Shown here one piece after another: positions 1-64,000 of a DNA stretch of 64,000 nt. Numbering within the stretch: position 1 is the first letter of the stretch; each line of letters starts with the position of its first letter. The position numbers and the translations under genes were made by a program. The stretch comes from Nereocystis luetkeana (taxonomy: Eukaryota; Sar; Phaeophyceae; Laminariales; Laminariaceae): contig JARUPZ010000035.1 in NCBI GenBank assembly GCA_031213475.1, positions 988,336 to 1,052,335 on the forward strand, written 5' to 3'. The notes beneath the pieces were generated by a model. The model searched no databases, was not told where the DNA came from, and saw only the letters and a program-made list of their open reading frames with translations.

Positions 1-783
1 TCACAGATTGTCTTCGCTTCTTCCCCCCCGGTCACTTGGCTTCACGTTTATCGCGCAGAGGGTTCAGCATTCCCACTGTTATTAATAGTACGCCAGCCGT
101 TTTGATGGACAGCGGGTTTTTGGTAGATGCTTCTTCGGGGGTGCTTAAGGAGGGGAGTGGTCGTTTTTTGGTGGACGAGATGGAGGGATGTTGGTTGTAG
201 TAGTCTTCATGAGCGTCACATCAGTTCTGATTTGTCGTAGGATACTGCCGCGCTTTTGTTCTGGAGAGTTTTCCACTTTCTGTTATTATAGTCGTTTATT
301 AGAACAACACTACACATTGTCGGTTGGCAAGCATAATAATAATAATAGTATGATGTAGCGTTCAAAATCGTATCGTTTTGTCTGATATATCGATATATCG
401 TCGTGCATCATGACGAACGTATTTTGCCTTCCACATCCACCCCCTACGGCATCCCCCGTGTGTGTGTGCTTTTACTTCCGGCAGACATATATATACTGAA
501 CGAAAACTTCGAATTTTTCAAATATCGATTTCGTATATATTGGTTAATAACGGTAGTTTTTATTTATTTATCAGTATATACGTATCGCGTCGACCTCGAA
601 TATCGTACTCGATACGATGTCAACAAAACTTTTTAGTTCATCGGTCTCGTATCGAACTCGAATGCCGTACTATTAATAGATACGACATCCAAATATTTTT
701 TTAGTTCATCGGTTTAGTGTCGAAGTCGGATATCGTACTCGATACGATATTCAACACTACAGCAGACAGTAGAACCCCCCTAA
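1..783. other. Intergenic, no gene recognised
   Basis: AT-rich sequence with no reading frame I can assign. It holds one AAT-tailed retroposon fragment (284-350), TATTAATA palindromes near 82 and 670, and imperfect direct repeats of a 'tatcgtactcgatacga' type between 590 and 750. Confidence 0.5.
284..350 (-). repeat. AAT-tailed retroposon, short fragment (subfamily 2)
   Basis: The reverse complement reads a run of ATT, then CTTGCCAACCGACAATGTG, then a 'tagtgttgttctaataaacgac' type block. It matches 24577-24655 almost base for base and shares the ATT tract plus CTTGCCATCCGACAATG core with the longer copies at 8.4, 20.9, 21.35, 25.1, 28.15 and 30.35 kb. Confidence 0.65.
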
Positions 784-1024
784 GGCTCATTCTTATCGGA
801 GAGCGTTTTTTCCAAAATTTCCAAAGTTTGGCAATAATTGGAGATATGTATCGATATACGGAGGCGTTCTGTCACTATTCGTGAAATTCTCCAGAAGCAA
901 AAATATCAAGTTCGTTAACATTCCAATATTTGGAAAAAAAAAAGAAGAAAATATGGAAGATTGAAAAATGGCGCGAAACAAATGTCGAAAATATGGACAA
1001 AAAGCTCTCCGATAAGAATGACCC
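784..1024 (+). mobile_element. MITE-C copy (GGGTCATTC ends)
   Basis: About 241 bp with terminal inverted repeats: the left end reads GGCTCATTCTTATCGGAGAG and the right end is its complement, CTCTCCGATAAGAATGACCC. The interior is AT-rich with no coding capacity. It is flanked by TAA on the left and TAG on the right. Two further copies lie at 21731 and 23488. The 3-bp TWA target and GGG start suggest the PIF/Harbinger superfamily, but no transposase is present to confirm this. Confidence 0.8.
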
Positions 1025-1204
1025 TAGTTACTGCTGATCAATTATTCCTCGAAAAATTGCCCCGACTATTAATAGCGCTTTCAGCGACTGAGAACATCGA
1101 GTACCACGCTGGGTCTTCATATTAGTGTATGAACGTTCCTTCTATTTACGCCGAGAGTTGTACGTGTATAAGTACGGGTTTCCTTCTGGTTTTGGCTTTC
1201 CCTA

Positions 1205-1303
1205 GGTTTTCTTTCCTCCCTTCGGGGAATGTTCCATGAAGTGATCAACGTCGAAGCTCATGTTGCAACCTTGCTGAGGATGCATTGCTGACGATGGCAA
1301 CAC
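1205..1303 (-). repeat. Diverged AAT-tailed retroposon
   Basis: Similar in order to the canonical reverse-strand copy at 8.48-8.57 kb: a 'ggttttct-ttcggg-aatgtt' block, then gatcaacgtcgaagctcatg, then a 'gatggcaa' end. The alignment is by eye and diverged. Confidence 0.4.
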
Positions 1304-1319
1304 GCCACGATATCAAGTA

Positions 1320-1455
1320 TAAAGCCGCCGGGAACAACCTTTTGTGGACACGAGCCTCTTGGAGCCGAAAAAAAAAACCCCACCATATACCTGGTACCTC
1401 CGCCGGGCCGGGAACAACTTTTTGTAGACACGAACCTCTTGGAGACGAAAAAAAA
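1320..1455 (+). repeat. Short tandem duplication (x2)
   Basis: Two copies of a block running from GCCGGGAACAAC through GACACGA-CCTCTTGGAG to an A-run (about 1326-1376 and 1402-1455). They are separated by a stretch that contains the palindrome TACCTGGTA at 1388. Confidence 0.7.
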
Positions 1456-1875
1456 AAACACACACACACACAGGTCGGACACCAATATGCTTGTTTCAGT
1501 GTTGTTCTCATTTTTGCTGTGGCCGCTATGTGGTGGAAACCCCGGCTACGGTGGACAAAAAAAGTCGCGTGGGAGCAGGGTGCCTCGGTGGGGCCCTGCC
1601 GGCGGCTACTTGTATTTCTGCGCTATGTACTAGGTGGGAGCAAGGCGCCTAAATGGGATCGGGTTCGGGTGGGATCAGAGGGTGTCAAGCACGAGAAGAG
1701 TCGGTAAACATCGGCCACCTGTGAAAACAGCTTGAGGGCCTCGTGTCCTGTCAAGTGAGCACGTATACACGTACACCACAGCCGAGGTTCGAACGCCAGA
1801 GCAGCCAACCGCCCCCGCGCTGGGCCACAGGCAGTCTACCTTTAGAAACGTATGCAGCGCATGCTCTGGCAGAGG

Positions 1876-1912
1876 CACACCATCCCCCCCCTCCCCCCCC
1901 CCCCCCCCCGAG
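1876..1912. repeat. Poly-C tract
   Basis: Interrupted C homopolymer of more than 25 bases; one of more than 20 G/C runs in the window. Confidence 0.9.
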
Positions 1913-1996
1913 GCTCTTCGCTTGAGGAGGCTGTTCGGATGTTTTGGTTCCTGTTGGGATGAAGGCACGGGCGAAGACCCAACCCAACCCCTGACT

Positions 1997-2016
1997 CTAA
2001 CCCTAACCCTAACCCT
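1997..2016 (+). repeat. Interstitial telomere-like repeat (CCCTAA)n
   Basis: Three consecutive CTAACC units followed by degenerate CCCTGACC copies. This matches the TTAGGG-type telomere repeat used by many eukaryotes. The tract is short and internal, so it is not a chromosome end. Degenerate GGTTCGGG relatives occur near 14.82-14.95, 16.18-16.23 and 22.14 kb. Confidence 0.6.
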
Positions 2017-2573
2017 GACCCCAAACCGCAGCCGAAACGGGCTAAAACTCGCCATAAACGAGGCTACGCCGAGTTTGCATCGAACCAGGAAATTTCTCAG
2101 ATGCGGACGACGATTCCGCAGTGCAGACCACGCTACACATTATTCAAGTAAAAAACATCCCTGAAGATCCCTTCTCCCAGACTGCTAAACCTACTCCTTG
2201 AGGAGCTTCACATACCTCACACAAAAAATGCTTTTTGGAGGAAAAAAGAAGAGTGGTTTGTACCCGATGACCAATCAATCCAATGGCCGCATAAAAATGC
2301 AGCAACAAAAAAATATTGCATCACAGGGATGAAATTCCGATGATTGTTGGGGTTCAAGGACCCCCCCCCCCCCCCCGTCTTTCAGCAAACAAACGGAAAA
2401 CGTTTCAGCCCAGAATTGCCACGTCTATCGTAGCACGCGTCCTATGGTCACACCCGTTTTAGGGCTACACTCGCGTTGTGGAGACAAAAACACTCGGAAT
2501 TAGAGACACACGGGAAGTGTTTTTGGTTTGTGTACACGTACAGCAGTCAGTGGTGGAGTTATCGAACGCGGGT

Positions 2574-3345
2574 TTTACCAGCCGAGATTCGAACGCCGGC
2601 GCAAGAACCGCCCGCGCCGCGTAGCAAACAGATCGCCCGCCTTTAAAAGAAAAAAAAAATGAAAAATTAAAGAGCACGTACGTATCCCGTTCGGGGCAGG
2701 ACCCGCACCCGTCCCCCGTTGGGGGCGGGGAACGAAACACTCGGAATGAATCAGAGTCCAGATCGAGGTTGACGTACAGCCGCAATGCTGCAGTGGTACG
2801 CTAAAAAACCTTTTTTTTCGTGTGATAAGCCGTGATTCGAACGCCAGGCGCAACCACCAGTGCAAGTGGTACGCAAAAAAAAGGCTTTTTTTCTTTTTTT
2901 TTTTCAACAGCCGTGACTCGAACCACGCGGGGCGGCAGACAGATAGTCCGCCGTCGGAATATGTATGGCCAACCGCTCGAGGACAGCACTCCCGCCGTGG
3001 GAGGCAAAATAGTACACATGGCTGACCGCTCTGTAAGGACGGCGGCCCCCCCGTTATGGGGCACACAACGCTTGGAATTAGAACCAGATTCAGGCGTTAT
3101 GTACAACAGCTAAATAGTGCAGTTGGTAAAAAAAAGAGAGAGATATATTTGAACGCTACAGTAGGCGCAACCGCCCGCGCGGGGTGGCAGATAGTCTGCC
3201 GTCAGAATGTATACGGCCAACCGCTCGAGGACAGCACTCCCGCCGTGGGAGGCAAAATATTACACATGGCTGACCGCTCAATAAGGACGGCACTCCCGTT
3301 GTGCGGGACAAACCACTTGGGAATCCGAAACATGTTTAGGTTGAT
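2574..3345 (+). repeat. Dispersed repeat with tRNA B-box-like motif, duplicated
   Basis: Several copies of a unit beginning GCCGNGATTCGAACGCC-GCGCAACC and followed by a 'cagatagtCtgCCGTC' block and CGGCCAACCGCTCGAGGACAG. The two best copies are at about 2905-3110 and 3150-3345. Partial copies lie at 1776-1836, 2574-2640, 2826-2866 and 3690-3760. The GATTCGAACGCC core resembles an inverted tRNA B box, so this may be a degenerate SINE; no A box is convincing. Confidence 0.55.
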
Positions 3346-3347
3346 GT

Positions 3348-3348
3348 A

Positions 3349-3409
<61 letters not shown>

Positions 3410-3412
3410 CGA
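3348..3412 (+). repeat. (ATG)n microsatellite
   Basis: About 20 consecutive ATG/GAT trinucleotides. The poly-His frame on the opposite strand is a by-product. Confidence 0.95.
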
Positions 3413-3865
3413 TGAAGATGTTCCCACACTAGCTCACTCCTCTTAAACCCTGCCTGTGGTCACAAAACAGGCTGCAACACAAAAAAAAAATGCATCTCGA
3501 TGCGAGAAAACGAACAAAGTACGAAATAGCGCGCACGGCAGTATCATACCACCACTCTGCAAGGGAAGCGGCATCAACGAGCTGTGGTATACCACCCCCC
3601 CGTATCACTTGCAACCCGAAAAAAGGAAAAAGGACAAATAAAAAATAATGAAAAACAAGAAGCGGGGGTACAGCAGTCCGGTGGTCCGACTTTTTAACCG
3701 CCAGCGCAACCGCCGCAGGGCAACAGATAGTCTACCCTCAGAACGCGTATGGTTGACTCGTTTGGGACTGCACTCCCATTATGGGAATCAAAAACACTCT
3801 GGAATTAATTAGAACCAGATTTCATGAGTTGCCGCATAGCAAAAACGGTACCGCACAAAAAAGCT

Positions 3866-3966
3866 TGGCTAACCCTTTTAAAACCGCAGTCCCGTTTTGG
3901 GAACAAATTACTCAAGAATTCGACTGGTTCGAGCCCCGAAACGGGACTGCAGTTTGCTCTAGAAGG
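3866..3966 (+). mobile_element. MITE-B copy
   Basis: Foldback of about 100 bp. The left arm reads AACCCTTTTAAAACCGCAG then TCCCGTTTTGGGAACAAA; the right arm is the diverged complement ending near CTAGAAGG. Confidence 0.75.
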
Positions 3967-4177
3967 ATTACATACCGGAAGGACCCTGCGCATAAAAAAA
4001 CACACAAAAGAAGTCCACACAGCGGGGGAAAAACAAAAAGACAAATAAAATTATATCCACGACAGATTTTTTTGCTGTTGGCAAGTATAGCAGTATACTT
4101 AGAGAAAGTCAACGCATTTTCATACTCGTACACCTGGTACCTGATTATCCGGTATGATACTGAAGTATTGAGTTTAT

Positions 4178-4284
4178 TCACCCCTTTAGGACTGCAGTCC
4201 CGTTTTGGCGACAATTGGGGACAAACCACTCAAAGTATAAGTAGTTTGTCGACGAAACGGGACCGCACTCCTATTTGGGTGTAA
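4178..4284 (+). mobile_element. MITE-B copy with internal duplication
   Basis: Left arm CCCCTTTAGGACTGCAG, right arm CGGGACCGCACTCCTATTTGG. The loop carries a duplicated 'gacaa-tt-ggggacaaac' segment, which makes it a few bases longer than its relatives. Confidence 0.75.
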
Positions 4285-4389
4285 CTCCCGCAGGACAACC
4301 CTCCCGCCCTTGGGCGCACAAAACGATCGGAGTTTTGAGCCATGCTCAGCAGGTAGGTTTTTATGCACAGCGGCGCAATGCCAAAATAG

Positions 4390-4700
4390 TTAGGCTGACA
4401 CGAAAATCATGGCAGGGCGCCTTGTTTGATTTTCCTTTCTGGGTGTTCTTCTGTCTGCTGGCCATGAGGGATCGAGATTCGAGCTGGACATGGTAGCGCG
4501 GAGAATCCACAGTGACGAGGAGCCATGAACCACGTGTCCCCCTGTTTGTTCAATGCTTGCACCAAGCGCCAAGCGAAACGTGAGGAGTTCGGCGAGCCGC
4601 ACGCATGCATGAAAGGCGTGAGCTGCATCCTACGAAGAACCGCTCGTGAGACCAAACGTCGGTACCCTGTGAGGCGGACTTTCTCACGGATGGAACATCG
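4390..4700 (-). repeat. Family G retroposon, diverged minus-strand copy
   Basis: The reverse complement shares the block from CTTGCACCAAGCGC through the 'gcatgaa-ggtga-gctgcatcct' segment to GAACCGCTCGTGAG with the copy at 60.24-60.47 kb. It lacks the poly-C tail seen in better-preserved copies. Confidence 0.5.
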
Positions 4701-5021
4701 TTGTTGTCAGGAGACAGCACTTTCACCCCTTGACCGACAGCAACTTTGACTCGACACGCCTTGACAGACCCCATTTTACTAGGTTTTAGTGTGGAACAAC
4801 CGGCCCTGCACCCTTGACAGCGCACGTGTTACCTCGCGTGACATGTCTCCTGACATCTTTGTGGAACATCGGCAATTATTGGGGGCCTGTGAGCGAAAAA
4901 AAGAAACAAACGAAAACAAAAACGCATGCCATCGTGCAAATAGGGATACATACATTCGTGCGTGTAAATACCACTCCGTTCCGAAATTACTGGGCCATTT
5001 TCAATACTAGTACGTATTTAT

Positions 5022-5122
5022 CCCATTCAGGGTTGCAGTCCCGTTTCGGGTACGAAACTACATCGAATCTGAGTGATCGGTCCCCATAACGGGACTGGGA
5101 CTGCAGTTTCAAAAGGGTTAGT
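5022..5122 (+). mobile_element. MITE-B copy
   Basis: Arms CAGGGTTGCAGTCCCGTTTCGG and CGGGACTGCAGTTTCAAAAGGG. The right arm has a repeated GGGACT. Confidence 0.7.
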
Positions 5123-5211
5123 CCGATCGTTTCTTATATATTTCCGGACGAAGTGGTAACGCCTCATTTTCTATCATAGGGCTCCCTGCTTGAAGAGCTC
5201 CATCACGATTA

Positions 5212-5430
5212 TCACGGGGGACCATAGTAAGTAGAACCAAATATTGTTATTAGGGGGGGCCATAGTTAACAGGACCAAATATAGTTAGTAAAAATGCTGA
5301 AATATATAGGTTTTTATGTACACCATAGGTTCTGTTAACTAGGGTCCCCCGTAATAGTAAAAACATGTAAATGCACAGGTTTTTGTGCGTAACCTAGGTC
5401 CTACCAGGTATTAACTCTGGTCTCCCGCAA
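5212..5430 (+). mobile_element. MITE-A, two overlapping copies
   Basis: A truncated left end (TCACGGGGGACCATAG) is followed by a complete inner copy starting near 5254 and a second inverted end (5395-5430) closing with TCTCCCGCAA. A TACCAGGTA palindrome (5402) sits in the last arm at a point where other copies have none. Confidence 0.75.
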
Positions 5431-5487
5431 TAGCAAAAGTCACCCAGAACCCAATATGTTTTCAGTCCAAAAAATGTACGGTCAAGT

Positions 5488-5670
5488 TACCCCTTTCAGG
5501 ACGGTAGTCCCGTTTTGGGGACGCACTACTTGGGATTCGAGTGGGGTGTTCCCAAGACGGGACTCCGGTCGTGACCGTTTTAGGACTGCAGTCCCGTTTT
5601 GGGGGCAAACTACTTCGGATTTGACTGGTTTGTCTCCGAAACGGAACTGCAGCACTAAAAAGGGCTAACA
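5488..5670 (+). mobile_element. MITE-B, two adjacent copies
   Basis: First copy at about 5488-5570 (arms CCTTTCAGGACGGTAG and CGGGACTCCGG). The second, 5573-5670, is more complete, with arms TTTTAGGACTGCAGTCCCG and ACGGAACTGCAGCACTAAAAAG. Confidence 0.7.
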
Positions 5671-6059
5671 GGGTTTCAACCCTCTTTGGGGCATTGCTTC
5701 AGCGGGGAAAGTTGACGATACAAAGGTGACGATTTCGCCAACGCCCCCTCCGTGATTGGAAGGGCGGGGGGGGGGGGGTACAAAATTCTTGAGTTACGAA
5801 GCAATCAATGCTAGCACGGATGCAAACATGGCACTATAGCCGCACCTCAGAGGCGTTCGCGCTGCCTCTAGACAGCAGTACCACTATGTTCCCCAAATAC
5901 AACCAACGTTTCGTTCGGATTTTAGTGTAAACAAAGGGTCCTTATATTTACGGACAGAGTGGTAATTGATAGCACCAAAGAAAGGCATACCTACAGCTGT
6001 GATCGGTTCGGTCGCTTCTCATCTCGGTGTCCCGAACGGGCCACGAGGGTAAAAGCCCC

Positions 6060-6527
6060 CTTTCGGGCTCTCGACCTCACTCCCACTGTGGGGGACAAAA
6101 AAACGATTTTAGGGGAATCACAGTAGGACTCAAATTTTGCTTTTCTGCGCAACTGGTGCACGACGCAGTACTCCGAAAAAAAAATCTCTTACCCATACTC
6201 TTCTGGGCACTCTCCCGCCGCCCGTGGACACGGTCGAGAACCACCAAAAGGTGAATACTATGGTTGCTTCGCTCGCTTCTCATCTCGGCGTCCCAAATGG
6301 GCTACTGCGAGGGGTGGAAGACCCTTTTGAACTGCACTCGCTCTCGTCGCGGGCGCGCGGGGGGGGTTAAAAACACCTTCGTACCGGTACCAGGTACCTG
6401 GTATGTATACGTATCTAGGGAAAATAGGGACTCCATTTTTGGTTTTCTGTGCAACCGGTGCAACCGGTGCACTACGCAATATTTCGGGGGAAAAAAAACA
6501 AGAAACAAAAAAACTACGCGCACGTCC
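6060..6527 (+). repeat. Duplicated leader of the 33-bp minisatellite
   Basis: Contains three related blocks with a 'tttTGcttttCTGTGCAACcGGTGCA' type core (about 6135, 6435 and again at 7107). The 6395-6527 and 7062-7190 copies each begin CTGGTATGTATNCGTATCTAGGG and end at the start of a minisatellite array, so leader plus array was duplicated as a unit of about 665 bp. Confidence 0.65.
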
Positions 6528-7060
6528 GGGCACTCACTCGCGCTATATACCCGTACTCCTGGGCACTCGCTCGCGCGATATACCCGTACTTCTGGGCACT
6601 CGCTCGCGCCATATACCCGTGCTCCTGGGCACTCGCTCGCGCTATATACCCGTGCTCCTGGGCACTCGCTCGCGCGATATACCCGTACTCCTGGGCACTC
6701 ACTCGCGCTATATACCCGTACTCGTGGGCACTCGGTCGCGCGATATACCCGTACTCCTGGGCACTCGTTCGCGCTACCCGTACTCACTCGCGCTATATAC
6801 CCGTACTCCAGGGCATTCACTCGCGCGATATACCCGTACTCCAGGGCACTCACTCGCGCGATATACCCGTACTCCAGGGCACTCACTCGCGCGATATACC
6901 CGTACTCCAGGGCACTCACTCGCGCGATATACACGTACTCCACGGCACCCACTCGCGCTATATATCCGTACTCCAGGGCACTCACTCGCGCTATATACCC
7001 GTACTCCTGGGCACTCGCTCGCGCTATATACCCGTACTCGTGGGCACTCACTCGCGCGAT
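6528..7060 (+). repeat. 33-bp minisatellite array, block 1
   Basis: About 15 units of 33 bp, consensus GGGCACTCNCTCGCGCTATA followed by TACCCGTACTCCT. Because 33 is a multiple of three, several frames on both strands stay open for 250-490 codons and read as 11-residue repeats. This is a consequence of the period, not evidence of a gene. Confidence 0.95.
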
Positions 7061-7185
7061 ATATCTGGTATGTATGCGTATCTAGGGAAAATAAGGACTC
7101 AATTTTTGGTTTTCTGTGCAACCGGTGCACTACGGAATTATGTCGGAAAAACAAAACAAAAAAAAACACGCGCACGTCTGGGCAC

Positions 7186-7735
7186 TCGCTCGCGCTACAT
7201 ACCCGTGCTTCTGGGCACTCGCTCGCGCTATATACCCGTACTTCTGGGCACTCACTCGCGCTACTCCTGGGCTCTCGCTCGCGCTATATACCCGTACTTC
7301 TGGGCCCTCGCTCGCGCTACATACCCGTGCTTCTGGGCACTCGCTCGCGCTATATACCCGTACTTCTGGGCACTCGCTCGCGCTATATACCCGTACTTCT
7401 GGGCACTCGCTCGCGCTACATACCCGTACTTCTGGGCACTCGCTCGCGCTATATACCCGTACTTCTGGGCACTCGCTCGCGCTACTTCTGGGCACTCGCT
7501 CGCGCTATATACCCGTACTTCTGGGCACTCGCTCGCGCTACATACCCGTACTTCTGGGCACTCGCTCGCGCTATATACCCGTACTTCTGGGCACTCGCTC
7601 GCGCTACTTCTGGGCACTCGCTCGCGCTATATACCCGTACTTCTGGGCACTCGCTCGCGCTACATACCCGTACTCCTGGGCACTCACTCGCGCTATATAC
7701 CCGTACGTCTGGGCACTTGCTCGGGCACTCGGTAA
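7186..7735 (+). repeat. 33-bp minisatellite array, block 2
   Basis: About 17 units of the same monomer. Most carry CTTCTGGG where block 1 carries CTCCTGGG or CTCCAGGG, so each block homogenised separately. Four units are shortened, having lost the ATATACCCGTA segment (7262, 7484, 7606 and the terminal one). Confidence 0.95.
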
Positions 7736-7963
7736 ACAACCGAAATGCATCGCTTGCTTCGGTCGCTATCTCTACTGGGCTACACGAGCGTATGCCCTTG
7801 GGGACCGCCTGCGCTCACGGCCCTTGCGGGGAACTAAAAAAAAAGCACTCGGGGGGAATATCAGAGTGAAAACAAAAAATGGTTTTGGTCACCTGCAACT
7901 GAACTCATACACTACGGAATATTCGAAGAGCCAACCCCATGCATGGCCTTTACATACAGGTGT

Positions 7964-8058
7964 TCACCCTTTTAGGACTGCAGTCCCGTTTTGGGGGACA
8001 ACCTACTTGGAACTAGAGTGGTTTGCGCCCAAAACGGGACTGCATTCTCAAGAGGGAA
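7964..8058 (+). mobile_element. MITE-B copy
   Basis: Well preserved: arms CACCCTTTTAGGACTGCAG and CAAAACGGGACTGCATTCTC. Confidence 0.8.
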
Positions 8059-8225
8059 GAAAGAAAAAAAAGGGTAACCGGATGGAGGAACCATCCCAAG
8101 GCTTCTGGGGGGGGGGGGGTTACCGTAGGTCGAAAAAATACTGTAAAAACAAACGACAGGGCAAGCCGTATTGGGTCCATTAATAAATAGGTTCCTCGAT
8201 TGAGAAGCCTATTAATAGTCATGAA

Positions 8226-8249
8226 TATTTTGCCTTGCAAGGCAAAATA
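8226..8249. repeat. Perfect 24-bp palindrome
   Basis: TATTTTGCCTTG is followed directly by its exact reverse complement CAAGGCAAAATA, with no loop. A TATTAATA palindrome lies 16 bp to the left and a TACCTGGTA palindrome 6 bp to the right. Confidence 0.9.
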
Positions 8250-8300
8250 GCAAAGTACCTGGTAGTGCTATTTTCCCCTGTCGTGGCACCCATCATGGTT

Positions 8301-8394
8301 GACCCTTTCAAGACTACAGTCCCGTTTAGGGGACAAACTACTTGGAAATACAGTGGTTTGTGCCCACAACGGGTCTGCAATACTAATGGAAATA
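8301..8394 (+). mobile_element. MITE-B copy
   Basis: Arms CCTTTCAAGACTACAGTCCCG and ACGGGTCTGCAATACTAA; diverged at the right end. Confidence 0.7.
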
Positions 8395-8399
8395 TTATT

Positions 8400-8585
8400 T
8401 ATATTGAGCAAAGACAGCAAATAAAGTAGACAAGCCGAAAGTTGGCACAGCAGGGAGGTAGACTTGGTGCATGGGTTTCCTTTTGTTTCCGAGGTTTTCT
8501 TCTTTCGGGAAAGTTATGAGTGATCCATGTTGAAGATCATGCTGCACATTGCCGGATGGCAAGAGAAATAATAATATTGGGAACC
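8400..8585 (-). repeat. AAT-tailed retroposon, long copy
   Basis: On the minus strand this is TTATTATTTCTCTTGCCATCC, then GCAGCATGATCTTCAAC, ATGGATCACTCATAAC, a 'cgaaagaagaaaacctcgg' block and a 'caccaagtctacctccct' block. It matches 20855-21010 over its whole length. The AAT/ATT run at one end is always the same end of the element, as expected for a retroposon tail. Confidence 0.8.
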
Positions 8586-9019
8586 CGATACGAGAATAAT
8601 CTGGAGTTTTTTGTCGTAGAGAGGACTCGGCGTTACGGTTCATATTCTTGGGTTGAGCACGTAGTACGTCGTTCGCTTCGACAGCAGCAACTGGCATTGT
8701 TTGGTTGATCGCGCTTGCGGGAATGCCAAGTGGATATCGCACGGAATGGTGCTGGCAGACTGGTAGGACAGGCAAACAGACAGGGCTGTTGCTCGCAGCT
8801 GGACAGCGGTGGCTCGCTGGACCAGGCATTTCGTGACTTATCGCGATTTCACGAGCTGCTCATCGCTTCAGGAATTCGGCGAGAGACGAAAGCACGTCGG
8901 AGTTGGCGCATGCAGCGAGCGCGGAAGCGTCAACATCGTGCATCGCAAAACAAGGTTTCTTAACGTAAACCACGAACCAATGTTTTTCGCACTTCCTCAG
9001 TCGAGCCCCACAGATGACA

Positions 9020-9280
9020 CCGGTTGCCCCGGTGGTCAAGCGGTTAACCTCGAATACTACTCAGGTCGAGGTCGAGGGTTCGAGTCTCCGTATGGAGTTT
9101 TTTATTATCATCAACGTAATGACATCAACCGTCTAGAGCACCTTTTGTACACAGCGTGGGTACTATAGACGCAACGCGGCGTGAGTCGACGAGGGAACAA
9201 AGTGCTGAACTTTTCTCGCGATGAATAAGCAAGGCACTTGTATACCGTAGTTGGTGGGGAGGGGGGGGGGGCGAACCTAT
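9020..9280 (+). repeat. tRNA-headed SINE (family S1)
   Basis: The head starts near GGTTGCCCCGGTGGTCAAGC (A-box-like) and has the B-box-like GGGTTCGAGTCTCC at 9075-9088. The body contains CAGCGTGGGTA, GAGTCGACGAGG and TTCTCGCGAT and stops in a poly-G run. The same head and body order occurs on the minus strand at 27310-27655 and 48000-48475. It is not a functional tRNA, as I can fold no proper anticodon arm. Confidence 0.75.
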
Positions 9281-9660
9281 TAAGTCGACCCCGGGGATCC
9301 TATTAATAGTCTCGACTATTAATATTAGGAGGGAGCAGTAGTAAAAAGGGCGAGAATATTACCAAATGGGGTGAGAAAAAAAAGAAGGAACGAAAAAATA
9401 AAAAAAGCAGCAATATTTCGGCCAAAAAGTGATCGTACAGCAACTGCAGCAGCACCCCCCCTATTGAGTCAACCCCGGGGATCCGAGTCTCGACTTTTAA
9501 CATTAGGAGGGAGCAGGAGCAGAAAGGGCGAGAAGATTTACCAAACGAGATGGGGAGGAAAAAAAAGGAAAAAAGAAAGAAAGAGAAAAACAAGCCAGCA
9601 GTATTTCGGCAAAAAAAAGTGCTCGTACAGCAACTGCAGTACCCCCCCCCCCTATCGAAG
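9281..9660 (+). repeat. Tandem duplication of ~185 bp
   Basis: Two units (about 9281-9466 and 9467-9658). Each contains CCCCGGGGATCC, TTAGGAGGGAGCAG, a purine-rich stretch and CGTACAGCAACTGCAG followed by a C run. The first unit has TATTAATA where the second has only GA between GGATCC and GTCTCG. Confidence 0.8.
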
Positions 9661-9731
9661 CACGTGTCCCCGACGTAGAAACCCTACAACACCAATAACC
9701 AGAGCGTCGAAACTGAGCCAAGTTGAGCCTA

Positions 9732-9836
9732 TTACGGGGGACCCTAGTTAACAGGACCTATGGTGTGCATGAAAACCTATATATTTAACCATTTTTAACA
9801 ACAATATTTGGTCCTGTTAACTATGGCCCCCCGTAA
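9732..9836 (+). mobile_element. MITE-A, intact copy
   Basis: 105 bp, starting TTACGGGGGACCCTAGTTAA and ending with the complement CTATGGCCCCCCGTAA. It is flanked on both sides by TA (9730-9731 and 9837-9838), the expected 2-bp target duplication of the Tc1/mariner group. It is the cleanest reference copy in the window. Confidence 0.9.
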
Positions 9837-9851
9837 TAGTTATAAGCGCTA

Positions 9852-10042
9852 CTTGAACGATTTTGGGACTGCGGTCTCGTTTGGTGACTACTCAGAGTTT
9901 GAGTGGCAGTTGCCCCCAAAACGGAACTGCAGGTCCTAGAAGGATGAACCTCTGTAGGACTGCAGTCCCGTTTAGGGGACGAACCTGTCAAATTCCAAGT
10001 AGTTTGTCCCCAAAACGGGACTGCACTTCTAAAAGGGGTTAA
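9852..10042 (+). mobile_element. MITE-B, two adjacent copies
   Basis: 9852-9942 (arms GATTTTGGGACTGCGGTC and CGGAACTGCAGGTCCTAGAAG) abuts 9944-10042 (arms TGTAGGACTGCAGTCCCG and GGGACTGCACTTCTAAAAGG). Confidence 0.75.
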
Positions 10043-10110
10043 GCGCGAATTAGTTTCCTTCCTGGCTGTACGTACCACGGCCCGTCTCTTCACCATTACC
10101 ACCGCTACGT

Positions 10111-10200
10111 ATCAGGCCTTTTAGGGCCGCAGTCCCGTTTTGAGGACAAACAACTCAAATTCTACATAGATTTGTCCCAAAAAAAAAACGGGGCTCCATA
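10111..10200 (+). mobile_element. MITE-B copy with decayed right arm
   Basis: Left arm CCTTTTAGGGCCGCAGTCCCG. The right arm is interrupted by a run of A and ends at CGGGGCTCC. Confidence 0.65.
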
Positions 10201-10234
10201 ATTGTTGCCCACGCAGGGGAAGTTTTGTTGAAAT

Positions 10235-10750
10235 CGTCTCGTCCCGCCTCAGCAACTACTGCGAGACCGAGGAATTACTCCCGGAGGAACAGTGCGGCTT
10301 CCGCCCCGCACGATCAACGATTGATATGTCGTTCGTCGTGCGCCGGTTGCAAGAGCTCGGACGACAGAGGAAAATCCCCTGTACGTGTGCTTCATCGATC
10401 TGCAGAAAGCGTACGACTCTGTGACACGTTGCGAGAGCATCGAAACGACCATTCGCAAACGGCGGCTCTTCTTTGCGGGGGGCGTGGCACGGCAAAGCAA
10501 GGAGCGATTACCCAGTCGGGTAATGTTCGGGACGATGGCTGGTGGGGAGAACCCGAGACCAGGCGGACAGCAGTGTAAGACTTGGCATATATGCATAGTC
10601 GAAGACCTTGGGGAGCTCCGAGCTACCGAAGGGTCAACGGAACTTGCCCCCTTGGTGTTTGGAGTTGAGACCGCGCTGTGGTCCACTGCAGCCAAAAAGG
10701 CGGGGAAGTGGTACCGGGGATCCTTGAAGCAGCCGAACAGTTCATGGTGA
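10235..10750 (+). pseudogene. Non-LTR retrotransposon RT fragment with internal deletion
   Basis: Reading from 10268, one frame gives a LINE RT signature, EEQCGFRPARSTIDMSFVV (10276-10335). A single-base shift near 10378 leads into LYVCFIDLQKAYDSV (10380-10425), the RT block carrying the first catalytic Asp. The frame then jumps at once to a segment typical of the far C-terminus of such proteins (RRLFFAGGVAR, LPSRVMFG, then KAGKWYRG, stop at 10750). The middle of the RT, including its FADD block, is therefore missing. Downstream is G-rich sequence. A dead 5'-truncated and internally deleted copy; no host function inferred. Confidence 0.8.
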
Positions 10751-10924
10751 GGTGACACGAGGCTGAGACTGAGCTGAGTAGGCAGCGCCGCGCATCCGCC
10801 GTGGGTGGTGTCCAAGGGAATGGGGGGGGGGGGGGGGGGCAACAGGAGGAGTGGCAGAAAACCCGACCAAGGGGATGCGGAGGGAGGGGGGGGGACAGGA
10901 GGAGTAGAAGGGAAACTGCGGTGG

Positions 10925-11980
10925 ACGCAAGTAGGAAGGAGATGGCAGACAGGGTAGCAAGGCACCAGGCCGACTAGGAAGTAGAACATGTCTATACTGC
11001 TCGTGCCACCAATTGATGCAGCTGGTTCGAACGTGGTCTTTCTTAGTCTTCTCTTATTTTGTTTTTTATTTCTTACGCTGATCCTCTGTGATTTTCATTT
11101 TATTTATTTCTCTTCCTTTTTTCGATTGATAAGGCTTATTGAAGGAGTCGTGTGGCGTGGGAGGATGACCAGCCTGCTTTGCTTGTTTCGTATTGTCTGA
11201 CGCCAAGGGGCTGGGCATAGTTGACGAACGCAGGACGGAGACGGCAGTCTGGGTAGCAAGGTACCAGGCGGACTAGCAGAGAGAACCTGGCCATGCTACT
11301 CGTACCACAAACTGCTGCCGCTACCTGGAGAGTGCTTTGTGCTTCGGTCTGCCTGTTATTTTCCCTTGGTTCTTTGTCTTACTCGGTTTACAGGTAGTGA
11401 TGTGTTTCTCCTTTTTTCTTTCTTTTTTTCCAGCTCGTTCTTTTCAAGTGTCTGCCACATCTCCTGCGGGGGGGGGGGCACGACAGTTTGTTTCTTTATT
11501 CTTTTGTTCTTTCGATTTGTTTTTTTTTTCGTTTCTGTTTTCTCTTGGTTTCCTTTCGTTTCTCTATTCCATAGAATGTGTATGCCGTGCCTGTCGTATC
11601 CAGTACAATGGCATGGCATTGCATTGCCCATTGTGTTTACTGCATGCCTGGTACGTGGCAACGTTGATATCTCTGCTACTGTGGCGTAGCTTTGTGACAA
11701 CATAACTCGTATCTCTTCTAGAATTGAAGAATCGGCACGGACACTGGTTGTGCCGGACGTCGACGGGCAAAAAGGACGATTTAATGTGAAGAAAACACAC
11801 ACTCCTATATTTGTCACGGGTTGAAGAATCGGCACGGACACCGGCTGTGCTGGATTTCGACGGGTAGCAAGAAGGGAAGAACGGTATGACATAAAGAGCA
11901 CACATTGGGGTGTGCTGGATGGGAACCAAGAGAAGGAACGGTTGAACAGGAAGAGTACCCCGACCACTACCCGTCTCTAA
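10925..11980 (+). repeat. Family F repeat, plus-strand copy
   Basis: Diagnostic blocks, in order: GGTAGCAAGG-ACCAGG-CGACTAG (10953, 11248), a G run followed by CACGACAG (11470), TGCCTGTCGTATCCAGTACA (11589), GGCATTGCATTGCCC (11613), and GAAGAATCGGCACGGACAC (11724, again 11822). Minus-strand copies lie at 12.23-12.70, 12.90-13.42 and 26.74-27.19 kb. No coding capacity seen. Confidence 0.65.
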
Positions 11981-12229
11981 CCTAATACTCTAATTTCAAG
12001 TTGTTTTGTTCCAAGCGTCCGCGGTGGCTTATAGGTGATCCGCGTGCCTATCGAGATTAATTTTGTGGGTTCAAGTATCAGCGAGTCAGCGAGTGCATGC
12101 TCGTAAGGGCTTTTTCAGGCATAAAAAAATAATTGGCGGAAAGCGCGAGAGCATGAGCTGGCTACCTTCGATGAAAATCGACAAGCGGTGGGAACGCTGA
12201 ACCCTATGATATGCACGACAAATAATAAA

Positions 12230-12700
12230 TGCACGTACCGGGGGGGAGAAGGGCGTGTGTGTGTTCTTCACATGAAACCATTATTTCTGCCCGTCGACAT
12301 CCAGCACAACCAGTGTCCGTACCGATTCTTCAATCCTAGAAGAGATACAAGTTATGTGCAGTCACAAAGGTACGCCACAGAGATACTTCGTTGCCACGTA
12401 CCTGGTATGCAGTGAACACAGCAGTGGGCAATGCAATGCCATGTCATCATACTGGAAACGACAGGCACGACATGGACATCCTATGAAATACAGAAACGAA
12501 AGGGAGCAATGAAATAACAAAAACGAAGAAGACAACTCGAACGAGAAAAAAAAAAGAAAATAGAAGAAACAAACTGTCGTGCCCCCCCCCCCGCAGGCGA
12601 TAATATGGCAAACACTTGAAAAGAAGAAGCTGGAAAACATACAACAACAAAAAATGGACACCTGTGACCGCGGCTTGTCCAGAAGCTCGTTGAGGGTGAT
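12230..12700 (-). repeat. Family F repeat, minus-strand copy
   Basis: Reversed block order of the 10.9-12.0 kb copy: CCGTACCGATTCTTCAA (12317), GGCAATGCAATGCCATG (12428), ACGACAGGCACGACA (12460), then CTGTCGTG followed by a C run (12575). Confidence 0.65.
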
Positions 12701-12801
12701 ACCTCCCACGAGTTAGGATTAGGATGCAAAGTAAAAGCCATGATTAAAAAAAAACACACACACACACACATCACTACTAATACCACTATTAATTTACTAA
12801 A

Positions 12802-12898
12802 TTGATTCTTTTCCGACCGCAGACCCGTCTTGGGGACGCTCTACTTCGAATTTGACTGGTTTGCCCCCAAAACAGGACTGCAGTTCTAAAATGGTGAA
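12802..12898 (+). mobile_element. MITE-B copy
   Basis: Arms GATTCTTTTCCGACCGCAG and AGGACTGCAGTTCTAAAATGG. It abuts the family F copy that follows. Confidence 0.7.
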
Positions 12899-13420
12899 TA
12901 CCCTTTTCTACCCGTCGACAGGCAGCGCAACCAGTGTCCGTGCCGATTCTTCAAACCTGGTGAGATACAAGAGTAGACAATGCAATCCCATGCCATCGTA
13001 CTGGATACGACAGGCACGACATACAGATTCTTTAGAAGAGAGAAAACAAAGGGAAACAATAAATCAAATCGGGGAAAAAAACTAAAATACAAAGAAAAAA
13101 AACAAAAAAAAGTGTCGTGCCCTCCCGCAGGGAATGTGACAAAGGAGAACGCGCGAAAGAAACAATACCACCACACTACAGATGAACAGAGTGGGACTAC
13201 TGCTGTACCCTGGTACGCAAGAACAACGGAAAATATCAGGCAAACCGAAGCACAACAAAGAACCAAAAAACACCCTCAAGGCAGCCGCAGCAGTTTGTGT
13301 GTGTTGCGAGTATGTAGCACGAGACATATTTTGCCAACTGTCGGTCTGGTACCTTGCTACCCTGGCTGCCGTCTCCATCCTGCCTTCGTCGACCGTGCCG
13401 CACCGTTAGAGAGGATGCGT
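12899..13420 (-). repeat. Family F repeat, minus-strand copy
   Basis: Blocks CCGTGCCGATTCTTCAA (12939), GACAATGCAATCCCATG (12975), TACGACAGGCACGACATAC (13007), GTGTCGTGCCC (13112), and TACCTTGCTACCCTGGCTGC (13350). This copy reaches further than the 12.2-kb copy. Confidence 0.65.
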
Positions 13421-13617
13421 CAGGCAGTGCAAAACATAAACGTACGAAGATGCTCACCACCCACTCACGAACCAAGTCTCCTTCCAGAAGGACAAGAAGA
13501 AAATATTGAAGAAAAAAAAAAGGAAAAAAAAAAGAAAGGAAAATCACGGAGAATCAAAGCGCAAAAAGAAAGAGGAAAACACGGGAGGATCACGAGGACT
13601 GTTTTTTGTTTTTTTTG

Positions 13618-13671
13618 GTATTTTCCCGAAATTTCGTTATTTCTCGGTTTATCGAAATTTCGGGAAAATAC
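13618..13671. repeat. Perfect 19-bp inverted repeat (hairpin)
   Basis: GTATTTTCCCGAAATTTCG (13618-13636) and its exact complement (13653-13671) flank a 16-nt loop. The flanking T-run and A-run extend the stem imperfectly. It belongs to no other repeat family here. Confidence 0.85.
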
Positions 13672-14245
13672 AGAAAAAAACTGAAAAACACTCCTCCTCA
13701 AAATCGACCCTGATACTGATAATAGCATATAAACGTGTTCCACTTACTATTAATAGTCGGCCCGGTGCCTTCCTACCTACCCTGCCTGCTGTCTCCGTCC
13801 TAATTTCATCCACCGCGGTTATCCCTCTACTCCTACTGACTGCAGCATCAGGTGCCTGACCCATATGTTCAAGTCCTTTGCACATACATGGAAGTTTCCG
13901 GGTTCGAAATCGACGTCGTTAGTCTTTTTTGCCAAATCCAGGGGAGGGGGGGGGGGAGGGGGGGGGTGTATTCCCTGTGTTTCCAGCTCGTTTTCCGCGT
14001 GCCTCTTGGAACCTGAGCCCCAAACATGGTTGATATCGCACAAAAACTTTTCAACGCCACACCTTCCTTGGCTGCAAGAGCTTTTTCAAGCTTACAGTTT
14101 TCCTCAGCCACCAAATAAATCAGGGGGAAAAAAAGTGTGGTCGCAAGAATTCGGTGCCATTAGACGCTGATTTCGGCCCCGCTCCCGCAACCTCGGTGCC
14201 CGTGCGTTGGACGAGTCGGGGTCGGGGATACGGGTAACTAATAAT

Positions 14246-14341
14246 GTTGAACCCTTTTAGGACCGCAGTCTTATTTTGGGGACAAACCGCTTATATTCGA
14301 GCGGTTTGTCCCCAAAATGGGACTGCAGTCCTGAAAGAGTC
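14246..14341 (+). mobile_element. MITE-B copy, near-perfect foldback
   Basis: The centre GGGGACAAACCGC-TTATATTCGA-GCGGTTTGTCCCC is a perfect 13-bp inverted repeat; the outer arms match except at two or three positions. Confidence 0.85.
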
Positions 14342-14493
14342 GAGAGACGCGTCGGAGGCGGGGTTGGGGTTTGGGTGTCAAGAGCGATAGCGTAATGCTC
14401 ACGTAGCCCATGGTGAGCTTACTCGCCGATGACCACAAGGTAAACGAGAGAACGTGGTAGGTTTGCTCGGGTCAGACGAAATACGCACTGCTG

Positions 14494-14599
14494 TTACGGG
14501 GGACCTTAGTTGAATAGGACCTACGGCACACACTAAAACCTATACATTTACCTATTTTTACGGACAGTTTTCGGCCCTATTTACTATGGTTCCCCGTAA
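14494..14599 (+). mobile_element. MITE-A copy
   Basis: 106 bp, TTACGGGGGACCTTAGTTGA to CTATGGTTCCCCGTAA. TA follows on the right; the left flank is TG. Confidence 0.8.
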
Positions 14600-15209
14600 T
14601 ACTGTCAATCACAGCGAACACCATGTCAACACGTACACAGCTGGGTTCCGAGCGCTCTCCGAAAGCTTGGGTCCCTACTATTTATTACCAGGTATTATTA
14701 CCAGGCACCAAATAACCATCAACAGACGAAAATGCCCTTCAACCCCCACACAACCACAGGAAAAAAAAAAAATGACTCGGCGCCATTCACGTATTTAGAC
14801 GCCGATTCCCGACTTTGGCCCCGCCCCGGGAACTTCGATGCACTTCTACACATGGAACGGGTCAGGGTCGGGGTTACGCTTTGCGTGGGACGGGTCAGAG
14901 GTCGGGGGTACGGGTATAGGATTACAGACGGATCGAAAGCGGGGCTAGGGTTAGCGTTTTGATAGCTCTCAGCTCAGACGTGCCGGAGGCTGATTGTAAC
15001 CCCAGCAGGTTTGATTTGGAGGGCTCAGGTCCGAGTGGAATCAGGTCGCCGTGGGATCAGAGCGCCAAGCGGAAGCAGCAGGGTAGCTCCTGAGCGGGGT
15101 GCGAGAGCTCGAGCCTCTCCGCCTGTGTATGTGCACAGCCGTGAAGTGCGCGTCGAATCATTTATGGCAACAGAGTGGTCAAGCTACGCGTTGCCTTTCG
15201 AGACGGACG

Positions 15210-15225
15210 GGACAGAAGAAAAAAC

Positions 15226-15262
<37 letters not shown>

Positions 15263-15430
15263 AGAAGAAAAAGAAGAAGAAGAAAATGAAGAAGAAGAAG
15301 ATGAAGAAAATGAAGAAAATAAGAACAAGAACAAGGAGAAAGAAGAACAAGGTGAAGAAGGAGAAGAAAAAAATGACGAAGGAGAAACACAACAAGAACG
15401 ACAAGAAGAAGAAAATAATAAGGAAAAAAT
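15210..15430 (+). repeat. (AGC)n followed by long purine-only tract
   Basis: About ten AGC units (15226-15256), then nearly 170 bases of almost pure A/G on the plus strand (GAAGAAGAAAAAG type). Open frames here are low-complexity Lys/Glu or Phe/Leu and are not supported as genes. Confidence 0.85.
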
Positions 15431-16800
15431 GTTCCGGGAAACGTCGTCGACCAGTTGAAAAAATATGCGAACCAGATCCACTACTCTTGCTTCTAGCACG
15501 AATATTTAATCCGAGATTCCATCGTGTTCAACCATTATCCATCGCACCATGCCCCTCGTCAACATGCATGTCACGGTTAATGTTGGATATCGTATCCAAA
15601 GATTCGATGCCATCTGAATGTCGAACTTTCCATAAACCCCATCGAACGTTTTTAGCCCTCCTGCATCACCTGGCATTCGCCTCTTCCCATGTTTTTGATG
15701 CTGACACCGAACGAAAGCTTCGGCGTGCCTGACATCATTGATCGTCCTTTCCATTTGTATCTTCTTGACCGGTATCGTGTGCATCACTATTAACAATCAC
15801 GGTGCGTTTCCCGCCTGTCGCCCTATTTCCGCGCTTATCTCTAGTTGCGAGCGGTGATAGTTTCGCGCTCGTCATATAACCTTACTGCTGAAATCAACCG
15901 GCGCGTGCTGCTTGCTGGCCAAACCCACGCGTGTTTTCAGACGATATGGTTTCCCACCACACGGTACGACCATCCCACCGAACCGCTCCGGCTCCAAAGT
16001 ACGGATGCTCAAAGCCCAGGGAAAGGGTACCGTGCTATACGGGTGTCACGTGGAGCCCCACCGTGTGGCCCGTCATACCATACTGCGGACAGCTCACCAC
16101 CGATTTACTCTTCCGCTGCATCGGAGGGAAGAAAAAACCTCGCCGCGGCTACCATAGGCATAAGATTCGGGTTCGGGTTATAGGGTACAGGCTAAGGTTC
16201 GGGTTCGGGTTCGGGTTGGGGTCGGGGGGTTGGTCTGGGCCGACGTGCGCGGTTGAAACGGACGTCGCACGTCCCGCACAAGGTTTGTGTGCAGGCCGTT
16301 CCTGCACACAAGCCGGGGCCGGTTTCACCTCCCAGTTATTGATAATATTGATAGGTAATATTTTCAAAACACGAAGAAAGAGGGGACTCGGAGTCCGAAA
16401 AATATAGTTCCTTCCTCCGAAACACCTCCGATCGTGCTGAAACTTCTCCAGGGTGAGATAATTTCGAGGTGGAGACTGCGAACCCATGGCCGCGTTTTCT
16501 CGGTTTTAAAGAATGCCATCGAAATACAGCTGCCCTAAACTTACGCAGAACGAGGATGGCAGAGAGAGAGGAAAAAGTATCTCGTACACTCTGTACGCTA
16601 CACGTTGCCGCAACGGCTGCCATTTCCGAGATGAGGTAGTTTTGAGGCGGGGATCACGAATCCGTCGATCAAAACGTCTCGTCGCGGCGTCGCCATTGAA
16701 AAACGGCTACGAGTATGCCAAGATGGGTTTCGCAGAAGGATTCAGAATCTCTCACCTATTTTTTCAAAGCTTTCTGTTCAACCTACACCAGTAGTTTTCG
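15430..16800. other. No gene recognised
   Basis: Mixed-composition sequence with degenerate GGGTTCGGGTTC telomere-like units at 16183-16225 and no repeat family or reading frame I can identify. The longest frames do not resemble a known protein. Confidence 0.4.
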
Positions 16801-16864
16801 GTCGTAGCAACTTTCTGAATGGCTCTAACCCCCCCCCCCCCCCAGGCCCCCACCTTTACTCCGC

Positions 16865-17520
16865 ACAATTGGGAATGATCGTATCACGTAGTGTTCAAGG
16901 TAAGGCACCCAAAAGGCAGTTATATAGTACCATTGCTGTCTCCGGAAATGCCTACACCGGAAATCAAATCAACTCATTGAAGCTGTCGTCCATATGCAAG
17001 TCCGCCTCAAAAGCGGTGCTTAGTAGGATGCAGCTCACCCTTCATGCGACTCGCCAGACACCTCACGGCCCTTCGCGCTTGGTGCAAGCAATGTCTGCCT
17101 GGTCGGTGAAAACCCGACGTGCTCCGTCCCGGCATTGTAGGGATTCGAGGGTCTATGGTCATACGACTACGGCCATGCATGAGATCGAGTACATCTCTCC
17201 TATCGAGTACACCCCCCCCCCCCCTCCCGCCTGGTCGGTGAAAACCCGACATGCTCCGTCCCGGCATTGTAGGGATGCGAGGGTCTATGGTCATACGACT
17301 ACGGCCATGCATGAGATCGAGTACATCTCTCCTATCGAGTACACCCCCCCCCCCCCTCCCGCCTGGTCGGTGAAAACCCGACATGCTCCGTCCCGGCATT
17401 GTAGGGATGCGAGGGTCTATGGTCATACGACTACGGCCATGCATGAGATCGAGTACACCTTTCCTATTGAGTACACCCCCCCATGCCCCCCCCCCCCCCT
17501 ACATCGGTTCAAGCGGAAGC
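16865..17520 (+). repeat. Family G retroposon with a tandem 124-bp 3' end
   Basis: The body matches 62790-63130 and 50400-50745 (AAGCTGTCNTCCATATGCAAG, then GTCCGCCTCA-AAGCGG, then a 'ctcacccttcatgcgactcgcc' block). The last 124 bp, running from TGGTCGGTGAAAACCCGAC to ACTACGGCCATGCATGAGAT and a C run, is repeated three times in tandem (17098, 17228 and 17363 onward). Confidence 0.8.
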
Positions 17521-19050
17521 GATTGGCGAGGTGCGCTAAAACGAAAAACAAAATCGGGAATGCAGATACAATAAAAAAATCAAGGTACGTGACCCGAAAC
17601 GTTTTATTTTAGCACTTTATTTCAAAACGTCGTTCTCGGGTTCTCAATAGCAAACCAAAATAACTGAAAGCCAGGAGTTCTACCAGATGTGCCGTTTGAG
17701 GCATTCATAGGGGCGCTACGTACTTCACTCGCGCAACGAACACTTCATGGCCTTTCTTCTGATTGGCCTGCGCCCGATCGTGTCTGCTGTCGGCTGAAAT
17801 ATCCCAGGTTGTAAAAACTGTAGATCCTCGCCCTTCAGGCGCGCCGCGGGCGAAAAAAGTTGAGGTATTCAGAGCTAATTCCAGGCAAGTGTCTTGAGTG
17901 TGCCTTAAACCTGTTGGAACCGCAGTCCCGCGTTGTGGACAGACCAGTCAAATTTTAAGTAGTTTGTCCCCAAAACGGGACTGCGGTCTTAAAAGGGTCA
18001 ACCCTCCTGGGGCTCAGAGGAGGAATATTGACGGGGGGAGAGTGATGATAAGAACAATGACCACTGCGTGAGTGAGGGATGACGCAAACTGGCGTCCGGG
18101 TTTCGATACAAGGAGGCGTGCGGCACGGATGCGACATGATCCTACCTGTGCTGAGGGGCGCTCAAGCTGCTCGGGCACGTTTTGATTACACCCATTTCCT
18201 TGTTTTCTTGTCGGTCGCTATGCAAACGTGCCTTTTTTTTTCAAGGCGCACGCATGCCTTGAAAAACTATTGCCTTGAAAAAAAAGCCTGGTCTGGGTAT
18301 AAATTTCTTATCCTTTTACTTTAACTTCAAGCGGTTTTGTTCCAAGGGGTAGAACGCCTAAAAACACGCATTTTACACTTGCCTGAACAAGATAGGCAAG
18401 AACACAGTAGTGGAGTGGTTCAGGCACGCAAATGGCAGGAAAGGTACTGCAGTTCAGGCGTTTTTTCAGGCATGCGCGTTTCCTGCATTTAATATATCGT
18501 TTCCCCTCATTTTGGGGGCTATGGGCTAACGACGTTATTTTTGAGTGCCTGGCAGAGCCTTTTTGGGCGTATACCTGACGCGTGCCTGGCGAAACATAGG
18601 CAAGATAGGCCCGAGTACAGCGGTTCAGACACGTCTGTTTCAGAAACGATTTTTCTGCGGCATTGTTTTAGGCATCCCCGAAGGGCAAGGGCGTAGTTGC
18701 AGGCGCACACCTCGCTTGTGCCTACAATAGTTGGGCATAACCTATTTTGGCTTCAGTTGTACCTATAAATGGTTCAATTGAGCCCATTTTCCTGCCACAA
18801 ACCCTGAAGTACGGGCAAAGGGCCGTCGGGACCAGAACGCCTGAGCCGTCAACAAAAAACACACGAAAGAACATACCTGGTATTGCGCCATCATCTTTTG
18901 CGGCTTTTGCGGGAGGAATGTGTGTTGTTTCATAGTTACACAAGAGTACCGCACACTCAGCAAGACCCCAGTACATTAAGAAATTCAGGGCTATTGGTGA
19001 GGAGAAGCTTTCTTACTTGAGGAGGTGGCCACTTGCATATCGACCTGTGC
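17520..19050. other. No gene recognised
   Basis: Holds one MITE-B (17904-18001), an inverted repeat of GCCTTGAAAAAAAA (18233-18247 and 18272-18285), and two loosely similar blocks around 18385 and 18595 (each with 'aTaGGCAaGA' and 'GGTTCAG-CACG'). No coding exon is apparent. Confidence 0.4.
17904..18001 (+). mobile_element. MITE-B copy
   Basis: Arms CCTGTTGGAACCGCAGTCCCG and CGGGACTGCGGTCTTAAAAGGG. Confidence 0.8.
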
Positions 19051-19059
19051 CAAAATAGA

Positions 19060-19760
19060 CGGCCCGTTAGTATTCAATCTTAGTGTATGAACGGTCTTTA
19101 CATTTCGGGACACAGTATCGTATCGAATAGTATTAATAGTATGAAAACGGTCCTTACACTTCGGGACAGAGAATTGTATCGAATCTTCGCGTAAAAACGG
19201 TCCGTACATTTCGGGACGGACTATTGTGTTGAATAGTAGTATAAAAACGGTCCTTATATTTCGAGACAGAGTATTGTATTGAATAGTAGTATACAAACGG
19301 TCCATGCATTTCGGGACAGAGTGTTGTTCGTATTGAAAACTACTACCTGGTATGTAGTGTAATAACGGTCCCTGGCACTTCGGGACCAAAAAACGGCCTT
19401 CACATTTCGGGACAGAGTATTGTATTGAATATTTTAGTATAAAAACGGTCCTTGTATTCCGGGACAGAGTATATAGAGTATTGTGTGGAATCTTGTTAAA
19501 TACTTTAAAAACGGCCTCTCAAAATTCGGGACATGAAAACGGTTTTTGTATTTCGGGACATAACATCGTATTGAATCTTAGTGTGCAAACGGTCTATCAC
19601 ATTTCGGGGACATAAAAAGGGTTCTTATACTTCGGGACGGAGTAGCTCTGTCCCGAAAAATAAGGATCGGTATTATACTACAGTAGTATTCAATACGAAC
19701 GGTCCTACCACTCTGTCCGGATATATAAGGATCGTTTTTATACTCAACACAGACGGCATA
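19060..19760 (+). repeat. Minisatellite of ~55 bp, degenerate
   Basis: About 12 units of AAAACGGTCCTTACATTTCGG followed by GACAGAGTATTGTATTGAATAG. Unit length varies between about 40 and 65 bp. The 19125 unit has acquired TATTAATA, and one near 19344 carries TACCTGGTA. Orientation appears to flip at about 19630, where TCTGTCCCGAA appears. Confidence 0.8.
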
Positions 19761-20854
19761 TATATATTTCGGCACAGTTTGAGCTATCTATACCAGAATG
19801 TTTGGCACAATTATTATCGTTTTATTTGAAGCCAAAAATTTCGGTGAAGCCCAGTTTGGGTAGATACAAAGAGGTGCCAGGGTATCTCTCTACCTGGATC
19901 CTTTCCCCAAAAAAATAGATGCGATCGCGCGTTGGCCAATCGGAGGGAGGACCAGGAAGCTTTTTTCCCGGGTGCAGTATTTTGTGTACATGTACCTAAA
20001 ACCTATAAATGGCTCAACAGCCATATACTGCTGTATGTTGTTATATATATACCTGGTACGATAGTATAAACCGCCCTTTTTAATTTTATCTCATGACAGG
20101 TGAGCAGGGCCAACGGCGCTTCCTATACCGCGGAAGGAGGTGTATAATACACACCTGGTACGTTGTATTTTGTAGCCGTGTGCGTAGACGTGCTGCCAGT
20201 AGTATTCCAGTCTCATACCCTGGTATCACGTAAAGAGGATAGAGGATCTTCGTAAAGTGGCTGTTTACGCAATTTGGTTGGCTAGGTCAAGGGGTAATAC
20301 AAAAGTATCAGCTATTATACGATACCCTGGTATTAATAAATGGTTACTGAGACTTCTCTGACTTTTTTTATACTTCTGTACCTGTTGGTGATTTTTGTCA
20401 GAAGTTCGAACGAATATTTTTTGTTCCAGTGGCAATACTCTTCTGATGTCCGAAGTTCTGAAAGTCAAGTTTTCTCGTTTTTGAAACGAATCCACTTTAG
20501 CACGTGTCCGAACCGAATCGAAAAAAATCGAGATCGAAAATCGAAACGAAAGTGAACAAGGCGCCGATTGGTCTCTGTACGGCCGTAACATGTTCCCCTT
20601 CGTTTTTTAGGTTCAGAGAAAATGAACGATTTGTATTCGTAAGCCGTTGTCAAAAATACGTTCTGCACTTCTGTCTGTACGCAGTATGTACCAGGCTATA
20701 GAGCAGTAGTCTTCGGCAGTTGTTTTTTCACCTTTTTCATATATATACCTCGGACATATTGGCGTACCCGTGCAGCTATTTGCATCAGAAAGGTAAAAAT
20801 ATTCAATTTCAATTTCAAGAATGCAGGTGCAATTGTGCAGTTCTAAAAGGGGCA

Positions 20855-21060
20855 ATAATTATTATTTCCCTTGCCATCCGACAATGTGCAGCATGATCTT
20901 CAACATGGATCACTCATAACTTTCCCGAAAGAAGAAAACCTCGGAAACAAAAGGAAACCCATTGCACCAAGTCTACCTCCCTTCCGTGCCAACTTTCAGC
21001 TTGTCTACTTTATTTGCTGTATTTGCTCCTTCCTTCTCATTACGTTCTATTCTTAAATCC
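20855..21060 (+). repeat. AAT-tailed retroposon, long copy
   Basis: Starts at the TTATTATT tract (20859), then CTTGCCATCCGACAATGTG, GCAGCATGATCTTCAACATG and onward to a 'ttgtctactttatttgctg' block. With 8400-8585 it defines the longest shared sequence of the family. Confidence 0.8.
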
Positions 21061-21339
21061 TAAGCTGCATCCAAGCTCCTTCCCCACGCCATCGGTGTGG
21101 GTCTGTCGTCCCTCCCCCCCCCTGCTCCTTCTTCCTTCTTGGCGGTCCCTAAGCTGGAGCTTGAACCTTGACACCCTCCTCGACATGGCGATCTGAGTGG
21201 TCACCGAGACGATTCGAAGCAGGTGTTCCTTCACTACCCCCTTCCTTGCCATCGACCCACCATCCTTCCCCCCCACGACGCTAGCTGCCAGCTGGTCGAT
21301 GAAGTTGCTGTCCTCTACCCCGAGGCGCCCAAAGCTTTC

Positions 21340-21470
21340 CAATTATTATTTATCTTGCCATCCGACAATGTGCAGCATAATCTTCAACATAGATCACTCA
21401 TAACTTTCCCGAAAGAAGAAAAACTCGGAAACGAAAAGGAAACCCATGCACCAACAAATACTATTAATAA
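21340..21470 (+). repeat. AAT-tailed retroposon
   Basis: Same order as the 20.86-kb copy, from TTATTATTTATCTTGCCATCC to AAACCCATGCACCAA, 3'-shortened by a TATTAATA-containing sequence at 21461. Confidence 0.8.
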
Positions 21471-21711
21471 GTGCAGAAATCGTCAACGACCAGCCAAATA
21501 CTTATTTATTATCCGGAGAGACAAAAAAAAAAAACGCGCGGCTCGTCACTCACCAACCTATCATGATACAAAACCAGGTACGTACAGCAGAGTATTTCCA
21601 AGTAGGGTATTTCCATGCCACACAGCATCCCGACTCGGTCGAACCAAGAAGGGCCTTACCAAGCACAGCATCCTATTAATAATATAGCACTCATCACTCG
21701 TACGAGTACTA

Positions 21712-22121
21712 TTACAGGGGACCATAGTAAGGCTCATTCTTATCGGAGAGTTTTTTTTCCAATTTTTTCAAAGTTTGGAAATAATTGGAGATATGTATCG
21801 ATATACGGAGGCGTTCTGTCACTATTCGTGAAATTCTCCAGAAGCAAAAATATCAAGTTCGTTAACATTCCAATATTTGGAAAAAAAACCCCGGAAAATA
21901 TGGAAGATTGAAAAATTGCGCGAAAAAAATGTCGAAAATTTGGAAAGAATGACCCTAAATAGGACCAAATATTGTTAGTAAAAATAGGTGAACACCTGGT
22001 ATATATAGGTACTACGGGGGACCATAGTAAATAGGACCAAATATTGTTCGTCAAAGTAGGGAAATATATAGGTTTTTGTGTCCCATACCTGGTAGGTCCT
22101 ATTTACTATGTTCCCCCGTAA
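21712..22121 (+). mobile_element. MITE-A composite, split by a MITE-C
   Basis: The left end TTACAGGGGACCATAGTAA (21712) is interrupted at 21731 by a complete MITE-C and resumes at 21959 with ATAGGACCAAATATTG. A second MITE-A begins at 22014 (TACGGGGGACCATAG) and ends CCCCCGTAA at 22121. The second copy's right arm contains TACCTGGTA (22086) where other copies read CCATAGGTCC. TA precedes the left end. Confidence 0.85.
21731..21955 (+). mobile_element. MITE-C nested in MITE-A, TAA target duplication
   Basis: GGCTCATTCTTATCGGAGAG to GAATGACCC, with TAA immediately on both sides (21728-21730 and 21956-21958). Removing the element and one TAA restores a normal MITE-A arm, so this nest fixes the boundaries and the 3-bp target of family C. 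Confidence 0.9.
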
Positions 22122-22508
22122 CAGTACGAGTATAGAGTTCGGGTCAAGGTTCGGGTCGGTGGGCCGCTGTTCGTAGGCGCCACAGCCCCAAAACCCAAAA
22201 CCTCCGGAAGTATTCACCACATCAACGCGTAACCACGTTTATCTCCGTGCTAATGTTACGAAGAAACAACTACGGACACGTATATGTGCATACAATATCG
22301 ATATACTGACTACGTACTGGTACTGATGTACTGGTATGATACTACTGTTGTTTGTAGGTGTTGGTATTAATACCTGTTTGTTTCTTCCTATTTGGGGTGC
22401 ATGCTACGAGCTGCCAGGTACGATAGATAGAAGCGGAGCCACCCTAATATTTTCTGAAGGCACCCCACCACTCCACCCGAGGAATCCCATATATCGACCA
22501 GAAACCGC

Positions 22509-22604
22509 TTCAACCCTTTTAGGCCTGCAGTCTTCATAGGAGACAAAACACTTAGAAATAGAGTAATTTGTCCCCGAAACAAGACTGCAGTTCTAAACGG
22601 GTTC
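22509..22604 (+). mobile_element. MITE-B copy
   Basis: Arms CAACCCTTTTAGGCCTGCAG and AGACTGCAGTTCTAAACGGGTT; internal arm diverged. Confidence 0.75.
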
Positions 22605-22824
22605 GAGTGTACGCTTCAGACGAGCAATTCCATGACCTTCGAGGTCTGAATCGAATACCGGTACTCGAAAGAAGTGGTTGCGAAGAAAGTGTTTTTGTTT
22701 TTACTTCCCTTTTCCCCTAAAAGAAACAGTGAAAAGGTAGGACTTGAGGTAAATTCTTGAAAAAAAAAAACAAACGATACGTAGGGCAAGCCTAATTGGT
22801 GGGGTAGTTGCTCAGTGCCCTAAA

Positions 22825-23487
22825 CCCTTTTAGGACCGCAATCCTGTTTTGGAGACAAACCTAATCAAGAGTTCGAGCTATTTGTCCCCAAAAAGGTACT
22901 ACTGTACGAGTAGGACTGCAGTCAGTCCCGTTTTGGGGGGCAAACTACTCAGGAATTCGAGTAGTTTTACTCAGGAATTCGAGTAGTTTTGTCCCAAAAA
23001 TGGGCAGTGACTGCAGTCCCAAAACTACCCCTTCTAGTACTGTACAGCAGTAGTCCCGTTTTGGGGACAAAACTACTCAAGAATTCGAGTGGTTTGTCCC
23101 CAAAACGGTACTGCGATGGTTTGCCCCCGAAACTGGACTGCAGTCCCAAAGCTGCCCATTTTAGCACTGTAGTCAGTCCCGTTTTGGGGACAATACTACT
23201 CTAGAAATCGAGTGGTTTGTACGCAAAACGGCACTCGCTGCAGTCCTGAAGAAAGGGTACGAGTGGTTGTCCCCAAAATGGAACTGACTGCAGTCCTAAA
23301 AATCTACCCGTCTTAGTACTACGGCAGTCTCGTTCTGGGGACAAAACTGCTAAAAAAAAATCGAGTGGTTTGTCCCCGAAACCGGACTGCAGTCCTAAAG
23401 CTACCCATTTTAGTGCTGCAGTCACGTTTCGGGGACAGACTCTTTAGAATTCGAGTGGTTTATCCGCAAAACGGGAGTGCCGTCTTA
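22825..23487 (+). mobile_element. Tandem cluster of MITE-B units
   Basis: Six or seven consecutive units of about 90-110 bp, each with the GTCCCGTTTTGGGGACAAAC / GTTTGTCCCCAAAACGG pair (left arms near 22835, 22923, 23050, 23168, 23325, 23408). Several units share the duplicated GACTGCAGTC and CTACCC-TTTTAGTACTG junction, so the array looks amplified in place rather than built by independent insertions. Confidence 0.75.
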
Positions 23488-23730
23488 GGGTCATTCTTAT
23501 CGGAGAGCTTTTTTTTCCAAATTTCCGACATTTTTTTCGCGCGATTTTTCAATCTTCAATATTTTCCTGGGTTTTTTTTTCCAAATATTGGAATGTTAAC
23601 GAACTTGATATTTTTGGTTCTGGCGAATTTCGCGAATAGTGACAGAACGCCTCCGTATATTGATACATACCTCCAACTACTTCCAAACTTTGGAAATTAT
23701 GGAAAAACGCTCTCCGATAAGAACGAACCC
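23488..23730 (-). mobile_element. MITE-C copy, opposite orientation
   Basis: GGGTCATTCTTATCGGAGAG on the left, TCTCCGATAAGAACGAACCC on the right. The internal sequence is the reverse complement of the 784 and 21731 copies. It sits directly against the MITE-B cluster. Flanks are TTA and TAC. Confidence 0.85.
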
Positions 23731-24544
23731 TACTACTACTAATAAAATCACCCTATCACGAGTCGTATTAGCGAGTGTCTTGGGTTTCCCTTGGATATTT
23801 CTCTTTTTGAGGTGAGACCAGCGTTGAAGCTCATCGTGCATTCGATAAAAGTGTTCAAACAGGATCTACAACGTGCGTGGCAAACGGAGGACGTATCATA
23901 AAATACCTGGTAGTAGTAATTCAACTTGTATTGTGTACCCCTGGTACTTATGATACCTGGTACTGCTTCATGTACCACAATGCATTTAGTTGTTGCACGT
24001 TTGCATGCACCTCTCCGTCGGCCGCGGCGGGTTTTATCTCTCACGTCCTGCTGAGGTGCACGCAGGAGCCCCCTGCTCGTACACACTGCGGCGCACATTT
24101 TCGGCCCCGTACGGGATCCGTGGCGTGTGCTCTTGCCGCCCAAACTCGCGCGAGCTGGCTCTTCTTTTTCCGCCGGATTGCATTCCGCCTCGCCGAGCCT
24201 CGCAGGACAAAAAAAAAAAACTACCACAACAAGTAACTATTGATGCAATAGTTCGAGATGTTCGCTCTGCGTGCTGCTGTATCATGTCTGCACCACACCG
24301 CCCCCTAACGCTCTACTTCTTTGTGGTAGCCACGGCACAACAACAGCAGTCGCACATCAAGCTGTTCCATTGGTGACGACACCGGACGGTGCGTGTGTGG
24401 GTGTTGCGCGCGTGTGCCATGTTTCCTGTCGACCTACGAGTACCAGGTGCGCGGTATGACATACACCATCGGTATGATACCAACACACCTGACCTGGCAG
24501 CAACGAACACCATGATGTCAAGAGATGTGCAACCTCTACTTGTA

Positions 24545-24740
24545 TTACGGGGGACCAAAGTTAATAGGACCAAATATTATCATTATTACGCTTGCCATCC
24601 GACAAATGTGTAGTGTTGTTTCTAATAAACGACTACGTATAATAACAGAAAGTGATTGTTGGTAAAAATGGTTGAATATTACCTCGTACTGGTATGTGTT
24701 TATGTATCCCATAGGTCAAATTAACTATGGTCCCCCGTAG
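24545..24740 (+). mobile_element. MITE-A split by an AAT-tailed retroposon
   Basis: The left arm TTACGGGGGACCAAAGTTAA runs to ACCAAATATT (24576), is interrupted by about 78 bp of AAT-tailed retroposon, and resumes at GTTGGTAAAAATGG (24656) through to TATGGTCCCCCGTAG. TA lies on both outer sides. Confidence 0.85.
24577..24655 (+). repeat. AAT-tailed retroposon (subfamily 2), nested
   Basis: ATCATTATTACGCTTGCCATCC to AACAGAAAGTG followed by ATT. The junctions suggest an ATT target duplication, though the tail itself is ATT-rich. It matches 284-350 in opposite orientation. Confidence 0.7.
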
Positions 24741-25064
24741 TATTAATAGTTGGTAATTAGTTGGATGCGGGGCAGGGGGCAGACCCTTGCCAATTCGTTG
24801 CGTGAAGGAGAGGGGCGCACGGTGGAAAACTACAGTTCAGTTGTAGAAGGAGAGAGGGCAAAACCTGTAAGAAAAAGAAGTGTAAATAAAATCGTACTCG
24901 GAATAGACGTAATTATTTATTTTCCGAATTTCGGGGAGACGATACCGACCGTAGTATTAAAATTAATAGTTGTATGAATAGTAGTAATTCAGTAGAGCTG
25001 ATTAAATGAAAATGGACTGGAAACAGAGGGAATTGATTATTTTCCGAATTCGGGGAGACGAAAG

Positions 25065-25262
25065 AAACATTATTATTATTTCTCTTGCCATCCGACAATG
25101 TGCAGCATGATCTTCAACATGGATCACTCATAACTTTCCCGAAAGAAGAAAACCTCGGAAACGAGGAAACCCATGCACCAAGTCTACCCCCCTTCTGTGC
25201 CAACTTTCGGCTGTCTTTGCTCCTTCCTTATCTTGTCTCATTACGTTCTATTCTTAAATCTT
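25065..25262 (+). repeat. AAT-tailed retroposon, long copy
   Basis: TTATTATTATTTCTCTTGCC to 'ggctgtctttgctccttcct'; ends close to a triple TACCWGGTA cluster (25262-25290). Confidence 0.8.
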
Positions 25263-25297
25263 ACCAGGTACCTGATACCTGGTACCAGGTAAGCTGC

Positions 25298-25362
25298 ATT
25301 GTTATTATCATTATCATTATTATTACTATCATTATTATTACTATTATTATTATTACTACTAC

Positions 25363-25411
<49 letters not shown>

Positions 25412-25458
25412 ATTATTATTATCATCATTATTATTATTATTATCATCATTATTATTAA
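25298..25458 (+). repeat. (ATT)n microsatellite
   Basis: About 160 bp of ATT/ATC trinucleotides. A diverged AAT-tailed retroposon core follows at 25465-25535, so this may be an expanded retroposon tail. Confidence 0.95.
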
Positions 25459-25887
25459 CAGGCTTGTCGTCCTACAATGAGCAGCATGAGCTTCCACGTT
25501 GATGAATCAAAACATTCCTGAAAGAAGAAACCTCCCTCTACAACCGAAACCTACGAACATTTATTTCCACGTACAATTAATTGTAAAATCACACACACAC
25601 ACGTCGTCGAACCTCATCCAGTCAGTGATAACGTCATAATAAGTGATAACAGCCACAACAACTAAAATAGGCATGTAGGTAGCAGCGCGCTGGTCAGCAA
25701 TCACACCCTTCCTTGAGGAAGAATAGATTATACTCGTACCTGACATGTTGTGTTATACCGGATGATGACAAGTAAGTACACACATTTTATGAGTACAAGG
25801 TTCCCCTTCTCGATGTGGCTGAGTTGAAATCCCGCGGGGTTGAGGCAAATTGAAAATGGGGAGCATCGATCGTCATCACAGGGGCAG

Positions 25888-26080
25888 AGGGGGTCCCTTC
25901 AAGAACCGCAGTCCCGTTTTGGGGACAAACCTGTCAAATTCTAGGTATTTTAACCCTTTTAGAACCGCAGTCGCGATTTTGGGGACAAACTACTTGAAAT
26001 TTGAGTGGATTGTCCCCAAAATGAGACTGCAGCTCTAAAAGGGTTAAATAGTTTGTCCCCAAAACGGGACTGCAGTCCTA
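25888..26080 (+). mobile_element. MITE-B inserted into MITE-B
   Basis: The outer copy starts CCCTTCAAGAACCGCAG and is cut after TTCTAGGTA (25948). The inner copy runs from TTTTAACCCTTTTAGAACC (25949) to CTCTAAAAGGGTTAAA (26046), and the outer copy resumes with TAGTTTGTCCCC. TA stands on both sides of the inner copy, so the family B termini are TTTAACCCTTTTAG with a 2-bp TA target, as in Tc1/mariner elements. Confidence 0.9.
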
Positions 26081-26179
26081 AAAAAAGTCCGGGTTCCGAC
26101 TGCTTCTTCTTGTTGCTCTGCATAAATTGCTGTTGCTGCTGCTATTCTATACTACTGCTGTTGTTTGTTGTACAGTAGT

Positions 26180-26380
26180 TGTTGCTGCTACTCTTCATCG
26201 AACCGTCACCAGCAGACGAAAACCGCACGCGGTGTCGAGGTGTAGTAAGGATTACCCTGGGCTGGGTAATCGATCGGTCCTTTACCCCTACGAGAAGCTC
26301 AGTAGGCAATATACCTTCACATTTGACGTCGTCGAGGACACGGGTTCGAATCTCACTTCGAACGTTTCTTTTATAGAAAC
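26180..26380 (+). repeat. tRNA-derived repeat (family S2), copy 1
   Basis: AAGCTCAGTAGGCAATA (A-box-like, about 26294) and ACGGGTTCGAATCTCAC (B-box-like, 26340), preceded by GGGCTGGGTAATCGAT. Spacing between boxes is about 45 bp. It lacks a closing acceptor stem, so it is read as a SINE head rather than a tRNA gene. Confidence 0.6.
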
Positions 26381-26519
26381 GCTCGCTTGCGCGTGTCCCT
26401 AAAAACGTGTAATATCTCCCTGGTTCCCCAGGTATGGCAGCGAAGCGAGTAGGTCAGCGTACGGCCGTATACGGTACCGGCGCCCCAAATATCCCGCCGT
26501 TCAGAGGGGGGGAGAGCGT

Positions 26520-26670
26520 AATAAGGTTAGGGTTAGCCCTGAGCTGTGGGTAATCGATATTTTACCCCTATATAGCTCAGTAGGTAATACCTTCACAGAT
26601 GTTACAAAGTTTAGACGCAGTGGCCTAAAAAGACTGGTATCAGCGAACAGGTTCGGATCACGAGGTGCTG
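26520..26670 (+). repeat. tRNA-derived repeat (family S2), copy 2
   Basis: Shares GTGGGTAATCGAT-TTTACCCCTA and TAGCTCAGTAGGTAATACCT with copy 1; the B-box-like part is AACAGGTTCGGATCACG (26647). A segment between the boxes is inserted relative to copy 1. Confidence 0.6.
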
Positions 26671-26734
26671 CATCGATATAGATCAATACTGCTTACTGTA
26701 CGCAGCAGCAGTGCCATGTGTCTTGTGTTCTTCA

Positions 26735-27190
26735 CGTTAAACCGATCCTCTTCTACCCGTCGGCATTCAGCACAACCAGTGCCCGTGCCGATTCTTCAAC
26801 CCTACATAGAAAGATGCAAGCTCTGTGGTCACAAAAAACTAAGCAACAGCAGCAGCAGCAGCAGTAGTAGTAGAGATACTCAAGCCAAAGTACATCGTTA
26901 CTCATACCGCAGTAGTAAGGAGAGTAGACAATGCAATGTCACGCTGCACGTCATCGTACTGGATACGACATGCACGACATACACATTCTAGAAAAGGGCG
27001 ATTACCAAAGAAACAAAAAAACAAATTCGGAAGAACAAAGAAAAAAAAGAAAGAAAGAAGTGTCGTGCCCCCCCCGCAGGGGATGTGGCAGACAACCGAC
27101 AACACACAGACAGGAGAAGCTACGAGCAACCACAGCAGCTGCTGCAGTAGATACAGAGTACGTACTCGTTCCGGTGATACCAGGTAGTCC
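26735..27190 (-). repeat. Family F repeat, minus-strand copy
   Basis: CCGTGCCGATTCTTCAACCC (26783), GACAATGCAATGTCACG (26927), GATACGACATGCACGACATA (26961), GTGTCGTGCC followed by a C run (27060). It carries an internal (AGC)n tract at 26845. Confidence 0.65.
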
Positions 27191-27309
27191 TTCGGCAGGA
27201 AGATTTATACGCAAACATCAAACACAGCAATCAGTTTTTTTTTGTACCTACCAATGTTCTTGTTGCAACGGGAGCAGCTATGGGTTGAATTGACATTTTT
27301 ATTCTTTAC

Positions 27310-27655
27310 CTGGTATTTTTTTTCTCATCCCATTCATTATCTTCGCACATCTTCTTCTCTCTCTCCTTCCAACTCGTAACTCAGATCCGGGGTCACATAG
27401 CAGGCTCTTCTCCCCCCTTCCCTCTACGGTACGTGCCTTCATTTTTATCGTGAGAAGATTTCAGCCTTTTCTTCCCTCGTCGACTCGCATCGAATTGTGC
27501 CTACCCACGCTGCAAGGCGCTGTCAACAATTGAATCCTTTTTTATTTTTTATTTTCCAAATAAAGTCAAAGTCCGACCCACCTGGGGCTCGAACCCAGGA
27601 CTCAAACAAGTAGAATTCGAGGTTAACCACTTGAACCACCGGGGCGACCGGATTT
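27310..27655 (-). repeat. tRNA-headed SINE (family S1), full copy
   Basis: On the minus strand the head GTCGCCCCGGTGGTTCAAGT (27648 downward) carries the B-box-like TGGGTTCGAGCCCCAGG (27597-27581), then an AT-rich linker, then the body down to about 27310. The body matches 48000-48200 closely. This is the best copy for building a consensus. Confidence 0.8.
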
Positions 27656-28038
27656 ACGCGACACGGAATCTGTATAGTGCGAGCTTTATTTCTTTTATTA
27701 CCAATCCGCCAAAGGATGGCAAAAAAAGTTGTTGTTGAAACTCAATAAAAACAGCGAGCAGTTTTTGTAAAAGCCCGGGATATATTCGTACCCGTACGTA
27801 CCTCTTCTCGGGTACGATATACCCTGGTAAGGGTCTGTGGGTCTGTGCTATTGGTTCGCCCTTACAAGAGTTTGTAATCTTCCGTAAAGCCCGCTTGCTC
27901 GCCCAAGAGACCTATTTTATGCCCACCTACCACCTACTATTTAACACCTCGCCAGACTAATAATGACAATAATGCAGTCAGACTACAGCACCGACAAGAG
28001 CCGGGCCGCCCGCATCAATAATTTTCATTGTGCACGAG

Positions 28039-28138
28039 CTTAACCCTTTTAGAACCGCAGTTCCGTTTTGGGGACAAACCAGTCAAAAAATAAGTAAGTT
28101 GTCCCCAAAACGGGACTGGGGTTTTAAAGGGGTTAAAC
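28039..28138 (+). mobile_element. MITE-B, near-complete copy
   Basis: TTAACCCTTTTAGAACCGCAG at the left, TTTTAAAGGGGTTAAAC at the right. The ends match those defined by the nested pair at 25.95 kb. Confidence 0.85.
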
Positions 28139-28144
28139 AATAAC

Positions 28145-28205
28145 AGCAGATAGATGATCATGCTGCACATTGCGCATTGTCGGGTGGCAAGGGAAATAAT
28201 AATAA
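28145..28205 (-). repeat. AAT-tailed retroposon fragment
   Basis: GATCATGCTGCACATTG, then GTCGGGTGGCAAGGGAAATAA and an AAT run: the tail-proximal 60 bp of the family. Confidence 0.7.
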
Positions 28206-28541
28206 TGACAGCAGAGGCAGAGACTACGCGTTGTGTACTACAAACAGTAGTACTATTAATACCCGTCGATGTTCACCGCCATTAATTCTTCGTCCTAGAG
28301 AGGTACTCGTACAGATGATGCTGCATCTGCTACAATCAATCTGTAGTATGGTCAGTCGCCAGGTATGTTCGTACGGGGCACAACAAGCTCTGCGGAAGCA
28401 AACTACGAGACAGAGAGCTCGCACCCTGTCTGTGCCTTTACGAGAGTAGGTCAAAGGTTAGGCGATGCAATGCCAAACGTACTCTTTACACCGCTTGCTG
28501 TCTGTGCAGGCATGAAATAATACAAGCAAGTTCGCACTCAC

Positions 28542-28676
28542 CTGCTGGCTCGAAAGGCGGAAGCCGCGCGACTTGTTGTTCGAGGTGCTGTTGTTGTTTT
28601 CATCGCCGCGCTTGGAAGGTCTCCATGCCATAGCGCCGCCCTCGTTCGGCTCTTCTACCCAGTCCTCATTGTGCAT
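28542..28676 (-). CDS. Possible coding exon of an unidentified host gene
   Basis: A 45-codon open stretch begins with ATG at 28676 and ends exactly at a textbook donor, CAG|gtgagt (28542/28541). It is directly preceded by a possible acceptor (gtgccag at 28678-28684). The peptide is hydrophilic (MHNEDWVEEPNEGG at the start, an Asn/Ser-rich middle, RGFRLSSQQ at the end) and is not part of any repeat family found here. I do not recognise a family. No second exon was located towards lower coordinates, where repeats dominate. It could equally be chance, so confidence is low. Confidence 0.3.
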
Positions 28677-28799
28677 TCTGGCACCGGCGAAGTACTACCG
28701 GACGATCAATAGAGGTGCGCCCAGAAGCCCCTCTCTGGTCTTTGTCTCGCTCCCTCTCCCAGAACCCGTGAACACAGCGTTTACGAGCACAGCAGCACA

Positions 28800-28848
28800 G
28801 CAATACTACTGTAGCAGCAGCAAGAGCAGCAGCAGCAGCAGCAGCAGC

Positions 28849-28890
<42 letters not shown>
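28800..28890 (+). repeat. (AGC)n microsatellite
   Basis: About 26 AGC units with two interruptions. The poly-Gln/Ser frame is a by-product. It lies just upstream, on the minus strand, of the possible exon at 28.54-28.68 kb. Confidence 0.95.
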
Positions 28891-29379
28891 AACCTTGAAG
28901 TGCTACTCACACACTCACACGCTCAACTCCGAAATGCACCTGATAGCCGTTGTTGTTGTTGTTGTTTTGGTTGGTTGTTAAAATCTCGGCGCGAGAACAC
29001 TGACTGCCGTTTGCTGTGTGTGCCGAAGGTTGACGGGCGTGGGTACCGCCAACACCGAACGGAGCGTCCGTGTGCGGTGAATGAAGCAGTAGGGGAGCAG
29101 AGTGGGGTGGCTCTCGCAGTCGACGGCCGCACAAGGCAAGGCGAAGGTCGTTCGCACAGACAGCAGTAGTGAGTTGTAGTTCCCTATTTTAGTCTGTACT
29201 CTGTGGTCCGTCTAGCGGCATGGTTTTTGTGTCCATGACGTCCGACGTCGACGTCCTACACGTTCAGAGATGTCGATGGCGAACCATCTCATATGTCGAA
29301 CCTATCAAAAAGTCATGTTGATTCTACCACCCACTGCCCCCATCTCGTGAAATCCAACGTGCAGGACGTGAAGAGTCTT

Positions 29380-30330
29380 CAGGTGACATGATCCCGCCCG
29401 TATACCCTGTACCCCCCGCCCGCGTCCCACGCACTGCTATTAATACAAAGTATACACATACCATACTGCCGCTCTTCTATCGGTATTATAGAGGTATACC
29501 ACATACTACTCCCTGCTGCTGTACTGCATGCTGCCGCTGCTGCAGCGGTACATGTATACCAGGTACACGTTACGTACATACATGCTGCCGTTCGTTGTAC
29601 TCCTACATACAGCAGTGCAGCAGTAGTATAAATACTGAGTAGTTATTATGTGGATAGGAGTAACTGATCTACCTTGTCTGTTAATTTCGTTGTATGTACG
29701 ACGAGCTCGTCGGCGTCTCAGTACGTGAAAATATAAATTTTAGACTGCGCCAGCAACCTGCAGGTACCTGAGAACCTTCCAGCAACATTTTTTTTTTTTT
29801 TTTTTTCCCGACAAGCCTCATAAAAACAAACAACAACAAAAAATGTGACGAAATCTATTATTATTAATAGCTGCTCGGTACCACTATACATACAGCAAGC
29901 AGTACTCGTATTGGTACGGTATACCCCATATACATACAGCAGAGTACTTACACTGCTCTGCTGTGTCATGCCATACCAGGTATACAGAGCACCACCAGGA
30001 ACAACAGAGCTCCACCTACTACCACAGTCACAGACTACATGGTAATAGACACCAGGTGTTAAAAGTACGTAGCAGGTACAGGCAGGTACAGGTCCTGGGT
30101 CATGGTATGTATGTGTATCATACCCGTACGTATGTACCAGGTACAAGCAAAGAACCAAGAAAAAGACTCCTTTTGTATGGACAAATATACGTCGCGAGAT
30201 ATTGCCACGTTTTTTATGGTGCGATATGATGATCATCATGTCTCAGACTCGTGGATAGCTACAGAAGTAAATTTACATATTATTACGATATATATACCTG
30301 GTATACGAGTATGTACTCAGCTCAGTCAAA
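29380..30330. other. No gene; region dense in TACCWGGTA palindromes
   Basis: Contains TACCAGGTA at 29557, 29974, 30135 and TACCTGGTA at 30295, many near-matches, and repeated CAGCAG/CATACAG words. No coding exon recognised. Confidence 0.5.
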
Positions 30331-30334
30331 GAGA

Positions 30335-30430
30335 AATATTATTTCTCTCGCCATCCCACAATGTGCAGCATGATCTTCAACATTGATCACTCATAACTTT
30401 CCCGAAAGAAGAAAACCTCGGAAACAGATA
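30335..30430 (+). repeat. AAT-tailed retroposon
   Basis: ATATTATTTCTCTCGCCATCC to GAAGAAAACCTCGGAAACAG, ending abruptly. Confidence 0.75.
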
Positions 30431-31139
30431 ATTGTTTCACAAAAAAACGGAGGACCGTTACTATTAATAGAAAAATCTCACGTTCGACGTCAGACGTGCA
30501 GGAAGCAGACCGTGTGATTCGGAATTTTCGTAATTTTAAACCTGGTAAAACACACCATTTTTACTAAATTTGTTGTTTTGCCGTTTTCCTGACGATAATA
30601 ACGACGACAGCATTTGGCATGAACTATTATAATATATGGTCAACAGGAGGTATACCCCCCGACTTTTCAGACAAAAAGGGGGGGGGGGGGTGCCCGCACA
30701 GAAGGCAGGTGGCCGGGACCCCCCGCTTGCACAATGTTGGCGTCAGTAAACAACTCGGTTCTCTGCTGTTCTGGAGATATACTAAACAAAGCAGCGCATC
30801 TTGTCGACACCTTGTTGTGGCGTTTTTGCTAGAATGCCCAATATATCTACGCCGTACGTACATGGGTCGTAGTACAAGGAAAATCTAATTCTGACACGCT
30901 GATGGCGAGACACCTACAGCCCATGCACCACCTAGAACACGCACACCCTTTCTTTTGCTTCTGTTTTCGGGCACGTTCGAGATATTGGGGCTGACGCGGG
31001 GCTCCGTACTACTGCTGTTGTAACAGTTTGTGGGCTGCGGCCAAAATCAGGTACACACAGTATACCTGATCCATTTATTTGGGTCGAAATCAGGTCATAC
31101 TAAACCAAGTGAGAAACGCGCGCCACGAACGGTGTTTTG

Positions 31140-31392
31140 TGTTATGATCACAGGTCTGGACACTTTGTATCCCTGGACAGGTTTGCCTATTAACTCGGTA
31201 CTCGTACTCGTTGGTACTCACGTGTGTTGTTTGCTTAGAGATAAAAGAAGGGCCAAGCTCGTGCCTCGCTGGGAAAACCCCTGGTTTTCCATCTAAGATA
31301 CGCCTCCCAAGTCCTACATATATATACGATCCCAATACTCGAACCCAGGTAATTACCGGGCTTTCCGCCTCATTCAAGGCAGTATCATAACA
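31140..31392 (-). mobile_element. LTR of Ty3/gypsy element (left copy, 3' LTR of the minus-strand element)
   Basis: 253 bp bounded by the inverted pair TGTTATGAT...ATCATAACA. It shares GACAGGTTTGCCTATTAA, GAGATAAAAGAAG, GCCAAGCTCGTGCCTCGCTG, CCATCTAAGATACGCC and CTTTCCGCCTCATTCAAGG, in the same order and orientation, with 41978-42253. On the minus strand it is preceded by a weak purine stretch (AGAGTGGG) that could be a polypurine tract. Confidence 0.8.
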
Positions 31393-31948
31393 CTAGCCCA
31401 CTCTGATGAGACATATATGCAGAATTATGGGATATTCATGGAAACCCCGATTCCACGAACTAGACCATGAGTCGAAGATGCGACTCCGCAAAACCCACAC
31501 CCACACCTCTGAATGGCGAGGCAACGAACCCGGCAAGGTACGTAAAAAAAGAAAGAAATGAAGGCCTAACCGTAAGGGACTGGAAGCAATCGTCAACGAA
31601 AGTTATCGCCATGCCACCCGCAACGGGGGGGTCGAGGGCAAATAAGATTCATGGAAAAGCGAAAAATGAACACCGAAAACGAGAAGAAAAATACCACGGA
31701 ATACGCCAAGAACCACCTAAACCCAGCCCACAACTCTGTAAACGCGTCCTGTGCCACAAATGAGTGGCCCTATCACCCAGACCTGCCCCGGCACTGAGGG
31801 GGGGGTACGCAGGACAAAATACGCAAAACCCATCTCCAACCCAGCCCAAAAAAAAACAAACCAGAAACACACCGAGCAGAAAAACCACCCCCCGAAAGTC
31901 CAGGAAAACGACAAGAAAAAATATCGAGTGAAGCCGAGAAGCGAAAGT
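31393..31948 (-). other. 3' untranslated region of the gypsy element
   Basis: Between the left LTR and the last recognisable coding segment. A/C-rich on the plus strand, no domain recognised. Confidence 0.4.
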
Positions 31949-32790
31949 CAGCTATCCATGGCGGCGCCTCGAGATTCATCTACGTTAGGCTGGACCCCCC
32001 GTGCAAACGCGCTAGCCAAGTGAATTTACAGACACCAAGAACTTCGTACCTCTCTCGTCGAAGTCGTGTAGCGCGCCGGAGAAAGAGGAAGCTTGATCGG
32101 TCCCGGGTCGTTCAAAAATCGAACCAAACATACTCCATCCGTTGGCGTAGTCGCGCTGATTTTCCCGAGCCACCACAGACCGTCGTCGCCCCTGTGCCAA
32201 AAGTGGGCCCCGTTGGCAAGCACGGTGATGCAGTATCGACGAAGCCAGTCGGCGTGCAATAGGCAGTCATAGCCGGGTGCCAGAAACCGCTCTCTCCGAG
32301 AAAACTTCCGTTGTGCCGCGTCGATTATCATTCGGTGGTACAGGCGGTTGGTTTGGCGGTGCTGGTTCGGGGTGTCAGCCCAGCAGCGCAAAATTGCGTG
32401 GCGAGAAAGCTGAAGGTCCATTTCCAGTTCCCAGGATGGACGGGATAATCCTGTCCAGTACGTGTCGTGCATCACCGCGATGACGCCACCTCGACCTCTA
32501 ACCGATTGGTGTCCGGTAATGTTTTCCACTTTGGCTCCCCACTGGGGCCGTCTGCCGTCCAAGGCACCTGGAAGCCCCCGCTCCGCTGACCGCGTACCCA
32601 GCCAGCCCGTGGAGCCAGCTGCTTCTGCTCTGGACCAGAGCACGTCGGACAAACCTGGACGCAGCGCTCTCCGCCATCGGGTCTACCTGCTTCTGGGCCA
32701 GATGAGGGAGTGTTTGAGACTGTTTTTCCTCTCGTGTTCTTCTGCTGTCCGACTCTGCTCGTACTCGTCGGATGGCCACGAGCGATGCTG
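31949..32790 (-). pseudogene. Gypsy Pol C-terminal tail with Tudor/SH3-like domain
   Basis: Minus-strand frame from about 32790 to 31949. A basic segment (SRHAILRCWADTPNQHRQTN) precedes LHADWLRRYCITVL, then GAHFWHRGDDGLWWLGKI and VCLVRFLNDPGPIKL. The aromatic WWLGKI and VRF strands resemble a Tudor or SH3-like barrel, as in chromatin-binding tails; it is not a classical chromodomain. The frame has one in-frame TAA (32022 region) before its natural end. In such elements this segment follows the integrase, but no integrase core is present here: the inverted gag block occupies its place. Assignment to the same element rests on strand, position inside the LTR pair and composition. Confidence 0.6.
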
Positions 32791-35700
32791 CCGCTCGTGA
32801 AATGCTTCCCGCGCCTCGCCCACAGGACGTCACACTGGATTTCAGTACCACGCCTGTTTTTCCCGCTGCTGTAGCCACTCACGGCAATTCTGTTGAGAAT
32901 TATCGCGCCGATGCGAATTTGAATACTACTGTTAGAGGGGGCGATGCTTTTAATAGGCCCTCCAGTACCGGTGATGTCCCAAAACCAACCACACTTGCTG
33001 TTAGTACACGTACAAACCGTGACGACCGCCCTTTTATCGTGACACCTTCTGGGGTCGATGCTCGCTCCCCACGCGTTCGTAGCGCTCGCCGAACGGCGCG
33101 CCATGCCTTGCTCACTGCTACACAAGTTGCTGGAACACAAGCCGCGGCTACTGCCTCCGCTGCTTCTGCGCTCCACGGCCTTGAGAACCACCGAATCCCG
33201 TCCCCCCCTGCCCCGGCACCTTCCCCTGCTCCGACATATTTCGCCCGCCCCCGCCTCAGCATGTCACGGACGGCAAATGCACTGGAGGAGGCATTCAACC
33301 CCGCCAGGTCTACCGGCGGCCGGAGGACCCACGGCTCCTCTCCCTCGTCGGGAGAGAGGAAACCCGAGCTCGCGGGCCCCATGACTCTGGAGGACGCCGT
33401 GGACCTCAAGCACCCTGACTCGGAGGACGAGCGAACGGCTGGCGGCCGCGAAACCTGTGCACAAGCGTCGCCTTTCCGGCTGCCTGGAGCCTGGACCTCC
33501 TTCCCTTCGCCGGACAGGGCAGCCATTCTCCAGCACTGGCCCGCATTTCGGGGCGCACCGCGGGATTCAAGGCGGAAGACCCGACGCGTGACCAGGCCGA
33601 CGTCATCGGGGCCGAGCAGACTCCTACTGCCGCTGACGGTCAACTCGACGTCGTCGTGGCCGAGCGGGCTTCGGCCGCCGCCGAGCCCTTCGGTGTCGCC
33701 TCGGAGCGAACCGCGAGACGCCGGGCGCACGCGCTCACGGCGGCCGAGCAAGAAGCATCAGCTGCCGCTCGCACCGTCACCAACGCTGCCAGAGCCTCGG
33801 AGACCGCCGACGGCGCCTCCAAGGCTGCCGCCGCGGTCTCCGAGGACGCCGCGGGCTCCGCCTCCCACGCCCAGGAATGCAGAGAAGCTCTGTGGGCTGC
33901 CCGGGCGAACAGCGCGACGAAGACCCGTCGTGTTGCCGAGGCAGGAGCTGAGCTGAGAGCCTTCCCCTCGTCGCGACAGAGACAATGGCCGCCCCAGTCC
34001 CCATTCCAGCCCCCGGACTTGGCCCCTTAGACCAGCACCTCTCCAGCGCCACCGCTGTTGACGCCCGGGCCCGAAGGCCCGGGGACATGGACCTTCTGCT
34101 GGGGAGTATCGCCTGCATGGCGGCTGGCCCTTACAAGTTGCTCCCTTCTGCCGCGGCGTCGGCGGTGGTCTCCTGTGCCCGCGACCTCCAAAACGTAATG
34201 CCAGAAGACAACCTCTCCTTCAACGAGGCCTGGAATTAGACGGCCATGGACACCTAGCAGCAAAAGCAGAGCCTGCCGCTCACCATGGACCTCGTGGTGA
34301 GCCTTCGGAAGGCGCATGATGTTTCACCCACCCCCATTTGCTGGCCTGATCCCCCGACCTACCTCGCCCACCTCAGGAGCCAGGAGCGCTACGGCCACCA
34401 TGGACACCAGCTCCCGGACGTGGGACAGGGCCCTGGGCTGGCCCATGCCCCCTTCAACCGCCCCTCGGACGACCGGGTCCACCGGCATCCGGGGGTGGGC
34501 GATAGCTCTGGGCCCCGCGCCAGCCCCCACCGCCGTGCTGGCGACCGGGACCACCGGCACCCGAGCATTGGAGGGCACGGCAGGTCCCGCCGCGGCCCTG
34601 CTACGGATAGCGACAGCGCCACATCTCGGCGAAACGGGGCTGGACGTCGCAGAAACCGAGGTCAGGGAAAGGAGAGCTCGAATGACGGGCGCAACAGGAG
34701 ATACCGCCCACGGGGAGACGCTTCTCGACCCAGTTCCTCCTCGGACGGCAGCAGCCCCACCCCCGAGGTCTCGGGCGCTACCACCAAGAGAAAAGTGGTT
34801 CCCTCTCTCACCGATGTTGCTTCTCCCGCCGCGCTTCTTGGTCGCTTGACCATGCGTGATGACCGCGCCATGCCTGTGTCGTCTAACCTTGCTCACTCTT
34901 GAAAATCGGCGATCGACTCTGCCGGCGCAGCCGCCGCGAAAAAGCACACCACCGACGATCAACGGGCGTACAAACACCTGGGACTCAAAGACATCTCTCG
35001 CATTTCTGTCCTACCTTTTCCCTCTTCGATTAACCCTTCCGATGCCGCGCAGCAACTCACTCGTTCGGTAAAGGCCGGCGCGTCTGAAAATCTCATTATC
35101 TGCAACGATGGCAGCCATGAAGGCCTTTGTTCTACCGATTGGATCCCCGGCTGGGAGTACGCCCTCAAGAAATATTTCGCGCGCGCCATCGCACCTGACA
35201 AGCCCACGACGCCCCCCCTCACTACCTTGATCGCTGATGTTTTCGGACAGGTGTGGCGCGCCCTCGCAGCCGGAGCCACGGGCCCGCCGGCGTTCACGCT
35301 CCTCCTGAGGTTGCTGAGCAACTACTTCGACCGCACCGAAATGGGGGCCAGCCACACCAAGTTGCATAATTTTGGCGTGCCTAACGGGACCCCATTTTGC
35401 GATTTTAGTCGTGCATTTCGAGGGGTGGTGTCGGCAGCGACGGCGACTGAGCGTCTTTTAGCACCGGGGGTGGAGGTTGTTTTGGAGGTGATTCGGCTGG
35501 CAGTCAACGAGCAGTACCCCAGCTTGATGCCCACGCTGTACCCGGGAGTTTCAGCTACGGTATCGAGGCCGTTCGGTAAGTTGGACGCCATGTGGGTGGC
35601 TTTTTGAGACTCTCGCGAATACTAAGACACCTGCCATCAATGGCGTAAGATATTTTCTTTGTCTGCTTCTTCGACGGGTGTGCGGTTATCCGCCCCGTCG

Positions 35701-36435
35701 GGGCCCCGTCCCACCAGCATTGGTCGCGGCCAGGGCCGGACGCTTCCCCAGTCGCCTGCTGGGCAGACGGGATCGCGCAATAATCCGCTTGTGTTGAGCG
35801 TCCACAAATCCATCCCTGACTGCCTCGACCCGTGGTTTGACACCTCTTCTAGCTGCTGGCCCCTAGAAGAACACCACTACGCTGAAGTTCACGCTGTATG
35901 CATGTCCATCCAGACAGAGGACCCTGCCCTCTGGAGCGGCGTTTTTTCATCGTCCGCCCGCGCGGTCGTCCTCAGCGAATACCGAGGTCATTGCTTGAAC
36001 TACCACGAAGACTCACACTCCCTCACACAGTGTAGACACCCCTTTCGAAATCTTAGCGGCATTTTGAAGCCTGACCTCGGAACGCTAGGTGACGACGGCG
36101 AGGCGTTCCTTCGTTGGCAAGAACGCATGATCAGACACCGCCGCGAGAACAATTCACGATCGAACAAGCACAACCAGACGAAACAAAGGCGTCGTTCCGG
36201 CCACTCGCGTGGGCAGCACCACGGCCAGGGTCTGCAGAACAGACAAGGTGGCGACTATGACACACACGCGGAACGAGGACACCAACAGTCTAACTCCAAC
36301 CATCACGGTGGTGGTTCCACCTCTCGTGCCTCTTCCACCCCAGCTCCCGCCTCGGGGGTTCGCTACGGTGCTTCGCATGACCCGGGCGGAAACCCGAACG
36401 GACGCCAGCCAGGCATCTTCCGCGCCGGTAACTGA
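32772..36435 (+). pseudogene. Gypsy Gag remnant, inverted relative to pol
   Basis: Starts at ATG 32772 and can be followed through three frames: 32772-33600, then about 33600-34030, then 33985-36435, the last with stops near 34237, 34255, 34900 and 35605. The order is: Ala/Pro-rich N-terminus; Ala-rich, probably coiled-coil segment (SERTARRRAHALTAAEQEAS); Arg/Ser-rich basic linker (34.4-34.8 kb); a globular part beginning KHLGLKDISRISVLPFP (34970), likely capsid; and a CCHC-type zinc knuckle near 35990-36040, CLNYHEDSHSLTQC, in which the second Cys is Tyr. A Gly/His/Gln-rich tail follows. Several frameshifts and stops make it inactive. Confidence 0.65.
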
Positions 36436-37404
36436 CAGGTCGACGGCGGTTTGCCTCCTCCTACTGGTCCGCCGCCAGCATTGCCGGGAGGAAAAACATT
36501 GATTTCACAAGATGCTCGCGTCCCAGGCTTGCTCAGGGCTCAGCGCCGGCCTTTTTTCCCGCTCCTACCCCGCGCGTTGCTTTGTACTTATGGACCGACG
36601 CAGCGACTCAGCTCCACTGGTTTTACCGGGGAGCCCCCAGGCGTCTTCCCCGACGTCGGGAGCCCGCGCCTCAAACTCCGCTCCCGTCAACCTGGGCACG
36701 AGAGCAGGCACGATAAACGCCGCTCTCCCGAACCACGCATCGTGCAGCACCACGAGGGTCGCGCCGTCGCGTCGTTTTTTTCAGCGAGGGTGTCCCCCTC
36801 CCCCACCTCCCGGCCATGCAGTGACGGTCGGTTTGAGGTGCGGAAAGGCCAACATTGAAACCCCGAGATCTCGGTTGAAGCTCGACTCGGTGTTTCCTCG
36901 CAATAACGGTAGCTGCTCCAAACTTTTTCCTATCAAGGAGGAGTCGACAAGAGTAGCTACCTCGTCCCCCTTCCCCACCAGGTCTACAGGACGGAAGCCC
37001 TTTTCGGTGGACCCTTTGTTGCCTCCCCCTTGAGCACCGTTCTTGACGTCGTCTACAGGGTCTGCAGGCTTTCTTTTGTCTTCGCGCACGCCACTCCACG
37101 TGCCAGCGCTCCTTCGGCACCAGTGGCAGAGGAGAAACCTGCCACTGCCCGTCGAGCCACTCGTGACTCCACGGCCCCCCGTCAGATCAACCGGGCAGCA
37201 TACCCGTGAAATTCGGAAGAATCGCAGCAGCAGACCGGGCTCAGATTCCCCTGCCCCCTTTGGTCTAGGATAGAGATCATCGGGCGCAGTAAGAGAACTT
37301 TCTGGGCGATTTTTTGCCTACGGGCAATGGTGACACAAAGCCAGTATACGTGGAACCGGACTCGCCTCGTGCATCAGGGGCTCAGTGTTCACAGGGAAGC
37401 AAAC
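36190..37404 (+). repeat. Inverted-repeat arm 1 (Gag C-terminal tail)
   Basis: This 1.2 kb is repeated on the minus strand at 40735-41975 at high identity (shared words include GCTCGCGTCCCAGGCTTGCT and GTCGGTTTGAGGTGCGG). Arm 2 has an extra copy of a short GACGTCGGGGAAGACG-type unit (41475-41525). Arm 1 ends at about 37404, in the middle of the segment that in arm 2 leads into the NADAR domain. Confidence 0.85.
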
Positions 37405-39926
37405 CCCCCCACACACACACTAGCCCACTCGAACCGACACGAGGGGTCGGCGAAGAGCGAGTGCGAAGCCCGCAGGCTCGTATGAGGAAAATACCACCGT
37501 CTTCGACGGGGGTGGGGCTGATAGACCCACTGCGGTCGTGTTCTGTGGCGGACTCCTGCAAGCGGGAGAGAAAATCAGCATCTCCGTAGGCGCTGCCCTT
37601 ACGGTACTTGAGGGTGTAGTAGAACGCATGGAGGACCTCGAGCAACCGTTGGACGCGCGCGTTATGGTCCCTTACTTTGCCGATACTCCCAAGTGATTTG
37701 TGGTCCGAAAGTATGGGAATCTTTGTGCCCCATAGGGAACTTCGGAGTCGTTTTGATGGCCAAGACAATGCTGCCTGCTTTCAAGTCTAGCGGGGTCCAG
37801 TGCCTTTCGAAATCGAGGGTAGCGCGACTGATATAAGATGGGCCGCACTGAGCCGTCCGGTAGTTCTTGTTCGAGCGCGGCACCAAAACCGTCGATGCAG
37901 ACGTCACAGTACACGTGGACGGGCGGGAACCGTCGGCTACAGCGTCGCGGTCCGGGAAGATCAAAATTGGCGGGGCAGCGAGCTCGGCGAGGATCTTGCG
38001 AACGATAACTTCCTAGGCCGGCATAAAGACGTACTTAACCCCCTTCCGGAGAAGGGCGGTGAGAGGGCGGATCACGATAGACAGGTCGCACAGGAATTTG
38101 CGATAATATCCCACGCCGCCCATCAGCGCACGGGCCTGCTTGAGGTTCTTGGGCATGGGCAATTTCATCTAAGCCGAATGTTTTTCCGCGTTGGGGCGTA
38201 TACCCGCGGGCAAAATGGAGTGGCCCATAAATTTTGCGTCCGTGGCGCCAAGGCGAGCCTTCGAGGGGGAGAGCTTGAGGTTGTGTTGGCGCAGGCGTTC
38301 GAAGAGGGCTCGTATCGTCTACGATCCTCTTGATGTGGGCCGCCGGATCAGAGTCGAAGATCATCACATCATCGAGGTAGGCCGCCACCTGTGCCAGACC
38401 TTTAATGACTTCGTTAATCACTTTGACGAACCAGCCGGGCGAAGCATTACCGCCTTGGGGCATGAAGAACCACTCGTAGAGGCCCGTGGGGGTGCAAAAC
38501 ACTGTGAGAGGGACGGTGTCCTTGTGCGCGGTAATCTGGTGGAACGAGGAGACCAAAGCGAAGGGGGGAAAACACCCGTTCCTTCCCCAGGGAGTCGAGG
38601 ACTTGGTCCACGCGAAGAATAGGCAGATGGCTGAGGCGGCTGATATAATTGAGTTTCTTTTAGTTCACGGTGATCCGAACGCCTCCAGACTTCGTCGGGA
38701 TGACCACCAGCGGGCTCAAGTACGGAGAGGTCGAGCGCTGGATCAGGCCGGCCGCCAGGTACTGGTCCAAGGTGGCCTCCAACTCCTTGGCCATAATGGG
38801 ATTGAACCGGTGCGGCCTGGACGTGACAGGAGCGCTACCTCCAGAGACCGAAATCACGGAAGACATCAACGAGCAGAAACCAAACCGACTCGAACTTCGA
38901 GAAAACGTCAGGAAATTCGCGGAGAACACCTCCCAGCACTTCGATGGCCTCAGGGGTCCAGTCCGTGCTGTGAAGATCAGAAGAAAGCGCTCGCAGATGT
39001 AACGTCAAACGTGCCCAGACGCGCAGGAACGAAGCGCGCTGTTCTGGGCTCAAACGCTCGAGTAGTGCAGGCGAGGGCGGGGCTGGAGGTGCGAGGGGTG
39101 AAGCTGTAACTGCGGAGACGGGAGCCACCTCAGATAAACCGAAGGGAGGGCTGGGGGCTCTGTTGTCCTGCTGCAAAACGTCCATCGGGACGCTCAGTAG
39201 TGGGCCGTGGATGACGTCGAGATTATCCCCCGATTCGAGATCTGCCACTCTAACGAGGGGAAGAACCTGCCGCCCGGAAGCGACGAAGTGCTCCTCAACC
39301 GAGGGTAGGTCGGGCAGGGGCATCATGTCGACCAGGTAGTGTCCAGTGAGTGCCGGAGAGGCCATCGTGGCGAACCAAGAAGTTGGGGACCGTCGGATAG
39401 GGTGACGCCTACAGCGCCCTCGTAGCGTAGATGGAACCCTCCAACCGAAGCGGCGGGGTCGATGGCGTAGACGGACGTGCCTGTCGGGACGTGGTGAACT
39501 ACGCCCATCTCGCCGAAAACGCGTGGGTCTGACGGCCGAGGTGGCAGAGAGCGGTAGGAGCGGCTATTTTAACGCATCCAGCCGCGACGTCCCAGCAGTA
39601 CTGCATGCTGCATCACGGAGGGGGGAACCACGCAGACCCACACTGCGAGGGAGAACGTAGGTTCATTTTCTCCAACAAAGTGGACGTTCAGACGCACACT
39701 TGTCGCAGAGGGGCCGATCCACCAAAACCCAAAAAGAACGAGGGGTGCATTTCTGCTTGCACGTGGTGGATGCCGCACCAACGGAAAGTATGCGATCCAA
39801 AATATTTCGTCGAATGAAAGTCTGCGGGCAGCCAGTACCAAGAAGCTCCACGCAACAATAAGGCGCAAGAACGCCAGCTCCGCTGTGAATCGCGAGTTTG
39901 GTTGTAAAAGAGGCGTCGTCGAGGGT
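37405..39926 (-). pseudogene. Ty3/gypsy Pol remnant: protease, RT, RNase H
   Basis: Read from high to low coordinates. The aspartic protease core lies at about 39926-39570; the active-site triad at 39839 reads GTG instead of DTG (context VELLGTGCPQTF), so it is inactive, and a frameshift follows. A linker covers 39509-38960. RT begins with RPHRFNPIMAKELEATLDQY (about 38810) and SPYLSPLVVIPTKSGGVRI, shifts frame, and continues with VSSFHQITAHKDTVPLTVF, GLYEWFFMPQG and the catalytic YLDDV box (38380-38370). RNase H lies at 37914-37440 (VYCDVCIDGFGAALEQEL, then SDHKSL and KGSAYGDADFLSRL), again in more than one frame. Order protease-RT-RNase H is that of Ty3/gypsy. It ends at the inversion point near 37404; integrase is missing. 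Confidence 0.85.
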
Positions 39927-40193
39927 AATGGTGCCCCCGACGAGGCAGGGGCCGTGTTCTGACAGCGCGAGGGAGGGGTCGACACTAGGGGCGCCCGCCA
40001 AAACCTCGGGGCTGTGATCAGCGGACGCGTCAGAAAAACAGGTCGAAAACTCCGAGGGAGGACCTGGGCATGCGCAGGCCTCGGCCGAAAGGCGTGGCGG
40101 CGCTGGTGAAATCTCACGAATTCTGTCAGTTGTGGTCGGAGTGAACAATTGATGAGAGGAGGCGGGGTGTGCCAACCCCGCCTCACTTGAGCA

Positions 40194-40625
40194 AACGGTG
40201 TCGCGAACGGCGGAAAGAGCTTTCCCGAGATTTTTTTTCCCACGCCATCGAGAGGGGTCTTGAGCCTCGGGGTCTTCTGCCCGGAGACCGATGCCCCCCA
40301 CGGGGTCAAAAGGGCTGGCTTCAGCCAATTGTTTTGTGCCAGTGCTCGCTAGGTGCTGCTTCATCGCTGGGTTCTGCGTTAATTTGTCAAAATAACCAGC
40401 AAGGACGGCGCCTCTCCAAAAGCAGTCCCAGAAAGCGCAATCGAAGATATGCACGCCTTGACCTAGGCGTTTGTGCTCGCGTGGATCTGGCGAGGCCATA
40501 ACCCGCTCCGCTGCGTCGTGGTCCTAAAAAACGCGGGCCTTTTCAGCCATCAAATACTGCTCCACGCAGGAATATGACACATCGTCAACGACAAAAGACG
40601 AGGGGGACCACTGCGAAAAATAGAA
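40194..40625 (-). pseudogene. NADAR (YbiA-like) domain inside gypsy polyprotein
   Basis: Continuous 144-codon frame broken only by one TAG (about 40526). Family landmarks in order: FSQWSPSSF, YSCVEQYLMAEKA (with the conserved Glu), MASPDPREHKRLG, TQNPAMKQHL then LAEASPFDPV, GIGLRAEDP, and KKNLGKALSAVRD. These match the whole YbiA/NADAR fold (usual length about 150 residues), except that the Trp expected in the D-x-WG-x-G motif is Gly. Known members act on ADP-ribose-linked or riboflavin-pathway N-glycosides; a role in a retroelement is inference. The domain lies in frame between the Gag tail and the protease, so it belongs to the element, not to a neighbouring gene. The stop looks like a single Gln-to-amber change. 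Confidence 0.85.
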
Positions 40626-40734
40626 GGGGGGTCTGCCAGAACAGTACCAACCGCTCCGTTGAATACTCGAGAGTAGGGTTAAAACCGACGGTGCCGAGTC
40701 ATCGGTGGCCGCAGTTGCGGTGTGTGGGGGAGGG

Positions 40735-41975
40735 AGTGTGCTTCTCTGAGAACACTGAGCCCCTGATGCACGAGGCGAGTCCGGTTCCACGTATACTGGC
40801 TCTGTGTCACCATTTCCCGTGGGCAAAAAATCGCCCAGAAAGTTCTCTTACTGCGTCCGATTATCTCTGTCCTAGATCAAAGGGGGAAGGGGAATCTGAG
40901 CCCGGTCTGCTTGACAAGAGCTACGATTCTTCCGAATTTCACGGGTATGCTGTCCGATTGATCTGACGGGAGGCCGTGGAGTCACGAGTGGCTCGACGGG
41001 CAGTGACAGGTTTCTCCTCTGCCACTGGAGCCGAAGGAGCGCTGCGCACGTGGAGTGGCGTGCGCGAAGACAAAAGAAAGCCTGCAGACCCTGTAGACGA
41101 CTTCAAGAACGGTGCTCGAGTAGGAGGCAACAAAGGGTCCACCGAAAAGGGCTTCCGTCCTGTAGGCCTGGTGGGGAAGGGGGACGAGGTAGCTACTCTT
41201 GTTGACTCCTCCTTGATAGGGAAAAGGGTTGAGCGGCCACCGTTATTGCGAGGAAACACCGAGTCGAGCTTCAACCGAAATCTCGGGGTTTCAATGTTGG
41301 CCTTACCGCACCTCAAACCGACCGTCACTGCATGGCCGGGACCCTCGCTGAAAAAAACGACGCGACGGCGCGACCCTCGTGGTGCTGCACGATGCGTGGT
41401 TCGGGAGAGCGGCGTTTATCGCGCCTGCTCTCGTGCCCAGGTTGAGGGGAGCGGAGTTTGAGGCGCGGGCTCCCGACGTCGGGGAAGACGTCTGGGGGCT
41501 CCCGACGTCGGGGAAGACGCCTGGGGGCTCCCCGGTAAAACCAGTGGAGCTGAGTCGCTGTGTCGGTCCATAAGTACAAAGCAACGCGCGGGGTAGGAGC
41601 GGGAAAAAAGGCCGGCGCTGAGCCCTGAGCAAGCCTGGGACGCGAGCATCTTGTGAAATCAATGTTTTTCCTCCCGGCAATGCTGGCGGCGGACCGGCAG
41701 GAGGAGACAAACCGCCGTCGACCTGTCAGTTACCGGCGCGGAAGGTGCCTGGCTGGCGTCCGTTCGGGTTTCCGCCCGGGTCATGAGAAGAACCGTAGCG
41801 AACCCCGAGGCGGGAGCTGGGGTGGAAGAGGCAGGGGAGGTGGAACCACCACCGTGATGGCTGGAGTTAGACTGTTGATGTCCTCGTTCCGCGTGTGTGT
41901 TATAGTCGTCACGTTGTCTGTTCTGCAGGCCCTGGCCGTGATGCTGCCCACGCGAGTGTCCTGCCGTCGACGCCA
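40735..41975 (-). repeat. Inverted-repeat arm 2 (Gag tail next to the right LTR)
   Basis: Minus-strand copy of 36190-37404. Here the Gag tail (HSRGQHHGQGLQNRQ) starts only a few bases inside the right LTR, so the primer-binding site and the N-terminal two thirds of Gag have been deleted from this side. It runs without a break into the NADAR-containing frame (MPTGNGDTEPVYVEPDSPR at 40826). Confidence 0.85.
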
Positions 41976-41977
41976 CT

Positions 41978-42253
41978 TGTTATGATCAGAGATCAGAACA
42001 CTTTTAATCCTAGGACAGGTTTGCCTATTAAGTCTGCACTCGTACTCATGTGTGTTGTTTGCTGAGAGATAAAAGAAGAGCAGGCTGTATTCCTTTCATG
42101 CACGCGGAGACTGAGAGCCAAGCTCGTGCCTCGCTGGAAAAACCCCTGGTTGTTCATCTAAGATACGCCTTCCAAGTACTACAGATACGACCCCAATACT
42201 TGAACCCAGGTAATTACTTGGCTTTCCGCCTCATTCAAGGAAGTATCATAACA
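41978..42253 (-). mobile_element. LTR of Ty3/gypsy element (right copy, 5' LTR of the minus-strand element)
   Basis: 276 bp, TGTTATGATCA to AGTATCATAACA, same orientation as 31140-31392. It is about 20 bp longer, with an insertion near 42090 (TTCCTTTCATGCACGC). Flanking 5-mers do not match those of the left LTR, so no target duplication is preserved. Confidence 0.8.
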
Positions 42254-43028
42254 CCTGCCCATGAAAACCCATTTTTTTTCAAGCGCCTGAACATTAAGCG
42301 TGTGGCCTCCAAAATCTGATTTTTCTTGTTTTCTTTAGGGTATAGGTACCATGGGACCCACTTGGACCTGCAGAGAGTCGCTCCGTTTGGTTGGCTGCGG
42401 TGGAAGCGCCAAGAGTATTTATTCTGGCACCCCCCCCCCCCGTTGCCAGCTCTCAAGCTTCTCGACTATCCTCGCGGAACGGCCTGCTCGGTATGAAATT
42501 ATCTTGCGTTACCAGACTTGAGACCACCTCGACGCGGGGTGGGGCAGGCGAACTGCCGTGCTTGTCCACGGTGCTGTAACATGACTCCGGTGACCACGGA
42601 AAACAACAAAACATACATCGCAACAACCTAACTGATGCACATCGTACACCTCAAAAAAGGAAATGTTAAATCGGCGAACGTGTGTATGTGAAAATACGTA
42701 CGTACGAGTACAGAGTTTATATGACAAGAATTTCAACCGAGGGACCGCAGACGCACACGCAGAGAAAAAGCAGTGTACGTATGGCCTCTCTGATTGGTTC
42801 AAAATTGATCAAAATCAGTTGAAAGCTAGACCGAGTAGACAAAGTCAGGTATACCATGGCCTTTTCGAGCCAAAATCAGGTACGGTGTCCATGGCCTTTT
42901 CGAGCCAAAAGCAGGTACGGTGTCAGTCTGGCCAATAGCAGGGCTGCTGGCGTTTGATTTGTACTTGTTCCAAGCATTAATTAGTTATGGCCCAAAAGTG
43001 GCCAGGTATACCTGATTTCGGCTAACTC
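42254..43028. other. No gene; short direct repeats
   Basis: A poly-C run (42431) and a 36-bp unit, AGCCAAAATCAGGTACGGTG followed by TCCATGGCCTTTTCG, present two to three times (42846-42920). A related CAAAATCAGGTAC word occurs left of the gypsy LTR at 31045. Confidence 0.5.
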
Positions 43029-43034
43029 ATTGTT

Positions 43035-43428
43035 TTTTTTTGTCATGGAAGCCCACGGAAACTCCCACGGAAGCTTTCACTACTACTGCCACTACCAGCC
43101 CTGCACTACTTCCATGGAAGTAAACTCCGATTCCATGGAAGTTTCCGAGGAATGTTTGGGAGCTTTCGCGATAATAGCGCAAACTTCCACGGAAGTTTCT
43201 GTGAAATACATATGGAATTTTTCATGGCAGCTTCCGTGGAAGCTTCTGTGGAAGCTTACGCTGCTTCCACGAAAGCTATACTTCCTCCGTAGAAGCTTTC
43301 ATGTGGTTGCATGTAATCTTCCGTGGAAGTAGTAGAAGCTGTATGGAAGCTGACGCCATCCCCACTACTTTCACGGAAGCTACTTCCGTTGGGGCTTTCA
43401 TGTGCTTGCATGGGAAGCTTCCGTGGAA
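43035..43428 (+). repeat. CTTCCRYGGAAG palindrome field, left part
   Basis: Repeated 12-bp palindromes such as CTTCCATGGAAG, CTTCCACGGAAG and CTTCCGTGGAAG, at irregular spacing of 10-60 bp. The field continues at 46771 after the copia insertion. Confidence 0.8.
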
Positions 43429-43433
43429 GTCCA

Positions 43434-43848
43434 TATTAAGAAATAGGCAGTACCAGGTATGTACATAGCCTATTTAGTCAATGCTTCGTAAGTTGCAGTC
43501 AAACTAGTTACACCGTATTATGAGTAACGGGAATTTGTATGACCTTCGAGAAGTTCTTGTAGTCGACGAGTTGCAGCAACAAGCCGTCGGTAGACGTTGC
43601 TGTAAAAGGCCATGAAGAAGATTGAGGAACTGGAGTGTTTGCGCACCCCCCACGTTCACTCGTCAAACCGCATCTGAAGTTACCACAGTTCATCGTCCTA
43701 AGCCTTTATTGCCCTGAAGCGGCCTTTTTCAAGAGTCATTCATTCTTCACATCCTCGACACACAGCGTGTCTGCTCGGTCTGCTGAAAGACTGACAGCGC
43801 CACGCTTTGCAGCCTACTGTGCAGGGATACCATCGAATATTCTTAACA
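43434..43848 (+). mobile_element. Ty1/copia 5' LTR
   Basis: 415 bp, TATTAAGAAATAGGCAG to CTTAACA (the first G is mutated to A). It differs from the 3' LTR by a TACCAGGTA at 43451 replacing a plain TA, and by a stretch after the 'tagcctatt' block. GTCCA precedes it (43429-43433). Confidence 0.9.
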
Positions 43849-43860
43849 GGTTATGAGCCT
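43849..43860 (+). other. Primer-binding site of the copia element
   Basis: GGTTATGAGCCT directly follows the 5' LTR. Similar GGTTATGAGCC sites are used by copia elements primed by initiator methionine tRNA; the pairing was not checked against a tRNA of this organism. Confidence 0.55.
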
Positions 43861-44305
43861 CGTTTTTCAGCGCTGCGCGCGCATCGGGAACCTTTGTGGG
43901 CCCGGAGCAGGAGCAGCAGCTGGGGGTTTTACACAAAGCTTCTCAGTTTTCCTTTGATTTTACACAAAGCTCCTCAGCTTTATTACCATTTTTCAGCGCT
44001 CCGACGACACAGCTTGGTTCCGCGATTCAGCGGCCCAACACAGACTCGGGCGGGTGTTTCTTTTATTTTTCGACACCGCGACGGAGACTCGGGTTCGTCT
44101 TCATCTATTCTACTCTATCTACTATAGATTCCAACTCAGACTCGGGCGAGTTTGCCTATTCGTTTGTTTGTTGGTCTGTTTAGATCTGTTTGTTTCTTTG
44201 TTTCTTTGTTTTTTACAGTACAGCGACCGAGACTCGGATCCCTCTTTTATCTGCTATATCGTGTGCCTTGAAGGAACAGTTCCGCTTTAGCGTCGAGAGG
44301 TCGGC

Positions 44306-46212
44306 ATGGAGGGCGTGGCGTTCAGCAACACCCAGGCGGTCAATAAGAACTGCCCCGTCTTCGCCGGCAAGGACAAGGAGTCGTTTCAAGAATACAAGAG
44401 CAAGCTGCGCGTCTGCCCGCCTGTCTACAGCAAGGCCGTATTCGTAGTGTTTCAAGGCAAGGCTCAGCCATCATCCACTCTGGGCAGCACCGACACCCCG
44501 ACGCTCAATGCTGTCGCTGAGCACAAATGGCTACAGGTGAACCAAGATCTCTGGAGTGGTTCTACTTCTCACCACATCTGGCTCCGCCAACAACACCGTC
44601 CAGAAGTCCGAGGGGAAGCGGCTAGAAGATGGAGCGTGGCATTGACAGCTGGCGTGAAAGGCTCTGACTGAGACGTAAAAACGACCATACTAAGGAGGCC
44701 AGAAGGTTGTGCCACGAAAAACTCGTCAACACGAAGATGGAGCCCGGCCAGGATCCGGTCGACCTATTTTTCGTTTTGGACGAATGCCGTGACCTCCTCG
44801 AGGAAATGGGATATACAGTACACGACGAGAGGTACGAGGACAACGTTCTTCAAGCCCTTCCGCCCGAGTACGAGAGGGTGCGAACCGCCAGCTACGAGAG
44901 GTGGGGCTTTGGACTGGACGACATTCGGCACATGGTACACACGATGTACGTCGACAACATTTCGCGCTCCGTCAACGCTAAGCCGATCGCAGGCCGCGGC
45001 ATTGCCATGCAGGTGGTAGGGCACACCAGCAGTGACGAGGCGTTCTGCGATAGAGGTTCACCCTATTTTTTCTAAGGCTCCTCACTTCAGGAGCTCCACA
45101 GCTCACCCGAAAACTGGCTTCAGCAAAAATCAAATTCCATGCGGATGAATAATGCCACGGTCTAAGAATGCAATTACGTCATTCGTCGAAACAATAATGG
45201 CATTCCGACGATTTGGGTTCGAGGAGCCCCGTCATTCAGAAATCGTTTTGGCGGAAATGTGCCGCGTCGCAGAGCAACAACTGCAAACGATTCGGACACA
45301 TGACGCAGGACTGCGCCATCCCGAAGAAGGAGCACCGGCGTGGGCCTATTCCGGGGGGTCAGCAACATCAGCGAAATCAGTACTTGCCCTGCCACGGAAA
45401 GACAGGATCAGGAGACGCGAGGAGAAGGGGAGATAGAAATCAGTGGTGCTCTCTCCATAAGAACACTACGCATAGCGATGCGGACTGCCGCACCCAGCAT
45501 GGTGTCGGCAGTGCAAACGCCGGTAACGCCAGCTATGCCGCTAACTACATCGGCCACCCGATATCATACCCCGAAGTGGAAGCACCGACGGGGGAGAAAG
45601 CATTTTGGTCACTCGGCCCCACGGATGAACCAGTCGACACCTGTGGGATGTTCGGATCTTTCGGCGGCGTCAGCGGAGAAGAGACTGGGGGCTCGCTCTT
45701 CATGGTCGAGGAAGAACCGGCCCACCAACTGGGATTCCAAGAGCATATCGTCGGGGGTTTGGCGGCTATGACCCGTGCTCTAGTGACGTTGGCTATTCTC
45801 CACTATCGGTGGCTCTCGTTTGGCAACTCCCTATATGCCCGAATGATCAAAAACACCTATGGATAGCCCGACGTCTTTGGGGGCGTCACCATTACGGAAG
45901 ATGGGTCGGCTCTCTCGATCGATCCCACAGCGAGGACACGGACACGCTACAACAACGACCCCGTAAATGTGCTGGTGGACATTATTTCGACGACGCCATC
46001 ATCCGCGGGTTTCAGGACAGACTGGAAAGGTGTAAGGTGTTGGACGAGCCACGAAACATCTCAACTGCAGGAGGGGGGCAATTGAACGGCACTGCGCAGG
46101 GAGTGCTCCAGGGCCACGTCATCGACGCTTGCACCGTACTGTCCACGCCGCCCCCCTGCGGGCCCCGCAGCAGGAAGCACGAAAAACAACCCGCGGCCAA
46201 ACGAGAAAAGTG
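44306..46212 (+). pseudogene. Ty1/copia Gag (to protease region) remnant
   Basis: Starts at ATG 44306 (MEGVAFSNTQAVNKNCPVFA). After a short frame break it continues from 44707 with PGQDPVDLFFVLDECRDLLE, LQALPPEYERVRT and DDIRHMVHTMYVDNISRS, a UBN2-type copia Gag pattern. The CCHC knuckle at about 45270-45315 reads SNNCKRFGHMTQDC, the first Cys being Ser. Downstream pieces include QWCSLHKNTTHSDADC, GGLAAMTRALVTLAILHYRW and a frame that approaches the protease (GHYFDDAIIRGFQDRLE). At least three frame changes and several stops. Integrase, RT and RNase H are absent: only 2.5 kb separates the LTRs, so most of pol has been lost. Confidence 0.75.
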
Positions 46213-46375
46213 AACTATTCCGGAAAAAACGGCCATTTGGTACAAAGTAATATCAGTGTTCTAGTGAAGAAGTAGCGTTGCTTCCAACAAGTATTGGCGA
46301 TCGTTAGGCATGATCAGGACTTAATCATGTTCTATCGTCTTGGGGTATTCATCGTTTATGTATTGCGACTTGCAT

Positions 46376-46385
46376 TGAGGGGGGG
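46376..46385 (+). other. Polypurine tract of the copia element
   Basis: GAGGGGGGGT lies directly before the 3' LTR start TGTTAAG. Confidence 0.7.
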
Positions 46386-46765
46386 TGTTAAGAAATAGGC
46401 AGTATGTACATAGCCTACTGGGTCTTCGTATTATGAGTAACAGGATATTTAGATGACCTTTCAGCAGTTCTTGTAGACGACGAGTTGCAGCAACAAACCG
46501 TCGATAGGCGTTGCTGTAAAAGAGGTCATCAAGATAGAGGAACTGGAGTGTTTGCACACCCCCCACGCTCACTCGTCAAACCACATCTGAAGTTACCACA
46601 GGCAGTTCATCGTCCTAAGCCTTTATCGCCCTGAAGCGGCATTTTTCAAGAGACATAAATTCTTCTCATCCTCGATACACAGCGTGTCTGCTCGGTCAAT
46701 TGAAAGACTGACAGCGCCAATATTTGCTGCCTACTGTGCGGGGGTATCATCGAATATCCTTAACA
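46386..46765 (+). mobile_element. Ty1/copia 3' LTR
   Basis: 380 bp with perfect TGTTAAG...CTTAACA ends, followed by GTCCA (46766-46770), which repeats the GTCCA left of the 5' LTR: an intact 5-bp target duplication. The 3' LTR lacks the TACCAGGTA insertion. Confidence 0.92.
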
Positions 46766-46770
46766 GTCCA

Positions 46771-47910
46771 TACTACTTCCATGGCAATACGAAGAGTGTT
46801 CAACTCGGTCTAATAGATATCAGAACGTTCTGGGAGTGTTCAGAAGAAAACGCGGGAAAACAAAACAAGCCCCGTTTGGCGCCCTTCTCCCGCTTGGCGC
46901 TGTGACCCCGCAGGGCCCTTCCCAATGTGCAACCCTGCTCCCATTTTGTGGTGCAGAAATACAGTCAGCCCTCCGCAGGGGCGCCCGGAGGCCTACCAGC
47001 CACCCCGATCCCAGGCACCCCACCGATCGTCCACCCAGCCACGAAAAAAACAAGACCAGAACATCTCGCCAAAATAGCTTCCATGGAAGCAGTGGAATCT
47101 TCTACTAGTATGGGAGTCTGCAAGCTTCCATGGAAGTAGCGGAAGTTTCTGTGCAAGTTGTGAAAGTTGCCCGCATATACGGCCGACCTACGCGGTCTTC
47201 CGCACTACTGCTTGTTTCCGTGGAAGTCCACGGAAAATTCCATGGAAGACTCCGTGGAAGCTGTGGAAGTTTGCGTGGGAGTACTGGAAGTTTCCGCGAA
47301 AGTAGTGGAAACTTCCGTGGAATCTTCCACTGCTTCCACGGAAGCTACTTTCGTGGAAGCTTCCGTGGAAGTTCGAACTACTTTTATGGAAGCTGCCGAC
47401 ATCCCCATGGAAGTTGTATCCATACAAGATTCCATTTCGTGTGCCCGAAGACAGAAAATAAATAATTACCTCTATTTCCAGTACGAAATAATTAAATTGA
47501 AACCGAGGTCAATTTATTTAATTATTTTGGTCAGATAGCATTTCCAATCCGGAAAATAAATAATTACAGCTTTCCTCGAAGATTTTGATATTTGAAACGA
47601 GGTTTGCACTTTGCATGACACCCCTCTTCCAGTGGAAGCGCGTGGAATGTTGGGGAAGTGCGTGGTTTTATGGATGTTTGTGGTGTTCGTGGAAGAAGAG
47701 ACAGCTCCTCGTGGACAATCGTGGAAGTAAAGACAGTTCCTCGGAAGCTTCGGTGGACGATCGAATAAAGACAGTTCCTCGGGAGCTTCCGTGAAACCTT
47801 CCATTGATACTTCCGCAGCTTTCACGGAAGCTTTCACCGCTTCCATGGAAGCTTCCACCGCTCCATGGACGTCTCCGCGCTTCCGTGAATCCGACGGAAG
47901 TTTCCATGCA
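46771..47910 (+). repeat. CTTCCRYGGAAG palindrome field, right part
   Basis: Many copies of the 12-bp palindrome and near-variants (for example 47078, 47125, 47333, 47360, 47838). They are densest at 47075-47420 and 47680-47900, separated by an AT-rich stretch. Frames read as Val/Glu/Ser repeats but are not supported as coding. Confidence 0.8.
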
Positions 47911-47999
47911 TAATTTCGCTTACTACCAAGAAAAAAAAACAAGAGTGCGCCTCAGACCCAGCTCACGGCACCGTGGCGCAGCAGGGTGCACCCCTCGTT

Positions 48000-48475
48000 T
48001 TTTGTTCCTTGCCATTCATTATGCTAAGCTCTTCTTTTCTCTCTCCCTCCCAGTCGTACCTCAGATCCGGGGTCACATAGCAGGCTCTCCCCCCCCACCC
48101 CCCACTACAGTTCGTGCGTTTGCGTCTTTTATCGCGAGAAGACTTCCACACCTATTCTTCCTCGTCGACTCGCGTCGAATGTCGCCTACCCACGCTTAGC
48201 AGTTATTAATATTACGGGGGACCATAGTTAATACCTGGTAGGCCCTATGCTATACATAAACACCTATATATTGAGCCATTTTTACTAACAATATTTGGTC
48301 CTACTAACTATGGTCCCCCGTAATAGTTGTGGATTTTCCTTTCTTATTTTTGAAAAATGAATTTACAATCTCCCCACGGTGGGATTCGAAGTCCAGGACC
48401 AATTCTAGCACCATAGCATTCGAGGGGGAACACTACTGTACATAGATCACCGGGGCGACCGTTTGTGCACGCACG
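48000..48475 (-). repeat. tRNA-headed SINE (family S1), split by MITE-A
   Basis: Head at 48460-48370 (GGTCGCCCCGGTGATC; B-box-like GACTTCGAATCCCACC), AT-rich linker, MITE-A (48212-48323), then the body 48200-48000 ending near the GCCATTCATTATGC block. Order and orientation equal the 27.3-27.65 kb copy. Confidence 0.8.
48212..48323 (+). mobile_element. MITE-A nested in a SINE
   Basis: TTACGGGGGACCATAGTTAA to ATGGTCCCCCGTAA, TA on both sides. Its left arm has TACCTGGTA at 48232, adding 7 bp relative to the 9732 copy. A TATTAATA lies just outside (48203-48210). Confidence 0.9.
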
Positions 48476-48479
48476 TAGA

Positions 48480-50220
48480 TCCCTCCTTTTGACAACAACA
48501 ACTTGAGGGCGGGGGGGGGCATACCCCCCGCAATTCTACCACCTTCCTAAATACGTATCGGACTGTCATGCCCCCCCCCCCCCCCTTTGACCGAAAATAC
48601 GCCCCGCAATTTGATCATTTCCGATATAGCTTCGATGCCCCACCGTGAATCTGCTTCAAACAGACCTCGATGCTGAGCAGACCTCGATGTTCCGCCGTGG
48701 GTCTATGAACGCAACCGGTCTACCTGGTATACCCTGGTCGTATATGATGTTCCCCCTCGACGCCTACCTCGATCTCCAACTTCTTGTCTTCGGGGTCCCC
48801 GACGAATACAGGCCTCTTCTTAGGAGTCTTCCGGTCACGCCACAATGGTGGTGGTGTTGGCGGTTTGCAATGGTAATGGGGGGGGGGGGGTGGTGGTGGT
48901 GGTAGTGGGCGTCGTCGTCGCTGCCTACGGTCATGCAACCGAGTGTATGGAGCAATAATCGTGAACTGTTTGCTCCGCTGCGAAAAAAACCAGATTATCA
49001 CTGTTCGTATGCAGAGAAATACGGTATCGTTGGGTGGTCCGTTACATGTACCTTTTCGACAAAAGGTTCTTTCTGGAGATTTAGTTTTCGACTCGTCGCA
49101 CCCGAAACCAGAAGTGGCACAGGAGCCGCGCTACCGACTTTATGGTAAATCAAATGGCGCGTTTAGCGCGTGTGGGGATTTCACGACGTCCATCCCCGAG
49201 CGCTCCTGCTGCCTGCTGGCGCTTAGTGGACAGGTTTCGCGGTGTCCTAGCCGCAATTTTCTTTTGACGTGATTTTTTTTTTTAAGCAGACTTATGATTG
49301 GTCGAAACCGCCTGGTCGATCGGTGACGTCATCCAAGGTCGCCACGTCACGTTTCGGAAAAAAACGATTTTTTTCAACTTGTCGGTGGATAACCATGTCA
49401 TCCTTTTCATTTTTGTGAAAAGCACGTCGGAATTTTCTGACTTGGATATACGATCTATGCTTCGAGCATTTCGCTCAGAATATTCTCGTCGCGATATACT
49501 TGTTATACGTGTACGTGCCGCCGAAAATCGAACCATATAATATTATGCATGTGCGCGATACGCATACAAGGTTGGCACCATAATTTTTACCGAGAAACAA
49601 TCGACACGACCTCGAACCCTCCTCACAAGGGAAACCCTATTATTTCGCACGTACGTGTAGAGCTACCTGCCAGGTACGACGTTGCTTCGGCATCCGAGAC
49701 CACAAGCCTCTACGAGGACAAACGGACAAAGATGGCGGTCCTTCACACACGACCGCACACACACACAAAACAACGACACCAAAAGAAAAAAAACGACGCC
49801 GGCCTGCTTCAGCTCGCACGAGTCGTTGATTGCGCAGGGGGCGATCCAAGGTGTCCTCGTCGCCGCTTGTTCGGTCGCTACCGCCAATTCACCCACCGTA
49901 GTCCACTGTGGCTACGTCAGAAGTCTGCATTCGCTTCATCACGAAAACAAACGGCCAAAACGGTGGCATATTCGGCGAAAGAATAGATGTGTCACAAAAT
50001 TCGCCATTTTTCATCTACGAGAAACAACTTCTGCGGAAAAACGTGCGTTTATCATCCCTCTACCGGACCCCCTCCTCCCTTGATCCCCCACGCTCCTGCC
50101 TTGGGGAAGGGGGACTCTGCCAACTGTAGATCGACAGACGTAAACATCCCACCAAAAAACACGAAAGTGCCCCCCTCTCTGCTTCCCCCTATTCCCGTAA
50201 ACTTGACTCCCCCTCCCTAT
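48480..50220. other. No gene recognised
   Basis: Contains poly-C (48570), poly-G with GGT repeats (48878-48910) and scattered AT-rich stretches with CACGTCACGTTTCGG-type words around 49340 that loosely recur near 55970. The open frames do not resemble known proteins. Confidence 0.4.
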
Positions 50221-50239
50221 ATTATATACCTGGTATATA

Positions 50240-50745
50240 TACATAGGTTGGGTTGGCGTCGGTTGGCGACGACGCTGTAAAGCACGCCTCTCACTGCGTG
50301 ACCTAGACAACCAGGGTATATACCATTTTTTTATTTTTGCGGTCACCACGGCTGGCGGTTTGGGTTAGAACATTTTCGTGCGGGGAGAATCTTCACTCCG
50401 CAAAACAGGGGTGACCGTATCGCGTAGTGTGTACCTGGTATATGGTAAGGAATTCACGAGGCAGTTACGTAGTGCACCCATTGACTGTTTCTGGAAGTGG
50501 CCACACCAGAAACTAAATCAACTAATTGACACTGTCAGCCATACCAGGTATGCAACAAAAACCGGCCTCAAAAGCGCTTCTTCACAGGATGCAGCTCACC
50601 CTTCATGCGACTCGCCCACACCTCACGGCGCTTCGCACTTCGTGCAAGCAGTGTCGGTCTGGTCGGTGAAAACCGACATGCTCCGTCCCGGCATTGTAGG
50701 GATGCGAGGGTCTACAGTCATACGATTACGCCGATGCATGATAAT
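50240..50745 (+). repeat. Family G retroposon copy
   Basis: Opens with GGTTGGGTTGGCGTCGGTTG (50248), shared with 62633, then the block containing GTATCGCGTAGTG and the 3' portion CTGGTCGGTGAAAACCGACA to ATTACGCCGATGCATGA. It carries TACCWGGTA at 50227, 50432 and 50542; the last two are absent from the corresponding positions of other copies. Confidence 0.75.
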
Positions 50746-51199
50746 GAGTAGGGTCGTTGGCCAAGCTTTCGACAGCGAAGGTCTACTCGGGAGCATTAGT
50801 GGGGTAAGTACCCATGGTAAACGTACATACGACGGAGAATGCGACGTACGGGGGGTCTCGATGTGTGATTAAGATTTTGGTTTATGCAAGCCGTCCTTGA
50901 ACCTTGCACGGTAAAATGACCTCCCTGGAGGAAAGTAACCAGTACAGCAGCGGGGCGAGAGGGCAGAAGATACGATCGTGGGACGCCAGGATGGTTACCC
51001 TGTAGATCACCTGACACAAACGTGGGGTACTTGTGTTAAAGGGGGTTAAACTTGGCTCCAGGCCACGAGCCCGCGTTGGAGACCCTAGTTAGTGTGATGC
51101 GCCTGCAAAATAACTTGGAAGGTACCAAACCCTCAACGAGTACTAGGATTGGGAACTCCCAGTAACATAACCACTTCTCCCTACCACTATGAACATAAA

Positions 51200-54100
51200 C
51201 AAGCTGGATATGTTATAGGAAGAGATTAGAAGAGAGACGGCGAGGCAGGGTGGATGGAGAACTAAATATTGGAAGTGTACAGTGGTACTGTAATCGGAGT
51301 TCCTACCGACATGGCGAGGATTGAGTTCAAGGAAAAGTGCGACGACGTAGGACTGTACCGACTGTACCGCTTTGCAATAGGGAAAACACTTTCGAGTCAC
51401 GCTAAAGTCGAAAGCGAGCATGGAGTGGCAGACGATAAGAGACAGAAAAAATAGGATGGTGAGTACGTATAGCTGGTGGAACAGCGAAACGAAGGCATAG
51501 TTCTAGGGTGAACGAAGGTAAGGGGAGGCAGGAAACAAGATGTGGCTCAAACGGAATGGGGGAGAAACATAGGGGCGCAAAGCTAGCAGATAGCACCAGA
51601 AACGGAAACGGAAAAAAAACATGAAAATAAGAGATAATGGAAGCACTCGTAGCGACAACGGAGAAGGAACAACAGACAAGAATAGAGTGGATAGTGAAAC
51701 GAAAAATAAGCCGAGAATAGGATCATGGAACGTATGTGGATTCGCCACGGTAGACCGCAAAATGATAGAAATTGCCAGACAAGTAAGCGTGACCCATACA
51801 TAGTGGGAATTCAAGAGTCGTGGGAGAAAGAGGGGGGGGGGGGATAGGATGCAAAGTTGGAGAGTACGCATGGACAGGGAAAAAGAGGAAGGGACGGAAT
51901 AGCATGAGTGGGGGGGCGGAGGGAAGTTCCTAGTCAAAGAACATCTGTGTGACACAGAGCAGAGGTGATGAAATAAAATAATTTTGACGAAAGAAACTGG
52001 ATGAAGATACCAGGGGAGCGGGGAGCGAAAACGTATTATTTAGGAAACACCTATATGCCCCCAGAGTGGAAGAGTACGGGGAAAAATATACACAGGAAGT
52101 TCGGAGGAGTAGCAGCAGATGCACAGAAGTATAAAAGGCAACGAGAAGTAGTCCTTTAAGTGGGAGGATAAAATTCAAGAATTGGGAACGCAAGCAACCC
52201 GAATGAGAACGTTGGACAAAAAGGGGAAGCAACAAATAACAAGAATGGGGAAGCGATGTGCAAATTCCTTAAGCACAACGAGATGAAGACGTTGAACGAT
52301 AGAGTAAGAAAGACGGAGCCAGATTGGACTAGACAGTGCAAACAAAGGGGAGAGAGCTCGATCCTTGACTTTATAGTGGTAGAAATTGGAAGCAGTGAGG
52401 AAACGGAAGTACATGTATGCGTAGCGGACGTAGGAACTACGGATCACTGTCGAACATGGACAGTCAGCAGACGAGAGAGATATCAAACATAGAGGTAGGA
52501 GATTGTACAGATGGAGAATCGATAAACAAGAAGTAAAATGAAAACGGGAACAGTTCCAAGCAGAGATGGCCGAAAATGCAGAACAAATTTCTGAGCTGTT
52601 GGAAATAATAGGTACAACAAAGAACGATGTAGGGAGGGTTAACGCAGGAGCTATGATAATAGAAAGATGGAAGCAATTGGTCAAGACCACAGCAAGTAAA
52701 GTAATAGGGAATAAGTTGATAGTATGCAGCAGAACAGTAAACTGGTGGGGTGAGGACTTAAAGGGGGCTATAAGAAAGGCACACGCAAGATATATATCAA
52801 GCAAAGCCACGACAGGATGAAAGGAATGCACTATAGCTAAAAGGAAAGTAAAAGAGATGGTAGAGAAGAAAGTGATACGGAAAGACGTAGTAAATGGAAC
52901 GAATGAAGACTTTGAGGGCGGGATGAAGCAGACGTGGGTGGGGACAAAAAGGGATAATGGGCAGAAAAGTAGGAGAGGCAGAGACGGGAATCACAGCTAC
53001 CTAAAGAGCATAGAACGGTAAATGTTCAATAGTTCGAAGGAGAAAAGGGAAGTTACTAGTAAAGCATTATTACCGTAAGCTACGAACACCTACGGAGAAT
53101 TCGAAAAGGGAACCAACGCGTGAGCAGAGGCGAACGTAGATGCATCAGAAGGGGAAGGCAGTAGTTCGCAAGGGTTACAGAGAGAGTTCACAAGGGAAGG
53201 AGCAAAAAAGAGTGTAGATAAAACTTAAGAATAGAAAGGCAGCAGGAGAAGCAGACCAAATAGTGAATGAATTTATGAGGTACGGGGGAGAGGGAATGCT
53301 TGTCATGATGGTTATGTTGTATAACAGGATACGGAAAAACGAGTACGCACCTAGGAGGTGGAGAAAAGGATAGCAGTTAAACTATTCAAGAAATGCGCAG
53401 CACAGTAGTTTTTGTAACAAATATAAGGCAAAACCCGATAAATTTCAGTTGGGAGTGGGGAGAAGGCCAATTGCCGATCGTAGACCGGTAGTATACGTAC
53501 CTTGGCGTAGAGGCCTCAAAATACTGCTCTTGGGGATACACATATAGCAAACGTAATAGGAAAGGGTAAAGCACGCGTGGAAAAAAATGGATGCGATCCT
53601 GACAGACTCGCACCTTGACCCTATGATCACGGGATGTATCCTGACTGATGTGACCGTACCAAAGCAGGACAAGTACGGGACAAGTACGGGAAGGGAATGC
53701 GAAACTCGTAAAACAGACGGAAACAGTACAGATAACAGCAGCCAAAGAAATATCAAGATGTTCAAGAACGACTAGAAATACAGTACTAGGAGCAGAACTG
53801 GGAATGCACCCACTCAAAACCAATAGAGACACGAGAAAGTTGGAATGGCAGTATACAGTAAGGAACACGCCAAAAAAGAGGTTGCCAGCCATAGTTGATA
53901 GAGCTGTATGAGAGAAAGTAACAACAGGTGGAGAGTTGGGATAAGGTAGGATAGCGCAGTTGAGAAAGTATGGAAGGATATAGGAAGGGAACCAAGAAGA
54001 GATGATGTCCGCAGAGAAGTTTGGGAGGCACACGACAGAAGTACAAGAAAGGGTAGAAATAAGGGAAATGCTCGTAGCGCTAAGAAACAAGGTGGAATCG

Positions 54101-54655
54101 GAAAAGCATTTGGAGATATGCAGGGGACTAAGCGAAGGGACAGGAATGGGAAAGTAATATCAACGGCCCAATGGACTTCGCCAAAACGCTGAAACTGCGA
54201 TTTCGAGTCGGGGACCTGGACCTGTCAGAAAAAAGAAAGGGGTATACCAGTAGCCGGGAGGAGGAGGAAGTAGATGCACAGGCGTGCCCGTGTGGCAAAG
54301 CAATGGATAGTAGAACTCACATAGTAGGAAAGTGTGAAATGTACAAGGAGGAACGGCATGTGTTAGAATATAATATGAGGGAAATAGACGAATGTGACAT
54401 GGAGGAGTTTGACACACTAGATAGCGAGAACACGATCGCTATCCTAGGAGATAGATGGAGGCCACGGGCGGCCAAACAGGAAGGGGGTAAGCTGAGCAAA
54501 AACGTTCAATGTTATATATGGAAACGGCGTAATGAGCGCCCACATGTCAGAGGTGTCTCTGATAGGAGTAGAAACGGTGCTCCGTCTCGAAAGAGATGCG
54601 TGGTCAACGGTCAAATGACTACGGCAAGCAACAAATGAGTACGCCCCCCCCCCCG
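51200..54655 (+). pseudogene. Non-LTR retrotransposon (LINE): endonuclease, RT remnant, C-terminal zinc motif
   Basis: Segments in order, in several frames. APE-type endonuclease start RIGSWNVCGFATVDRKM (about 51714) and end LDFIVVEIG then DVGTTDHCRTW (52370-52460), where TDHC stands for the usual SDH. A WWGEDLKGAIRKAHARYI segment follows (52740-52800). RT is much reduced: LYNRIRKNEYAPRRWRKG (about 53315) is joined after only some 40 codons to C-terminal sequence (KMDAILTDSHLDP at 53585), so the catalytic FADD region is deleted. The best-kept part is the C-terminus 54171-54638: FRVGDLDLSEKRKGYTS, the zinc-binding-like CPCGKAMDSRTHIVGKC, and the end GAPSRKRCVVNGQM. A poly-C run follows the stop. 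The 5' end is uncertain. Confidence 0.8.
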
Positions 54656-54740
54656 TCCCCCCCCACTCTTCTACACGTCATCGGGAAACGGAGCGTGCCG
54701 GGGCCTCTTGCCCTTACATACTACAATAGACGTGAACTTG

Positions 54741-54921
54741 CTACAATGAGCTCTTCGGCAACGGCGGCGTCGGGGGTGACGGCGACGGCTTCTTCCGCGC
54801 CCCCGCATTGTCCCAGGCATTGCGCAATGACCAGGCAAGCTCCCGCACTTCGTCGGAGGCGGACACCTCGCCCCTCGACAGGTAGAGGCGGTTGTTGGAC
54901 TCGATTTCCAGAGGGTCATAC
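54741..54921 (-). CDS. MLYCD: Malonyl-CoA decarboxylase last exon
   Basis: Acceptor cggcag|[40 protein letters not shown], a Pro/Ser-rich end [11 protein letters not shown] and stop TAG. No clear AATAAA follows. Confidence 0.85.
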
Positions 54922-55852
54922 CTGCCGATGCGACGAGAATGCGCGCACGGTGGCAAAAGTGGCAAGGGAGACGCGGTTACAATTCGTTCGGCGCGATATA
55001 ACACGTCCGTTTGGACCCGGGGCGCGCCGGCGAGCCTTTTTTTTCCCGTCTCTCTATCACACCGGCCGCAATCTCGCGCGCGTTCTCCCTCGCCAAGCTG
55101 ATGCGCTTTCTCCAGAGCATGGCAATACATGAAACATTACAGGGCTGCCGAAATGGATGCCGAGACCTCAGCCCCGGCGTTCGAACGACCGTCTGTAGCG
55201 ACGTCTGACGCGATACGCGGGCTAGCAGAGAAAACTTAAACCACGGTAATGACAGCAACAACGACAACAATACCACCACCATTACTACCACCAACAATAA
55301 CACCACCAACAACAGCAACATCAGCAATCAAACAAAGACGACAAAAAAACGGCGGTTTTTCCCGTTTGCAGCGTTGCAGAAACCAGCGCTACCGGGGGGC
55401 AGTACGAAACATTCCATATTCCAGCGGCTACGGCCGACCCCATGAGACGAAAAGGGTTGCCAACCTCTGCACTATTTCTTAGGTTTCTCTCACACGTAGT
55501 TGACCATCACCCCGAAGCTCTTATCGATACCGCGCGAAGATCCGTCCGCCATCCAGTTCACTCGCTCCACCCGCGCTCCGTTGGAGACCTACATAGCACC
55601 TCGCCGACAGCGGCGCGTCGACGGCGATAGCAAAGACATCAGCGGGAGGGGGGGGCGCGAGAATGCCCAGAGGGGGAGGGGGGGGGGGGGGGGGGGGGGG
55701 GGCAGGGGTGCGGCGGCGGGGCGGGTGCTTCAAAAACATCTGCACGTCCTACTCGTACGCCTGTCCGACACAGGGTGAAAAGAAAACACATGTATGCAAC
55801 GCTAGGGTCGACATACAAGCAAGTGCTTTGGGGCGCAGCGTACCCACCGCCG

Positions 55853-55890
<38 letters not shown>

Positions 55891-58800
55891 TTTCGTGCCC
55901 GCAGTTTTCCGATTCGTCAACTCATCATGGTTGGTGGGAAAATTCTTGGTCGACGTTTGTCGTCATTCCGAACCGTGACGTCACTTTTCGAGGGGAAAAA
56001 AAAGCTGGAAAATTGGTCGTGGATGATGTTGTCAGCCTTCTTTTTTCGGAAAATCGACCGGAGAAAGTTTTTATTTCGAGCACGTTTTTTTTTGTTGTAG
56101 GCAACTGAAGTGCAGTCATTAGCCGCTGATCCCACAGCACCGCAGCAGGGACAGACGGAAACCGCGGAGAATATTATCCCACTGTGCCATACACGCGCAT
56201 CGACCCCGTCTCGACCGCGCCTCGATCTCATAATTGACCTCGTCAGCGTCAGGTCGCGACTGCTCGATCCCGAGGGAAGGCGAGGGGCCGGGAAATATTA
56301 TGGTGCCTCTTCATTGTTTGGATCGACCAGCAATAGGATGGGGGTGGTGAGTTGCAGGGAAACACTCGGTAGTCACCACGGCAGGCGTTATGAAGGTCGA
56401 CCGGCCTGCAGGGTGCTGGGCTCGAACATACAGCAGCAGAGCCTGTTGTAGTTTGTGCTCTCTCACCGCAACGTGACAAGAAAAAAAAAAAACTCACACG
56501 ACTGCGAGGGGGGTCCAAAACTCCCAGACTTCCATCTTCTCGAGACCTACGTGCGAACAAACTCGTTCCCTCCCGCACGTCATGTGCAGTTTCTTCGTCG
56601 AGGAAACGCACGAACCGAACGAGCGAACGACCGATCGCCCGACCGATGGACCGATCGATCGATCATCTCACACAAGTCGCAAAAAACGACCGCCCCGCGG
56701 CGCAGGCGCGCACCACCTCGCGCGCCTCACGTGAAAGTTGGCGACGGGGTCAGGGATCTTGCCCCGGACGGTCTCCCGCACGAGGTACCGTGCCGCCAGC
56801 CGCGTCAAGGCAGACTCCGCCGCCTTCTGCCCAGCGGTGGCTTCCTCTTGGCCTTCCGCCTGGACGCACTCCTCCTTCACACCCGCGGCCGCTCTCGCCA
56901 CCGCAGCTGCTTCTGTCCCGCTCTCCTCACCGGTCGTACGACTCCCTGCAGCCCCCGCGCGGACAATGGAGGCAAGGCGCTCGTTCCTTTTCGCTGCCGC
57001 CACTGCCCCGGCCACCGGAGACCGGTCGCGGGAGAGGAGCACGGCCAGCGCCTCTGCCTCGCGCCGCGACTCTTCGTCTGGGGTGAGGGCAACACTCCTT
57101 CCGAGGCTCGACAAGTCTCCGCCGCCGGCGGCGCCGTTTTCGGCGTTTTGGTCGGACAGTATTGCAACCGCTTCGTCGGCCTTGAGCAGGAGCTCTGCGT
57201 GCGACGCACACGGGCACAGCGATACGGTACGGAAAAAGGGACGGCCGAGGGAACGCAGCGAACGGGCGGGTCTGGACACAGGGAAGGAGGAAACGCTACC
57301 CATACACAATGCGAAAACGGGCAGGTCTAGATACACAGGGAGAAGGAATCGTACAGTGGAAATACACCTAGAGCATAGGAGGGAGGAGCCTTACCGATTC
57401 AAAGCGTGAACAAAAAATCAAGGAGGGCGAAGGGCTGAACTCACTTTTGGCTGCACGCACACGGCAAAACAAAATACTGTAAAACATGAAGCACACAAAA
57501 GACAGCGTTTTGCGTTTCGGGAGATCGAGTTGGGGGTACCGGTGTCGGCGGGACTGCCTCCGGGTGGGGGATCGGTGCGACCCCATTTTGACCCCGAGGA
57601 CCCCGAGATAGGCAGGTTTCTTCGAGAGGCCGACGTAACCGTTTGGGACACATTTAGAGCTGCCCTCACGTTAACGGGACGAAAAAAATGTAACCAGAGC
57701 TATTAGCAGATGCTTTTTACGGCAGCGAAAAAGGGTTGAGGTATCCATCCACTTTGGGGCCTACATGTGCGTTCCGAGATGCATTGTATACGATGTAGAC
57801 GGGGCGCTGGGTCTGTACATCAACACGGGGATGCAGCCTTGTGCCCTGTGCTCCGTATTTACCTCACCTGTCCCTGAGTGTGGAGTGTGCTATGCATATG
57901 CCCCGTGTCATCGCCTACACCACCATGAGTCAGCGCACGCACGGGAGCGCGCACGGGAGCGGGAGCGGGAGGGGGGGGCGGGGGCTACGTCTGGGCGCCT
58001 ATTTACCTCCTGAAAGTTCGCTGCGGCCGATACCAAGAGCCGCCCTGTGCCTCGCCTTCCTGTCCAGCCACTCCCGAAAAGATGGGATAGGGCTTAGCGT
58101 CGCGAACACTTCCAGCTTTTGCGGGCATTTGCGATGAATACATACAACGACACGGCCACATCGTCACGATCACCACAAGCGCGCGGTTAAGCGCGCACGG
58201 CAGCGGCGAGGTCACCAAGATCGGTTAATACACAGAAGCATTGCACCATTGACGCATCACAGCAGTTACAGCAGCAGCAGCAGCAGCAGAGGCCCCACGG
58301 TTTCGTAGCATTGGGTCGTTACGTAGCATTGGGTCGTTACAGCACGTACGGCATTGCAGCAGTATAGCATTGAAGCAGCAACAGCAGCGGGGGTGGGCGG
58401 GTGGGTGTGAAGAGTGTGACAGATCAAGCAGGCGAAAAGTGGAGAAGGACGGACAAGACCACAAAAAAAAAGAAACAAAGCAATAAAAAAAAACACGAAC
58501 GGTTAAGAGTAACGCGGATCATGTTCCGGAGCACGCGAGACAAAGTGCGAGGCCGAGGGTGCGTACTTCCAACAGGTACAGGCACACAAGCACACGCAGA
58601 TGTATAGGGGTGGGCCCGAATTTGATAGCAGCGCGGTGCGTAAGTAAAAGAGATATAGAGGTGAGCCGGAAGTTGAGAGCGTGGCGCGTGAGTAAAAACA
58701 GGGATGAAGGGGGGGGGAGGGGGATTTCATTGCGCGGCGCCTAAAATAAAGAGAGGTGCAAATAGTCGAACCGAGGCGATCGCCCGCCCTCTAGCCCGCT

Positions 58801-61800
58801 CGCTAGCCCGTCCGTCCGCCCGCCCCCTCGCCTTCCGCGTTCCTGTTCAGCCGTGTTTCGTACCTGCGGAAGCTCACCCCTCAGCTGCGCGACCACTCTC
58901 TTGATCAGAAAGTTGCCCAGCTGCACACCCTGCAGGCCCTTCTGCGTCGAGGAGATCGAGTAGAAGACCGCGCATCGGGCCTGCGCTCAGACGGAGGCGG
59001 CGGCGTTAGCGGCGGCGGGGGGACAGGGGCGCGACAGAAATAATTAAGAGGAGGAGGAGGAGGAGGGGGAGGGGGAAGGGGAGGGGGAGGAGAAGGAGGA
59101 GGCGCGTCTGTTTACCCGATCGAACGCGAGGAAGCCAGGCGTCGGAGACGGCGGGTCCGAGGCGAGGGCGAGGGCATACGGCAACGAAAGCATCCGATGG
59201 TCTACAGCTGAGCACCGCGCACCGCGGCCGCTGTGCTGCACCGTGGTCGATGCGCCGGGCTACCCTCACCTACGTAGCTGATGTTTCACAAAAATACCAC
59301 TAAAATAACTCAAACTCTGAATATAGAGTGAGTCGTTGGCCGCCGAATGTGGGTGGAGTTGTGACTTCAGCATCAGGAGGAGTTAGGCAGTGGCACCGAC
59401 GAAGGAACCGGCTGCAGTCGCCTATGCTGCTTTAACCGTGCACCCCTCTTCAATGATCAAGATCACAACATCATGGCGTACCGCGAACAATACCGGTAGT
59501 GCTCCGCAAAGCGCGGCTTGCCGACAGTTTGCATTTGTTTTTTCCAGTTTCACCATGCGCGCGGGCCCTACCCCCTACCCTCGCCCCTTCCCTGTCTCGA
59601 AAACGATGCGAGGTCGATGGTCAAATGACTAAGGCCAGGAACAACTGAGTACCCTGAGTACCCCTCCCCCCCTCCCCCCGTACCTATGGTCATATTTTGT
59701 ACCACTACGGCCATGCATGGCATGAACACACACCCCCCCTCCCCCCCGCCTCCCCCCTACGACGCTTATACACACCTAAACCCCCGACCCGCAACAAATT
59801 ACACGCATGTTAAGCCACGCAGGTGTCGACCGCACAGCATTTCTATTGGAACGTAAAAAAAACAACACATTGAACGAAAAATGCCTCCTCGTTCACCTCT
59901 TCCTCCTTGCAAGTACTCCCCCCCTCTTTGTCGCCACCGGCACCGTTGTTACTGCCGCCGCTGCCACCGCCGCCGCTACCGCGTCGAACGTCTTCCATGC
60001 TCCCAGCCACCTCGGGAAGCAGCGCGACGTGCACAAACACTAGCGGCTCCCCGGGCAGGCAAGGGTGGAAGAACGCGAAGCACCGGCGGCCTCGTCCCAG
60101 GCGGTGCTTCAGCTCTGACAGGGAGCGCACGGGATGCACCGCCTCGTAGCTATACCGTTCAAGGCGGGAACGAGCGGTGCGCGACGGCATCAACACGGGG
60201 AAGACTTTTCAGCACCGGATGGGCTTGGGCGGGGCGTGCGGGGGGGGGAGTACTCATGTCATGCATGGGCGTAGTCGTATGACCATAGCATAGACCCTCG
60301 CATCCGTACAATGTCGGGACGGAGCACGTCGGGTTTCGCCGGCCAGGCAGACACTGCTTGCACCAAGCGCGAAGAGCTGAGAGGTGTTGGGCGAGTCGCA
60401 TGAAGGGTAAAGGAACTGCATCCTACCAAAAAAACGCTTGTGAGGCTGACTTTCTTGCATGTTGATGACAGCATCGAATTAATTGATTTGTTTTCTGGGG
60501 TGACCCGCGGGGGGAGGGGGGTGCCACGTCCGCAAATGTTGCTCTTTTTCAGGCCACGCCAGGCGCCGCTCATCCTCCCGTAAACTGCTTCATAGCTGGA
60601 CGAACAGCAGAGCACACTGCGAATGAACGGCAGAGTCCTGTGTGAAGGAAGGCTCCACGCCACCGCCTTGGTCCAGACACAGCCACAACATCACATCATG
60701 GCTGGCATATCGGAGAAAAAAAAAGAAGGCACAATTCCGCCGGCAAAACATCCCCACTTTATTGGACGTTTTACCGTGATATTTCTTGCGCGTGCAAGTT
60801 TCGGCTACGACACCCATGCACGAGCCCTATCATGTCCATCAGGTAGACCACACCGGGCATGACTCTGTATATACCTGGCATATAGCCATATGTCGTTACC
60901 GGGAAAATATCCGTCCCGGCCATGTATCGATACCGGGAATACATCGGTACTGGGCACATATCGATACCGGGAACATATCCGTACCGGGCATATATCGTTA
61001 CCGGGGACATATCCGTACCGGGCATATATCGTTACCGGGAATGTATCCATACCGGGCATATATCGTTACCGGGAATACACCCGTACCGGGAATATATGGC
61101 TACCGGGAACAAATCCGAACCGGGCATATATCGTTACGGGGAACATATCCGTACCGGGCATATATCGTTACCGGGAACATATCCGTACCGGGAATATATC
61201 CGTAACAGACATATATCATTACCGGGAACACATCCGTGCCGGGCATACATCGTTACCGGGAATATATCCTAACCGGGCATATATCGTTACCGGGAATATA
61301 TCCTAACCGGGCATGTATCGTTACCGGAAATATATCGGTACCGGGAATAGATCGTTACCGGGAGCATATCGGTACCGGGAATATATCGTTACCTGGAATA
61401 TATCCGTACCGGGCATATATCGTTACTGGGAATATATCCGTACCGGGCATACATCATTACTGGGAAAATATCCTTGCCGGGCATATATCGTTACCGGGAA
61501 TATATTCTTACCAGGAATATATCGTTACCGGGAACATATCCGTACCGGGAATATATCGTTACCGGGAATATATCCGTACCGGGAATATATAGTTACCGGG
61601 AATATATCCGTACCGGACATATATCATTACCGGGAATATATCATTACCGGGAATATATCCGTACCGGGCATATATCGTTACCGGGGATATATCCGTACCG
61701 GGCATATTTCCTCACCAAAAACCTGGTCAAACCGGGGGCATCGCCTTGCCGGGCACACATCCATGCCTCCTTACCGGACATTTACTATTGCCTGGTACCG

Positions 61801-63779
61801 TCTGAATACCTGGCATAGCCTTCTCCGGCACAGACCATAAATATACCGGGCATGTATCCACATTGCCGGGCATTCATCAACAGTTCTATCGGCAACAGGT
61901 CCACGAATAAATTACCGGGAATTTAGTATTACCGGGCATACCGGTATACTTGTAGCCATGCCGGGGGGGGAAAAAACCTTGCCGGATACACAGGCCACAC
62001 CGGGCACACGAGCCTTACCGTGCGATCTTCTCGAGAAGAGCCCCGCCAGAGTCTTCGTACGTGATCCGGCGCAGCTCCAGGAAGCCGACGCTGAACCACG
62101 CCTGCAAGAGGGATCGGAGGGACCCGTCCAGAGCCGCGAGCAGGGGATCCGACCCCGCCGTCCCCTCCCTGCGCCCCCTCTTCAGGACCTCCAGAAGGTC
62201 CTTCACCAGCGCGACCGCAAGCAAAAATCAAGAGAGAAGGGGAAAATCACGAAAACGACTCTTGACTTTTAGCCGCGTGTCGAAGTTAATTTTAATGGTA
62301 GGAGATGCGGACAAAAAAGACGGTCTCTTGTATTTCTTCGTCGGAAAAGGCTACAGAGAAACAACAACCCCTCTCCCCCCCTGCCCCCCCCCCCGCGCCG
62401 CTCCTCTTGATCGCCCCCGGCTCGGCCCCACTGATGCTACCGCATCATCAAAACACAGCCGTGACGATGGCGCACGGTGTCAGACAACCCCCCCCCCTTC
62501 ACCTTTATATACCCTTCCTTCCCTTCTCCTCCCGTCCCTCCCGATCGATTCGCTTCCCCCTCCGATAACGTACACCGCTAAACCAATGAGTCGGGGACGC
62601 ATCGCACCCCCCCCCCCCCCCTAATATGTAGGGTTGGGTTGGCGTCGGTTGACAACGACACTGTAAACCATGCCGCTCACTACTCGAGCTAGACAACCAG
62701 GGTACCGCATCTTTTTCTTTTTTTCGGCGCTCGGTCAGGTTGTCGAGTTAGATCATTTGTGCGAGGTGTACAACCTCTACTCCGTACAAGTGGGAATTAT
62801 CGTATCACGTACCTGGTAGTGTTTATGGTAAGACGCCCAAGAGGCAGTTACATAGTACTCCCATTGCTGTCTCTGGAAGTGGCTATACCGGAAATTCAAT
62901 TAACTCATTGAAGCTGTCATCCATATGCAAGTCCGCCTCACAAGCGGTTCTTAGTAGGATGCAGCTCACCCTTGACGTGACTAGCCGGACATCTCACGGC
63001 GCTTCGCGCTTGGTGCAAGTAATCTCTGCCTGGCCGGTGAAAACCCGACATGCTCCGTCCCGGCATTGTAGGGATGCGAGGGTCTACGGTCATACCACTA
63101 CGACCATGCATGAGATCGAGTACACCTCTCCTATCGAGTACACCCCCCCCCCCGCCGCCCCTCCCTTCCGTTCCCTTCCCCCTTCACCTACGTACATGCC
63201 TCACACCAACGACTCGGGGACGCACTCGGCCCCCCCCCACCCCCCCCCAACGTCTGCCCGGTCGCTGAAAACCCGACGTGCTCCATCTCGGCATTGTAGG
63301 GATGCGACGGTCTATGCTGGTACGACTACGGCCATGCATCACATGAGTACACCCCCCCCCCCTCCCTCCTCTCCCTCCCGTCCCTGCCCCTCCCCCTCCC
63401 TCGACGTACATGCCTCAAGTCGACGACGAAGCGAACCCCATCGTCAGACCCGGCCACAACGTTCCGGAATAGCGTCTCGTAAGCGGGGGACAGCTCCTCT
63501 CGCAACCGCTCGTGCGCTCGAGCGTGTTCCCTCACACGCCCCATCTCCCCCCCCTCTTTCCCCAGTCGACCTCTCCCTCCTCCAGCAGCTCCACTTCCTT
63601 CTCCTTTTTCGCCACCTCCTCTTCCAATCCCTCCCCCACCACCTCCGCCACTTCTCTCTCTCCCTCCTCCTCCACCCCCACCACCACATTCTCCGCCTCC
63701 CCTGTCACCCGCATCTCCAATGGAGGCGGTGTATCGGCTCACAGCCGCCGCCACGACCTCGGATGTCGGCGTGAAGTCT
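54741..63779 (-). CDS. MLYCD: Malonyl-CoA decarboxylase, eight exons, N-terminus beyond window
   Basis: Converts malonyl-CoA to acetyl-CoA and CO2, affecting fatty-acid synthesis and oxidation in peroxisome, mitochondrion or cytosol. Exons (minus): 63779-63410, 62200-62019, 60149-59990, 58980-58864, 58115-58007, 57194-56731, 55588-55494, 54921-54741. All introns are GT-AG and every junction keeps frame. Landmarks: [58 protein letters not shown] (family catalytic Ser region), [21 protein letters not shown] (catalytic His), [21 protein letters not shown]. About 558 residues are visible; animal enzymes have about 490, the excess being a Gly-rich stretch in the first exon and an Ala/Glu-rich insert in the sixth. 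The protein ends SSL, a possible weak peroxisomal signal. A LINE lies 86 bp past the stop, convergent. Confidence 0.9.
55494..55588 (-). CDS. MLYCD: Malonyl-CoA decarboxylase exon
   Basis: Acceptor tatgtag|[26 protein letters not shown] to KSFGVMVNY; donor ACGT|gtgaga, phase 2, chosen because it alone joins in frame to the next exon. Confidence 0.88.
55676..55702. repeat. Poly-G tract of 20+ bases (intron)
   Basis: The longest G run in the window, inside the intron before the VSNGAR exon. Confidence 0.95.
55853..55890. repeat. (TA)n(GA)n microsatellite (intron)
   Basis: About 11 TA units followed by 7 GA units. Confidence 0.95.
56731..57194 (-). CDS. MLYCD: Malonyl-CoA decarboxylase exon with insert and catalytic His
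   Basis: Acceptor cacgcag|[18 protein letters not shown], then about 85 residues more than animal enzymes have here (Ala/Glu/Arg-rich), then [20 protein letters not shown] and DPVANFH; donor CAC|gtgagg, phase 0. Confidence 0.9.
57500..57687 (+). other. Unidentified 60-codon open stretch inside an intron, antisense to the host gene
   Basis: Reads [17 protein letters not shown], then [20 protein letters not shown], then [14 protein letters not shown] and a TAG stop. The composition and codon use look coding, unlike the surrounding intron, but I recognise no family and see no start codon. It may be a fragment of a transposable element protein. Confidence 0.3.
58007..58115 (-). CDS. MLYCD: Malonyl-CoA decarboxylase exon
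   Basis: Acceptor gcaaaag|[26 protein letters not shown] to GIGRSELSG; donor GGAG|gtaaat, phase 1. Confidence 0.9.
58262..58290 (+). repeat. (AGC)n microsatellite (intron)
   Basis: About nine AGC units, followed by duplicated CGTAGCATTGGGTCGTTA (58303-58340). Confidence 0.9.
58864..58980 (-). CDS. MLYCD: Malonyl-CoA decarboxylase exon with catalytic Ser region
   Basis: 39 codons exactly, phase 0 to 0. Acceptor gcgcag|[26 protein letters not shown] to [15 protein letters not shown]; donor CAG|gtacga. An in-frame TGA just upstream fixes the acceptor. Confidence 0.92.
59575..59670 (+). mobile_element. 5'-truncated LINE 3' end in an intron
   Basis: CTCGAAAACGATGCGAGGTCGATGGTCAAATGACT to CAACTGAGTA plus C runs corresponds to the last 60 bp of the LINE at 54.58-54.66 kb (CGAAAGAGATGCGTGGTCAA and so on, same stop and poly-C). 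It is therefore an independent retroposed copy. Confidence 0.65.
59690..59765 (+). repeat. Family G 3' end fragment (intron)
   Basis: ACCTATGGTCATA, CACTACGGCCATGCATGGCAT, then C runs: the 3' terminus only. Confidence 0.6.
59990..60149 (-). CDS. MLYCD: Malonyl-CoA decarboxylase exon
   Basis: Acceptor ggtatag|[56 protein letters not shown]. The donor GAC|gttcga is chosen because it keeps phase 0; an alternative donor (GAG|gtggct) twelve bases earlier also keeps frame. Confidence 0.85.
60240..60470 (-). repeat. Family G retroposon copy (intron)
   Basis: The minus strand carries the TGCATCCT block, TTGGTGCAAGCAGTGTCTGC, CATTGTACGGATGCGAGGGT, CATACGACTACGCCCATGCA and a C run (60240-60250). Confidence 0.75.
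60855..61960 (+). repeat. 17-bp minisatellite array in an intron
   Basis: About 60 units of consensus TACCGGGAATATATCGT (variants GGGCATATATC, GGGAACATATC). It degenerates at both ends (61700-61960 has irregular TACCGGGCAT words). 17 is not a multiple of three, so each frame reads all three phases in turn; open frames of 100-175 codons are by-products. Confidence 0.95.
62019..62200 (-). CDS. MLYCD: Malonyl-CoA decarboxylase exon
   Basis: Acceptor gtgaag|[15 protein letters not shown] to GGALLEKIA; donor CACG|gtaagg, phase 2. Confidence 0.9.
62384..62630. other. C-rich intron segment
   Basis: Several poly-C runs (62376-62396, 62486-62494, 62608-62622); no coding exon. Confidence 0.6.
62630..63410 (+). 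repeat. Family G retroposon, longest copy (intron)
   Basis: From GGGTTGGGTTGGCGTCGGTT to the 3' end at 63130 with poly-C, followed by a second partial 3' unit (63255-63360) also ending in poly-C. TACCTGGTA at 62810 interrupts CACGTA|GTGTT, which is uninterrupted at 16890. It fills most of the intron between the first two visible exons. Confidence 0.8.
63410..63779 (-). CDS. MLYCD: Malonyl-CoA decarboxylase exon (first visible)
   Basis: [19 protein letters not shown], a Gly-rich low-complexity stretch, then [16 protein letters not shown] and [10 protein letters not shown]; donor CAT|gtacgt. The acceptor near 63780 (tttaag) is less certain; upstream (GTT)n and T-rich sequence looks intronic. 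Confidence 0.75.
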
Positions 63780-63801
63780 CTTAAAGAACGAGAGAGACGG
63801 C

Positions 63802-63803
<2 letters not shown>

Positions 63804-63832
<29 letters not shown>

Positions 63833-63833
63833 T
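63804..63833 (+). repeat. (AAC)n microsatellite
   Basis: About ten AAC units; (GT)n follows at 63886-63912 and T runs after it. Confidence 0.95.
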
Positions 63834-63881
63834 TAACAGAAAAGACGCGACGAAAAAAAAAATCAGGTGTTCGAGCTCCCG

Positions 63882-63913
<32 letters not shown>

Positions 63914-64000
63914 TTTTTTTTTTTTCAGACGTTTTTTGCTTTTTTTTTGCGAGATAAAAAGGAAAGAAATGTTCCTTGCGGATATAAAAAGTGGATTCTG

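Follow-up and report, generated by a model that had tools for sequence, protein, structure and literature searches.

A NADAR domain in the Pol region of a Ty3/gypsy-type retrotransposon family of Nereocystis luetkeana

The closest described counterpart of the element analysed here is a Gypsy lineage of Ectocarpus. PMC12477816 (2025) reports a YbiA-family NADAR domain in all families of that lineage, for example Gypsy-12_Ec32, together with a putative chromodomain after the integrase. The blastp hits that it describes outside Ectocarpus were almost only bacterial, which led to the proposal of a possible horizontal transfer, and its authors suggest a role in processing the RNA intermediate. The same report describes NADAR-like domains in the ORF1 proteins of Tx1 LINEs of the Pacific oyster.

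As described in PMC11543638 and PMC11125620, NADARs remove ADP-ribose from guanine in DNA, among them an oomycete enzyme and E. coli YbiA-type ones; for every NADAR tested in PMC11833690, this activity extends to RNA. PMC9303266 cites two further cases: E. coli YbiA also acts on riboflavin intermediates, and SNA-3, a trans-splicing protein of nematodes, depends on residues in its NADAR domains. In the P. nicotianae NADAR, the residues that hold or act on ADP-ribose include E43, K50, R79, W89, E125, D130 and W133 according to PMC11543638, which gives Glu at the E125 position as typical of the YbiA subfamily, Asp of the BC4488 type and His of the phage type.

We compared these systems with a locus in a 64,000-nucleotide stretch of N. 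luetkeana DNA, here called the window. The present element fits the description of the Ectocarpus Gypsy-12_Ec32 lineage in PMC12477816, the comparison being one of descriptions and not of sequences, and its copy L131 has a sub-threshold Chromo match at the place of the Ectocarpus chromodomain. It differs in that our copies come from another genome assembly (465 Mb, 1987 contigs) and that the window copy is dead. The oyster Tx1 LINE, as described there, is another retroelement class with a NADAR-like domain, but a non-LTR one. The P. nicotianae NADAR (PDB 8bau) gives a sequence match (E 1.8e-11 for the relative P0009), and the seven residues named above are kept in stop-free element copies; unlike that enzyme and E. 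coli YbiA, the element NADAR is fused into a retroelement polyprotein and does not keep the D86 position. Bacterial YbiA-like NADARs (for example L001-L004, L010, L012 and L013, with L005 from a Pseudomonadota MAG) are at best 55-61% identical and, unlike the element domain, are stand-alone genes.

The first-pass annotation of the window had proposed that the domain belongs to the element and was not aware of it as a standard part of gypsy elements. Other copies bear out the first part; as to the second, the NADAR-in-Gypsy arrangement is already published for Ectocarpus (PMC12477816, 2025). What we add to that report is carriage judged from the reverse transcriptase (RT) side, active-site counts, substitution ratios, a place in a tree with bacterial relatives, and another genome.

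The element in the window

The window almost certainly holds an old, broken Ty3/gypsy-type retrotransposon with NADAR in Pol (Table 1). This degree of confidence covers the anatomy, namely spacer, YbiA-subfamily NADAR, protease, RT and RNase H, then integrase, the last as seen in copy L131.

Table 1. Parts of the retrotransposon and of the adjoining oppositely oriented copy in the window
Feature	Position	Strand	Evidence or remark
5' LTR	41978-42261	minus	TG...CA on minus strand; direct repeat of 31140-31400
Spacer upstream of NADAR	40651-41963	minus	gag itself missing on this side; tblastn with L131 spacer, 58-79% identity; blastn to same point
NADAR domain, YbiA type, broken	40197-40631	minus	PF08719 in two pieces; 76% identical to NADAR of own-genome copy L131
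TAG stop within NADAR frame	40524-40526	minus	translation
Linker and aspartic protease, LGTG	39446-40190	minus	tblastn with L131, 75-76% in two pieces
Protease-RT connecting region, two pieces	39105-39442	minus	tblastn with L131, 78-86%
Reverse transcriptase, four overlapping or frameshifted pieces	38034-39059	minus	PF00078 E 1.1e-10; tblastn 66-86%
RNase H, two pieces	37445-38033	minus	PF17917 E 6.9e-5; tblastn 58-71%
Gag and spacer of second, oppositely oriented copy	34041-37420	plus	inverted repeats; blastn to L131 15-3435
Remnant of region after integrase core	32018-32619	minus	tblastn 60-77% to last part of L131 integrase frame
3' LTR	31140-31400	minus	TG...CA on minus strand; direct repeat of 41978-42261

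The first-pass annotation had described a NADAR domain in the frame of the element, interrupted by one TAG, and a profile search against the family agrees, with significant PF08719 matches on the minus strand in both pieces. Searched apart, the N-terminal piece (window:40527-40826:-, residues 66-100) covers profile positions 9-52 at E 1.3e-5, its 26 bits alone lying under the Pfam cut-off of 35.1, and the C-terminal piece (window:39666-40523:-, residues 1-109) covers positions 54-161 at E 1.5e-22 and 81 bits. The two abut in one minus-strand frame, the TAG being the sole gap between them. On the plus strand, frame 1, the sole plus frame translated over 40194-40625, has nothing NADAR-like. All the sequence landmarks first listed for the domain are present in the window translations, and the second piece continues in frame, on the same strand, into the LGTG motif of a degenerate aspartic protease, again as first described. 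The 286-aa piece from the window retrieved 128 proteins at E<=1e-3, so the NADAR match is more than chance; the second piece also matches 8bau in sequence (E 0.0027).

The catalytic Glu at the E125 position, the mark of the YbiA subfamily, is present in the window copy. The ADP-ribose site is incomplete: besides the TAG, the copy carries R79Q, R93W and W133G (P. nicotianae numbering). The conserved FWQ ahead of PPS-FSQW is absent from its frame, which departs from that of the family just upstream of FSQW. In the protease, the first Asp of the DTG motif is replaced (LGTG, versus LDTG, or LDTGS, in relatives); no Pfam protease match was found in the window, the protease being called from motif and homology. 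RT and RNase H follow downstream of NADAR on the same strand, in several frames, the RNase H match to PF17917 scoring 23.4 bits, slightly below its cut-off of 24.8, and the integrase region is a C-terminal remnant only. The two LTRs are 89% alike (220 of 247 ungapped columns identical, 51 gap columns), and the window sequence shows no target-site duplication at their outer edges. Positions 37418-41969 keep spacer, NADAR, protease, RT and RNase H and are 83.6-85.2% identical over 4.3-4.6 kb to seven copies in the same genome. With its stop, its frameshifts, the lost protease aspartate and R79Q/R93W/W133G, the window copy is dead.

The copy is also rearranged. Positions 34041-37420 and 37418-41969 are head-to-head pieces of one element family, with an inverted repeat at 36199-37420 / 40720-41961. 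The plus-strand gag and spacer fragment stops 74 bp before the expected NADAR start (the NADAR of L131 begins at 3509), so that the junction lies just short of that start, as a nested insertion or a template switch would leave it. Nearby, LTR-like repeats at 43389-43849 and 46340-46766 (363 of 418 ungapped columns identical) enclose a body on the plus strand with a copia-type gag piece at 44707-45072 (PF14223, E 2.1e-4, under cut-off); Pfam found no pol family in four frames between these repeats, and 43389-46766 is possibly a short gag-only element. By eye, short repeats with units like CTTCCATGGAAG are seen near the element at about 43030-43440 and 47000-47900. An Rfam search of the window gave nothing over gathering score.

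Other copies in the same genome

A NADAR profile search of the assembly from which the window comes (465,085,209 bases, 1987 contigs) gave 778 first-look candidates, and all 150 of the 150 places scored lay over the Pfam cut-off, in a ranking by NADAR score that favours good domains. By our count 130 of these 150 have no stop inside the match, and more than 30 lie within open frames of 2000-2428 aa. Because a list ranked in this way favours good domains, we also searched from the RT side, using as query the protease-RT connector and RT of copy L135 (447 aa), without NADAR. This search scored 94 places of 1869 candidates. In at least 79 of the 94, a NADAR lies upstream on the same strand at 556-1026 bp: 63 at 737-1026 bp, 13 more at 556-1020 bp from a second NADAR list, and three read by eye at 790-820 bp (on contigs C40, C23 and C1, the C1 one broken in two). 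For the other 15, no NADAR was found among the matches listed (the best 150 per NADAR list). Duplicate contigs seem to account for about six of the 79 and, by their look, for six of the 15, which appear to duplicate two places. Match lengths and scores are identical across contigs C13, C893, C1069, C1201, C1313 and C1511, and are likewise shared by C10, C987, C1041, C1184 and C1795; some small contigs of the assembly are probably duplicates or were left unmerged, and raw copy counts include them.

We also fetched 19 copies with 10 kb of sequence each, all chosen by NADAR and leaving out L148, the stretch of the window itself. Seventeen of them have a protease match and 15 have one to RT. Every one of the 19 shows some other Pol piece on the same strand, downstream of NADAR; in L134 part of the protease is inverted. 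Copy L131 shows the Pfam order NADAR (1.9e-50), RVT_1 (9.9e-28), RT_RNaseH (4.3e-30) and Integrase_H2C2 (2.9e-13), with rve at 0.083, under cut-off, a protease recognized by motif only, and after the integrase the Chromo match (E 0.024, 15 bits against a cut-off of 25.1). Because other copies carry it, whether judged by NADAR or by RT, the domain belongs to the element and is not a single accident. The first-pass annotation had named other copies lacking the domain as the finding that would speak for such an accident; looked at from both sides, 150 of 150 NADAR places and at least 79 of 94 RT places have it.

In some copies the frame is interrupted by a stop at the N edge of NADAR. Eight of ten fetched TAG-bearing NADARs, the ten being part of those listed, share one TAG at the Tyr codon of PPS[Y]FSQW, which is TAT in stop-free copies. 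These eight (L149-L156, of the window's family and from the same genome) have the rest of the domain well kept, and seven of them have a neighbouring Gln-to-His change in common; L119 has TAA at the same codon. From these shared changes, L149-L156 look like a subfamily that spread with the stop. In L111, of the young L107-type family, a TAG takes the place of the Trp of LF[W]DSSSVFSQW, also at the N edge of NADAR. Ten more copies of this family seem to have a stop near that edge, as judged from match starts and listed stops with the DNA itself not seen, and in five of the ten about 2054 aa are open downstream of it. A leaky stop or help in trans is possible for the N-edge-stop copies of the L107-type family, and some subfamilies seem to have spread with an N-edge NADAR stop.

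Active site, relatives and origin

The P. nicotianae residues were placed on the alignment through motifs and 8bau alignments. Among 36 stop-free copies from the same genome (38 less two with stops), K50, G78, W89, R93, D130 and W133 are present in all 36 and E43, R79 and E125 in 35 each, counts that overstate conservation, the copies having been picked by NADAR score and those with stops removed. In 76 database element proteins the counts are 71 for E43 and E125, 72 for R79 and W133, 74 for K50, G78 and D130, and 75 for W89; R93 is kept in 13 only, and 59 have Cys. All 87 bacterial and viral rows have E43, K50, G78, W89, E125, D130 and W133, while R79 is found in 82 and R93 in 33. D86 is not the main residue in any of the three sets.

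The first-pass annotation had suggested measuring dN/dS across copies. Within families, pN/pS for NADAR is 0.38 (19 copies), 0.49 (12) and 0.55 (4), values lowered by the same choice of copies; copy L128 is in none of these families. The protease in the same families gives 0.86 (16 copies), 0.55 (5) and 1.22 (3), and as these values indicate, the ratios also carry drift after insertion. Between families, pN is 0.30-0.40 and pS 0.76-0.80, near saturation, for NADAR, and 0.27-0.34 and 0.72-0.79 for the protease. RT and RNase H had 5 and 8 stop-free copies, too few for a split within and between families.

A wider comparison used the database Pol frame P0167 (1348 aa, 126 member sequences; NADAR at 145-294, RVT_1 at 803-961, RT_RNaseH at 1055-1159). 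Against four more distant relatives, identity is 50-58% in NADAR, 42-56% in the protease (over 52-118 of 125 residues) and 28-45% in the linker, and the spacer is hardly alignable; against the nearer P0221 it is 72, 77, 58 and 55% for NADAR, protease, linker and spacer. Between lineages, then, the conservation of NADAR is close to that of the protease and exceeds that of linker and spacer. Our reading is that the domain is probably under constraint like that on other Pol domains, and the active site and substitution ratios suggest that the family includes a functional enzyme.

Searches from relatives gave 35 and 264 proteins, overlapping with the 128 found from the window. A quick tree places P0145-P0148 and P0150 in a NADAR group of their own (97); no RT match was seen in the three of them scanned with Pfam, and all five were excluded from the element counts. 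A prokaryote genome scan found 511 related places, and we went on with 79 loci among them. The best stand-alone relatives, in a comparison covering prokaryote and viral sequences, are bacterial, 55-61% identical over the domain, and mainly from Myxococcota and Planctomycetota. Five neighbouring frames in three bacterial loci gave DUF4340, DUF6304, zinc ribbons or nothing, and Pfam found no ADP-ribosyltransferase family among these five.

A careful tree of 73 rows comprised 20 element rows (four from the 36 own-genome copies, 15 from the 76 database proteins, and the window), 39 bacterial and 14 viral ones; like the other trees, it was built without host or other eukaryotic stand-alone NADARs. 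In it, a single clade (98/98) takes in all element rows but one, 19 of 20, and groups in turn with 11 bacterial rows (94/92). The exception, which stands for the young L107-type family, lies outside this clade on a long branch. In an earlier quick tree of 88 rows, without the L107-type family, a branch with SH-aLRT 93 had all 21 element rows on the same side. Because of the clade joined to bacterial rows and the stray placement of the L107-type row, the trees fit a capture from bacteria, once or twice. An oomycete-type NADAR looks less likely than a bacterial one as the source: 8bau reaches 47 bits to P0009, versus 191-202 bits for L001-L014 to P0125, a rough comparison in which queries and programs differ. 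Viral contigs were also rejected as the source, their 19 loci being 38-51% identical and the 14 thinned rows lying outside the main element clade; a first scan of viral contigs had confirmed nothing.

Two other accounts of the origin have to be weighed. The rearranged state of the window copy, beside an inverted gag fragment, might suggest that a NADAR gene of the host or of a bacterium landed by chance in this one element. The other copies in the genome rule this out, and we give it virtually no weight: NADAR recurs at like distance in 79 of the 94 RT places, all 19 of the 10-kb copies, themselves selected by NADAR, show another Pol piece downstream on the same strand, and database Pol frames show the same domain order. 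A repeated uptake of NADAR by Gypsy elements, with the young L107-type family acquiring it independently of the rest, is also unlikely, though far from negligible. The position of the L107-type row outside the clade of the other 19 points this way, as do the mere 2% of 200 bootstrap trees that unite all 20 and the identity of its NADAR to two bacterial rows (53%, against 46-51% to other element rows). Yet a single clade of all 20 element rows is not rejected (p-AU 0.346), NADAR occupies the same place in Pol in the L107-type family as in the others, and the RT regions of that family and of the window's family share about 65% identity.

A possible role for the domain

Because the active site is kept, the simplest reading would be an enzyme acting where reverse transcription happens. 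The NADAR would be made as part of Pol, near its start, and would go with Pol into the particle, where reverse transcription takes place. There it may cleave the N-glycosidic link of ADP-ribose to guanine, or of some comparable adduct derived from NAD, in the element's RNA or cDNA, and this removal would keep the template copyable. Intact copies probably encode an active ADP-ribosylhydrolase or N-glycosidase, to judge from the residues that they keep. The first-pass annotation had suggested that the domain may reverse ADP-ribosylation of the element's RNA or DNA or counter a host defence, roles that would follow by analogy with characterised NADARs. Action on the element's own nucleic acid is more doubtful than activity as such, and we lean slightly against it. 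Taken as a whole, the best single explanation would be an ADP-ribosylhydrolase whose target is RNA or cDNA of the element, at a level of confidence just short of even. Counted against it are the 15 of 94 RT places with no NADAR among the matches listed, the stops that some subfamilies seem to inherit at the N edge and the riboflavin reaction of YbiA. Among the papers listed, the literature gave no useful link to a host enzyme that ADP-ribosylates the element.

Two competing functions deserve weight. As an N-glycosidase, the domain might serve to remove damaged or reactive compounds of NAD or riboflavin type, or it might act on RNA ends, in housekeeping or RNA processing and with no counter-defence. 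Such a role would match the action of E. coli YbiA on riboflavin intermediates, the need of SNA-3 for NADAR residues (both from PMC9303266) and the processing of the RNA intermediate that the authors of PMC12477816 suggest; a general metabolite role, however, would not account for a domain that stays at one place in Pol across lineages, and we hold this account to be a minority one, if a serious one. Less probable still, and in our view quite unlikely, is that NADAR persists for a structural reason, its fold binding nucleic acid or aiding assembly, and not as an enzyme. Some active-site changes in database copies and the N-edge stops inherited in subfamilies would suit a purely structural part, but few columns of the domain are better kept than the near-invariant catalytic and ADP-ribose-contact positions.

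The preferred reading, with the enzyme at work on the RNA or cDNA of the element, can be carried further. A bacterial-type guanine-ADP-ribosylhydrolase might have become a standing part of replication, which would clean the element's own RNA or cDNA and so escape a putative nucleic-acid ADP-ribosylation defence of the host, the N-edge stop setting its dose in some subfamilies; we regard this fuller version as improbable. Should the domain prove active, a lineage of retrotransposons would bring along its own means of erasing a nucleic-acid modification best known from bacterial toxin-antitoxin and phage conflicts, and this would point to nucleic-acid ADP-ribosylation as a host control of transposons in these algae.

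What the first reader, a model, noticed from the sequence alone, without database searches (positions are those of the whole stretch)
40194..40625. NADAR (YbiA-like) domain embedded in a Ty3/gypsy polyprotein, directly before the protease
Seen: a frame of about 144 codons with every landmark of the family (FSQWSPSSF, VEQYLMAEKA, ASPDPREHKRLG, QNPAMKQHL, LAEASPFDPV, KNLGKALSAVRD), interrupted by one TAG, sits between the Gag tail and a degenerate aspartic protease on the same strand and in the same frame. Known: NADAR proteins hydrolyse N-glycosidic bonds of ADP-ribose-type or riboflavin-pathway compounds, and some remove ADP-ribose from guanine bases. Inference: the element may have recruited the domain to reverse ADP-ribosylation of its RNA or DNA, or to counter a host defence. 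I am not aware of this domain being a standard part of gypsy elements.
Basis: partly seen in the sequence, partly recalled or inferred. Interest (0 to 1): 0.92.

Follow-up and report, generated by a model that had tools for sequence, protein, structure and literature searches.

The report
Broken retrotransposon carrying a NADAR enzyme
This stretch is a dead copy of a jumping element (a Ty3/gypsy retrotransposon) that carries, just before its protease, an enzyme-type domain called NADAR; other copies in the same genome keep that domain in open frames, where it is predicted to strip ADP-ribose tags from the element's own genetic material, an arrangement already reported in the brown alga Ectocarpus.

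Summary
Pfam matches NADAR in both open pieces beside one stop codon (E 1.4e-5, below cut-off alone, and 1.5e-22); the second runs on into a retropepsin-like protease, and Ty3-like RT and RNase H follow. The copy is dead: stop, frameshifts, substituted active sites, integrase core missing, gag and spacer inverted in its place. It is not a one-off insertion. In the window's own 465-Mb genome 150 NADAR matches were scored, 47 (my count) in uninterrupted frames of at least 2,000 codons. In 48 copies taken (27 picked for long frames) 38 hold NADAR and the protease motif in one open piece, and active-site residues are kept in 42-48. Between diverged subfamilies NADAR is 47% identical, protease 41%, linker 21%. 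The arrangement is published: PMC12477816 reports NADAR at the N-terminus of Pol in one Ectocarpus Gypsy lineage. Added here: active-site retention, constraint, a model of NADAR plus retropepsin, and an unresolved link to brown-algal stand-alone NADAR genes. Function is untested.

The parts
40197..40631 (-). NADAR (YbiA-like) domain, interrupted by one in-frame stop
   Evidence: PF08719 in both open pieces, E 1.5e-22 and 1.4e-5; motifs located
40524..40526 (-). in-frame stop codon inside the NADAR domain
   Evidence: boundary between the two open pieces
40527..40847 (-). open piece of 107 codons: spacer and N-terminal part of NADAR
39666..40523 (-). open piece of 286 codons: rest of NADAR, linker, protease
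   Evidence: P0045 and P0025 align along it
39666..39941 (-). retropepsin-like aspartic protease; active-site motif (39807-39845) substituted
   Evidence: aligned with relatives that hold the canonical motif; relative P0230 models as NADAR plus retropepsin
38838..39563 (-). region between protease and reverse transcriptase
   Evidence: P0045 (501 aa, one open frame) aligns from 40229 down to 38723 in four pieces
38038..38664 (-). reverse transcriptase fragment, Ty3-like
   Evidence: RVT_1 E 9.9e-11; best solved relative Ty3 RT 4ol8, E 2.3e-9; own-genome copy L210 85% identical at DNA level
37385..38034 (-). RNase H fragments in two frames
   Evidence: RT_RNaseH_2 7.9e-5 (below cut-off) and RT_RNaseH 1e-5
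40720..41961 (-). arm B: spacer upstream of NADAR
   Evidence: 95.5% identical to arm A over 1204 ungapped columns
35998..37420 (+). arm A: inverted second copy of the spacer (36199-37420 pairs with arm B) plus the gag end
   Evidence: own-genome copy L158 matches 35998-37420, 86%
35992..36033 (+). zinc-knuckle-like motif of gag (one ligand position differs)
   Evidence: pattern scan, one match in the window; motif recalled; upstream piece L206 of an open-frame copy matches 35956-36162, E 6.3e-12; no Pfam gag match
31477..32531 (-). end of Pol after integrase and 3' part of the element
   Evidence: matches the downstream piece L208 of a same-genome copy, 79%, and the ends of L211 and L205
31140..31400 (.). 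LTR-like repeat, TG...CA, at the element's 3' side
   Evidence: 89% identical to the other copy over 247 ungapped columns, K80 0.118
41978..42261 (.). LTR-like repeat, TG...CA, at the element's 5' side, same orientation as the other

Best explanation
The stretch is an inactivated copy of a Ty3/gypsy Pol polyprotein that carries a NADAR domain directly before its protease, and in copies with open frames this domain is predicted to be packaged with the polyprotein and to remove ADP-ribose from guanines of the element's RNA or cDNA. Shown: the domain; the order NADAR-protease-RT-RNase H-integrase in same-genome copies; retention of ADP-ribose-contact residues; stronger constraint on NADAR than on the linker. 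Inferred: release by the neighbouring protease, presence in the particle, and the substrate. The most likely benefit is counter-defence: a host or microbial ADP-ribosyltransferase would tag guanines and hinder reverse transcription, and NADAR would reverse this.
For: NADAR profile in both pieces. Own genome: 150 of 778 candidates scored, all over the Pfam cut-off; 47 of 150 in frames of 2,000 or more codons without stop (my count). Of 48 copies taken, 38 have the protease motif in the same open piece (27 of the 48 were picked because their frame was that long). Pieces of copies on C1 and C11 give RT, RNase H and integrase models downstream; the copy on C18 gives RT and RNase H but no integrase match. 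Active-site residues in the 48: E43, K50, R79, W89, D130, W133 48 of 48, R93 47, E125 45, K75 42 (residue numbers of P. nicotianae NADAR from passages of PMC11543638, mapped through the 8bau alignment). Identity between diverged subfamilies over aligned columns, 54 pairs: NADAR 47%, linker 21%, protease 41%. NADAR pN/pS 0.47-0.50 in three families. Fold: model of P0026 matches 8bau (2.3e-12) and YbiA 2b3w (4.0e-8); P0230 models as NADAR plus retropepsin. In print: NADARs remove ADP-ribose from guanine in DNA and RNA (passages); NADARs sit in polyproteins of animal RNA viruses and are proposed to target host ADP-ribosylation (PMC9503650, passages).
Against: No activity, expression or packaging data. 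The best NCBIfam model is the riboflavin-intermediate N-glycosidase TIGR02464, so the substrate may be a small molecule; PMC9503650 also argues that viral NADARs may prefer soluble ADP-ribose derivatives. No ADP-ribosyltransferase was looked for in this host. Among 23 relatives outside the genome only 3 of the 12 that cover all nine active-site positions keep all nine; 10 of 23 have cysteine or serine at R93 and 2 have lysine at E125. NADAR diverges faster than RT (43-53% against 71-83% identity between types). One family of two copies gave NADAR pN/pS 1.74, on seven differences. The 48 copies were chosen by NADAR score and frame length, which favours intact domains.
Confidence: 0.55

Rival explanations
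1. The NADAR domain cleans up small ADP-ribose or riboflavin-type metabolites, or by-products of RNA repair, and does not act on the element's nucleic acid.
For: Best NCBIfam model is the riboflavin-intermediate N-glycosidase TIGR02464; YbiA's known role and the view that viral NADARs may prefer soluble derivatives (passages).
Against: NADARs tested in print act on guanine ADP-ribose in DNA and RNA (passages); a domain fixed inside Pol, near RT, suggests action on the element's own nucleic acid (inference).
Confidence: 0.3
2. The domain has become a structural or RNA-binding part of Pol without catalysis.
For: NADAR as a whole diverges faster than RT; substituted sites occur: 10 of 23 outside relatives at R93 and 2 at E125, 3 of 48 own-genome copies at E125 and 6 of 48 at K75.
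Against: Residues that touch ADP-ribose are kept in 42-48 of 48 own-genome copies, while about half of the domain's positions differ between types.
Confidence: 0.12
3. A single accidental insertion of a NADAR gene into one element copy.
For: None found.
Against: Same slot in many copies and several subfamilies and in Ectocarpus.
Confidence: 0.01

Closest known systems
NADAR-bearing Gypsy lineage of Ectocarpus sp. 7 (e.g. Gypsy-12_Ec32), PMC12477816 (section 5 part 1 and passages seen)
   Same: [quoted passage not shown] a putative chromodomain is reported there after integrase, and the end of the integrase pieces here looks chromodomain-like by eye
   Different: Host not named here; the window copy is dead and rearranged. 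Sequence comparison with Gypsy-12_Ec32 was not possible. The paper suggests horizontal transfer from bacteria; two of three trees here place the gypsy domains beside brown-algal stand-alone NADAR genes, the third does not
Stand-alone NADAR/DUF1768 proteins of brown algae (P0152 Pylaiella, P0171 and P0210 Ectocarpus, P0186 Scytosiphon; also Esi0017_0056 in PMC7922944, passages)
   Same: Same domain
   Different: Proteins of 227-252 aa, not part of a retroelement polyprotein as returned
Phytophthora nicotianae NADAR (8bau) and E. coli YbiA (2b3w)
   Same: Fold and active-site positions
   Different: Stand-alone enzymes
NADAR domains in polyproteins of animal positive-strand RNA viruses (PMC9503650, passages)
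   Same: NADAR embedded in a replicative polyprotein; counter-defence proposed
   Different: RNA viruses, not reverse-transcribing elements
Tx1 LINE ORF1 proteins of Crassostrea gigas (PMC12477816)
   Same: Retroelement with a NADAR-like domain
   Different: Non-LTR element; divergent hits in the paper's words

Membership tests
NADAR (PF08719, YbiA type) | Significant match to the profile | tested here: met
   E 1.5e-22 and 1.4e-5 in the window pieces; the second is below the curated cut-off on its own
NADAR (PF08719, YbiA type) | YbiA-like fold | tested here: met
   Model of relative P0026 matches 8bau and 2b3w; the window copy itself was not modelled
NADAR (PF08719, YbiA type) | ADP-ribose-contact residues, with glutamate in the last strand (YbiA type) | tested here: met
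   Met by the lineage: kept in 42-48 of 48 same-genome pieces. In the window copy three of the seven positions in its second piece are substituted, so this copy fails
NADAR (PF08719, YbiA type) | Hydrolase activity | not testable with these tools
   Needs biochemistry
Ty3/gypsy (Metaviridae) | RT closest to Ty3 | tested here: met
   4ol8 and 7q5b best among solved structures: E 2.3e-9 for the window piece, 1.2e-65 for the C1 copy
Ty3/gypsy (Metaviridae) | Domain order PR-RT-RH-INT | tested here: met
   Met by the copies on C1 and C11; in the window the integrase core is missing
Ty3/gypsy (Metaviridae) | Flanking LTRs with target-site duplication | tested here: inconclusive
   LTR-like TG...CA pair, 89% identical; no matching target-site duplication seen by eye
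Ectocarpus NADAR-Gypsy lineage | Same clade by RT | not testable with these tools
DarT1-linked NADAR antitoxins | Aspartate in place of the last-strand glutamate, and an adjacent DarT | tested here: not met
   Glutamate in 45 of 48, lysine in 3; no DarT among Pfam matches of the pieces scanned

The most novel reading that the evidence does not exclude
A whole lineage of algal Ty3/gypsy elements carries its own ADP-ribosyl-guanine eraser, taken from a host stand-alone NADAR gene, and uses it in the particle to undo ADP-ribosylation of its genome by a host anti-retroelement defence; the domain then diverges fast around a fixed active site, as in an arms race.
Probability: 0.25. Interest if true: 0.85.

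Novelty: new member of a known kind. Interest (0 to 1): 0.5.

Why it matters
If the enzyme works on nucleic acid, these elements would point to an ADP-ribosylation-based defence against retroelements in algae, which could be looked for directly with the isolated domain as a probe. It would also be an unusual case of an extra enzyme kept as a standard part of an LTR-retrotransposon Pol across several subfamilies.

Tried and rejected
One-off insertion: rejected. Relatives of the 286-codon piece among viral and bacterial/archaeal contigs: none confirmed; the domain alignment A2 found 75 viral loci and 112 bacterial/archaeal ones, 80 kept, used only as outgroup candidates for trees. Host identification: 20 further window ORFs gave no Pfam match over its cut-off, and ARAGORN and Rfam gave nothing.

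Origin of the domain: in two trees the gypsy domains form one side of a branch beside five stand-alone proteins, four from named brown algae and one from an unnamed eukaryote (97/89; 96/90, where the 25 gypsy rows themselves hold at 84/70). Adding same-genome copies put five rows of the L161 and L194 types apart from the other 27 gypsy rows, and the stand-alone genes were no longer their sister. AU tests reject neither one gypsy clade (p 0.249) nor gypsy plus stand-alone genes (0.263), nor gypsy or stand-alone genes joined to the bacterial group with Nannocystis (0.271 and 0.312; 0.254 and 0.185). Origin is unresolved.

Domain swapping: suspected because RT is 75% and NADAR 50% identical between two types; weakened because NADAR is at 43-53% between all four types while RT is at 71-83%. 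The L161/L194 pair (RT 83%, NADAR 49%) remains the oddest.

Selection: synonymous sites were saturated in most between-type NADAR comparisons, so only within-family pN/pS is given; it uses uncorrected, non-independent pairs of 46 of the 48 pieces (L161 and L192 left out). A first reading of the local structure (pol inverted inside a plus-strand element) was corrected: the element as a whole reads on the minus strand, and gag plus spacer is the inverted part.

Full report
What is there. The six motifs named in the finding are in the window exactly, on the minus strand between 40200 and 40619. Two open pieces carry the domain: window:40527-40847:- (107 codons; PF08719, E 1.4e-5, profile 9-52, below the curated cut-off on its own) and window:39666-40523:- (286 codons; E 1.5e-22, profile 54-161), separated by one in-frame stop. 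The second piece continues through a linker into a protease-like stretch. Downstream on the same strand follow RT (RVT_1, E 9.9e-11; closest solved relative Ty3, E 2.3e-9) and RNase H fragments.

State of this copy. Besides the stop there are frameshifts upstream and through RT and RNase H, three of the seven active-site positions in the second NADAR piece are substituted and the protease motif is substituted. Comparison with pieces of same-genome copies (about 84-86% DNA identity along NADAR to RNase H) gives the layout on the minus strand: LTR-like repeat (42261-41978); spacer, NADAR, protease, RT and RNase H (41963-37418); then, where integrase should be, an inverted stretch on the plus strand that holds the gag end with a zinc-knuckle-like motif and a second copy of the spacer (35998-37420, with unassigned sequence from 32532); then the end of Pol and the 3' part (32531-31477); then the other LTR-like repeat (31400-31140). 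The integrase core of the C1 and C11 copies has no match in the window at E 1e-8. The gag label is weak: one motif (recalled), one match to the upstream piece of an open-frame copy (E 6.3e-12), no Pfam match. The two spacer arms are 95.5% identical (K80 0.046), the LTR-like repeats 89% (K80 0.118), so the arms look younger or were homogenised.

Relatives elsewhere. The protein search gave 128 relatives; the 120 listed are all from ENA without a name. By strict patterns 31 of the 120 hold the canonical protease motif, 41 the last-strand NADAR motif and 6 both; most are short fragments. In the alignment of these 120 the active-site columns read: R79 44 of 48, W89 40 of 51, R93 arginine 22 or lysine 21 of 51, K75 39 of 46, E125 54 of 67, D130 54 of 68, W133 60 of 68. 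A third search added longer proteins on contigs up to 2.48 Mb. Of 23 relatives compared, 12 cover all nine active-site positions and 3 of these keep all nine (P0230, P0231, P0252); 10 of 23 have cysteine or serine at R93.

The window's own genome. One search was answered: the window is C35:988336-1052335 of a 465-Mb assembly of 1,987 contigs; 150 of 778 candidates were scored, all over the Pfam cut-off, best E 2.0e-50; by my count 47 of 150 lie in frames of at least 2,000 codons without stop. I took 48 pieces: the 8 best, and 40 picked from the list, 27 of these for frames of 2,000 or more codons (one with a stop). 38 of 48 have NADAR and the protease motif in one open piece. They fall into eight clusters at 90% NADAR identity; the window's kind is the L156 type (up to 78% identical to the window piece). 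Separate pieces downstream give RT, RNase H and integrase models for the copies on C1 and C11; the copy on C18 gives RT and RNase H but no integrase match. Between the four main types RT is 71-83% identical and NADAR 43-53% (16 of 17 copies had a usable RT piece).

Constraint. Between diverged subfamilies (54 pairs, aligned columns) NADAR is 47% identical, the linker 21%, the protease 41%; counting gaps 45%, 19% and 17%, since many proteins end inside the protease. Within own-genome families pN/pS for NADAR is 0.50, 0.49 and 0.47 in the three with four or more distinct sequences; the linker gives 0.79, 1.04, 0.50 and the protease 0.70, 0.77, 0.89; a fourth family of two copies gives 1.74 for NADAR on seven differences. 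Active-site residues are kept in 42-48 of 48. This is what a working enzyme would leave, but choosing copies by NADAR score and frame length overstates it.

Fold. The model of P0026 (mean pLDDT 70; above 90 in most blocks of the domain) matches P. nicotianae NADAR with ADP-ribose (8bau, E 2.3e-12) and E. coli YbiA (4.0e-8). P0230 (mean pLDDT 61) models as NADAR, a low-confidence linker and a retropepsin (FIV protease, E 6.1e-4).

Origin. The domain search found stand-alone NADAR proteins of Pylaiella, Ectocarpus and Scytosiphon and close relatives in Nannocystis (best 120 of 6,329 listed). Two trees place the gypsy domains beside the brown-algal genes; a third with same-genome copies does not, and AU tests reject no alternative tried. 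Capture from a host gene is only a lead; PMC12477816 suggested horizontal transfer from bacteria.

How it likely works. In print, NADARs remove ADP-ribose from guanine in DNA and RNA through residues that are mostly kept here (PMC11543638, PMC11125620, PMC11833690; passages), and NADARs sit in RNA-virus polyproteins where action against host ADP-ribosylation is proposed (PMC9503650; passages). Lying before the protease in Pol, the domain would go into the particle and be cut free, and would then act on the RNA genome or cDNA. These steps are inferred. PMC12477816 proposes processing of RNA intermediates. A metabolite substrate is the main rival.

Novelty. Library searches for NADAR with retrotransposon (20 of 104 listed), NADAR/gypsy/YbiA (20 of 49), NADAR domain with brown alga (1), NADAR domain/transposable element/reverse transcriptase (20 of 5,113), NADAR with stramenopile (4) and YbiA with retrotransposon (1) showed, by title and counts in the listings, one paper on NADAR in LTR elements: PMC12477816, which already reports the arrangement. 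The finding is a new member of a known kind in another assembly, with added evidence on constraint and active site.

Noticed in passing
G000 contig C1: 54 of the 150 scored NADAR matches (my count) lie on C1, which is 4.7% of the assembly (about 7 expected); candidate selection may add to this.
   Followed up: partly
window 31140-42261: Rearranged element: gag end and a second spacer copy inverted in place of integrase; 1.2-kb inverted arms (95.5%) more alike than the LTR-like repeats (89%).
   Followed up: partly
P0230 residues about 430-545; window about 39200-39540 minus: A conserved beta-rich region without Pfam match between protease and RT.
   Followed up: no
L205 and L211, end of the integrase pieces: A conserved stretch after integrase looks chromodomain-like by eye; Pfam did not report one.
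   Followed up: no
P0152, P0171, P0186: Brown-algal stand-alone NADAR proteins have a cysteine-rich, zinc-finger-like N-terminus by eye.
   Followed up: no
P0266, P0268: Proteins of about 570 aa with an N-terminal NADAR and a long C-terminal part of unknown kind.
   Followed up: no
window 6528-7723 and 60887-61707: Long tandem arrays with units of 33 and 34 bases.
   Followed up: no
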